Shown: positions 1 to 34,589, counted from the stretch's first letter. The stretch: DNA of 34,589 bases from an uncultured Clostridia bacterium (GCA_947626305.1 CANQRP010000006.1:1-34589), one strand, 5' to 3'. Translations and numbers: made by a program. The notes: generated by a model not told the origin, from the sequence alone.

Positions 1-2
1 AC

Positions 3-86
3 TTCCAAACGACAAAATCGATCGGGACGGCTATCTCGCGTTTTGGACTGAATGGCACAGAAGAAGAAATCAATAAAATGATATAA
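3..86 (+). CDS. C-terminal fragment of an unidentified protein (cut by window start)
   Basis: One frame is open from the window edge to a TAA at 84-86 and reads ...SIGTAISRFGLNGTEEEINKMI. It ends 24 bases before the start of the next same-strand gene, as expected for an upstream operon member. The two other forward frames also stop within this stretch, so the choice of frame rests on amino-acid texture and spacing only. The family is not recognised. Confidence 0.35.
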   Translation, partial: FQTTKSIGTAISRFGLNGTEEEINKMI

Positions 87-110
87 TAAATGAAAAAAGA
101 GGTATCACTT

Positions 111-704
111 ATGAAACACGGAAAATTTTCGATCACGTTCTCTTTCGTATGGATGTTGATCGTGTCCACGGTGCTTTTTGTTGCCTGCACTCCGAAATTG
201 CCCACCGAGGCGGAACCGCCCTTTGCACAAAGATTCACAGGCGTAGTCGGTAGCTTTGACGAGTCGGACAACTTGGCCGCTGTTCTCTTGTTCCCCGAAT
301 CGGAACAAGCCGAAGGAAGGATCAACCTGAAAAATGCGCCCGAATTGAATATTACATTCCAATACACGATCTCCAAAGAGGGCGATATCACGTTTGCCTT
401 CGATACCGAGGACACGGCAAGCGGGACCTTGCACGGAAAGGACATTGCAGTCACGGCTACGGTCAACGGTCAGACACTGGAATTCAAGGGCACCTTCTAC
501 CTGCTGACGGAAAAAATCGACGGCGAAGTCACGGAAGAGGGCTATGTCGTCGCGGGTCATCCGTTCTCGGATGTTATCACGCCGCCCGATGAAACAAAAA
601 CGCTTACGGTAAACGGTATGCAAATGACCGTTGAAACGTTTTTGACCGCTACAATGCCCGCACGGGATACGATCGTCGAGATCGTTACCGAATCGGAGAA
701 TTAA
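111..704 (+). CDS. Putative lipoprotein, function unknown
   Basis: The start is set at the second ATG of the ORF (MKHGKF) because AGAGGT lies eight bases upstream of it; the first ATG at 90 would put the RBS inside the gene. The N-terminus is basic, then a hydrophobic stretch (about residues 10-24) ends in the lipobox FVAC with Cys26, followed by TPK. This predicts signal peptidase II processing and anchoring to the outer face of the membrane. The remaining ~170 residues look beta-rich and acidic (for example GTLHGKDIAVTATVNGQTLEF), suggesting an extracellular beta-sandwich fold. No family is recognised. A hairpin with a T-run follows. Confidence 0.8.
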   Translation: MKHGKFSITFSFVWMLIVSTVLFVACTPKLPTEAEPPFAQRFTGVVGSFDESDNLAAVLLFPESEQAEGRINLKNAPELNITFQYTISKEGDITFAFDTEDTASGTLHGKDIAVTATVNGQTLEFKGTFYLLTEKIDGEVTEEGYVVAGHPFSDVITPPDETKTLTVNGMQMTVETFLTATMPARDTIVEIVTESEN

Positions 705-739
705 ATAAAAGTAACTTTCATTTTCAACTATAAAAACGG

Positions 740-810
740 AACGCAAACGGTCAGCCTTGATGACGGTTCTTGTTCGGGAGCCCCGATCATGGTTCGGCTT
801 GCGTTTTTTT
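740..810 (+). terminator. Candidate intrinsic terminator of the first lipoprotein gene
   Basis: AACGCAA (740-746) can pair with TTGCGTT (799-805), with further partial pairing inside, and a run of seven T follows directly. The loop region is long for a terminator, so confidence is moderate. Confidence 0.5.
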
Positions 811-841
811 ATGTAAAAAACGAGGACAAACCGCCCTCGCC
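811..841 (-). terminator. Intrinsic terminator of the 63-residue protein gene
   Basis: Read on the minus strand, GCGAGGGCGG...CCTCG folds into a hairpin followed by TTTTTT. It lies about 50 bases past the stop of the 891-1082 gene and is almost identical to the hairpin at 1205-1225. Confidence 0.7.
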
Positions 842-856
842 TTTTGTGTGTTCCGC
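821..856. repeat. 36-nt direct repeat, copy 1
   Basis: CGAGGACAAACCGCCCTCGC... through TTCCGC matches 1206-1241 with a single T/C difference. It contains the terminator hairpin of the upstream minus-strand gene plus about 16 flanking bases, so more than the hairpin itself is conserved. Confidence 0.85.
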
Positions 857-890
857 AAAATCGGTCTCTGCCCGTTTTTCAGAACATTTT

Positions 891-1082
891 TCATGAATTT
901 TTCTTCCGAAAGAACCGTGCGAAGAATCCCCTTTTTCGTTGCTTTTCAGCTTCTTTTGCCGCTTGGATATCCCGTGCGTGCGCGGCGTTTTGTTCGAGTT
1001 GCGATTCTATAACGTCAGACCGATACTTCATCTGATTGCCCTTATTGCCCATAAAAGGGTCAAAATATACATTCTTCGCCAT
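891..1082 (-). CDS. Small basic hypothetical protein (63 aa)
   Basis: The ORF track extends to 1301, but the real start is the ATG at 1082 (MAKNVYFDPF). AAGGAGGT stands just upstream of it, and the -10 box at 1129-1134 would lie inside any longer version. The protein has no signal peptide or membrane segment. It has a mixed N-terminus (GNKGNQMKYRSDVIE), a helical middle rich in Gln, Ala and Glu, and a very basic aromatic tail (KQRKRGFFARFFRKKNS) that could bind nucleic acid or membrane surfaces. It is a complete monocistronic unit with its own promoter and terminator. Function is unknown. Confidence 0.75.
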   Translation of the reverse strand: MAKNVYFDPFMGNKGNQMKYRSDVIESQLEQNAAHARDIQAAKEAEKQRKRGFFARFFRKKNS

Positions 1083-1128
1083 AGCACCTCCTTCCCGCCG
1101 CGGCGGGGATCCCGATAAAAGTACCATA

Positions 1129-1157
1129 ATTATACCATAGAGCCGTAAACAAGTCAA
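1129..1157 (-). promoter_or_regulatory. Sigma-A promoter of the 63-aa gene
   Basis: On the minus strand TTGACT, a 17-base spacer and TATAAT are seen. The stretch around it, about 1130-1192, closely resembles 1716-1781, including an upstream block GATTTTTCGCTCCGC located 21 bases before the -35. Confidence 0.85.
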
Positions 1158-1200
1158 GTCCGCGCGGAGCGAAAAATCAACTTGGCTGGCGGGGCTTGAC

Positions 1201-1225
1201 CAAAGCGAGGACAAACCGCCCTCGC
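1201..1225 (-). terminator. Terminator-like hairpin after the 1253-1675 lipoprotein gene
   Basis: Minus-strand GCGAGGGCGGTTTGTCCTCGC folds with a six-pair stem, followed by only a short T-run (TTTGG). It lies 27 bases past the stop and is the sibling of the hairpin at 821-841. Confidence 0.55.
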
Positions 1226-1241
1226 CTTTTGCGTGTTCCGC
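1206..1241. repeat. 36-nt direct repeat, copy 2
   Basis: This matches 821-856 at 35 of 36 positions by direct reading. It again sits immediately downstream of a minus-strand gene. Confidence 0.85.
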
Positions 1242-1252
1242 TGAATTGAAAT

Positions 1253-1675
1253 TTATTTCGCCGATTTTTTCAAAACAAACGAAAAGCTGCCGTCGCTGCA
1301 TTTGCCGTCCGATTCAATTATTATGTAAATCGTTTTATTGCCTGTAAAAGTTTCGGTTTTTCCGTTGGCAGAACCGTCAGTTTCAATGTCAAATAGGTTC
1401 AGCTTTTCATCATTAAAATCATAGTAAACTTTTATATTTCCTTCTCCCAACGTCCCTTCATAATCAACAAATACCTCGTCTGCGCTCTTGTTTTTCAATT
1501 TCATTACGAGCGTTCCGCTAAAACTATCAAATGAAACCGAGGCTTTATCTGAGGTGTTTTCCTTTACCATCAGCATAGCATTATACCGGCTTACATATTT
1601 ATTTCCGCAAGCAGATACTGTAAAACACAATATCAATGTTACCGTTGCAATGATGACGCTTACAAATTTTTTCAT
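1253..1675 (-). CDS. Putative lipoprotein, function unknown (140 aa)
   Basis: The N-terminus MKKFVSVIIATVTLILCFTVSAC is a classic lipoprotein signal with lipobox VSAC (Cys23). The mature part of about 117 residues alternates polar and hydrophobic residues (SVSFDSFSGTLVMKLKNKSADEVFVDYEG), suggesting a small beta-sandwich exposed outside the cell. GGAGAAG stands about seven bases upstream of the ATG. The coding sequence is visibly richer in A+T than the housekeeping genes after 4.8 kb, which would fit an accessory or transferred gene. It is monocistronic, with a promoter at 1715-1743 and a hairpin downstream. The family is not recognised. Confidence 0.8.
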   Translation of the reverse strand: MKKFVSVIIATVTLILCFTVSACGNKYVSRYNAMLMVKENTSDKASVSFDSFSGTLVMKLKNKSADEVFVDYEGTLGEGNIKVYYDFNDEKLNLFDIETDGSANGKTETFTGNKTIYIIIESDGKCSDGSFSFVLKKSAK

Positions 1676-1714
1676 AATACACTTCTCCGCTAAATTCCTG
1701 TTTATCGTAATATG

Positions 1715-1743
1715 ATGATACCATAGAACCGCAAATAAATCAA
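1715..1743 (-). promoter_or_regulatory. Sigma-A promoter of the 140-aa lipoprotein gene
   Basis: The minus strand shows TTGATT, 17 bases, TATCAT. The spacer GCGGTTCTATGG and the upstream GATTTTTCGCCCCG closely match the promoter at 1129-1157. The rest of the interval up to 1981 shows no gene; a weak plus-strand -35-like TTGACG at 1924 with no good -10 is all that is visible for the next gene. Confidence 0.75.
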
Positions 1744-1981
1744 GTCCAAACGGGGCGAAAAATCAAACCGGCACTTTGGCGGGTGCTTGGGCTTTCACGA
1801 GCGCGCCGTTTCGCGGTGCGTCATCCGCCGCAAATCCCGTGCGTTCGACGGGATGCTTCGGAGCTCGGCAGGAGCGATCCCGATGAATTTCACCCGATTT
1901 TTTATCGATTTTGATGAAACTGCTTGACGAGCGGGGACAAATATGTCATAAATATTGGTAAGAAATATCGGAGGAATATAG

Positions 1982-2818
1982 ATGAAAAACAGAAAACTCG
2001 GTCTTTGCATGTATCTCATCGGCGGAGGGTTGCTTGCGGTTGCCGCCGTGCTCATCATCGCCTATTTCGGGCTGAAAACTTCCGACGATCAAGAACTGCC
2101 CGTCCTGCTTTGGTCGGGTCTTGCAATGGCAGTGGTCGCCGTTGTGCTCTTGCCCGTGGGGTATTTCACTTCTACCCGTGCGGATCGGGAACTCAAAGAG
2201 AGATTTCAAAAGTATTCTGCCCTTCCCAAGACGGACATTTCCGATTTTGCGGCAGAGATCGCTGCCATGCGCGAAGCCTTTGCGGCGGAGAAGGACCCCG
2301 CTTCCAACCAATTCTTCATCCGTCCGTTCGCGGGTTCGGGCTGCGTGTCCGATTTCGGCGTTCTCGGCGGCGGAAAAGTGGTTTGGGGCTGTATCGTGCA
2401 GGCGAACGGGACCCTCTATCAGAATCAACGGATCGACATGCTCACGGTTCCCGCCGTGATCTTATATAGCCCCGACGCGTATTTCGACGGCGAGCCGCTC
2501 GAGCTCAAGTATATTGCCGAACGGCTCTACAAGGGGAAAGAGAGCAACTTTTTGCGCAATGAGAGCACATTTTTCACCAACAGACGGTTGAGCGACGCGG
2601 TGACGAACGGCAGAGAGGTCTATGCGAGCTGTATCATGGTCTACCGCCCCCATCTTCCGCTCTACAAGGCGACCGATCATCTTTTTCCCGTGGTCGCATC
2701 CCCGTCCGAGCAGTCTGCCTTCGCCCTCAATCTGAAATATTGGACAGAGAACTTTGCCGCCTACTATGTGCACAACGGCAGCAAGGGTCGGGACGGCATA
2801 TTTGAGGATCTGAGTTAA
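1982..2818 (+). CDS. Membrane-anchored protein with two N-terminal TM helices, function unknown
   Basis: TCGGAGGA lies seven bases before the ATG. Two hydrophobic helices at about residues 8-29 and 41-62 are followed by a ~210-residue soluble domain that starts with a charged helix (RADRELKERFQKYSALPK). The domain contains repeated short aliphatic strands and many Tyr, Phe and Pro residues (ILYSPDAYFDGEPLELKYIAERLYKGKESNF). No catalytic motif is apparent. It may be a membrane-tethered sensor or scaffold, but that is a guess. It sits 79 bases ahead of the TfoX-domain gene on the same strand. Confidence 0.75.
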   Translation: MKNRKLGLCMYLIGGGLLAVAAVLIIAYFGLKTSDDQELPVLLWSGLAMAVVAVVLLPVGYFTSTRADRELKERFQKYSALPKTDISDFAAEIAAMREAFAAEKDPASNQFFIRPFAGSGCVSDFGVLGGGKVVWGCIVQANGTLYQNQRIDMLTVPAVILYSPDAYFDGEPLELKYIAERLYKGKESNFLRNESTFFTNRRLSDAVTNGREVYASCIMVYRPHLPLYKATDHLFPVVASPSEQSAFALNLKYWTENFAAYYVHNGSKGRDGIFEDLS

Positions 2819-2897
2819 ATTTCCGCATCATGCGCCGCCCGCTACCGGCGTTTCGTGGTATCATTACAGCGACAGACAGGAATTTCGCGGAGGAATT

Positions 2898-3215
2898 ATG
2901 CCGTCAAGCAAGGAATATTTGAATTTCATTTCAGAGCAACTATCCGAATTGGAGGACATCACCTACAAGCCTATGATGGGTGAATTTCTGATCTACTATC
3001 GCGGCAAACTTGTCGGCGGCATCTACGACGACCGATTGCTCGTAAAACCCGTGAGATCCGCTCTATCCTATTTGCCCCACGCGGAGTATTCCTTGCCGTA
3101 TGAGGGCGCAAAGGAAATGCTGGGTGTGGACAATGTGGACGACAAGGCTTTTTTGACGGGACTGTTTGAGGCAATGTATGACGACCTTCCGATGCCGAAG
3201 ATGAAAAAGCGGTAA
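2898..3215 (+). CDS. TfoX N-terminal domain protein
   Basis: The sequence EYLNFISEQLSELEDITYKPMMGEFLIYYRGKLVGGIYDDRLLVKPV is the hallmark of the TfoX/Sxy N-terminal domain. The 105-residue length fits a stand-alone domain, without the C-terminal TfoX domain found in the Gammaproteobacterial competence regulator. Such single-domain proteins are common in Clostridia and their role is not established, so competence should not be inferred. GCGGAGGA precedes the ATG. A TATCAT about 45 bases upstream of the start could be a -10 but lacks a -35. The next gene begins 21 bases downstream. Confidence 0.85.
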   Translation: MPSSKEYLNFISEQLSELEDITYKPMMGEFLIYYRGKLVGGIYDDRLLVKPVRSALSYLPHAEYSLPYEGAKEMLGVDNVDDKAFLTGLFEAMYDDLPMPKMKKR

Positions 3216-3236
3216 TTCGATTTAACGGAGAAACCG

Positions 3237-3644
3237 ATGAACAAAATAAAACAAGTATCGATCGTTTTGACAATCAGCACTGTGCTTGCGGGGTCGGTCG
3301 TTTTACTATACCTTCTCGACCCGACGTTTATCCCCGACGCATATCGAGTTGCATCGATGGTAATCGTCGTTTCCTGGGCGTTTTTTATCATCCCTTCCAT
3401 CCTTTTCGACGTGCAATCGGCAAAAAAATATTTCGAAGGCAAATCCCCCGAGCGCGCTTTTGGGGACGGGGTGCGCATCGGCGTAATCGTGGGCTTCGGC
3501 GGGATCCTTGTAGTGAGCCTGCTCATCTCCCCCATAACGGGGATCTTGTGGTATCTCCATACCGTCCGAAATATCGCCTTATCGAGAAAGAATCAAAATC
3601 GATCTTCGGACAACTCGGATGAAAACGATATTTTCGCTCCTTGA
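3237..3644 (+). CDS. Small integral membrane protein, function unknown (135 aa)
   Basis: Three clear hydrophobic helices (about residues 7-27, 39-58, 82-106) are joined by short loops. The loop between helices 2 and 3 is basic and acidic (DVQSAKKYFEGKSPERAFGDGVR), and a polar tail rich in Asn, Ser and Asp follows the last helix. ACGGAGAA precedes the ATG. It probably shares a transcript with the TfoX-domain gene. No homologous family comes to mind. Confidence 0.75.
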   Translation: MNKIKQVSIVLTISTVLAGSVVLLYLLDPTFIPDAYRVASMVIVVSWAFFIIPSILFDVQSAKKYFEGKSPERAFGDGVRIGVIVGFGGILVVSLLISPITGILWYLHTVRNIALSRKNQNRSSDNSDENDIFAP

Positions 3645-3714
3645 AAACTCAAATAAATTTGCGGAGAAGTGAGTAAATTTCCGTTTTGAAACGTTATATA
3701 TGCAGGAGGTATTT

Positions 3715-4185
3715 ATGAAGAAATTATCGAAAATTTTTTCTTTGATCCTTTCGGCGTGTAGCTTCACGGTGATCTTTGCCTCTTGCACCGAAGATCCATA
3801 TAAAAATTATATCTCTTCGGAACTTCAAGCGAAGGCGATCTCTCTCGGCTTTGATGAGAACGGCTCCCTCGCTTTCTCTCTTCCGAAAGAACAGGCAAAG
3901 ATCTTCGTCGATTACGAGAGTTATGCCGCATACGAACTTCCGCTCGATTACACCGAGGAATTTTTCGGGAAGAACAATTTGCTCGTATTCACGACGTTCG
4001 CCGGGTCTTCCGACGAAATGCGATTTCTTGACATTCTGACCCATGACGGGAAACTGTATCCCTGTTATTCAAGGGTAAAAATCGATTCGGGGCTCACGGA
4101 AGACATCATCTACTTCCCTTATTGCGCGGAATTGGCAAAGACAGACGATCGTAAGTTGGGCGAAGTGATCTATCGGTACCGGTAA
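3715..4185 (+). CDS. Putative lipoprotein, function unknown (156 aa)
   Basis: The ORF opens at 3700, but its first codons contain the RBS (GCAGGAGGTATTT) for the ATG at 3715, giving MKKLSKIFSLILSACSFTVIFASC with lipobox FASC (Cys24). The mature domain of about 130 residues is acidic, with a repeated Tyr/Phe pattern (FVDYESYAAYELPLDYTEEFFGKNNLLVFTTFAGSSDEM) and one further Cys pair-forming candidate (YPCYSR, YFPYCAE), which may be an extracellular disulfide. The gene converges on the next one and both end at a shared hairpin. Function is unknown. Confidence 0.8.
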   Translation: MKKLSKIFSLILSACSFTVIFASCTEDPYKNYISSELQAKAISLGFDENGSLAFSLPKEQAKIFVDYESYAAYELPLDYTEEFFGKNNLLVFTTFAGSSDEMRFLDILTHDGKLYPCYSRVKIDSGLTEDIIYFPYCAELAKTDDRKLGEVIYRYR

Positions 4186-4213
4186 ATTTCAATTTGCTGC
4201 GGAATGAAGAGAC

Positions 4214-4246
4214 AAAAGCGAAGGGGATGGACCTCTTCGCTTTTTT
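4214..4246. terminator. Bidirectional intrinsic terminator between convergent genes
   Basis: AAAAGCGAAGGGG...CCTCTTCGCTTTTTT folds into a stem with A-runs on the left and T-runs on the right, so it can end transcription of the lipoprotein gene (plus) and of the 4248-4607 gene (minus). Confidence 0.8.
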
Positions 4247-4247
4247 G

Positions 4248-4607
4248 CTATTTGCGCTTTTTATCGTCCGATTTTTCCTTTACGACCAGACACAGAGAGA
4301 CGACTTCCCACAGAAAGGCAAGGGCAAGCACCGCCATAAAGACAATGTAGAACGTCAGCGTGAGGTGAGACAGTCCCGCCGTTGCGGCATAACAGAGCAA
4401 CGCCGCCAAGGGAAGAAGGACATAGATGAGCGTTACGATCTGCGACCGCACGGACGACTTGTGAATTTTTTGAAAGATCCCGATCGCCAAATACCCCAAA
4501 GAGTATACGACCCAAAGGAACATCAGATCGAGAAATCCGTATATAAAAGCCTGGCAGGAGGAAATGACCGTCAGGAGCCCCGCAAATGCGATTTTGAGAT
4601 ATTTCAT
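4248..4607 (-). CDS. Small four-helix membrane protein, function unknown (119 aa)
   Basis: The ORF track begins at 4655, but the -10 box is at 4644-4649, so that ATG cannot be transcribed. The start at 4607 (MKYLKIAFAGLL) has GGGAGGG just upstream. Hydrophobic stretches at about residues 4-21, 24-44, 57-76 and 82-108 predict four membrane helices. The tail ends in a charged KEKSDDKKRK. No functional motif is visible. It is a monocistronic unit whose promoter is divergent from that of the hydrolase/rarA operon. Confidence 0.75.
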   Translation of the reverse strand: MKYLKIAFAGLLTVISSCQAFIYGFLDLMFLWVVYSLGYLAIGIFQKIHKSSVRSQIVTLIYVLLPLAALLCYAATAGLSHLTLTFYIVFMAVLALAFLWEVVSLCLVVKEKSDDKKRK

Positions 4608-4643
4608 GGTCCCTCCCCCACCGAATTTTCTTCCTTTACCGCC

Positions 4644-4672
4644 ATTATACCACACCTCCTTCCGCCCGTCAA
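4644..4672 (-). promoter_or_regulatory. Sigma-A promoter of the four-helix membrane protein gene
   Basis: The minus strand reads TTGACG, 17 bases, TATAAT. A GATTTCTCTCCGCCCCG block lies 20 bases upstream of the -35, resembling the blocks in front of the 1129 and 1715 promoters. Confidence 0.85.
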
Positions 4673-4714
4673 GGGCGGGGCGGAGAGAAATCGCCGCTTC
4701 CCGTCCGTGACCGC

Positions 4715-4743
4715 TTGCATTTCTTCCGCACTTATGGTATAAT
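4715..4743 (+). promoter_or_regulatory. Sigma-A promoter of the hydrolase-rarA operon
   Basis: TTGCAT, a 17-base spacer ending in TATGG, and TATAAT are followed by a leader of about 55 bases before the ATG at 4805. It is back-to-back with the 4644-4672 promoter. Confidence 0.8.
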
Positions 4744-4804
4744 TTTTCTGCGGGAGATCGATCGGACTTTCGGGCGCCGGGCGCACTTCTCCCGAGGGGA
4801 AAAG

Positions 4805-5707
4805 ATGAAATATGCCGTGAAAAAAGAATTCGGGCTCTTCCGCCACTTCCGTCCGCCGATGAAAAAGCGGACGCTGCGGGTTGCGAAAGCGGCGCTTTCC
4901 CTCTGCCCCAAGGGGATGAGGACGTCGGGCTCTCTCACGGTGGAAAAGCGCAAAACGACGCCCTCCGCGGCAACCTTCTACCTCATCAAGCCGAAACAAC
5001 AAGCTCCCCTGCCCGTTGTGCTCTACCTGCACGGCGGCGGGTTCGTGTTCCGGGGAGCCCCCTATCATTATCGAACGGCAAAAGAATACGCGCTTCGCTC
5101 GAATTCCGCGGTCGCCTTTGTCGATTACCGCCTCGCTTTCGATTCCCCCTTCGGCGCGCCCCTCGCCGATTGTCTCGCCGTCTATCGGGAACTGCTGCAA
5201 AACGCCGAGCGGCTCGGCTTGGAGCATGGGCGCACGATCTTTGCGGGGGACTCCGCGGGGGCATATCTCTGCCTCGCGCTGATGCAGCGCTGCCGCGAAG
5301 AAAATTTGCCCCTTCCCGAAAAACTCCTGCTCGTCTATCCCGTTGTCGACCCGAACATGACGACGGAATCCATGAAGGTCTTTGTCGATACGCCGATGTG
5401 GAATGCCCGCTGCAACGCCGAAATGTGGAGATATTACTCCCACGGCAAGGCGGTGTTCGACCCGCTCGGCACAGACCTTTCCGACTTTCCGCCCACCTAC
5501 ATCGAGACTGCACAGTTCGACTGTCTGCACGACGAGGGCGTTTTGCTCGCCGAAAAGCTCACCGAGGCGGGCGTGCCGTGCGTGCTCCGCCAAACGAGCG
5601 GAACGATGCATGGGTTCGACATCTGTCTGCATTCCCCCACCGCACGCGACGCGATCGCGGCACGACTCGACTTTTTGAACCGACCCTACGGAGAAATAAC
5701 ATGTTAG
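4805..5707 (+). CDS. Alpha/beta hydrolase, hormone-sensitive-lipase-like (300 aa)
   Basis: The start at 4805 (MKYAVKKEF) is chosen because the promoter -10 lies at 4738-4743 and GAGGGG stands directly upstream; the ORF's earlier ATG at 4715 is inside the promoter. The oxyanion motif HGGGF (76-80), the nucleophile elbow GDSAG (Ser150), Asp239 in FDCLHDEG and His269 in GTMHGF form the full triad of the alpha/beta hydrolase fold-3 (HSL) family. These enzymes hydrolyse short-chain carboxyl esters in the cytosol; the substrate here cannot be read. The stop overlaps the rarA start by seven bases (ATGTTAG), so the two are translationally coupled. Confidence 0.9.
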   Translation: MKYAVKKEFGLFRHFRPPMKKRTLRVAKAALSLCPKGMRTSGSLTVEKRKTTPSAATFYLIKPKQQAPLPVVLYLHGGGFVFRGAPYHYRTAKEYALRSNSAVAFVDYRLAFDSPFGAPLADCLAVYRELLQNAERLGLEHGRTIFAGDSAGAYLCLALMQRCREENLPLPEKLLLVYPVVDPNMTTESMKVFVDTPMWNARCNAEMWRYYSHGKAVFDPLGTDLSDFPPTYIETAQFDCLHDEGVLLAEKLTEAGVPCVLRQTSGTMHGFDICLHSPTARDAIAARLDFLNRPYGEITC

Positions 5708-7023
5708 AACAAGGAACGCTGTTTGAAAGAGCGGAATCGGAACCGTTGGCGGCGCGCTTGCGTCCCCAAACGCTCGAAGAGTTCTGCGGGCAAAAGCACC
5801 TCCTCGGCGAAGGAAAGGTGCTGCGAAGGCTCATCGAAGGCGACAAGGTGGGCTCCATGATCTTTTGGGGTCCTCCCGGCGTGGGAAAGACCACGCTCGC
5901 GCGCATCATCGCCAACCGCACCAAGGCAAAGTTCATCGACTTTTCCGCCGTGACGAGCGGCATCAAGGAGATCAAACAGGTGATGGAACAGGCGGAGAAA
6001 AACCGCCGATTCGGGGAAAAGACCATTCTGTTTGTAGACGAGATCCACCGCTTCAACAAGGCGCAACAGGACGCCTTTTTGCCCTTTGTGGAGAAAGGGA
6101 GCATCATCCTCATCGGCGCGACTACGGAAAATCCCTCCTTCGAAGTGAACGGAGCGCTTCTCTCCCGCTGCAAAGTATTTGTTTTGCAGGCGCTCAAAAC
6201 GGAGGAGCTCACCGAACTGCTGCGGCGGGCGATCACGGACGAGCGCGGCTTCGGCAGGCAGAGAGTGGAAATTTCCGACGAACTGCTCGAAACGATCGCT
6301 AATTTTGCGAACGGCGACGCGCGAAGCGCCCTCTCCACCCTCGAAATGGCGATACTGAACGGCGAATTGAACGGCGATACCACCGTTGTCACCCAAGAGA
6401 CGATCGAGCAATGCACCTCGAAGAAATCATTGCTCTACGATAAATCGGGGGAGGAACATTACAACCTCATTTCGGCGCTGCATAAGTCGATACGCAATTC
6501 CGACCCCGACGCCGCCGTCTATTGGCTCGCCCGTATGTTGGAAGCGGGCGAGGATCCCCTCTACATCGCACGGCGGGTGACGCGGTTCGCAAGCGAGGAC
6601 GTGGGACTTGCCGACCCGCGCGCCCTCGAGATCGCCGTCGCCGCCTATCAGGCGTGCCACTTCATCGGCATGCCCGAATGTACGGTGCACCTCACGGAGG
6701 CGGTCGTGTATCTTTCGATGGCGCCCAAGTCCAACGCGCTCGACGTCGCCTATGCCCTTGCGAAGAAGGACGCTTTGAACATGCTCGCCGAGCCCGTCCC
6801 CCTCGTCATCCGCAATGCGCCCACCAAGCTCATGAAGGCGCTCGACTACGGCAAGGGCTACCAATACGCCCACGACTTTGAGGACAAGCTCACGAACATG
6901 CAGTGTCTCCCGGACAGCCTCGCGGGAAAGGAATACTACTTCCCCACCGACGAAGGGATCGAGAGCCGCATCAAGGCACGGCTTGCCGAGATCAAGGAAT
7001 GGAAAAAACAGCATAAGAATTGA
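5701..7023 (+). CDS. rarA: Replication-associated recombination protein A (AAA+ ATPase)
   Basis: The real start is the ATG at 5701, not the track's 5170. The 440-residue product MLEQGTLFERAESEPLAARLRPQTLEEFCGQ is a full-length RarA/MgsA. Walker A GPPGVGKT (57-64), Walker B LFVDEIHRF (about 110-118), sensor-1 GATTENPSF (139-147) and the arginine-finger region LLSRC follow in order, then the C-terminal tetramerisation region. RarA is related to clamp-loader subunits and acts at stalled replication forks. It overlaps the hydrolase gene by seven bases and ends just before a strong terminator. Confidence 0.97.
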   Translation: MLEQGTLFERAESEPLAARLRPQTLEEFCGQKHLLGEGKVLRRLIEGDKVGSMIFWGPPGVGKTTLARIIANRTKAKFIDFSAVTSGIKEIKQVMEQAEKNRRFGEKTILFVDEIHRFNKAQQDAFLPFVEKGSIILIGATTENPSFEVNGALLSRCKVFVLQALKTEELTELLRRAITDERGFGRQRVEISDELLETIANFANGDARSALSTLEMAILNGELNGDTTVVTQETIEQCTSKKSLLYDKSGEEHYNLISALHKSIRNSDPDAAVYWLARMLEAGEDPLYIARRVTRFASEDVGLADPRALEIAVAAYQACHFIGMPECTVHLTEAVVYLSMAPKSNALDVAYALAKKDALNMLAEPVPLVIRNAPTKLMKALDYGKGYQYAHDFEDKLTNMQCLPDSLAGKEYYFPTDEGIESRIKARLAEIKEWKKQHKN

Positions 7024-7027
7024 ATCG

Positions 7028-7070
7028 ACGCCGCGCCCTCCAGAAGGTTCGAGAGGGCGCGGCGTTTTTT
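7028..7070 (+). terminator. Strong intrinsic terminator after rarA
   Basis: ACGCCGCGCCCTC (7028-7040) pairs perfectly with GAGGGCGCGGCGT (7053-7065) and TTTTT follows. Confidence 0.92.
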
Positions 7071-7086
7071 AACGGTTCTTCCGCTT

Positions 7087-7608
7087 TCAGTTTTCGAAGT
7101 AGATCGCGTCTACGATCGTCTTTGCGAGCGTTTCGACGCATTCGGCGCAGTCCTCTTCGAGCCACGCCATGGAGACGTTAAAGAGCATCCCCGCATATAA
7201 ATACGGTTGGTATTTGTCCGCGGACGGCTCGTCGCTCTTGAATTTTTCGACAAAATTCCGATTCAGATAATCGAGATAGAAATATTCGAGGCGCGCCCGC
7301 CGAAGCAATTTGAAGGGCTCCTTCTGCTGTTTGAAGAGGGTGAGAACGTCCGTGGCGATCTTCACGTAATCGGCTTTGCAGCGCGGATACAGCCGCTGCC
7401 CATACAAAAACCCCTTGGCGTTATGCTCGAAATAGTAGAGGATGACGTCTTCTTTTCGCTTGAAATAGCGATAGAAGGTCGCCCGCCCCACTCCCGCCTT
7501 TCCGGCGATGTCGGTGACGCTGATCTTTTCGTACTCGTACTCGTGCATGAGTTTGAAGAGCGCCGTCACGATGTAATAGCGGGTGTATTCCTCGGGAGCG
7601 TAATCCAT
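7087..7608 (-). CDS. TetR/AcrR-family transcriptional regulator
   Basis: The start at 7608 (MDYAPEEYTRYYIV) has AGGAGAGG eight bases upstream; the track start at 7635 is further out and lacks an RBS. The N-terminal region (about residues 10-55) is a TetR DNA-binding domain: FKLMHEYEYEKISVTDIAGKAGVGRATFYRYFKRKEDVI, where VGRATFYRYF is the recognition helix. The ~120-residue C-terminal part should bind a ligand and dimerise; it is rich in Tyr and Leu, like the small-domain DhaS/TetR_C types. It is divergent from two membrane-protein genes, with promoters sharing the -10 region, so it probably represses itself and them. Confidence 0.92.
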   Translation of the reverse strand: MDYAPEEYTRYYIVTALFKLMHEYEYEKISVTDIAGKAGVGRATFYRYFKRKEDVILYYFEHNAKGFLYGQRLYPRCKADYVKIATDVLTLFKQQKEPFKLLRRARLEYFYLDYLNRNFVEKFKSDEPSADKYQPYLYAGMLFNVSMAWLEEDCAECVETLAKTIVDAIYFEN

Positions 7609-7682
7609 GATACAAACCTCTCCTTTCCGTCTCATTTCCGCGGACGCTTTCGCGCTTTCTGTTCCAAGGGGCTTTCAAAGGC

Positions 7683-7712
7683 TTGCCCTCCCGCGGCGGT
7701 TTGTTTTATGAT
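7683..7712 (+). promoter_or_regulatory. Putative promoter of the 7785-9021 operon
   Basis: TTGCCC, 18 bases, TATGAT. The -10 shares bases with the minus-strand -10 of the regulator gene (7708-7713), so occupation of one should block the other. Confidence 0.55.
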
Positions 7713-7736
7713 ACACTTGTTTCACGGAAAAGTCAA
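7708..7736 (-). promoter_or_regulatory. Sigma-A promoter of the TetR-type regulator gene
   Basis: Minus strand TTGACT, 17 bases, TATCAT, about 100 bases upstream of the ATG at 7608. A TetR operator is expected here; ACTTGTTTCACGGAAAAGT is only an imperfect dyad, so the exact site is not assigned. Confidence 0.75.
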
Positions 7737-7784
7737 CCGAATGCGCGCAAGGCGCTTTTCCGAAAAAAATTCAGAGGTGTTATC

Positions 7785-8318
7785 ATGCTGGAAAAAGACT
7801 TTGTATCCTACGAATACAAGACCAAAACGGTAAAAGCGACCGATCAGGCGAGAGCCGCCGATCTGTACGAATCGTTCGGCTGGGAGATCACGGGGACCTC
7901 CGCAACGGCGCTCGACGGGGTGACGCTCTCCCTCAAACGGGACAGAAAACAAAGACACAAGCAGGAACTCAACAAGCTCGAACGGCAAGCCGAGGAGACG
8001 CTCGATACGATCGACGGGTTGCAGAGAGCCAAGACGAGAGGGGCGAGCGTGTTTGCCTATCTCTTCGGCATTTGCGCAACGCTGCTGCTCGGCGGCGGCA
8101 TGTGCCTCGTGATGCTGTACGACGGGCTCCCCACGACGATCGTCGGGATCGCGATCGGCGTCATCGGGCTTGCGCTGTGCGGTGTAAACTATGCGATCTT
8201 TGCAAAACTCGTCGCAAAAAAGACAAAGGCGGTGTTGCCCGCCATCGACGACAATGAGGAAAAACTCGCCCTTCTTCTGGAAAAGGGCAACGACTTGCTG
8301 AATACGGACATCATCTGA
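7785..8318 (+). CDS. Membrane protein with coiled coil and two TM helices (177 aa)
   Basis: The start at 7785 (MLEKDFVSYEYKTKTVK) has AGAGGTG upstream; the ORF's earlier start at 7683 lies in the promoter. Residues 1-50 form a small domain (FGWEITGTSATALDGVTLSLKRDRK) that looks related to a family of Clostridial membrane proteins beginning FVSYEYK. A charged helix (about 52-85) follows, then two membrane helices (about 88-111 and 117-140), and a cytosolic tail with acidic residues. It is the first gene after the TetR-type regulator and four bases before the next membrane protein, suggesting a regulated pair. Function is unknown. Confidence 0.8.
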   Translation: MLEKDFVSYEYKTKTVKATDQARAADLYESFGWEITGTSATALDGVTLSLKRDRKQRHKQELNKLERQAEETLDTIDGLQRAKTRGASVFAYLFGICATLLLGGGMCLVMLYDGLPTTIVGIAIGVIGLALCGVNYAIFAKLVAKKTKAVLPAIDDNEEKLALLLEKGNDLLNTDII

Positions 8319-8322
8319 CGAA

Positions 8323-9021
8323 ATGGCAAAAGCGGAAAAGAAAAGGGTCGAAAAACAACCCGTGAAGCGGCTTCTCGCCATATGGAGCGACAAGGTGCAA
8401 CGCGTCTTTGTTTCTTCGACCCTTTCCCTCATCGCGACGGTCGCGTTTGCGGGCTACAATCTGTTTCTGTGGCTTACTTGCGGTGCGGCGTGGAACATCG
8501 GCATCGCCGTTTACTATGTTCTGCTCGCCGGCATCCGAGCGCACGTCCTGCTCTCCGAACGAAGATTCCGACGCGCGGACCTGAGTGAAGAGCAACGGGA
8601 AGCCATCCGCAAAAAGATCTTTCTCACCCAAAGCGGAATGCTCTTTTGCATCGACCTCGCGCTGATCGTCCCCATCTCGCTCATGGTCATGCAGGAAAAA
8701 GAGGTCAACTATTCGCAGATCCCCGCGATCGCAACTGCGGCTTATACGACCTACAAGATCGTGATTTCGACGTGCAACTTCGTCAAAGACAGAAAAGAGC
8801 GGCATTGGAGCGTCAAAATATTCAAAACTTTGAATTTTGTGGACGCACTCGTCTCCGTGCTGTCCCTGCAATACATTCTGGTGATGACCTTCGGGGAGGG
8901 AGTGAAGGACACCATGCTGACGCTCTGCGCCACGACCACCTTTGCGATATGGGCGATGCTCATCGCCGTCTCCGTGTTTTCGCTCTGGAAGGCGATCAAG
9001 GAGAGGCGGAAGGGATCATAA
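8323..9021 (+). CDS. Polytopic membrane protein, function unknown (232 aa)
   Basis: It begins four bases after the preceding stop (TGACGAAATG) and shows no RBS of its own, so translation is probably coupled. A basic N-terminus (MAKAEKKRVEKQPVKR) is followed by about six hydrophobic helices between residues 28 and 225, with charged loops (LLSERRFRRADLSEEQREAIRKK; FVKDRKERHWSVK). No transporter signature is recognised. The stop codon overlaps the stop of the convergent ASCH-domain gene by six bases, leaving no room for a terminator between them. Confidence 0.8.
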   Translation: MAKAEKKRVEKQPVKRLLAIWSDKVQRVFVSSTLSLIATVAFAGYNLFLWLTCGAAWNIGIAVYYVLLAGIRAHVLLSERRFRRADLSEEQREAIRKKIFLTQSGMLFCIDLALIVPISLMVMQEKEVNYSQIPAIATAAYTTYKIVISTCNFVKDRKERHWSVKIFKTLNFVDALVSVLSLQYILVMTFGEGVKDTMLTLCATTTFAIWAMLIAVSVFSLWKAIKERRKGS

Positions 9022-9360
9022 AAGTTCCAACCGCATGCCGACCACGCCGTAAATCCGTTGCTCCGCGGGAGAATAGTACGCTTCCATATCCCGGGGAGAA
9101 GCAAGCGGGAGGGTCTCCGCCGTGTAGCCGCATTCGAGGAGCGGAAGCGTGCGGTAGAGCGCCGCAAAGTCGGGAAAGACCTCTTTGCCCGACACTTTCG
9201 CCGTGAGCGTTTGCCCCGTGGCGTTGTTCGTAAACAATATTTCGTCGCCGATCCCGATCTTTCGGCGCTTTTCGTCATTGAGCCGCAACTCGAATTTTTT
9301 GCGTCCGCTTGCGATCATTGCAAAGGGCGCGGGGTCGAGCTTCATTTCGTGCCGCGTCAT
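9016..9360 (-). CDS. ASCH-domain protein (114 aa)
   Basis: The pattern MKLDPAPFAMIASGRKKFELRLNDEKRRKIGIGDEILFTN is typical of small ASCH proteins: an N-terminal strand, the SGxKxxExR-like motif (SGRKKFELRLND) and the GDxIxF turn. ASCH domains share the PUA-like fold and are thought to bind RNA; some cleave RNA or hydrolyse amide bonds in modified nucleosides. Which applies here cannot be read. AGGGGA precedes the ATG. It is the last gene of a ten-gene minus-strand run and lies 12 bases after the histidine phosphatase gene. Confidence 0.85.
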   Translation of the reverse strand: MTRHEMKLDPAPFAMIASGRKKFELRLNDEKRRKIGIGDEILFTNNATGQTLTAKVSGKEVFPDFAALYRTLPLLECGYTAETLPLASPRDMEAYYSPAEQRIYGVVGMRLELL

Positions 9361-9372
9361 TTTCCGTCCCCT

Positions 9373-9900
9373 CTACCATTCATATTCTTCGATCATGCCG
9401 TTGGGTTGGGAGTAGGCGTAAAATTCCTCGTCCGTCATCTGCTTGAAATAACTGCGGATGATCCTGCACGCGCTCCCGTGGGAGACGACGAAAAGATTTT
9501 CCGTATATTTCTTCTTTATCTCGTCGAGAAAGGCATACACGCGCGCAGCGACTTGCAGGTTGGATTCGCCGCCGGGATATCGCAATGCCAAAGAATAGCG
9601 ATAGCGCTTCCCCTCGGGCGCCTCCACGCTCCTTCCCTCGAATACGCCGAAGTCCCGTTCCTTTAAGCGGTCGTCGAAGAAAATGGGAAGATCGCGCTCC
9701 CCCACGACCGCCCGCGCCGTCTCTTTTGCGCGCAAGAGGGGCGAAGAAAACAGTGCTCCGAAGGAATACGACTCAGCCTTTTCGGTGAGCGCCCTCGCCT
9801 CCGCCTCCCCGCGCGGAGAGAGCGGGATGTCGCTGCGCCCGCAATAAATTTTTTCTTCACTGCACACGGTGCTACAATGCCGCACAACATAAAGTTTCAT
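9373..9900 (-). CDS. Histidine phosphatase superfamily protein (175 aa)
   Basis: The phosphohistidine motif is RHCS (residues 7-10; His8), with Cys in place of the usual Gly of RHG. The remaining elements are intact: CGRSDIPLSPRGEAEA, the SSPLLRAKETA arginine motif, catalytic Glu81 or Asp83 in the KERDFG segment, and the second His141 in VVSHGS. The protein fits the cobalamin-phosphatase or small phosphoglycerate-mutase-like class, but the family has very diverse substrates and no cobalamin genes are nearby. AGAGGA precedes the ATG. The gene follows pepE by 25 bases in the same operon. Confidence 0.9.
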   Translation of the reverse strand: MKLYVVRHCSTVCSEEKIYCGRSDIPLSPRGEAEARALTEKAESYSFGALFSSPLLRAKETARAVVGERDLPIFFDDRLKERDFGVFEGRSVEAPEGKRYRYSLALRYPGGESNLQVAARVYAFLDEIKKKYTENLFVVSHGSACRIIRSYFKQMTDEEFYAYSQPNGMIEEYEW

Positions 9901-9925
9901 AGTTCCTCTTTTTGCCGCGGCGGTT

Positions 9926-10612
9926 TCAGAATTGTGTTTTTACCACCCGCTTTCCGTCCGAGCCGTCTAAAAGCCATACTTTTCCGCCGCCCGAGAGGGT
10001 ACTTCGCGGCTCGCCGTTGACAAACTCCAACGCCGCGTCGTTTTCGAACCCCCATGCGCGGAGCTTGTTTTTGAGAACGATCCCGTCGAATTCCGCCGCC
10101 CGCTCGTTGTAGTGGGGGCAGGCGACGCCCTTCAACCATCCGAGCCCGGGATACATGGCGTATTCCCCCTCGACGACCGAATCGGAATACATCTCCTCAA
10201 ACCAGCAGATCGCCCCCGCCGAGAGCCCCGCAAGGAGCACGCCGCGCAAATAAGCCTCTTCGATGAGCGGGAGAAGCCCGCTTCTCTTCCAATGTTCGAG
10301 CATGAACACGGTGTTGCCGCCGCCGACATAGAGAAAGTCGGCTTTTTCGAACTTTTCCTTCATTTTTCCGAAGTCCCACTCCCTGTTTACGGTGAGCGCG
10401 ACATCCGTCTTTACCCCGTAAATGCCCGTATAGACTTTATGGAAGGTATTGTAGTAGGGCATGCAATCGTGGCTTGCCGTGGGAAGGAACAGCCCACACG
10501 GGCGTCGCTCCCCCGCCGCTTTCTTCGCTTCCGCGGCGATGGAGGCGTCGATTTCGAGCGTCTCTTTGCTTTTGAGTTCTCCCCCGCCGATGGCGACAAT
10601 GCGTTTATCCAT
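9926..10612 (-). CDS. pepE: Peptidase E-like serine peptidase (family S51, 228 aa)
   Basis: MDKRIVAIGGGEL is the usual N-terminus of Clostridial S51 members. The segment FLYVGGGNT (93-101) precedes the nucleophile elbow AGLSAGA with Ser131. S51 includes dipeptidase E, which cleaves Asp-Xaa dipeptides, and cyanophycinases; the 228-residue length without a signal peptide fits the cytosolic dipeptidase class. Downstream residues (CPHYNERAAEFDGIVLKNKL) match the conserved part around the catalytic His. Its ATG overlaps the end of the PII-like gene by eight bases (ATGGATAA), so it is translationally coupled to that nitrogen-sensor-like protein. Confidence 0.9.
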   Translation of the reverse strand: MDKRIVAIGGGELKSKETLEIDASIAAEAKKAAGERRPCGLFLPTASHDCMPYYNTFHKVYTGIYGVKTDVALTVNREWDFGKMKEKFEKADFLYVGGGNTVFMLEHWKRSGLLPLIEEAYLRGVLLAGLSAGAICWFEEMYSDSVVEGEYAMYPGLGWLKGVACPHYNERAAEFDGIVLKNKLRAWGFENDAALEFVNGEPRSTLSGGGKVWLLDGSDGKRVVKTQF

Positions 10613-11450
10613 TCTTCTGTTCGAGTTCCTCCGTCTCTTTGTGCAATTCCGCTTCGTCCGCGGCGGAAATGCCCACGGTCCGATCCACGGGCAAAGAGAA
10701 GATCACGCCGCCCGCCTCCGTTTTTAAGCCGACGTTTTCGGAGAGTGCGCGCATGATGGCAAGTTTGCTCTCCCGCTTGGCGAGAATGAGTAAAATTTCC
10801 TGCTCCCGCGCGAGCGTGATGCCGATGAACTGCTCCGCTTTGTCGTTTTCGAGGGCGCGTGCCCGCAGAATGGTGCCGCCCGCGGCGCCTGCCGAGCGCG
10901 CCGCTTCCATCGCCTCGTCCACTCTGCCCGCTTCCACCGCGGCTACAATGAGGTCGTATTTTCTTTCCTGATTCGTCATCGTCTTTTTTCCCTCCGCCGT
11001 TTTGTTTGTCGCCGCTTTCAAAAGTCCGTTCGCCGTGATCTCGGAGATCCCCGTCAGGGGGACGGTGAATGAGATCCCCTTCCCGACAAGATAGAGCGCC
11101 ATTTTCGCATGGAGCACCCGCATGATCGCATCTTCATCGCTCTCCGGGATGAGGGAGACGACGACCGCCTTCGTGCTCTCGCCGATCCCCAAATAGTCCA
11201 AAAGTTGCGAGCGCGCGGTCCCCGTGCCCGCAAAGGTGAACGAGAGCGCGACGGATACGTCGTCCAGGATCTCTTTGAAGTTCCCTTCGTCGGAGGGGTT
11301 CACCACGCCGAACAGCAATTTGACCCGCCCCGGCTTTTTGGGCGCAGGGGGCTTGACGCCGATCTTCCCGCCCACTTTTTCGCCCGCCGCCAAAAAGGTA
11401 TGAACGATCTGTGCGGCGGGATTGTTCTTTGTGTCGTGTTTCTCGCTCAT
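10605..11450 (-). CDS. Protein with two tandem PII-like domains
   Basis: Two similar halves are visible. In the first (about 43-136) KLLFGVVNPSDEGNFKEILDD leads through GTGTARSQLLDYLG to GKGISFTVPLTGIS. In the second (about 163-262) KYDLIVAAVEAGRVDEAMEAARSAGAAGGTILRAR leads to REQEILLILAKRES and GGVIFSLPVDRTVG. The GT(x)RA turn, the EILLIL strand and the GxxFxxPVxxxVG end are PII (GlnB/GlnK) fold hallmarks. The T-loops are short and no uridylylation Tyr is seen. The start overlaps the DUF1538 stop by ATGA and its own stop overlaps pepE. It likely senses a small ligand and controls the partner membrane protein; that is inference from context. Confidence 0.8.
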   Translation of the reverse strand: MSEKHDTKNNPAAQIVHTFLAAGEKVGGKIGVKPPAPKKPGRVKLLFGVVNPSDEGNFKEILDDVSVALSFTFAGTGTARSQLLDYLGIGESTKAVVVSLIPESDEDAIMRVLHAKMALYLVGKGISFTVPLTGISEITANGLLKAATNKTAEGKKTMTNQERKYDLIVAAVEAGRVDEAMEAARSAGAAGGTILRARALENDKAEQFIGITLAREQEILLILAKRESKLAIMRALSENVGLKTEAGGVIFSLPVDRTVGISAADEAELHKETEELEQKNG

Positions 11451-12991
11451 GCGTCCACCTCATATTCGAGGATCCGATCCTCCACGGAGAGAAAGTTTCG
11501 CCGGATGCGGCGGGTCTTGCGCTGATAGACGATCCCCAAGATCTGAATGGAGATCAGCGGAGTGAGCGCGACGAACGCCACACAGCCGAATGCCTGCGTC
11601 ATGATGTTCGCCGTACTGCCGCCGCTCAGCGTATAGCACGCCCCCACCGCGAGCGGGAGGACAAAGGAGGAGACCATGGCGCCGCTCGCCACGCCGCCCG
11701 AGTCGAATGCAATGCCCGTAAACATGGGCGGGGTGAAGAATGTGAGAACGAGAGCGAGCGCATAGCCGGGCAGCAGGATATACATGATATTGATCCCCGT
11801 CAGAATGCGCAGCATGGCGAGCCCGAGGGAGATGCAAACGCCCGCGCAGAGCCCCCTCTTCATGGACTTTGCGCCGATCGCGCCCGCGGAAATGCGCTCC
11901 ACCTGCTTATTGAGCACGTGAACGGCAGGTTCCGCAGCCACCACAAAATAGCCGATGAGCATGCCCACGGGGATGAGCAACCACCCTCCCCAAAGGTTTG
12001 CGAGCTGCTCTCCGATGGCTCTGCCGACGGGCATAAAGCCGACGTTCGCCCCCGTCAAAAAGAGCGCGAGCCCCAAAAACGTATAGGCAAACCCGACGAA
12101 AATGCGCACCATCTGGCGTTTTCGAAAGGCGCGGGTGAAGAGTTCGAACCCGAGGAAGAACAGGAGCACGGGAGTGAGGGCAATGAGAACTTCGGTGGAA
12201 TAATCGGAAAAGCCTTTCAGATAGAGAAAGAGCATTCCGTAGGTATTGGCGGGAAGATCGGGCTCCGCGTTGTAGGGGTAATCGAGACCGCCGATCTGAA
12301 ACACGATGCCGAGGGTCAGAACGGCGATGATGGGTCCCACGCTCGAAAGCGCAACGAGTCCGAAGGAATCCGCCTGTCCCTTTTCGTCGCTTCGGATGGA
12401 GGCGACGCCGACGCCGAGCGACATGATGAAGGGCACCGTCATCGGTCCCGTCGTGACGCCGCCCGCATCGAACGACACCGCCCAAAAATCGGGCGAGACG
12501 AAGATGCTCAGCACGAATGCCATCACGTAAAATCCGATGAGCAGAATGCTCAAACGGATATGGAATACGATGCGGAGCATGGCAAACATGAGAAAGACGC
12601 CCACGCCGACCGCCACCGTGAGAATGAGCAGATAGTTGCCGAGGACGGTGCGGTCGGACAGGCTCTTGACCTGCGCCGCGAGAATTTGAAGATCGGGCTC
12701 CGCGACGGTGACGATGATGCCGATGACAAAGGAGACGAGCGCGATCAACCAGATCTTGCGGGAATGCGTGATGGAAGAGCCGATCTTTTCGCCGATGACG
12801 AGCATGGACATATCCGCGCCCAAGGTAAAACAGCCCATCCCGAAGATGAGCAAAAAGACGCCCACGACGAAGAGGATGAAAACGCCCGCATCCAACGGCG
12901 CCACCGTGAGCGAGAGCGCCGCGATGATGAGGGCGATCGGCAGGATCGAGGTGAGCGATTCCACAATTTTTTCTTTGAGTGCCAACGTCAT
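11447..12991 (-). CDS. DUF1538 multipass membrane protein (two repeats, 514 aa)
   Basis: About 12 or more hydrophobic helices are arranged as two homologous halves. Each half carries a VAEPxxxxL motif (VAEPDLQIL and AAEPAVHVL) and a following FDxGGVxxG motif (VSFDAGGVTTGPM and IAFDSGGVASGAM). This duplicated arrangement is typical of DUF1538 proteins, proposed to be transporters of unknown substrate. The paired conserved Asp and Glu residues in membrane segments are candidates for ion or substrate coordination. It begins one base after the rpiB stop and overlaps the PII-like gene by ATGA, so the two are probably made together. Confidence 0.88.
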   Translation of the reverse strand: MTLALKEKIVESLTSILPIALIIAALSLTVAPLDAGVFILFVVGVFLLIFGMGCFTLGADMSMLVIGEKIGSSITHSRKIWLIALVSFVIGIIVTVAEPDLQILAAQVKSLSDRTVLGNYLLILTVAVGVGVFLMFAMLRIVFHIRLSILLIGFYVMAFVLSIFVSPDFWAVSFDAGGVTTGPMTVPFIMSLGVGVASIRSDEKGQADSFGLVALSSVGPIIAVLTLGIVFQIGGLDYPYNAEPDLPANTYGMLFLYLKGFSDYSTEVLIALTPVLLFFLGFELFTRAFRKRQMVRIFVGFAYTFLGLALFLTGANVGFMPVGRAIGEQLANLWGGWLLIPVGMLIGYFVVAAEPAVHVLNKQVERISAGAIGAKSMKRGLCAGVCISLGLAMLRILTGINIMYILLPGYALALVLTFFTPPMFTGIAFDSGGVASGAMVSSFVLPLAVGACYTLSGGSTANIMTQAFGCVAFVALTPLISIQILGIVYQRKTRRIRRNFLSVEDRILEYEVDA

Positions 12992-12992
12992 T

Positions 12993-13445
12993 TTACTTCA
13001 TGTACTTCTTTTCGATCGCCGCGATCTTATCGATGCGGCGTTGATGTTTTTCAAGCCCCGAAAACTCCGTTTCGAGAAAGGTCTTGGCGATGTTCAGCCC
13101 GAGATTTACGCCGACGATTCCCCCGCCGAGGGCGAGCACGTTGGCATTGTTGTGTTCGCGGGTAAGACGGGCGCAGGTCTCGTCCGTGCAGAGCGCGCAT
13201 CGGATCCCGGGCACCTTGTTGGCGGCAATGGAGATCCCGATGCCCGTGGTGCAGACGAAAATACCGCGGTCGCACTCCCCTTTCGCAACCGCTTCCGCGC
13301 CGCGGAGGGCGAAGTCGGGATAGTCGCACGAACAGTCGGTCGTCGTGCCGAAATCCACCGCCTCGTAGCCGTTGGCGGCAAGATACTCCGCGATCTTGTT
13401 TTTGAGGGCAAGTCCCCCGTGATCGCATGCAAGCGCAATTTTCAT
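12993..13445 (-). CDS. rpiB: Ribose-5-phosphate isomerase B
   Basis: MKIALACDHGGLALKNKIAEYL with the ACDHGG motif, the catalytic Cys in VCTTGIGISIAANK and REHNNANVLALGG are the signature blocks of RpiB (LacAB family). The enzyme interconverts ribose-5-phosphate and ribulose-5-phosphate in the non-oxidative pentose phosphate pathway. The start at 13445 has AGGAG seven bases upstream; the track's ATG at 13451 is too close to that RBS. The 150-residue length is normal. It follows the arginine-phosphatase-like gene by 15 bases, matching the ywlC-ywlE-ywlF order known from Bacillus. Confidence 0.96.
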   Translation of the reverse strand: MKIALACDHGGLALKNKIAEYLAANGYEAVDFGTTTDCSCDYPDFALRGAEAVAKGECDRGIFVCTTGIGISIAANKVPGIRCALCTDETCARLTREHNNANVLALGGGIVGVNLGLNIAKTFLETEFSGLEKHQRRIDKIAAIEKKYMK

Positions 13446-13460
13446 GATCATTCTCCTGTT

Positions 13461-13937
13461 TTATTTCGTTCCGCTCTCTGAGGTCGGGCAATAGCGCTCG
13501 ATGATGAGCGGCAGACATTCCCGGATGCGGCGCAGAGTCACGCGGTATACGTCGATATCCTGCCCGTAGGGGTCGGGGATCTCCCTGCCGCACAGCAGCG
13601 GAAAACTCGTGACATTGGGATATTTATCGAGCGCAAGGCGGTGCCGTTCCGTCATACAGACGACGAGATACGCCCCGCGCACCGTTTTTTCGGTGAGCTG
13701 CTTCGGCTTGAAACTCTTATTCACCGAGATCTTCGCCTCCGAAAGCGCCTGTGCGCTGTGCGGGGAGAGCACGCTCCCCGCCTCCACGTTCAATCCCGCG
13801 GAACTCACCTGATAGCCCGAAATTTTGCGGCGGCGGAGCTCCTTCCGAAGCGCCGCTTCCGCCATGGGCGAACGGCAGGTATTCCCCGTGCAGACGAAGA
13901 CGATCTTTTTTTTAGGTTCAGCTTTCTTTTGTTCCAT
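13461..13937 (-). CDS. ywlE: Low-molecular-weight phosphatase, probable protein-arginine phosphatase (YwlE type)
   Basis: The P-loop is VCTGNTCRS: nucleophile Cys16, Thr20 and Arg22. Thr in the CxxNTCR position is the residue associated with phosphoarginine specificity in Bacillus YwlE; ordinary tyrosine phosphatases have Ile or Leu there. The general-acid loop DPYG is present near the C-terminus. A ten-residue N-terminal extension (MEQKKAEPKK) precedes the first strand. The gene overlaps tsaC by 20 bases, with GGGGTGG as RBS. YwlE opposes the McsB arginine kinase in protein quality control; no mcsB is in the window, so that link is family knowledge only. Confidence 0.88.
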   Translation of the reverse strand: MEQKKAEPKKKIVFVCTGNTCRSPMAEAALRKELRRRKISGYQVSSAGLNVEAGSVLSPHSAQALSEAKISVNKSFKPKQLTEKTVRGAYLVVCMTERHRLALDKYPNVTSFPLLCGREIPDPYGQDIDVYRVTLRRIRECLPLIIERYCPTSESGTK

Positions 13938-14928
13938 GTTCCACCCCGAAGGCGCGCTTCATGCGGTTCATGACCCCCGCCATGACGCCTCCTTTTTCCC
14001 GCGGCTCGATGCCGATGAGCAGCGTTGCCTGCTGTTCGCCCTTGCGCAAAAGCGCATACAGCCGCCGCGCCATTTCTTCGGGCGTCCTCCCCAAGTCGAG
14101 CGTGCGAAAGCCTTGCAAGAGCGCGCAGACTTCGCTCTCGCACAAAAAGCAGGGCGCGCCGCACGCTTCCTCCTCCCGGTAGCAAGCGACCGCTTTTTCG
14201 AGCTCTTCGCGCGGAAAGTACGCCGTTTTGCAGCGGGGAGAATAATGCTTATACGCCATGCCGGGGCTTTTGGGGCGTTCCCCCGATTTCGCGTGGTACA
14301 CCCCGCACTCCCCCACCGCTTCCACGATCATCTCCCGCGTGACGAGCCCTTCGCGCAAGATCTGCGGGATGTCTCCCGTGCAGTCCAAAACGGTACTCTC
14401 GATGCCGCTGCTGCAAGCCCCGCCGTCGAGAATGAGGGGGATCTTGCCGTTGAAATCGTCGAAGACGTGCCGTGCGGTGACGGGCGAGACATGCTTGGAG
14501 AGGTTGGCGCTCGGCGCCGCGATCGGCAGGTCCGCCGCCTTCAAAAACGCCTGTGCCGTCGGCGAAGAGGGCACGCGGATCGCGAGGGTATCGAGCCCGC
14601 AGGAGACGTATTTCGACACCTTTCCCGTCGACGGATACACCATCGTCAAAGGTCCGGGCAGAAAGGCGCGCCGAAGCGCCGCGGCATAGGGCGGCTCCCC
14701 GTCGATGAGAGGGGAAATGTCATAGTCCTTATGGACGTGCACGATGAGCGGATTGTCGGCGGGGCGCCCTTTGAGCGCAAAAATTTTGAGCACCGCTTCA
14801 TCCGAAAGGGCGTTCGCGCCCAACCCGTATACCGTTTCGGTGTGAAAGGCGACGACTTCGCCCGCCTCGATCAATGTTTTTGCCCGATCGAGCCACCCGC
14901 GCGAGCGGCTCACGATGTTTGTTTCCAT
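13918..14928 (-). CDS. tsaC: L-threonylcarbamoyladenylate synthase, Sua5 type
   Basis: The N-terminal ~200 residues are a YrdC domain (AGEVVAFHTETVYGLGANA, KGRPADNPLIVHV, FLPGPLTMV, APSANLSKHVSPVTARHV). The rest is the Sua5 domain introduced by PKSPGMAYKHYSPR, so this is the long Sua5 form (336 aa). It makes threonylcarbamoyl-AMP from Thr, bicarbonate and ATP for t6A37 modification of ANN-decoding tRNAs. The ATG at 14928 lies two bases after the dnaB stop; the track start at 14934 would be a TTG overlapping it. It is coupled to the ywlE-like and rpiB genes downstream. Confidence 0.95.
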   Translation of the reverse strand: METNIVSRSRGWLDRAKTLIEAGEVVAFHTETVYGLGANALSDEAVLKIFALKGRPADNPLIVHVHKDYDISPLIDGEPPYAAALRRAFLPGPLTMVYPSTGKVSKYVSCGLDTLAIRVPSSPTAQAFLKAADLPIAAPSANLSKHVSPVTARHVFDDFNGKIPLILDGGACSSGIESTVLDCTGDIPQILREGLVTREMIVEAVGECGVYHAKSGERPKSPGMAYKHYSPRCKTAYFPREELEKAVACYREEEACGAPCFLCESEVCALLQGFRTLDLGRTPEEMARRLYALLRKGEQQATLLIGIEPREKGGVMAGVMNRMKRAFGVEHGTKES

Positions 14929-14930
14929 GA

Positions 14931-16382
14931 TCAATCAAACGGGAGATCGTCGGTCGGCTCGGCGGGAGCGGACAGTTCGGCGTCCTCCGGCGTCATAAAG
15001 TCGGGTTTCTTCTTGATGTATTGCGGTTCCTCGTCCGAGACGCCCTGCGCGTCGACGTCGATGAACTTGGTGCTCTCGCCGATAAAGCGGAGCTGGATGC
15101 GCCCCGTTGCGCCGTTTCTGTGCTTGGCGATGACGAGTTCCGCCGCCCCCTTTACCACTTTTCCGCTTGCCATATCCTCGGGAGAGGCGCCCACATCGGG
15201 ACGGTTGATGAACATGACGATATCCGCGTCCTGTTCGATGGCGCCCGATTCGCGGAGATCGGAAAGCTGCGCCTCCTTCGTCTGGATGCGGCGGAGCTGG
15301 GAAAGCGCAATGACGGGAACATCCAATTCCTTTGCCATGATCTTGAGGGCGCGCGTGATGCTTGCGACCTCCTGTTGGCGGTTGAAGTCCCCGCCCGCGG
15401 GCGTCTCCGACCCCATGAGCTGGATGTAGTCGATCATCACGACGTCGAGCCTGCCCTCCGCGCTCTTCAATCTTCTGCACTTGGAGAGGATCTCCGCGGG
15501 CGTGACGACGGACGAATCGTCGATGAAAATTTTGCTCTTTTGCAGGCGGTCGCTTGCGGCGGCGAGATTTTTCCACTCTTTCGACGAAAGTTTGCCCGAA
15601 AGCCCCTTCTCCATGCTCACTTCCGCATAGGAGAAGAGCAACCTCTGCAAGATCTCGGTATAGGGCATTTCGAGCGAGAACACCGCGGCGACGTTGTGCC
15701 GTTTGAGGCAGGCGTATTCGACGATGTTCATGGCAAGAGAGGTCTTTCCCATGCCGGGGCGGGCGGCAATGATGACGAGATTCCCCTTTTGCAGCCCGTG
15801 GGTCATCTGGTCGAGCCGCTTGAATCCCGTTTCGAGCCCGCGGAAGGCGTTGGGATCGCTCTCGATCGCCTCGAGTTTGTTGATGACCGCCTGTACGGCA
15901 ATGCCGTCCGCAAGTCCCCGCAGGGTGGAATTGTCTTCCCGCTGCGAGACGTCGTAAACCTGTTTTTCGGCGTACTCGATCGCCTCCCGTTCCTCGGGCG
16001 ACCTCGTGCTGTTTTCCGCGATATTCTTTGCCGCACGGATGAGCGCGCGGTTCACGGAGTCGCGGCGCACGATTTCGAGATATTGGCGATAGTTGGCGGC
16101 GGAGGGAACGCCCTGCGCCAACCCGGTGATATAATCGAGCCCGCCCGCCTCCTCAGATCTTCCCTCCCGTTCGAGGTGGTCGCTGAGCGTAACGACATCG
16201 ACGGGTCGTCTCCCGCCGTACACCGCCTTCATGGCTCTCACGATCACGCGGTGAGACTCCTGGTAAAAGTCCTCCTCCCGCAGCGCTTCGAGCACGTCCG
16301 ATTGGATGCTTTCGTCGATGAGGATGCTTCCGAGCAGCGCCGATTCCGCGTCTAAATTGTGCGGCATTTGATTGTTTGGCAT
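14931..16382 (-). CDS. dnaB: Replicative DNA helicase DnaB
   Basis: An N-terminal DnaB domain (MPHNLDAESALLGSILID) and linker are followed by a RecA-like helicase domain with Walker A ARPGMGKTS (about 207-215), Walker B VVMIDYIQLM, and the H4 region SQLRRIQTKEAQLSDLRESGAIEQDADIVMFI. This is a full-length (483 aa) hexameric fork helicase. The start is the ATG at 16382 with GGGAG upstream; the track's start at 16394 is a TTG that precedes the RBS. It has no intein. It follows pepF by 58 bases and is nearly contiguous with tsaC. Confidence 0.97.
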   Translation of the reverse strand: MPNNQMPHNLDAESALLGSILIDESIQSDVLEALREEDFYQESHRVIVRAMKAVYGGRRPVDVVTLSDHLEREGRSEEAGGLDYITGLAQGVPSAANYRQYLEIVRRDSVNRALIRAAKNIAENSTRSPEEREAIEYAEKQVYDVSQREDNSTLRGLADGIAVQAVINKLEAIESDPNAFRGLETGFKRLDQMTHGLQKGNLVIIAARPGMGKTSLAMNIVEYACLKRHNVAAVFSLEMPYTEILQRLLFSYAEVSMEKGLSGKLSSKEWKNLAAASDRLQKSKIFIDDSSVVTPAEILSKCRRLKSAEGRLDVVMIDYIQLMGSETPAGGDFNRQQEVASITRALKIMAKELDVPVIALSQLRRIQTKEAQLSDLRESGAIEQDADIVMFINRPDVGASPEDMASGKVVKGAAELVIAKHRNGATGRIQLRFIGESTKFIDVDAQGVSDEEPQYIKKKPDFMTPEDAELSAPAEPTDDLPFD

Positions 16383-16440
16383 ATGTTCTCCCAAAAGACA
16401 AGTATTCGTCAGACCGTTCGGGTCCGAAAAAGGCGGTCGC

Positions 16441-18210
16441 CTATTTGATGCTTTCGAATTCGCCGAGCGCTTCTTCGAACTCCTTCATGGCGGCAAGGAA
16501 GGTCCCCTCCTCGGTGAGGTCCGCTCCTGCGATCTTCAAGAGGGACACGGGGTCGGTGGAACAGCCGCCCGACAGGAACTTGAAATAGTTCTTCACCGCG
16601 GGTTCCCCTTCCGCAAGGATCTTGTCTGCGATGCAAATGGCGGCGGTGATGCCCGTTGCATATTTGTACACATAGAAGGAACGGTAGAAATGCGGGATGC
16701 GCGCCCACTCGATGGCGATGTTGTCGTCATGGACGACCGCTTCGCCGTAATACTTTTCGTTGAGCGAGCGGTAGAGCTCGGTGAGGTTATCTTTGTTGAG
16801 CGGCTCCCCGCCCTCCGCCATGGCATGCGCCTTCTCTTCGAATTCGGCGAACTGGGTCTGGCGGAACAGCGTTGTGCGGATCATGTCGATGAAATAGTTG
16901 AGAAGATACTTCCTGAGCTGTTTTTCCTGCGTGGTTTTGAGCAGATATTTGAGCAGGAGCACCTCGTTGACCGTGCTGGCGACTTCCGCTACGAAAATTT
17001 TGTAGTCCGACTTTGCGTACGGCTGACAGCTGTTGGAGAAGTAGGAGTGGATGGAGTGCCCCATTTCATGCGCAATGGTGAATACGTCGTGCGCGGTCTT
17101 CTGATAGTTGAGCAGAACAAACGGATGGTTGCCGTAGATGCCGATGGAATAGGCGCCGCTCCGCTTGCCCTCCGTCTCGCAGACGTCGATCCAGCGTTCG
17201 TCTCTGCCGCGGCGGAGGAGCGCGTTGTATTCCTCGCCGAGGGGAGCAAGTCCTTTGAGCACGAGGTCGTATGCCTCTTCATAGGAGAGTCTGAGTTCGG
17301 CGTCCTCCACAAGGGAGGGATAGATGTCGTACATATACATCGTGTCGAGCCCCATGAGCTTCTTGCGGAGGGCGATGTAGCGGTGCATGACGGGGGTGTA
17401 GTCGCCGACGACCTTGACGAGATTGTCGTACACGCTGCGGTCGACGTCCTCTTCGAAAAACGCCATTTCGAGGCAGGAGCGGTACCCGCGCACCTTCTGG
17501 TAGAACATATCCTTTTTGACGTTGCCGAAGTAGGTCGTCGCCAAAGTGTTGATGATGTTGCGGTAGGCGGAATAGTAGAGTTCGTACGCCTCCTTGCGCT
17601 TTGCGCGGTCTTTTCCGTTGAGGATGACGGAATAAAGTCCGTGCGAGAGGCGCACTTTCTTGCCTTCGTACTCGATTTCAGGCAGGTTGAGTTCGGCGTT
17701 GTCGAGCATTTCGAACACGTCGCCCGCGGTGGAGAGTGCCTCGCCCGTCTGCGCCAGGATGCGCTCCTCCTTTTCGGAGAGAACATGCTCCTTTTGCGCC
17801 TTGATGCGGGAGAGCATATAGTCGTGATCTTTGAGACGGGGGTCTGCGATGAAGGCTTCGAGCGCTTCGTCCGAAAGCGCGGTGAGCTCGGGAGTGACAA
17901 ACGCGGTCTCCTCGTCGAGGCGGGTGAAGAAGTTCATCACGCGGGCGATGTAAGCGTTGTATTTTGTCTCGCGGACATCTTCATCGTGCTTCATGAAGGC
18001 ATAGAGATACACCCGCATGGCGTCGATCACGAGCGCTTCTTCGACATCGAAGAAAGCAAGGAGTCCCTCCACGCTGCCGAGGGTGCCCTTGTATTTTGCG
18101 AAGTCCAATCTGCCTTCGAGCGCGGAGAAGGCGGCTTCCCACTCTTCGTCGCTTTCGAATACGTCCGAAACTTTCCATTTGTACTTTTCCTGTACGTCCT
18201 TTCTTTCCAT
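16441..18210 (-). CDS. pepF: Oligoendopeptidase F (M3B metallopeptidase)
   Basis: The 589-residue protein carries the zinc site HEMGHSIHS at about residue 380 and the third ligand Glu in the segment FVAEVASTVNEVLLL. The N-terminus (YKWKVSDVFESDEEWEAAFSALEG) is the standard start of PepF. It hydrolyses medium-length peptides in the cytosol. The upstream RBS is modest (AAGGAAAT). It is the first gene of the long minus-strand run. Its only visible promoter candidate is at 18396-18423, so its transcript would begin inside the inverted-repeat-rich interval. Confidence 0.96.
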   Translation of the reverse strand: MERKDVQEKYKWKVSDVFESDEEWEAAFSALEGRLDFAKYKGTLGSVEGLLAFFDVEEALVIDAMRVYLYAFMKHDEDVRETKYNAYIARVMNFFTRLDEETAFVTPELTALSDEALEAFIADPRLKDHDYMLSRIKAQKEHVLSEKEERILAQTGEALSTAGDVFEMLDNAELNLPEIEYEGKKVRLSHGLYSVILNGKDRAKRKEAYELYYSAYRNIINTLATTYFGNVKKDMFYQKVRGYRSCLEMAFFEEDVDRSVYDNLVKVVGDYTPVMHRYIALRKKLMGLDTMYMYDIYPSLVEDAELRLSYEEAYDLVLKGLAPLGEEYNALLRRGRDERWIDVCETEGKRSGAYSIGIYGNHPFVLLNYQKTAHDVFTIAHEMGHSIHSYFSNSCQPYAKSDYKIFVAEVASTVNEVLLLKYLLKTTQEKQLRKYLLNYFIDMIRTTLFRQTQFAEFEEKAHAMAEGGEPLNKDNLTELYRSLNEKYYGEAVVHDDNIAIEWARIPHFYRSFYVYKYATGITAAICIADKILAEGEPAVKNYFKFLSGGCSTDPVSLLKIAGADLTEEGTFLAAMKEFEEALGEFESIK

Positions 18211-18297
18211 TTTTTCTATTTCCTTTTTGAATTATTTTCGATTTTTCGATTTTTACGCGGCAGAAGTAGGAGGGTTATGAGGCACCTCCTCCCCTAC

Positions 18298-18327
18298 CCC
18301 TCCCCCGCGCGAATGCGCGGGGGAGGG
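18298..18327. repeat. Perfect 13-bp inverted repeat (stem-loop)
   Basis: CCCTCCCCCGCGC, loop GAAT, GCGCGGGGGAGGG. It has no T-run on either side, so it is not a normal terminator. It lies about 90 bases upstream of pepF, within its probable leader. Confidence 0.8.
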
Positions 18328-18395
18328 CAAGAAAGGATGCTTTCCAATTCCTGCGCGAGAAGAACCATGCTTCTTCGCTGCGCGACCGCATTTGT

Positions 18396-18423
18396 TGTAT
18401 ACTTGCAACTTCTTGTCCGACAA
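18396..18423 (-). promoter_or_regulatory. Candidate promoter of the pepF-to-ASCH operon
   Basis: Minus strand TTGTCG, 16 bases, TATACA. It is the best match upstream of pepF but is imperfect. Confidence 0.35.
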
Positions 18424-18468
18424 GGCGAACGAGAGGAAAAGCAAGTGAAAACATAAAAGCACGTTTCC

Positions 18469-18581
18469 TCGCACGATTGTTTTCGAAGCGACACCCCCAC
18501 CCGTCACTCACTTCGTTCGTGCCACCCTCCCCCAACAAGTTGGGGTAGGGCTTACGAGGCGAGGAGCAAACAATCGTGCGA
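18469..18581. repeat. 113-nt element bounded by a perfect 14-bp inverted repeat
   Basis: TCGCACGATTGTTT (18469-18482) is the exact reverse complement of AAACAATCGTGCGA (18568-18581). Inside are CCCCAACAAGTTGGGG, a second perfect hairpin, and CACTCACTTCGTTCGTG. The whole can fold into a multi-arm structure. It encodes nothing plausible. It could be a small non-autonomous repeat element or a structured RNA. Confidence 0.75.
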
Positions 18582-18690
18582 AATAAAACCCCGTGCCGAG
18601 CGGCGTAGCGCGAATTCACTTCGCGCGTGAAGCGCCGCACGACCGCAGCACTCACGACATTTCTTTTTGCTACGATTGCCGCTTCACGTT

Positions 18691-18749
18691 CGGCGCGGCA
18701 GGGCTCCCATAAAAGGACGAAGTACTTTTATTGGGAAGAGGAGCCGCCG
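18691..18749. repeat. Long imperfect hairpin
   Basis: CGGCGCGGCAGGGCTCCCATAAAAG can pair with CTTTTATTGGG...GGAGCCGCC across the loop GACGAAGTA, with small bulges. The core arms GGCTCC and GGAGCC lie at 18702-18707 and 18740-18745. The rest of 18582-18883 shows a further short dyad (TTCACTTCGCGCGTGAA) and no gene. Confidence 0.65.
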
Positions 18750-18883
18750 AGGGCAAACAGAGCTTTTCAAAGAAAAGCGTAAAAAGCACTCGTGCGGTGA
18801 CGACGTGGAGCGCCCGAACGCATTCGAGCCCGAGTTCCGAGGGCGAGACAAGCGGCAAGAAAAAGAAATGTGTGAACTTTTTT

Positions 18884-20233
18884 TTAGTTTTTGAAGCTAT
18901 GGATCGGCGCGGGAAGGATCCCGCCGCGGGAGATGAATTTCTCCGCCGAACCCGTATGTACGGGCATGACGGGCGCCCTGCCGAGAAGTCCGCCGAAATT
19001 CACCGTGTCCCCCACTTTCTTGCCGGGGGCGGGAATGACTCTGACCGCCGTCGTTTTGTTGTTTACCATGCCGATCGCCGCCTCGTCGGCGAGGATCGCC
19101 GAAATGGTGGAGGCGGGCGTATCACCCGGGATCGCGATCATGTCGAGCCCGACCGAACAGACGCAGGTCATCGCTTCGAGCTTATCGAAGGTGATCGCGC
19201 CCTTTTCCGCCGCTTCGATCATACCGATGTCTTCGGAGACGGGAATGAACGCACCCGACAGCCCGCCCACGCGGGAGGACGCCATGACCCCGCCCTTCTT
19301 CACCGCGTCGTTGAGCATGGCGAGCGCCGCCGTAGTGCCGTGTCCGCCCACCGTTTCGAGCCCCAGCTCTTCTAAAATATGCGCCACCGAATCCCCTCTT
19401 GCGGGCGTGGGCGCGAGGGAGAGATCGACGACCCCGAAGGGAACGCCGAGCCGCCGTGCCGCTTCCTTTGCGACGAGCTGCCCCGCACGCGTGATCTTGA
19501 ACGCCGTGCGCTTGATGAGTTCCGCCGCTTCGGTGAGGTCGGCTTCGGGCACAAAGGAGAGCGCATGCTGCACCACCCCCGGACCGGAGACGCCTACGTT
19601 GATCACACAGTCCGCCTCGCCCACCCCGTGGAACGCTCCCGCCATAAAGGGGTTGTCTTCCACCGCATTGCAGAAGGCGACGAACTTTGCACAGCCGATC
19701 CCCTCCGGCGTGAGCTGCGCCGTCTCTTTGACGAGTTCCCCCACCCGCTTCACGGCGTCCATATTGATGCCCGAACGGGAGGAACCCACGTTCACCGAGG
19801 AACAGAGTTTTTCGGTCGTTGCAAGCGCCTCGGGAACGGTGGAGAGAAAACGCGCTTCGTACTCCGCCGTCGCCTTGTGGACGAGCGCCGAATAGCCGCC
19901 CAAAAAGTCGATGCCGAGGAGGTCCGCCGCGCGGTCGAGTGCGCGGGCGACGAGCGGGCTCTCTTCGGGGAATGCCGCCGTGATGAGTGAGACGGGCGTG
20001 ACAGACACCCGCTTGTTGACGATGGGAATGCCGTATTCGCGGGAGAGCTGTTCCGCCGTGGGAACGAGCTGTTCCGCTCTGCGCACAACATGGTCGTATA
20101 CCGCTCGCGCGGTCTGCTCCGCATCCCCGCGGATACAGGACAGGAGCGAGATCCCCATCGTAACGGTGCGGATATCGAGGTGCTCCTTTTCGATCATGTC
20201 GATGGTTTCGATCACTTCGGTGGAATTAAACAT
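18884..20233 (-). CDS. PFL family / UPF0210 protein
   Basis: The N-terminal stretch [33 protein letters not shown] and later blocks ([58 protein letters not shown]) are characteristic of the UPF0210 (DUF711, PFL-like) family. The fold is related to pyruvate formate-lyase, but no glycyl-radical motif is visible and no activity is known. The start is placed at the ATG 20233, preceded by AGGGTG; a GTG at 20242 overlapping the ACT stop is an alternative. It is almost always paired with an ACT-domain protein, as here. Confidence 0.93.
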
Positions 20234-20238
20234 AGCGG

Positions 20239-20508
20239 TCACACCCTGTGCATGGCGTTGAAGATGTCCTCATGCTGGACCCGCACGGACATGCCGATGT
20301 CTCTGCCCATCTCCGCCGCCGCAGCGGCGACCGAGGCGAGATCTTCGGTACACTCCGAAGCGTCCACCATCATGATCATGGCAAATTGGTCCCCGAGGAT
20401 CGTCTGCGAAATATCAAGGATGTTGATATTCTTCGCGCAGAGAAAGGAACTTACCTGCGCGATGATGCCCTTTCGGTCCGTCCCCGTGACCGTAACGACT
20501 GCTTTCAT
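20239..20508 (-). CDS. ACT-domain protein (UPF0237 type, 89 aa)
   Basis: [38 protein letters not shown] is the standard N-terminus of the stand-alone ACT protein that accompanies UPF0210. The G-x-D-x-x-G-I turn typical of amino-acid-binding ACT dimers is present. It probably binds an amino acid or related ligand and regulates the UPF0210 partner; this is inference from conserved pairing. The ATG overlaps the preceding stop by four bases (ATGA) and the stop lies five bases before the UPF0210 ATG. Confidence 0.93.
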
Positions 20509-21026
20509 GCTTCCTCCTCCACCGTTTCATAGGCGATGAGCAGGTTGCCCTGCGAGATCAGCCTGACCGACCTTCCCTCGTGAAAATCGGGAAAATCCTT
20601 CTCTCCGTCCACATAGATCTGCCGCGTCATCATCTCGTCCTTTTTGACGTTCTTCACCGAGAAGAGGGCGACGTTGACGTCTACGCCGTCGCGCACCGTC
20701 CAATCGTCGATGCCCTCGAACGGGAGCACGGAGTACTCTTTGAGCCCCACCGAGATGAATTTGAGCATTTTGCAATATGCCTTGCTCCTCTTGTAGCTGA
20801 TCCCCATGTACGGAAAGCAAAAGATGATGTAGAGCCCCGTGAGCGCGCTCGTGCCCACGACATACCATACGCCCGTGGGGTCGCCATAGGGCAACAGGAT
20901 ATAGAAGGTGAGGCAGGTAACGAGCCCCGCCACATACACCGCCGTCGCGACCAAAAAGCCGAACAGGAGCCTTCGCTTCTGCTTCATCGCGTCGAGAAGG
21001 TCGAGATCTTGATATAATTTCGTCAT
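20505..21026 (-). CDS. Two-helix membrane protein, function unknown (173 aa)
   Basis: The start at 21026 (MTKLYQDLDLLDAMKQKRR) has GGAG five bases upstream; a GTG at 21032 overlapping the degV stop is the alternative. Two hydrophobic helices (about residues 20-44 and 53-72) precede a ~100-residue cytosolic domain (SVLPFEGIDDWTVRDGVDVNVALFSVKNVKKDEMMTRQIYVDGEKDFPDF). The hairpin-plus-domain layout is common among small Clostridial membrane proteins of unknown role. It sits inside the degV-ACT operon with ATGA overlap downstream. Confidence 0.8.
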   Translation of the reverse strand: MTKLYQDLDLLDAMKQKRRLLFGFLVATAVYVAGLVTCLTFYILLPYGDPTGVWYVVGTSALTGLYIIFCFPYMGISYKRSKAYCKMLKFISVGLKEYSVLPFEGIDDWTVRDGVDVNVALFSVKNVKKDEMMTRQIYVDGEKDFPDFHEGRSVRLISQGNLLIAYETVEEEA

Positions 21027-21028
21027 GG

Positions 21029-21871
21029 TCACTCCGCAATGAAGAGCACGCCGAGCGTATTCTTGCCGCAGTGTCCGGTGATGACCGAGCCCGCGATCGT
21101 TTCGATGATTTCCTCGAATTCGAAGAGTTCCTTCACCTTCTGCCGCGCCACATTCACGATGGACTCCTCCGCCGTGCTGTGCGTGATGAATGCGCGCGTC
21201 TTATCGTAGGAAGGATATTGCCGTTTGAGGTCCTCCACATAGTTCGCGATACATTTTTCCATGCTTCCGCGGTATTTTTTGCCCGCATAGAGCTGCCCGT
21301 CCTCCATCTCGATGAGCGGGTGGATCTTCAACAGGTTTGCTCCGTACATCGCCATGCGGGAGCATCTGCCCCCCATGTAGAGATAGTCGAGGCGGTCGGG
21401 AACGAAGGAGGTATTGATCTTGGGGGCGAGCGCCGCCGTCTTTTCGGCGATCTCCTTTGCGCTCATGCCCCGTTCGAGAAAGTCGCACGCCTTCATTACC
21501 ATGAGCCCCTGTCCCGAAGAGAGCGCTTTGCTGTCTACGACGAACACCTTTCTGCCGAACTTTTTGGCGGCTTCCACGGCGTAGTTATGGGAGGAAGAAG
21601 ATTTTACGGAAATGTTGTAGTGGATCACGGTCTTCCCCTCGTCGACGTATTTTGCGAAGAACTCCTCGTAGTCGCCGATGCTCGGAGCGGCAGTCTTGGG
21701 AAGGTTGCCCGTTTTCTCCACATAGTCGAAGATGTCCTGCGGGACGATATTCACGCCGTCGCGAAAGGCGTCTCCGCCCAGGATCACGGAGAGCGGCATG
21801 ACGCCGATGTGCCGTTTTTCGATCTCGGCGCCGAGGTCGCAAGTGCTGTCCGTCGTAATTTGAATGCTCAT
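21029..21871 (-). CDS. DegV family (fatty-acid-binding type) protein
   Basis: The N-terminus IQITTDSTCDLGAEIEKRHIGVMPLSV and the blocks PKTAAPSIGDYEEFF, VFVVDSKALSSGQGLMV, LDYLYMGGRCSRM and the C-terminal TGHCGKNTLGVLFI are those of the DegV family. Family members bind a long-chain fatty acid and, as FakB, present it to the kinase FakA. The usual lipid-contact segment S-S-x-L-S-G-T is replaced by SVKSSSSHNY, so lipid binding may differ. Length (280 aa) is normal. AGGAGATG precedes the ATG. No fakA is in the window. Confidence 0.92.
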   Translation of the reverse strand: MSIQITTDSTCDLGAEIEKRHIGVMPLSVILGGDAFRDGVNIVPQDIFDYVEKTGNLPKTAAPSIGDYEEFFAKYVDEGKTVIHYNISVKSSSSHNYAVEAAKKFGRKVFVVDSKALSSGQGLMVMKACDFLERGMSAKEIAEKTAALAPKINTSFVPDRLDYLYMGGRCSRMAMYGANLLKIHPLIEMEDGQLYAGKKYRGSMEKCIANYVEDLKRQYPSYDKTRAFITHSTAEESIVNVARQKVKELFEFEEIIETIAGSVITGHCGKNTLGVLFIAE

Positions 21872-21907
21872 ATTATCATCTCCTAATCATTGATTCGTTG
21901 TTTTTCT

Positions 21908-22519
21908 CTATATCAGGTCCTTGACCCACTCGAAAAAGGCGCCCCAACGGGTCATCGGCTTCGCCGTAAACGACCAATCGGTAATGACCCCAACCACATC
22001 CTTGCGCTTGCAGCAGCCGAGCACGCGGGAATCGGTGCTGTTGGTGCGGTGATCTCCGAGGAAGAAAAATTCGTCTTCCCCGACGGTAATTTCGAAGGGA
22101 CTTCCGTCCGCATAGGTGGCGCCCTTGGTGTAGTCCTCTTCGAGCGGAACGAACTCTTCCGTTCCCGCAAGGCGGCGGTACACCTTTCCGCCCGTGATGC
22201 GAACGGTATCGCCCTCCACGGCGATCAGCCGCTTGATGATGTTCTCCCCCGAAAAGTGGAAATCGGGAAAGTCCTCCGACACATCGATGATGATGATGTC
22301 GCCGCGCTCCGGGACCGCCATTCGGTCGGCGTACAGTTTATCGCCGTTTTTCAAGGTGTCTTCCATGGACTCGCCGCTCACATCCACGCTGAAAACCGTG
22401 CCCAAAAACCCGAAATTGAGCATGATGAATGCGACGAGCACGCAAAATACGATCGCCGCAACGGCATTCCAGAGGCTTACCGGTTTTTCGTTCAACATTG
22501 AAGGACGATTCTGTTTCAT
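21908..22519 (-). CDS. lepB: Signal peptidase I
   Basis: One N-terminal membrane helix (about residues 17-42) is followed by the box SGESMEDTL with nucleophile Ser51, the catalytic Lys96 in IIKRLIAVEGD, and the GDHRTNSTDSR box. This is the S26 peptidase that removes signal peptides from secreted proteins on the outer membrane face. The canonical SMxPTL is SMEDTL here, a mild deviation. The start lies one base after the stop of the hydrolase-like gene (TGATATG) with no good RBS, so it is probably coupled. Confidence 0.95.
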   Translation of the reverse strand: MKQNRPSMLNEKPVSLWNAVAAIVFCVLVAFIMLNFGFLGTVFSVDVSGESMEDTLKNGDKLYADRMAVPERGDIIIIDVSEDFPDFHFSGENIIKRLIAVEGDTVRITGGKVYRRLAGTEEFVPLEEDYTKGATYADGSPFEITVGEDEFFFLGDHRTNSTDSRVLGCCKRKDVVGVITDWSFTAKPMTRWGAFFEWVKDLI

Positions 22520-22520
22520 A

Positions 22521-24200
22521 TCACAGCCATTTCAGATTGTTTACGAGTACGTCTCCCTCGCCCAAAAAGACGACGGAGACCGCCTGCGAGAAATCGGGCA
22601 GAGAGGCGCCCGTCTCCGACTTGAAATCGGTGCTTCGGAACAAAAAGTTTTTCCACTTTCCGCCCGCGGGCACTTCCACCGAGCAAGAAAATCCTTTAAG
22701 TTCGTCCGCATCCATATAGAATACGACGTTGAGCGCGCCGCCCTGCGCGCAATAGGCGTCGAACTGGAAGCAAGCGCCCTCGGCGGGCTGGAAGCGCGGC
22801 TCGCTCACGCGGTAGCTGATCACGCCGTTTGCGGTGTTCACCCCCACGATGCCGCCGTAGCCTTCGAGCAATTTCACATCCGCACGGGTGCCGTCCGTAA
22901 AGCAATCGGCGACCGAACTCGCGCGGCGGCGGAAGCAGGCTACCCCCGCGACTCCTTCCGCACCCGAATACAGGATGCGGCTTTTGAGGCGGGCGTTGCG
23001 ATAGGGCTTTTTGAGCGTGACTTCCTGGATCTTCGACGTAACGGAAAATCCGTTGGAGTAGCGCACGAAGGTATAAACGAGCACTTTTTGGCTGCGTTCG
23101 TACACTTCGAGCGGGAACACGACGGAGCTGTCCTTCATCTCGCGCAAGGTCCCGAGCACTCTCGTCCAGTCGCGGGCGCGGAAGCTGTCCGTCTTTTCCG
23201 AAAAGAAAATACCGCACTCGATGGGGACGCCCTCCACGTCGTATTTTCCGCGCACTTTGAGATTGCCGTCCTCTTCGAACACCGTGAAGCCGATGGGTTT
23301 GCTGAGATAGACCGCCCTGCCGCGCAGATACTTGGCGAGGAACATCTCCATATCGGCAATGGAATGCTCGCCGATGAGCCCGTTCCCGTGCGCGGAATAG
23401 AGGATCGCCTTCTCCACGGCGGGGTTGATCTGCTGGAAGGTGTCGTAAACGCGGTCGTAATTGCACTTTTTGTCGTTGATGGCGGAGAGCATGAGCACGG
23501 GACAGGCGGCGTGGGGCGCATAGCTTTGGGAATCGAGCCCCGCGATAAAGCGGTGACGTTCCACGTTGAAGGTCCTCTTTTCGCCGTCGCCGAACTTTTC
23601 CATGTCTCGGTAGGCGAGCCATCCCGCCGCGCACACGGCGATAAAGCAGGAGATCGGTGCATAGGGCGTGATCTTCCAGAGCACTTCGCCGCCCGTTCTG
23701 AGTCCGATGGCGCCGAAGCAGGTCACTTCGGGTTTGCTTTTCAGGTATTGCGCGGCATAGCGGGCGACCGCCGCCCACTCGTACCAGCTCGTCTCCTTCG
23801 CCGTGACGTCCGCATACTCCATGGCTCTTCCGGCGCGCAGGAAATTCGCATAGTCGATGTCACGGGGATAGATGGTATGTTTGCCCTGCCCCATATCGCC
23901 GCAGTAGTCCACACAGAGCACCCCGTAGCCGAGGTCGACGAAGTGCGACACGAATTTTTCGTCGCACGGAAGCCCCGCCTCGAAGAGCACCATCACGGCG
24001 GGGTAATTTTCCTTGTCCTTGGGCACATAGTATTTGGCGTATACCTTCACTCTGCCGTATACGCTCTTTCTTCCCAGAAAGTAGACTTCCCGGAAAATGC
24101 AGTTTTCCCGCTCCTGTTCGGAAATGATCTCCTCACAGAGAGGCAGCGTGTCGTCGAAATCCTTCCACAAGGTCACGGGAGTGAGAATTTGATTTGCCAA
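22521..24200 (-). CDS. Alpha/beta-hydrolase-like protein with C-terminal beta domain; nucleophile Ser not visible
   Basis: The 559-residue protein starts with TTG (AGAGGT five bases upstream), nine bases after sbcC. Residues ~40-290 read as an alpha/beta hydrolase (YYVPKDKENYPAVMVLFEAGLPCDEKFVSHFVDLGYGVLCVDYCGDMGQGK), similar in layout to acetyl-xylan-esterase or dienelactone-hydrolase relatives. The expected G-x-S-x-G elbow is GLRTGG (166-171), with Arg168 at the Ser position, whereas Asp243 (SAINDKK) and His271 (YSAHGNG) remain. The C-terminal ~250 residues look like a beta-rich domain (FQFDAYCAQGGALNVVFYMDADELKG) resembling a carbohydrate-binding module. There is no signal peptide. It may be a pseudoenzyme; I cannot name its substrate or partner. 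Confidence 0.75.
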   Translation of the reverse strand: MANQILTPVTLWKDFDDTLPLCEEIISEQERENCIFREVYFLGRKSVYGRVKVYAKYYVPKDKENYPAVMVLFEAGLPCDEKFVSHFVDLGYGVLCVDYCGDMGQGKHTIYPRDIDYANFLRAGRAMEYADVTAKETSWYEWAAVARYAAQYLKSKPEVTCFGAIGLRTGGEVLWKITPYAPISCFIAVCAAGWLAYRDMEKFGDGEKRTFNVERHRFIAGLDSQSYAPHAACPVLMLSAINDKKCNYDRVYDTFQQINPAVEKAILYSAHGNGLIGEHSIADMEMFLAKYLRGRAVYLSKPIGFTVFEEDGNLKVRGKYDVEGVPIECGIFFSEKTDSFRARDWTRVLGTLREMKDSSVVFPLEVYERSQKVLVYTFVRYSNGFSVTSKIQEVTLKKPYRNARLKSRILYSGAEGVAGVACFRRRASSVADCFTDGTRADVKLLEGYGGIVGVNTANGVISYRVSEPRFQPAEGACFQFDAYCAQGGALNVVFYMDADELKGFSCSVEVPAGGKWKNFLFRSTDFKSETGASLPDFSQAVSVVFLGEGDVLVNNLKWL

Positions 24201-24209
24201 AATATACCT

Positions 24210-26777
24210 CTAAACGTGGATCTGCGAACCGTGTCTGTCGGTCGCTTTCTCCACCGAAATTTTCTTTTCGATCCGATGTTTGAGTTCTTCGACGTGGGAA
24301 ATGATGCCGATCGCGAAATGCTCGCTGCGGAGCTTTTCGAGGCTGTCCATCACCGTGTCCACGAGGCTCGAATCGAGGGTGCCGAAACCTTCGTCGAGGA
24401 AGAAAAACTCCATGGGACGGGAGGACTTGGCGCAGATCTCCGCCGACAGCGCGAGCGCGAGGGAGAGGGAAACGAGAAAGATCTCCCCGCCCGACAGGGT
24501 GTGCACGCCGCGCAGAGTGCCGCCGTTGAGATTGTCTCCCACGAAAAAGCCTCCGTCGTAACGCAGGAAATACTTCCCGGAGGTAAGCGACAGGAGCCGT
24601 GCGCTCGCATTCTGCGCCACGTTTTGCAGATATTCCTCCGCGATGAATTCCATAAATTTATTCGCTTCGAACAGCTTTTTTAACCGTTCTGCGATGTCCG
24701 CTTCCCCTTTCAGGCGCGCCGCCTCTTTTTCGAGTTCCTCCTTGCGGGAGAGCGCCTCGATGCCCGTTGCGAGTTCCTTGCGTTTGAGCATGAGCGTTCC
24801 CGCCCCCTCGCGCGCCCGCTCTTCGAGCGCCTTGCTCTCCCCGCGCGCAAGCGCAAGCGCCTCTTCGGTGGCGTCGGTGAGGTCCTCTTGCTCCAACTCC
24901 CGCGCCCGTGCGTTCAGCGCCGCCTTTTCTTCGCGGAAGTCCTTGACCCGCTTTTCCGCGCCCACGGGGTCCCCGAACCGCGCGATCAGCGCCGCGGCTT
25001 CCTCCGCGGAGGCAAACCGCCCCCGCCCGAGCGCGGCTTCGAGCCGCTTTTTCGCCTGCGCAAAGCCCGCTTCCGCCCCTCTCTTCTTTTCCGCGGCGGC
25101 GGCATGGGCGGAGGACGCCGACGCGCTCCTCTTCCGTGCCTCCTCCCGCTCGCCGAGACGGCGTTTCTTCTCCCTTCTCTTTTCGAGAAGGAGCTGTTCG
25201 AGCGCTTCGGACGGCTCGCTTTCGCCGACGACGGAAATTTCGCCGAGCCGCTCGCGCAGATCGAGCCCTTCCGTCTGCAACCGTTCCAGATACTGTAAGT
25301 GTTCGCGGTAGGAGGCGTTGCGCTGTTCGAGCGCGAACCGCTCTTCCTGCAACCGCGCGCGCCGCTTCTCGCGTTCGTCGAATTCCGCCCGCAGACGGGC
25401 AAAGTCCGTCTTCTCCCCCTCGGAGAGAAGGGTATATTTTGCGATGAGCGGAGAGATATCCGCCTCGGTTTCGGGATATTTCTCACGGATCCCGGAGAGT
25501 TCGCCCAAAAACGTTGCGTATTCGGTGCGCAAAAGCTCCGCCTTTCCGTGTTCTTCCGCAAACGAGAGGAAATCTTTTCCGCCGAGCTCCCGCACCTCCT
25601 TTTCGAGGCGCGCGCACTCCGCGTCGTAGGAAAAATCTTTGAAGCGCTCCTTTTCGTCGGAAAATTTTCTGCGCGTTTCGGCGAGTTTTTTCTCCAACTC
25701 CGCCCTGCGCTTTTTCAAAATTTCCGCCTGTTCCGCGCGCGTCTTTCGTTCCGTAAGGGAGTCGATCTCCTCCTGCGCCTTCTCCTCGTCCCAGAGCGAG
25801 AGAGTTCGGAGCAGTTCCTCCGCGTCCGCGTTCTCCCGCTCCGCCGCGGAGAGCGCCGCCTGTGCGGAATGCAATTCTCTTTCCGCCTCCGCGCGTTCCA
25901 CGTCGGCACGGCGGACCTCCGCCGCAAAGCCGATGCGGGAGAGTTCGCGTTCGAGAGAGACGATCTCTTCCTCTTCCCCCGCAAGCTGCGCAAGGCGGGC
26001 AGAGATCTTCTCGGCTTCCGTGCGCTTGCGGAACCGATCGAGCATGAGGCGCTCCCGCCCGCGCGCTTCCTCCAGCGCCGCCCGTAGCTTCTCTTCTTCT
26101 TCCTCGAGGGCGGCGACTTCCGACTTCAACGCGTCGTTGCGCGCCGCGGATACCTCCGCATAAGGTTCGAGACGCGTCCTTGCGACATCGAGCGCCTGCA
26201 CGCATTCCCGATAGCGGGCGTTTGCCCGCTTGACCAACCGTTCCCCGTAAATTTCGAGGTCAAACAGCCGCGACACGAGCTTCAACCGCTCCGAGGGCGA
26301 CGCCTTTACGAACTGGGCAAATTCTCCCTGCGGAAGGGAGATGCACTTTTCGAAATCCCGCTGCTCGAGCCCGATGATGCTTTTCAGCAGCGCCTCGCCG
26401 CTTGTCACACCCTCCGCGCGCACGAGCGTTTCCCCGTTTCCGCGCAGTTCGATGACTTTGAGGGTCTGCGCCGAATTTTTGCGTTTCAATTCCCGTTCGA
26501 TGCGGAAAATTCTCCGCGCGCCTTCGAAATAAATCTCGAATTCGAAGTGCACATACGCCCTGTCGAGACGGATGTTGATGATGTCCGCGAGCCCCGAACG
26601 CACGCGCGGCGTCCCGCCGTAGAGGGCAAGACTGATACAGTCGAGAATGGTGCTCTTCCCGGAGCCCGTATCGCCGAAGATCCCGAAGAGCCCGCTCGCG
26701 AGCAGCCCTTCGAAATCGACATAGGCGGGTTCGGAAAAGGAATTGATCCCGCAGAATTCGAGAGATCGAGGTCTCAT
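24210..26777 (-). CDS. sbcC: Exonuclease subunit SbcC (short form)
   Basis: The N-terminal Walker A GDTGSGKST (35-43) and Q-loop region ISLPQGEFAQFV, the C-terminal signature LSGGE (761-765) and Walker B FFFLDEGFGTLD (791-802) with ISHVEELKHRI frame two long charged coiled-coil arms, as in SMC-like nuclease ATPases. With SbcD it cuts DNA hairpins and ends during repair. At 855 residues it is shorter than many homologues. The middle has no CxxC: all cysteines are in the head-proximal parts or singly in the arms. The zinc hook is therefore not visible. It overlaps sbcD by ATGA. Confidence 0.95.
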   Translation of the reverse strand: MRPRSLEFCGINSFSEPAYVDFEGLLASGLFGIFGDTGSGKSTILDCISLALYGGTPRVRSGLADIINIRLDRAYVHFEFEIYFEGARRIFRIERELKRKNSAQTLKVIELRGNGETLVRAEGVTSGEALLKSIIGLEQRDFEKCISLPQGEFAQFVKASPSERLKLVSRLFDLEIYGERLVKRANARYRECVQALDVARTRLEPYAEVSAARNDALKSEVAALEEEEEKLRAALEEARGRERLMLDRFRKRTEAEKISARLAQLAGEEEEIVSLERELSRIGFAAEVRRADVERAEAERELHSAQAALSAAERENADAEELLRTLSLWDEEKAQEEIDSLTERKTRAEQAEILKKRRAELEKKLAETRRKFSDEKERFKDFSYDAECARLEKEVRELGGKDFLSFAEEHGKAELLRTEYATFLGELSGIREKYPETEADISPLIAKYTLLSEGEKTDFARLRAEFDEREKRRARLQEERFALEQRNASYREHLQYLERLQTEGLDLRERLGEISVVGESEPSEALEQLLLEKRREKKRRLGEREEARKRSASASSAHAAAAEKKRGAEAGFAQAKKRLEAALGRGRFASAEEAAALIARFGDPVGAEKRVKDFREEKAALNARARELEQEDLTDATEEALALARGESKALEERAREGAGTLMLKRKELATGIEALSRKEELEKEAARLKGEADIAERLKKLFEANKFMEFIAEEYLQNVAQNASARLLSLTSGKYFLRYDGGFFVGDNLNGGTLRGVHTLSGGEIFLVSLSLALALSAEICAKSSRPMEFFFLDEGFGTLDSSLVDTVMDSLEKLRSEHFAIGIISHVEELKHRIEKKISVEKATDRHGSQIHV

Positions 26778-27931
26778 GCCTGTTCCTCCTCGTCAAGAAG
26801 GGATAAAAACGCGCGGGTGAGTTCCTCCTTGGGGTCCTCGCCGTAGACGGAGCGGTAATAGAGGGAAAACAGTTCCTCCCGTTTGAGCGCCGCCCGCTGT
26901 TCGACGGCGGCTTGTTCCGCCAAGCGAATTTTTGGAATGATGTTGACGAGTCCCTCGTTTGCCTCGTGGAGCGCCTTGGTCTCCCCCGCCGTGAGCGGCT
27001 CCGAGAGCCGCAGGGTGAGTTCTATGTAACGGTTTTCGTATTGTTCCAGCAGTTCGAGGGCGGCGGATACGCTGTCGCATTCGAGCCGCACGAGTTTTTT
27101 CCCCGCATGCAGGGGAACTTTGCGGATGTCGGCAAAGCCATTCCCCTCCGTCCGGAACAGCAGCACGCTCTTTTCGGTGTTCGCCTCGTCGAAGGAATAT
27201 TGCAGCACCGAACCGCTGTAACGGGCATTGCCGATCTGCTGCGGTTTATGCAGATGCCCGAGGGCGATATAGCCATCCTCGGGAAGCAGCCTCAGGGGAA
27301 CGGCGCGCGCGCCGCCGAGGTCGATATCCCGCTCGCTCTGGCTGACCCTTCCGCCCGCCACAAAGAGGTGGGAAAGGAGGATATGGGGCATGTCCCCGCG
27401 ATAGCCTTCCTCACCCCGCGCGAGCCAGCGCGCCATTTTCTCGGGGAATGTCTCCTCCGACTTCCCCTCCCGAAAACGCGCTTCATTGGGATAGGGCAGC
27501 GCGTTGATGTACACCTTTTCGCCCTTCTCGCCTTGAATGACGAGATAGTACTCTCCCGCCTCCACGGCGCGGACGGGGCGGTCTCCGCCGACGGGAAAGA
27601 TTCGGGGGCGGTTCCCGAAGAGGTAGATCCCCTCCTCTTCCGCGAGAGGAGCGCCCGCCGCGAGCCGCACGCCGTCGTCGTGATTGCCGCTCACGGCAAC
27701 AACCGCCCGCGTCTTTCCCGCGAGTTTTTTCACGGCGCGGAAAAAGAGCTCCTCCGCCTCCGCGGGCGGAAGAAAAGTATCGAAAACGTCCCCCGCAATG
27801 AGTACGAGAGAGACATTTTCCCTCTCGCAGATCGTTACGATCTCGTCCAAGACCTCCTCCTGTTCCGGAAGACGGTCCCGATCGCCGAGTCTTTTTCCCA
27901 AATGGAGATCCGATGTGTGCAGAATGTTCAT
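26774..27931 (-). CDS. sbcD: Exonuclease subunit SbcD
   Basis: Metallophosphoesterase motifs run in order: DLH (D8, H10), GDVFD (D48), GNHD (83-85), HILLSH and GHLH. These bind two Mn ions for phosphodiester cleavage. At 385 residues it is a full-length SbcD/Mre11-like subunit, with a C-terminal capping region for binding SbcC. It is the first gene of an operon that also includes sbcC, the hydrolase-like gene, lepB, degV, a membrane protein, ACT and UPF0210. Its promoter is divergent from that of the DnaD-domain gene. Confidence 0.96.
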   Translation of the reverse strand: MNILHTSDLHLGKRLGDRDRLPEQEEVLDEIVTICERENVSLVLIAGDVFDTFLPPAEAEELFFRAVKKLAGKTRAVVAVSGNHDDGVRLAAGAPLAEEEGIYLFGNRPRIFPVGGDRPVRAVEAGEYYLVIQGEKGEKVYINALPYPNEARFREGKSEETFPEKMARWLARGEEGYRGDMPHILLSHLFVAGGRVSQSERDIDLGGARAVPLRLLPEDGYIALGHLHKPQQIGNARYSGSVLQYSFDEANTEKSVLLFRTEGNGFADIRKVPLHAGKKLVRLECDSVSAALELLEQYENRYIELTLRLSEPLTAGETKALHEANEGLVNIIPKIRLAEQAAVEQRAALKREELFSLYYRSVYGEDPKEELTRAFLSLLDEEEQA

Positions 27932-27951
27932 GCGCTTTCCGCCGAAATAGA

Positions 27952-27980
27952 TTGCAATTCCGAAAAAGTTATGCTATACT
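27952..27980 (+). promoter_or_regulatory. Sigma-A promoter of the DnaD-domain gene
   Basis: TTGCAA, 17 bases, TATACT. Its -10 directly abuts the minus-strand -10 of the sbcDC operon at 27981-27986. Confidence 0.75.
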
Positions 27981-28009
27981 ATTATACAACTGCTTGACGA
28001 AAAAAGCAA
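27981..28009 (-). promoter_or_regulatory. Sigma-A promoter of the sbcD operon
   Basis: Minus strand TTGCTT, 17 bases, TATAAT, about 50 bases from the sbcD ATG. The two -10 boxes touch, so RNA polymerase cannot occupy both promoters together. Confidence 0.8.
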
Positions 28010-28028
28010 GCATATCATGAGGAAAGAA

Positions 28029-29747
28029 ATGTCCTTCACCGCCTTTTCCAAAGATTTTACCGCAAATATGTTCACGAGCGTGGAAAATCAGTTCATCACC
28101 AAGTATTTGCCGCAGGCAAACGGCGACGCGGTGCGCGTCTATCTGTACGGGCTGTACCTGTGCTCGTGCAAAGTGGAGACGGACGCCGAATCGCTCGCGA
28201 AACTCCTGAAGCTCCCCTATGCCCGATTGCTCGAAATTTTCGACTTTTGGGAGGAGTGCGACCTGGTGCACGTCCTCTCCCGCGCGCCGCTCATGGTGGA
28301 ATATCTCCCCGTGAATGCCGCCGTAGGAAAACCGAAGCCCCTCCGCCCCGAAAAGTACGCGGAATTCAACCGCGAACTCCTGCGGAGGCTCTCCAAGATC
28401 GGCAAGGACCTCAAACCTTACGAGATCCGCCGCATCCTCGAATTTCTCGAGAACAACCCCATGGAGCAACAGGCGTTTTTGCTCGTCACCGAATATTGTA
28501 TCAAAAAAGACGGCGAGAAAGTGACCGCCAACCACATTCTCAACAAGGCGAAAAAACTGTGCGAAGGACATAAATTTACATACGAACAGGTGGAGTTCGA
28601 TCTCAACGACTACAACAAGCACGAACGCACGCTGACGAAAATTTTCGAACTGCTCGGCATTTTCCGCAAGCCCCAGGACGAAGATTACGACCTCCTCGAG
28701 CGCTGGCTTTCGCGCGGGATGGAGGAAGACGCGATCGTCCTCTGCGCACAGACCCTCAAAAAAGGAACGCTTGCAAGTCTCGAACTCTTGCTCGGCGAGC
28801 TCGACGAAAAGGGACTGCACACAAAGGCGGCGGCGGAGGAGTACCTTACACGCCGCGCGGAACACACCGATACCGTATATAAAGTTGCACGCAAGCTCGG
28901 CGTGAAGGTCCAGAATCCCCGCGCCTACATCGAAACATATGCCGAAAAATGGGAGGAACGCGGCTATGAGCAGGAGAGTCTTCTGCTCCTTGCGGGGCAG
29001 GCGTTCAAGCTCGGATACGGGTTCGAGGAATTCGACGGTCTGCTCGACGACCTCTACAAAAACAGCATCGTCGATCTCGGCGGCGTAAAGGAATATTGCG
29101 CCGTGCGGGAGAGGCAGCTTCGGCTCTTGCGGCAGGTGCAATCGGTGTGCGGTATCGTCAAAAAGACGGGGAGCGCGCTCGATATGGTCGCGACTTGGCA
29201 GAGCTGGAATTTCTCGGAAAGCATGATTTTGGAAGCGGCACGGCGGAGCGTCGGCGCAGCCGCTCCCCTCTCCTACATGAACAAACTGCTCTCGGAATGG
29301 AAGCGCGCAGGAGTGTTTACCTCTTCGGAGATCCCCGAGCGCACGACGGCAGCCGCACCCAAAGCGGATTACAGGAGCGAAGCCGCCATCGCAGCCGACC
29401 GCCGCGCCGACAGGGAACGCTACTATGCGGCACTGCATCAAAGCGCGCTCGATCATGCGGAGCGCGCCGTTGCGCGCGCGGAACGGGACGCGGGATTCAA
29501 GAGCGCGAACAGCGCCGTCAAAAAGACAGAGATCGAACTTGCCAAGGCGGAAGTCTTCACCCCCTCCGCCGTTCACTCCGTGCTCGAACGGCTCGAACAG
29601 CATAAAAAAGCACGGGCGGATGCGCTCGTGCGGCTGAATATGTCCGAGGAAGATCTGCAACCGAAGTTCCGCTGTCCCAAGTGCTCCGATACGGGCTTCT
29701 TGCCGAACGGAAGGGCTTGCGATTGCTATCCGAACGATAAAATCTAA
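28029..29747 (+). CDS. DnaD-domain replication protein with C-terminal Cys cluster
   Basis: The start is placed at 28029 (MSFTAFSKDF) because AGGAAAG lies just before it, inside the track's longer start at 28017. Residues ~10-110 form a winged-helix-like start (GDAVRVYLYGLYLCSCK...LAKLLKLPYARLLEIFDFWEECDLV). Several helical blocks with the DnaB_2/DnaD pattern follow (FELLGIFRKPQDEDYDLLERWLS; DMVATWQSWNFSESMILEAA...PLSYMNKLLSEWKRAGV). The last ~25 residues hold CPKCSDTGFLPNGRACDC (CxxC-x11-CxC), much like the zinc region that begins DnaI/DnaC-type helicase loaders. It probably helps load DnaB at the origin or at restarting forks. No loader gene follows it here. Confidence 0.82.
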   Translation: MSFTAFSKDFTANMFTSVENQFITKYLPQANGDAVRVYLYGLYLCSCKVETDAESLAKLLKLPYARLLEIFDFWEECDLVHVLSRAPLMVEYLPVNAAVGKPKPLRPEKYAEFNRELLRRLSKIGKDLKPYEIRRILEFLENNPMEQQAFLLVTEYCIKKDGEKVTANHILNKAKKLCEGHKFTYEQVEFDLNDYNKHERTLTKIFELLGIFRKPQDEDYDLLERWLSRGMEEDAIVLCAQTLKKGTLASLELLLGELDEKGLHTKAAAEEYLTRRAEHTDTVYKVARKLGVKVQNPRAYIETYAEKWEERGYEQESLLLLAGQAFKLGYGFEEFDGLLDDLYKNSIVDLGGVKEYCAVRERQLRLLRQVQSVCGIVKKTGSALDMVATWQSWNFSESMILEAARRSVGAAAPLSYMNKLLSEWKRAGVFTSSEIPERTTAAAPKADYRSEAAIAADRRADRERYYAALHQSALDHAERAVARAERDAGFKSANSAVKKTEIELAKAEVFTPSAVHSVLERLEQHKKARADALVRLNMSEEDLQPKFRCPKCSDTGFLPNGRACDCYPNDKI

Positions 29748-29751
29748 CACG

Positions 29752-29795
29752 ATTATGTCACGCATAGTATTGTTATGTGTGACATAATACTATGC
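29752..29795. repeat. Interleaved inverted repeats (pseudoknot-like X-Y-X'-Y')
   Basis: ATTATGTCAC (29752-29761) is complementary to GTGACATAAT (29779-29788), and GCATAGTATT (29762-29771) to AATACTATGC (29786-29795). The two arms cross, so they can form either of two hairpins or a near-pseudoknot. It lies just after the DnaD-gene stop and before a terminator. Confidence 0.75.
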
Positions 29796-29805
29796 AAAAC
29801 GGGCA

Positions 29806-29843
29806 AAAACGGGGAGTGCGGCACCAACATTCCCCGTTTTTTT
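29806..29843. terminator. Bidirectional intrinsic terminator
   Basis: AAAAACGGGGA pairs with TCCCCGTTTTTTT. The A- and T-runs on the two sides allow it to end both the DnaD gene (plus) and the ylmC-like gene (minus). Confidence 0.85.
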
Positions 29844-29845
29844 GC

Positions 29846-30202
29846 TTATTCGTATTCTCCATAGTCGCGGCGATCCGTCGGATCTCTGCGGTAGAAGGGA
29901 GGCGGATCGGGCTGCGGAGGAGGCGGGGGCGGAGCGTCCCATTTTCCCCTTTTCTTCTCCTGTTTGGAGGGGGCGGAACGGATCTCGACCAATACCACAT
30001 CCACACCGATCTTGGTGACGTTCTTCAAATCGATGAAGAGGTCCGCTTTCCCCCACCGAAAACCTCTGCCGCCGGGGGCGACAATGCCCTGCACCCTGCC
30101 CTCGGGATAGGTAAAAACGACGTCGCACACTTTCCCGAGCCGCTTTCCGTCGCACAGGTTGACGACTTCCTTTTGTTTCAACTCCAAAAAACTCGTTTCC
30201 AC
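29846..30202 (-). CDS. YlmC/YmxH-type PRC-barrel protein
   Basis: FLELKQKEVVNLCDGKRLGKVCDVVFTYPEGRVQGIVAPGG and the strand pair IGVDVVLVEI are typical of the YlmC/YmxH family, a PRC-barrel domain of ~80 residues found near sigE/sigG in spore formers. The start is a GTG at 30202 with no clear RBS, so it is less secure. The C-terminus carries an extra proline run (PPPPPPQPDPPPF) then a polar tail (RRDPTDRRDYGEYE), unlike the compact family norm. Function is not established; association with sporulation is known from context. Confidence 0.85.
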   Translation of the reverse strand: METSFLELKQKEVVNLCDGKRLGKVCDVVFTYPEGRVQGIVAPGGRGFRWGKADLFIDLKNVTKIGVDVVLVEIRSAPSKQEKKRGKWDAPPPPPPQPDPPPFYRRDPTDRRDYGEYE

Positions 30203-30272
30203 ACTATCATTCTATGCGCGACGTGTAAAAAAATTTCCGAACAAAACCGACCTCCCGCCTTTTCGGGCGAAC

Positions 30273-30297
30273 AAAAAAAGCGCGGCTCTGCCGCGCG
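30273..30297 (-). terminator. Intrinsic terminator after sigG
   Basis: Minus strand GCGCGGC, loop AGA, GCCGCGC followed by TTTTTTT, nine bases past the sigG stop. Confidence 0.93.
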
Positions 30298-30305
30298 GAT
30301 AGATA

Positions 30306-31076
30306 TCAGGAGATTTCCCGACGGATGCTGCCGATGGCGTTTTTTTCGAGCCGGGAGACCTGCGCCTGCGAGATGCCCACCTCCGCGGAGATCTCCGTCT
30401 GAGTCTTGCCCTCGTAGTAGCGCAACTGTAAAATTTTGCGCTCCCGCTCACTCAGGCGGGCGATCGCCTCCCTGAGCGCCACCCGTTCCGTCCAGATCTC
30501 GTCGCTCTGCGTTTCGTCGCAGAGTTGGTCGAGCAGTTCCAGACTGTCCCCCGATTTATTGTAGACGGGATCGTAGATCGACACAGGGTCGGAGATCGCG
30601 TCGAGGGCATACACCACTTCCCGCTCCTGCACCTGCATCTCCTCGGCGATGCGCTCGATGGTCGCCTCCTCGTCCCGCTCTTCCAGCCCCTCCCGCACCT
30701 TCAGGATGCGGTAGGCGGTATCGCGGATGGAACGGCTTACCCTGAGAGAATTTCCGTCCCTGAGATATCGCTTGATCTCCCCCAAGATCATCGGAACGGC
30801 ATAAGTGGAAAATTTCACATTGAATTTGAGGTCGAAGTGATCGATCGCCTTGATGAGCCCCACGCAACCCGCCTGGAATACATCGTCCGCGCCCGCGTTC
30901 TTTGCCCAAAACCGTTTGACGAGGGAAAGCACTAACCGCATATTGCCGACGATAAATTTTTCCCGCGCTCTCTCGTCGCCCGCTTTGAGCGCCCGCATGA
31001 GCGCTTCGTTCTCCTCCGCCGAGAGCTTCGGCAGTCCGGACGTATCCACACCGCAGATCACCACCTTTTGAAGCAT
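30306..31076 (-). CDS. sigG: Sporulation sigma factor SigG
   Basis: The N-terminus KVVICGVDTSGLPKLSAEEN is the distinctive start of SigG, followed by region 2 (NMRLVLSLVKRFWAKNAGADDVFQAGCVGLIKAIDHFDLKFNVKFSTYAVPMILGEIKRYLRD) and the region 4 helix-turn-helix QTEISAEVGISQAQVSRLEKNAI. SigG drives late gene expression in the forespore. Length (256 aa) is normal. AAGGAGG precedes the ATG. In Bacillus it follows sigE directly; here two genes lie between. I found no convincing SigF or SigG promoter in the 87 bases upstream. Confidence 0.96.
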   Translation of the reverse strand: MLQKVVICGVDTSGLPKLSAEENEALMRALKAGDERAREKFIVGNMRLVLSLVKRFWAKNAGADDVFQAGCVGLIKAIDHFDLKFNVKFSTYAVPMILGEIKRYLRDGNSLRVSRSIRDTAYRILKVREGLEERDEEATIERIAEEMQVQEREVVYALDAISDPVSIYDPVYNKSGDSLELLDQLCDETQSDEIWTERVALREAIARLSERERKILQLRYYEGKTQTEISAEVGISQAQVSRLEKNAIGSIRREIS

Positions 31077-31163
31077 TTTCCTTTCCTCCTTATGTACCTC
31101 AGGTTATGAGTATCCGCGATCTTCCCCCTTTTTATTCTTCCTTTTCAAAAACCGATTTTCGTT

Positions 31164-31352
31164 TTAACTCTCTTTGACGAACAATTTGCAGCCCGAACGG
31201 AGGTATTCTTCGATCTTCTCCCGCAGCCGCTCCTCGCTTACGTCCAACCGCTTTGCGAGACAGTGGATGCAGAGCGTGCTCCCGTCGGACAAAAATTTCT
31301 TGCTCAGCCCCGTTTCGTTATAGGTGAGCGCCTTTCCGCAGACGCAGTTCAT
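31164..31352 (-). CDS. Small cysteine-rich protein (62 aa), probable zinc-binding
   Basis: The start at 31352 (MNCVCGKALTYNETGLSKKF) overlaps the alpha-galactosidase stop by ATGA; the track's longer start at 31409 lies deep inside that gene. Two cysteine pairs, CVC near the N-terminus and CIHC at about residue 29, suggest a zinc knuckle, followed by a charged helix (LDVSEERLREKIEEYLRSGCKLF). The stretch LTYNETGLSKKF resembles a small conserved Clostridial protein with the same cysteine spacing. Function is unknown. It is translationally coupled to the GH27 gene. Confidence 0.78.
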   Translation of the reverse strand: MNCVCGKALTYNETGLSKKFLSDGSTLCIHCLAKRLDVSEERLREKIEEYLRSGCKLFVKES

Positions 31353-32476
31353 TTGTTCTTTACCCGAAGTCGCCAGACCGCGCAACTGTGCGGAGCAAGT
31401 TCCTTGCACAGCACCCCGTTCACGGCGCGCACGGGCGCGTCGGTGTACGCTTCGGTGCCGACGAGCACCTTTCCGCTGAACGCGGGCACGCCGATATCGT
31501 CCGCCGTTACCCAGAGATTTGCGCCGCCGTCCGAGAGGTTGAAAAATCCCACCGCAATGTCGCCGTTTGCAAGGGCGCGCACGAAGATCGTCCAGTCGTC
31601 GTTATTCGCCACATGGAAGAGGTATGGACGGTTGCCGCGCTCGTCCTTCGCAATGGAGAGGAGCACGGGATCGGTGAGGATCGCCTTCGTTGTATCGTCC
31701 ATGCCGCGGACATCGCAGCCGATCATGAGCGGCGAGGCGAGCATACACCATGCCGCGAAATGCAGACGGTACTCCTTGTCCGTGCAGCCCTTTAATCCCA
31801 CGTTCCCCTTGCCGTGCATGCCGACGATCAGCATATCCATATCGTTGAAACAGCCCACACCGCCGTAGGGAAGAATGGCGTATTGCTGCTTGATGATGCT
31901 CTTCACGGAGTCCCACGCGTCCACGATGTCGCCCGTGGAGCGCCACATATTCGCCCCCGTGGTGCCGATCCATTCATGGGTGTTGTCCGCCCCCCAGCTG
32001 CAACCGCTGAACAGGATGTCTCTTCCGCAGTTCGCAAGCGCCGTTCCCATGCGGCGATAGAGCGCCTTCCCTTCCACGGAAAAAGGCTTGAAGCAGTAAT
32101 CGTATTTGAGATAGTCCACTCCCCAACGGGCAAAGGTGCGGGCGTCGGGGTACTCATGGTTGAGACTTGCGGGATAGGAGGCGCAGGTCATGGCGCCGCA
32201 GCAGGAATACATGCCGAATTTGAACCTCATTTTATGGAGTGCGTCGGCGACATGCTTCATCCCATGCGGGAATTTTTCGGGGTCGGGCACGAGATTCCCC
32301 GCCCTGTCCCGTTCGCGGAGCGCCCAGCAATCGTCGATGACGACATACTCATAACCCGCTTTTTTGAGTCCGGAAGAGAGCAGCGTCTCCGCCGAGGAAA
32401 GCACGAGTTCTTCATTGATGGCTTCCGCAAAGGTGTTCCACGTATTCCATCCCATGGGGGGAACATTCTTGATCAT
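31349..32476 (-). CDS. Alpha-galactosidase, glycoside hydrolase family 27
   Basis: PPMGWNTWNTF, YEYVVIDDCWALRERD and the nucleophile segment YLKYDYC (Asp126) are GH27 landmarks. The acid/base Asp183 is in STGDIVDAW, and VGCFNDMDML replaces the usual GWNDPDML. The enzyme releases terminal alpha-galactose. There is no signal peptide, so it should act on sugars taken up into the cytosol, such as melibiose- or raffinose-type oligosaccharides. It has its own sigma-A promoter and GGAGAA RBS, yet sits between sigE and sigG. No transporter gene is nearby. Confidence 0.92.
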   Translation of the reverse strand: MIKNVPPMGWNTWNTFAEAINEELVLSSAETLLSSGLKKAGYEYVVIDDCWALRERDRAGNLVPDPEKFPHGMKHVADALHKMRFKFGMYSCCGAMTCASYPASLNHEYPDARTFARWGVDYLKYDYCFKPFSVEGKALYRRMGTALANCGRDILFSGCSWGADNTHEWIGTTGANMWRSTGDIVDAWDSVKSIIKQQYAILPYGGVGCFNDMDMLIVGMHGKGNVGLKGCTDKEYRLHFAAWCMLASPLMIGCDVRGMDDTTKAILTDPVLLSIAKDERGNRPYLFHVANNDDWTIFVRALANGDIAVGFFNLSDGGANLWVTADDIGVPAFSGKVLVGTEAYTDAPVRAVNGVLCKELAPHSCAVWRLRVKNK

Positions 32477-32500
32477 AATTTTCTCCGATGTTTTTCTTCT

Positions 32501-32529
32501 ATTATATCAAACCGCGGGAAAAGAGGCAA
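32501..32529 (-). promoter_or_regulatory. Sigma-A promoter of the alpha-galactosidase gene
   Basis: Minus strand TTGCCT, 17 bases, TATAAT. It begins five bases after the sigE stop with no terminator between, so sigE read-through is also possible. Confidence 0.8.
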
Positions 32530-32534
32530 GCAAT

Positions 32535-33245
32535 TCAAACCAACTTGGAGATCTCCCTCTTCAATCGCTCGATGATCTTCTTTTCGAGGCGGGAAATATA
32601 GCTCTGCGAAATGCCGAGTTCGTCGGCGACGTCCTTTTGCGTCATCTCCTCTCTTCCCCCCAATCCGAAGCGCATATACATGATCCTGCGCTCCCGCTCC
32701 GGCAACTTGCCGAGCGCTTCGGCGAGCAGCTCCTTCTCCACCCCGTTTTCCACGCCGCCGTATACGACGTCGCTATCCGTGCCGAGGACATCGGAGAGGA
32801 GCAACTCGTTGCCCTCGAAGTCGGTATTCAGAGGCTCGTCGAAGGAGACCTCGCTCTTGAGCTTGACGGTGCGTCGCAAGTACATCAAAATCTCATTTTC
32901 GATGCAGCGGGAAGCGTATGTCGCGAGTTTGATGTTTTTATCCGTGCGGAAGGAATTGATCGCCTTGATGAGCCCGATGGTCCCGATGGAGATGAGGTCG
33001 TCCGGGTCTACGCCCGTATTTTCGAACTTGCGGGAAATGTATACCACGAGCCGCAGATTGTGTTCGATCAATTTTGCCTTGATCGCCTCCTGCTCCTTGC
33101 CTTCTTCGAGTTTCGCAAGCATCTCCGCCTCCTCCTCCGAAGAGAGCGGAAGGGGCAGCGCTTCGCTTCCGCACAAGTAGTGGACCACGTTTTCGCTCCC
33201 CGTGATCTTGCGGATCCATTCTTTGAGTAACACAAGCAGTTTCAT
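32535..33245 (-). CDS. sigE: Sporulation sigma factor SigE (pro-protein)
   Basis: The precursor has a ~20-residue amphipathic N-terminal extension ([21 protein letters not shown]) followed by the conserved [14 protein letters not shown], which corresponds to the SpoIIGA cleavage region. Region 2 ([40 protein letters not shown]) and the region 4 helix-turn-helix [25 protein letters not shown] follow. SigE directs early mother-cell transcription. GGAGGA precedes the ATG, which overlaps the spoIIGA stop by four bases, so protease and substrate are co-translated. Confidence 0.97.
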
Positions 33246-34027
33246 GATCTTTCCTCCAACGACGTATGCAGAATGACGGAATATTCCTTGGAATCGACTT
33301 CTCCCACCGTGAAATACACTTTTTCATTGACGTGCCCGCCGAGCTCGAGTTTATCGCAGACGAACACGGGCGACACGCGGCTGCCGCTGACCGTTGAGAT
33401 CCGCAGCCGCCCCACGGGCGGCGTTCCGCGAAAGAGTGCCAATGCGCCGAGCGCCGAGATCACGCAGACGGGCTTCCCGCGGAATAACAGGCGGTTGCCG
33501 CTGTCCGCAAGCCCCGTCCAGCGGACTGTGTTTTCCCCCACCGTCATACTGCATGGCAGCAGGTCCTTTTTTCGCTGACGGTAGCGGTAAAAGGCGCATG
33601 CCGCCCGCGTGACCGCGAAGAGCAAAATACCGCTCCCCGCAAACACGAGTCCGATGGGAGCGCTCTCCACGAGATACCCGCTTCCCTCGACATAGGAGAC
33701 GCCGAAAAAGGAATAGGCAGCAACGAGCATTCCTCCGAGGACGAATGTGAGCGCAAAGAAGGCGCAAATTGCCACGGCGCACGTTTTGAGACCCCCCTTT
33801 GCGGCAATGACCACGAGCACAACGCCGCCGAGCGCCTTCACGAGATAGGCAAGCGGAACGGGCAGCGCAAAGAGCGGGAAGAGCAACGCCTCACCCCCGC
33901 CGACCGCGGCGGCAAGCAAGAGGCGCACCGCTTTGACCTCCGCCCGCGCGCACCTGAGGGCAAGATACAGCAGCAACCCGTCGAGCAGAAAATTTTCCAA
34001 AAACGCGATCTCTATGTAGACGGTCAT
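33242..34027 (-). CDS. spoIIGA: Sigma-E processing peptidase SpoIIGA
   Basis: About five hydrophobic helices fill residues 1-145, then a basic linker (YRYRQRKKD) and a C-terminal aspartic-protease-like domain with the catalytic motif GLADSGNRL (Asp175). The fold is single-lobed and dimeric, retropepsin-like. It is activated by a forespore signal and cleaves pro-SigE. The 261-residue length is slightly short but the catalytic part is intact. GGGAGGGA precedes the ATG. It overlaps sigE by ATGA. Confidence 0.95.
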
Positions 34028-34077
34028 CTTGTCCCTCCCGCGCCGCCGTGACGAAGTGTTTCGGAATTTGTGAGCCT

Positions 34078-34083
34078 ATTATA
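34078..34083 (-). promoter_or_regulatory. Candidate -10 box for spoIIGA-sigE
   Basis: TATAAT on the minus strand, 50 bases from the spoIIGA start, has no acceptable -35 at 16-18 or 22 bases. That would fit an activator-dependent promoter such as the Spo0A-controlled spoIIG promoter. A near-consensus Spo0A box (TTTGTCGAT, minus strand, 34171-34179) lies about 90 bases upstream. Confidence 0.4.
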
Positions 34084-34133
34084 GCGTGACGGGAAAGGAA
34101 AAGAGTGGCTTTATACGTCGCACTTGCGCGAAA

Positions 34134-34164
34134 TTTGACTTGCAAAAATAGCGGAAAAGTCAAA
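34134..34164. repeat. 8-bp inverted repeat upstream of spoIIGA
   Basis: TTTGACTT and AAGTCAAA flank a 15-base spacer. This is a possible operator dyad; each arm also resembles a -35 box. Confidence 0.5.
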
Positions 34165-34189
34165 CGTGAAATCGACAAATTCACCGACG

Positions 34190-34229
34190 TTATCCACAAA
34201 TTGTCCACATTTTGGCAGGGTTCTCCACA
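34190..34229 (+). promoter_or_regulatory. Cluster of three DnaA boxes
   Basis: TTATCCACA (34190-34198, perfect consensus), TTGTCCACA (34201-34209) and TTCTCCACA (34221-34229) lie in one orientation with start-to-start spacing of 11 and 20 bases, close to one and two helical turns. They are between spoIIGA and the tRNA promoter. Confidence 0.75.
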
Positions 34230-34275
34230 AAACGCTCCGAAAATCGCATTCGAACGGAATATATTCGTATAGCGC

Positions 34276-34306
34276 AATTCCACAAAAAAATTTTTTCGGT
34301 GGAATT
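34276..34306. repeat. 8-bp inverted repeat around an A/T run
   Basis: AATTCCAC and GTGGAATT enclose AAAAAAATTTTTTCG. This could be a hairpin or a protein-binding dyad next to the DnaA boxes. Confidence 0.55.
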
Positions 34307-34328
34307 TGTTCCGCCCTCGAAAAAATCA

Positions 34329-34357
34329 TTGACAAACCATTTTGAAACGGCTATAAT
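34329..34357 (+). promoter_or_regulatory. Strong sigma-A promoter of the tRNA region
   Basis: TTGACA, 17 bases, TATAAT, a full consensus match. The ~125 bases from here to the tRNA-like sequence contain a small hairpin (GTCCCT/AGGGAC at 34448-34462) and no gene. Confidence 0.88.
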
Positions 34358-34486
34358 AATATGGCAAAGTCGGTGCGATGGAGTTCGCCCCGCCCACTCG
34401 TCAGCGTTCGCCGGTGTATAAGGGACACGAACTTGCGACGAAGTAGTCCCTGCAAGGGACGCGAGCGGAACAACAAAAATTATTTT

Positions 34487-34559
34487 GCATCCATAGCTCA
34501 ATTGGATAGAGCGTCGGTCTACGGAACCAAAGGCGAAAACTCCGTAAAATTGAATATGC
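34487..34559 (+). pseudogene. Decayed tRNA-Arg(ACG)-like sequence
   Basis: GCATCCATAGCTCAATTGGATAGAGC matches a tRNA 5' acceptor, D-arm and start. The anticodon loop CTACGGA gives anticodon ACG (Arg), closed by GGT/ACC. The 3' half is degenerate: there is no GTTCGAAT T-loop, no T-stem pairing and only four acceptor pairs (GCAT/ATGC). The 73-nt total still equals a tRNA. It is unlikely to give a functional tRNA. Confidence 0.65.
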
Positions 34560-34589
34560 ACCCTTAGCTCAATTGGATAGAGCGTTGGT
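34558..34589 (+). tRNA. tRNA gene, 5' part only (window end), probably tRNA-Arg
   Basis: GCACCCTTAGCTCAATTGGATAGAGCGTTGGT contains the 7-base acceptor strand, TA, a closed D-arm GCTC/GAGC and the start of the anticodon stem. The anticodon is outside the window; Arg is inferred from near-identity with the sequence at 34487. Confidence 0.75.

Follow-up and report, generated by a model that had tools for sequence, protein, structure and literature searches.

The tandem PII-like protein encoded immediately downstream of a DUF1538 membrane protein in an uncultured Clostridia bacterium is probably a dedicated regulator, one that would bind and gate a cation/proton antiporter in response to a small ligand. 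Pairing of this PII subfamily with DUF1538 is near-obligatory and specific, extending across very distant bacteria and archaea, and the gene pair points to a widespread and apparently undescribed way of switching ion and pH balance. The components are each already known and their gene names lie side by side in databases. The pair was investigated in a window, the whole stretch of DNA analysed, of 34,589 nucleotides belonging to a 74%-complete draft genome, and most of the genomes used for comparison are also drafts. The locus is organized as follows, all features being encoded on the minus strand:

11447-12991, minus strand: gene for the membrane protein with two DUF1538 domains, 514 aa, fused UmpA-UmpB type
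12302-12937, minus strand: first DUF1538 domain, UmpA-type (PF07556, E 5.2e-68), grouping with separate umpA (SH-aLRT 99)
11528-12169, minus strand: second DUF1538 domain, UmpB-type (PF07556, E 1.6e-66), grouping with separate umpB (SH-aLRT 99)
11447-11450, minus strand: ATGA stop-start overlap of the DUF1538 and PII genes, read from the sequence
10605-11450, minus strand: tandem PII-like gene, 281 aa (predicted fold, Foldseek matches to GlnK, Pfam P-II E 3.2e-4)
11040-11330, minus strand: PII domain 1, approximately residues 41-137, fast-evolving (from the model; groups with separate PII-1 genes, with weak basal support)
10650-10970, minus strand: PII domain 2, approximately residues 161-267, better conserved (subfamily profile E 6e-37; model)
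10605-10612, minus strand: overlap of the PII and pepE genes, ATGGATAA, read from the sequence
9926-10612, minus strand: pepE-like S51 peptidase gene (Pfam Peptidase_S51, E 1.2e-32), a neighbour judged to lie outside the unit

Both overlaps, ATGA between the DUF1538 and PII genes followed by ATGGATAA between the PII gene and pepE, are present in the window exactly as an earlier note on this DNA had described, and a GAGGTGG sequence is located a few bases 5' of the PII gene ATG. The overlap with pepE carries little weight, as the whole gene string is tightly packed, with rpiB and the DUF1538 gene separated by 1 nt.

By profile score the membrane protein is a relative of UmpA and UmpB, although not a certified equivalog of either. 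It matches Pfam DUF1538 (PF07556) over two domains with 438.5 bits against a cut-off of 22.6 (E 3.8e-132). The NCBIfam models UmpA (NF041627; E 2.7e-46, 157.8 bits) and UmpB (NF041628; E 1.2e-33, 116.6 bits) also match, scoring far under the equivalog cut-offs of 490 and 500, respectively, and the UmpAB substrate can therefore be transferred at the family level only. In Halomonas zhaodongensis, UmpA and UmpB, both DUF1538 proteins, together perform pH-dependent Na+(Li+,K+)/H+ antiport (Meng et al. 2017, PMC5484666), and they form a heterodimer in which both the A and B subunits are required (PMC5484666). While the earlier note had considered the substrate unknown, the family thus includes a characterised antiporter. 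Both UmpA- and UmpB-type domains are present, fused, in the window protein which, by analogy, is predicted to be a monovalent cation (Na+/Li+/K+)/proton antiporter.

The AlphaFold model of the membrane protein is all-helical (pLDDT 88.8, pTM 0.88). Searches of solved structures revealed no relative by sequence and no convincing relative by fold, the best fold match having an E-value of 0.03 and TM-scores being ∼0.2 or less. The sole profile match among solved structures, TrwL at E 0.045, was judged to have arisen by chance. The duplicated AEP and FD-GGV motifs described previously are real and, in an alignment of 42 sequences, invariant (E98-P99/E354-P355 and F174-D175..G178/F429-D430..G433, respectively), as are R140/R395 and Y155/Y410. 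Invariant acidic residues occupy equivalent sites in the two halves (E98/E354 and D175/D430), a pattern that would suit an ion translocator composed of two homologous halves.

The halves of the membrane protein have counterparts elsewhere, as many organisms encode umpA and umpB individually, in that order. In a tree of 81 DUF1538 domains, constructed by a quick method, UmpA from separate genes clusters with the first halves and UmpB from separate genes with the second, each side having an SH-aLRT of 99. Two Balneolaceae fusions (L077 and L080) are placed apart from the main Clostridia group in this tree, indicating that fused antiporters arose at least twice. In the corresponding PII domain tree, position-1 and position-2 groups split with weak basal support (78), and position 1 evolves much faster than position 2. 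Judged from their grouping, the halves of the window DUF1538 protein correspond to UmpA and UmpB, products of an ancient duplication which were later fused. The two-fold architecture of both partners, two DUF1538 domains and two PII domains, is as the earlier note had proposed. Its explanation by parallel internal duplications is not supported, since A and B, like PII-1 and PII-2, are old paralogues with genes of their own in many organisms, and the window genes are gene fusions.

The 281-aa PII protein was modelled by AlphaFold (pLDDT 84.1, pTM 0.76) as a disordered N-terminal extension of ∼40 aa, two PII units and a C-terminal helix. Both halves of the model have the beta-alpha-beta-beta-alpha-beta arrangement, with elements E43-50, H52-64, E69-77, E92-102, H103-116 and E126-131 in domain 1 and E165-173, H177-186, E193-198, E216-225, H226-240 and E249-255 in domain 2, in agreement with the PII fold suggested previously. 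A Foldseek search with this model detected GlnK and PII chains, for example GlnK1 2j9d_H, with TM-scores of up to 0.76 by target. However, the lowest E-values were obtained with other ferredoxin-like proteins, such that the fold search alone could not settle PII identity. That identity is settled by sequence comparison. The subfamily profile detected solved PII proteins with a best E-value of 1.2e-6 and, while Pfam P-II (PF00543) matched only the C half of the window protein and below the cut-off (21.4 against 25 bits, E 3.2e-4), other members of the subfamily pass the same cut-off with 27-41.8 bits. Homologues of the two halves encoded by separate genes in one genome (G394) are clearly P-II, at 39.1 and 32.9 bits.

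Association of the two families was investigated in a phylum sample of 399 genomes with a threshold of E <= 1e-6 for the PII subfamily. DUF1538 was detected in 135 genomes, the PII subfamily in 142 and both in 133 (co-occurrence table 133/2/9/255; Fisher p 5e-92, relatedness of the genomes being ignored). The two genomes with DUF1538 only are accounted for by a pseudogene containing six stop codons (G082) and by a contig end (G308). The nine genomes with PII only comprise two in which the PII gene lies beside a CitMHS permease, one with a fragment and six whose weak matches to the PII profile (E 1e-6 to 1e-10) represent a different PII-like group. Absence of such co-occurrence from other genomes had been put forward in the earlier note as what would refute a coupled transporter-PII unit; instead, all but two of the DUF1538 genomes in the sample carry PII.

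Gene order is equally consistent. The PII gene is directly downstream in 29 of 30 phylum-sample loci fetched via DUF1538, the remaining locus ending at a contig boundary. A wider scan yielded 80 loci, eight of them cut by contig ends, from Bacilli, Clostridia, Balneolia, Desulfovibrio, a Spirochaete, Aminicenantes and methanogenic archaea. PII is immediately downstream in 69 of the 72 informative loci, and the other three, in Metabacillus and two Sutcliffiella, carry umpAB alone. Identical order is observed in plasmid records from Chelativorans, Methylocystis, Peptoclostridium, Vescimonas and Paraclostridium, annotated 'DUF1538' and 'P-II family nitrogen regulator'. Without exception A is followed by B and B by PII, and the PII domains number one or two. 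Overlap is also conserved: of the PII starts assigned by a simple start-codon rule in 86 other loci, 63 overlap the DUF1538 stop and 83 lie inside the gene or within 30 nt of its end. Fusion of DUF1538 and PII in one reading frame (Rosetta-stone) was not found, and no third neighbour of the pair recurs in more than 5 of 54 loci.

In contrast, the peptidase, which the earlier note had counted as a member of the unit, is incidental to it. Only in the window's genus is the PII gene followed by pepE, and no homologue was seen near the pair in 54 wider loci. In two genomes (G009, 99% complete, and G002, 95%), DUF1538 and PII are both absent while pepE is retained adjoining rpiB, the string pepF-dnaB-sua5-PTP-rpiB-pepE being contiguous minus exactly the DUF1538-PII pair. 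This indicates that the pair is a two-gene cassette, gained or lost as one, within a conserved gene string.

The number of domains in the two partners also corresponds. Wherever downstream sequence is available (52 loci), a fused antiporter is accompanied by two PII domains, encoded by two genes in five loci and by one gene in the remainder, and lone DUF1538 genes by one PII in 4/4 loci; because the loci are related, these counts do not represent independent events. L019, cut by the fetched stretch, was counted as a fused antiporter, and L082, L099 and L132 were read by hand as single PII. Separate umpA-umpB pairs are associated with one or two PII. The correspondence is in line with the matched architecture at which the earlier note hinted, although it does not by itself fix a complex.

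Intact, strong members of the PII subfamily lacking a DUF1538 neighbour were found at four loci only (G412, G365 and second copies in G347 and G279). All four directly precede a gene for a ∼447-aa membrane protein matching CitMHS (E ∼1e-90) and ArsB (E 1e-20 to 1e-25), with MamN as the best NCBIfam relative and weaker matches to NhaB/NhaD. We take this CitMHS/ArsB-like permease to belong to the ion transporter superfamily that holds the NhaB and NhaD Na+/H+ antiporters. The PII subfamily therefore goes with antiporter-like membrane proteins, and the occurrence of two unrelated partners of this type is the strongest indirect reason to regard the transporter as the target of PII.

Combined, these observations are consistent with the following mechanism. 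The membrane protein would be a heterodimer of UmpA and UmpB fused into one chain, exchanging monovalent cations (Na+/Li+/K+) for protons, and the tandem PII protein, presumably co-translated with it, would form a dedicated cytoplasmic regulator assembled from PII folds. A small effector may bind in the clefts between the PII domains, while the short T-loop region would dock on the inner (cytoplasmic) face of the antiporter and open or close it, as GlnK does on AmtB and SbtB on SbtA. We infer physical binding, gating and ligand response alike. The module would likely serve to adjust ion and pH homeostasis to a signal from metabolism or from a second messenger, rather than to sense nitrogen through ATP/2-oxoglutarate or uridylylation. 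UmpAB is active in E. coli without a cloned PII (PMC5484666) and the umpAB systems of Metabacillus and Sutcliffiella are PII-free, so that transport does not require PII. Since UmpAB works when cloned by itself and Sutcliffiella manages without PII, our guess is that PII restrains rather than enables transport.

Direct binding of PII gates AmtB, SbtA and the ABC transporters NrtABCD and UrtABCDE, and PII control seems limited to transporters able to work as trimers (2023 review, PMC10710835). As UmpAB is reported as a heterodimer, the module either breaks this rule or hides a higher-order assembly, and the DUF1538-PII pair could show directly whether a transporter must be trimeric to come under PII control. 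A broader proposal can be advanced only tentatively: a PII subfamily which lost the ATP/2-oxoglutarate site and was doubled to a two-domain (pseudo-heteromeric) form would directly gate UmpAB-type antiporters and, in some genomes, an additional, unrelated CitMHS/NhaD-like permease, with ion and pH homeostasis answering a new PII ligand and the partner not having to be a trimer.

A narrower version of the same module, which we consider rather unlikely, is that PII, like PstA/DarA or SbtB, is a receptor for c-di-AMP or another adenyl nucleotide and links the antiporter to the second messenger of potassium and osmotic balance. As a ligand, c-di-AMP is a plausible candidate, since diadenylate cyclase (PF02457) was detected in 19 of 20 examined genomes bearing the pair, with 11/11 for the genus members tested and 3/4 for archaea. 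In addition, SbtB binds c-di-AMP, and cyanobacterial c-di-AMP pull-downs caught the Na+/H+ antiporters NhaS5 and NhaS2 (PMC10117731). However, cyclase co-occurrence does not discriminate, since 11 of 14 control genomes also contain the enzyme, and PF06153, the Pfam family of the c-di-AMP receptor PstA/DarA, does not match the window PII protein at E 0.5. The pair is also carried on alphaproteobacterial plasmids (Chelativorans and Methylocystis), whose hosts are not, to our knowledge, known for c-di-AMP.

It is less probable again that the two proteins are mere operon partners, PII having an enzyme or regulator as its target and sharing nothing but expression with the antiporter. Adjacency alone proves no contact and the Metabacillus and Sutcliffiella antiporters exist free of PII, yet pairing in one fixed order across phyla, joint absence of both genes from the otherwise intact string in G009 and G002, the lack of any more frequent third neighbour and the CitMHS-like permease as a second antiporter-like partner all favour the transporter as direct target. 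Regulation of the antiporter by direct binding of PII is therefore the reading that we prefer.

With respect to the ligand site, 22 family rows were aligned to E. coli GlnB. Tyr51, the uridylylation site, is deleted in all 22 rows and the T-loop is ∼6 residues shorter, in line with the earlier note, which took short T-loops as an argument against GlnB-type uridylylation. The Lys90 position is occupied by Ile/Leu/Val in 22/22 rows, the Arg101 position by Gly in 21/22 and by Arg in none, and the Gln39 position by His in 16/22, while Arg103 is not conserved, Arg being absent from the common residues there. Neither uridylylation nor ATP/2-oxoglutarate binding of the canonical type is thus expected. 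The subfamily has a motif of its own, GRGTGIHE..KLxGIPIEPEKE, which is partly lost in the window's genus. A Pfam P-II search of five genomes of this genus detected no PII protein besides the tandem protein, and AmtB was found in only 3 of 11 genus genomes. An AmtB-GlnK-like module, in which DUF1538 carries a nitrogen compound and PII senses ATP/ADP and 2-oxoglutarate, is consequently most improbable and the nitrogen substrate suggested earlier by this analogy finds no support, for although PII membership and an operon with a membrane protein resemble glnK-amtB, characterised DUF1538 proteins carry alkali cations, the canonical residues are gone, and other PII proteins and, for the most part, AmtB were not found in the genus genomes searched.

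If PII gates the antiporter, PII signalling extends beyond nitrogen and bicarbonate uptake to Na+/K+/H+ balance in hosts as varied as gut anaerobes, methanogens and salt-loving bacilli. UmpAB, the one DUF1538 antiporter characterised so far, has been studied without a regulator of the PII kind, and no paper linking DUF1538 or UmpAB with PII was found in an open-access library. Because DUF1538 has no confident solved relative, a structure of the complex would reveal a new way of control as well as a new antiporter fold. Databases annotate these PII proteins as 'P-II family nitrogen regulator', an annotation which is probably wrong in many genomes.

Comparison with known systems places the pair between several of them. 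PstA/DarA shares a PII-like fold in Bacillota and a link to ion homeostasis, through c-di-AMP, but belongs to a different Pfam family (PF06153). PstA has a long B-loop and a short T-loop, and we know of no transporter partner encoded beside the PstA/DarA gene. UmpAB of Halomonas zhaodongensis resembles the window protein in DUF1538 (PF07556) family and profile and in the succession of A- and B-type domains. It differs in that A and B are fused in the window, with scores far below the equivalog cut-offs, and in the coupled PII gene, none being mentioned in the UmpAB paper (PMC5484666). AmtB-GlnK is likewise a transporter-PII operon with, as is likely here, docking on the cytoplasmic face; in contrast, the window PII is duplicated, has a short T-loop and lacks the uridylylation tyrosine and ATP-phosphate residues, and its partner is not an ammonium channel. 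The cyanobacterial bicarbonate system SbtA-SbtB differs in its transporter, for which no relation was found by sequence or fold, in the tandem form of the window PII and in ligand-site residues which, in the window, depart from canonical PII, but it similarly joins a PII-fold protein to a Na+-linked secondary transporter, outside nitrogen uptake.

On the minus strand of the window, pepF, dnaB, sua5, a low-molecular-weight tyrosine phosphatase gene, rpiB, DUF1538, PII and pepE follow one another closely (9926-18210). Because packing is tight and genes overlap at several joints of this string, overlaps by themselves are a weak guide to function here. In two near-complete genomes from the same genus (G009, L158; G002, L159), pepE directly follows rpiB and exactly the DUF1538-PII pair is missing. 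In the phylum-sample genome G082, several stop codons make DUF1538 a pseudogene (L155, G082:C1:2161174-2161630) and a PII subfamily member is absent from the genome, DUF1538 and PII having decayed jointly.

The umpA-umpB-PII module is mobile, as it resides on large alphaproteobacterial plasmids (L131, L132), conjugative in Chelativorans and with the module adjoining IS elements in Methylocystis. A PII gene is absent downstream of umpA-umpB in Metabacillus and Sutcliffiella (L063, L073, L078), loci representing natural controls, antiporter without regulation. One-domain DUF1538 genes standing alone, each with one PII, were observed at L141-L144, possibly a state predating A/B duplication. A distinct PII-like group (motif LVLNKT...GVRGATIxNSTGMGR...) occurs at L149 and L151-L154, in genomes without DUF1538.

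At four loci, the gene immediately before a CitMHS/ArsB/MamN-like permease (443-448 aa) encodes a PII protein with one domain, from the subfamily that is paired with DUF1538 in the window:
G412:C1:1182910 (L136)
G365:C1:3271783 (L137)
G347:C3:399005 (L138)
G279:C109:76797 (L139)
This constitutes a second kind of PII-transporter pair, apparently undescribed so far.
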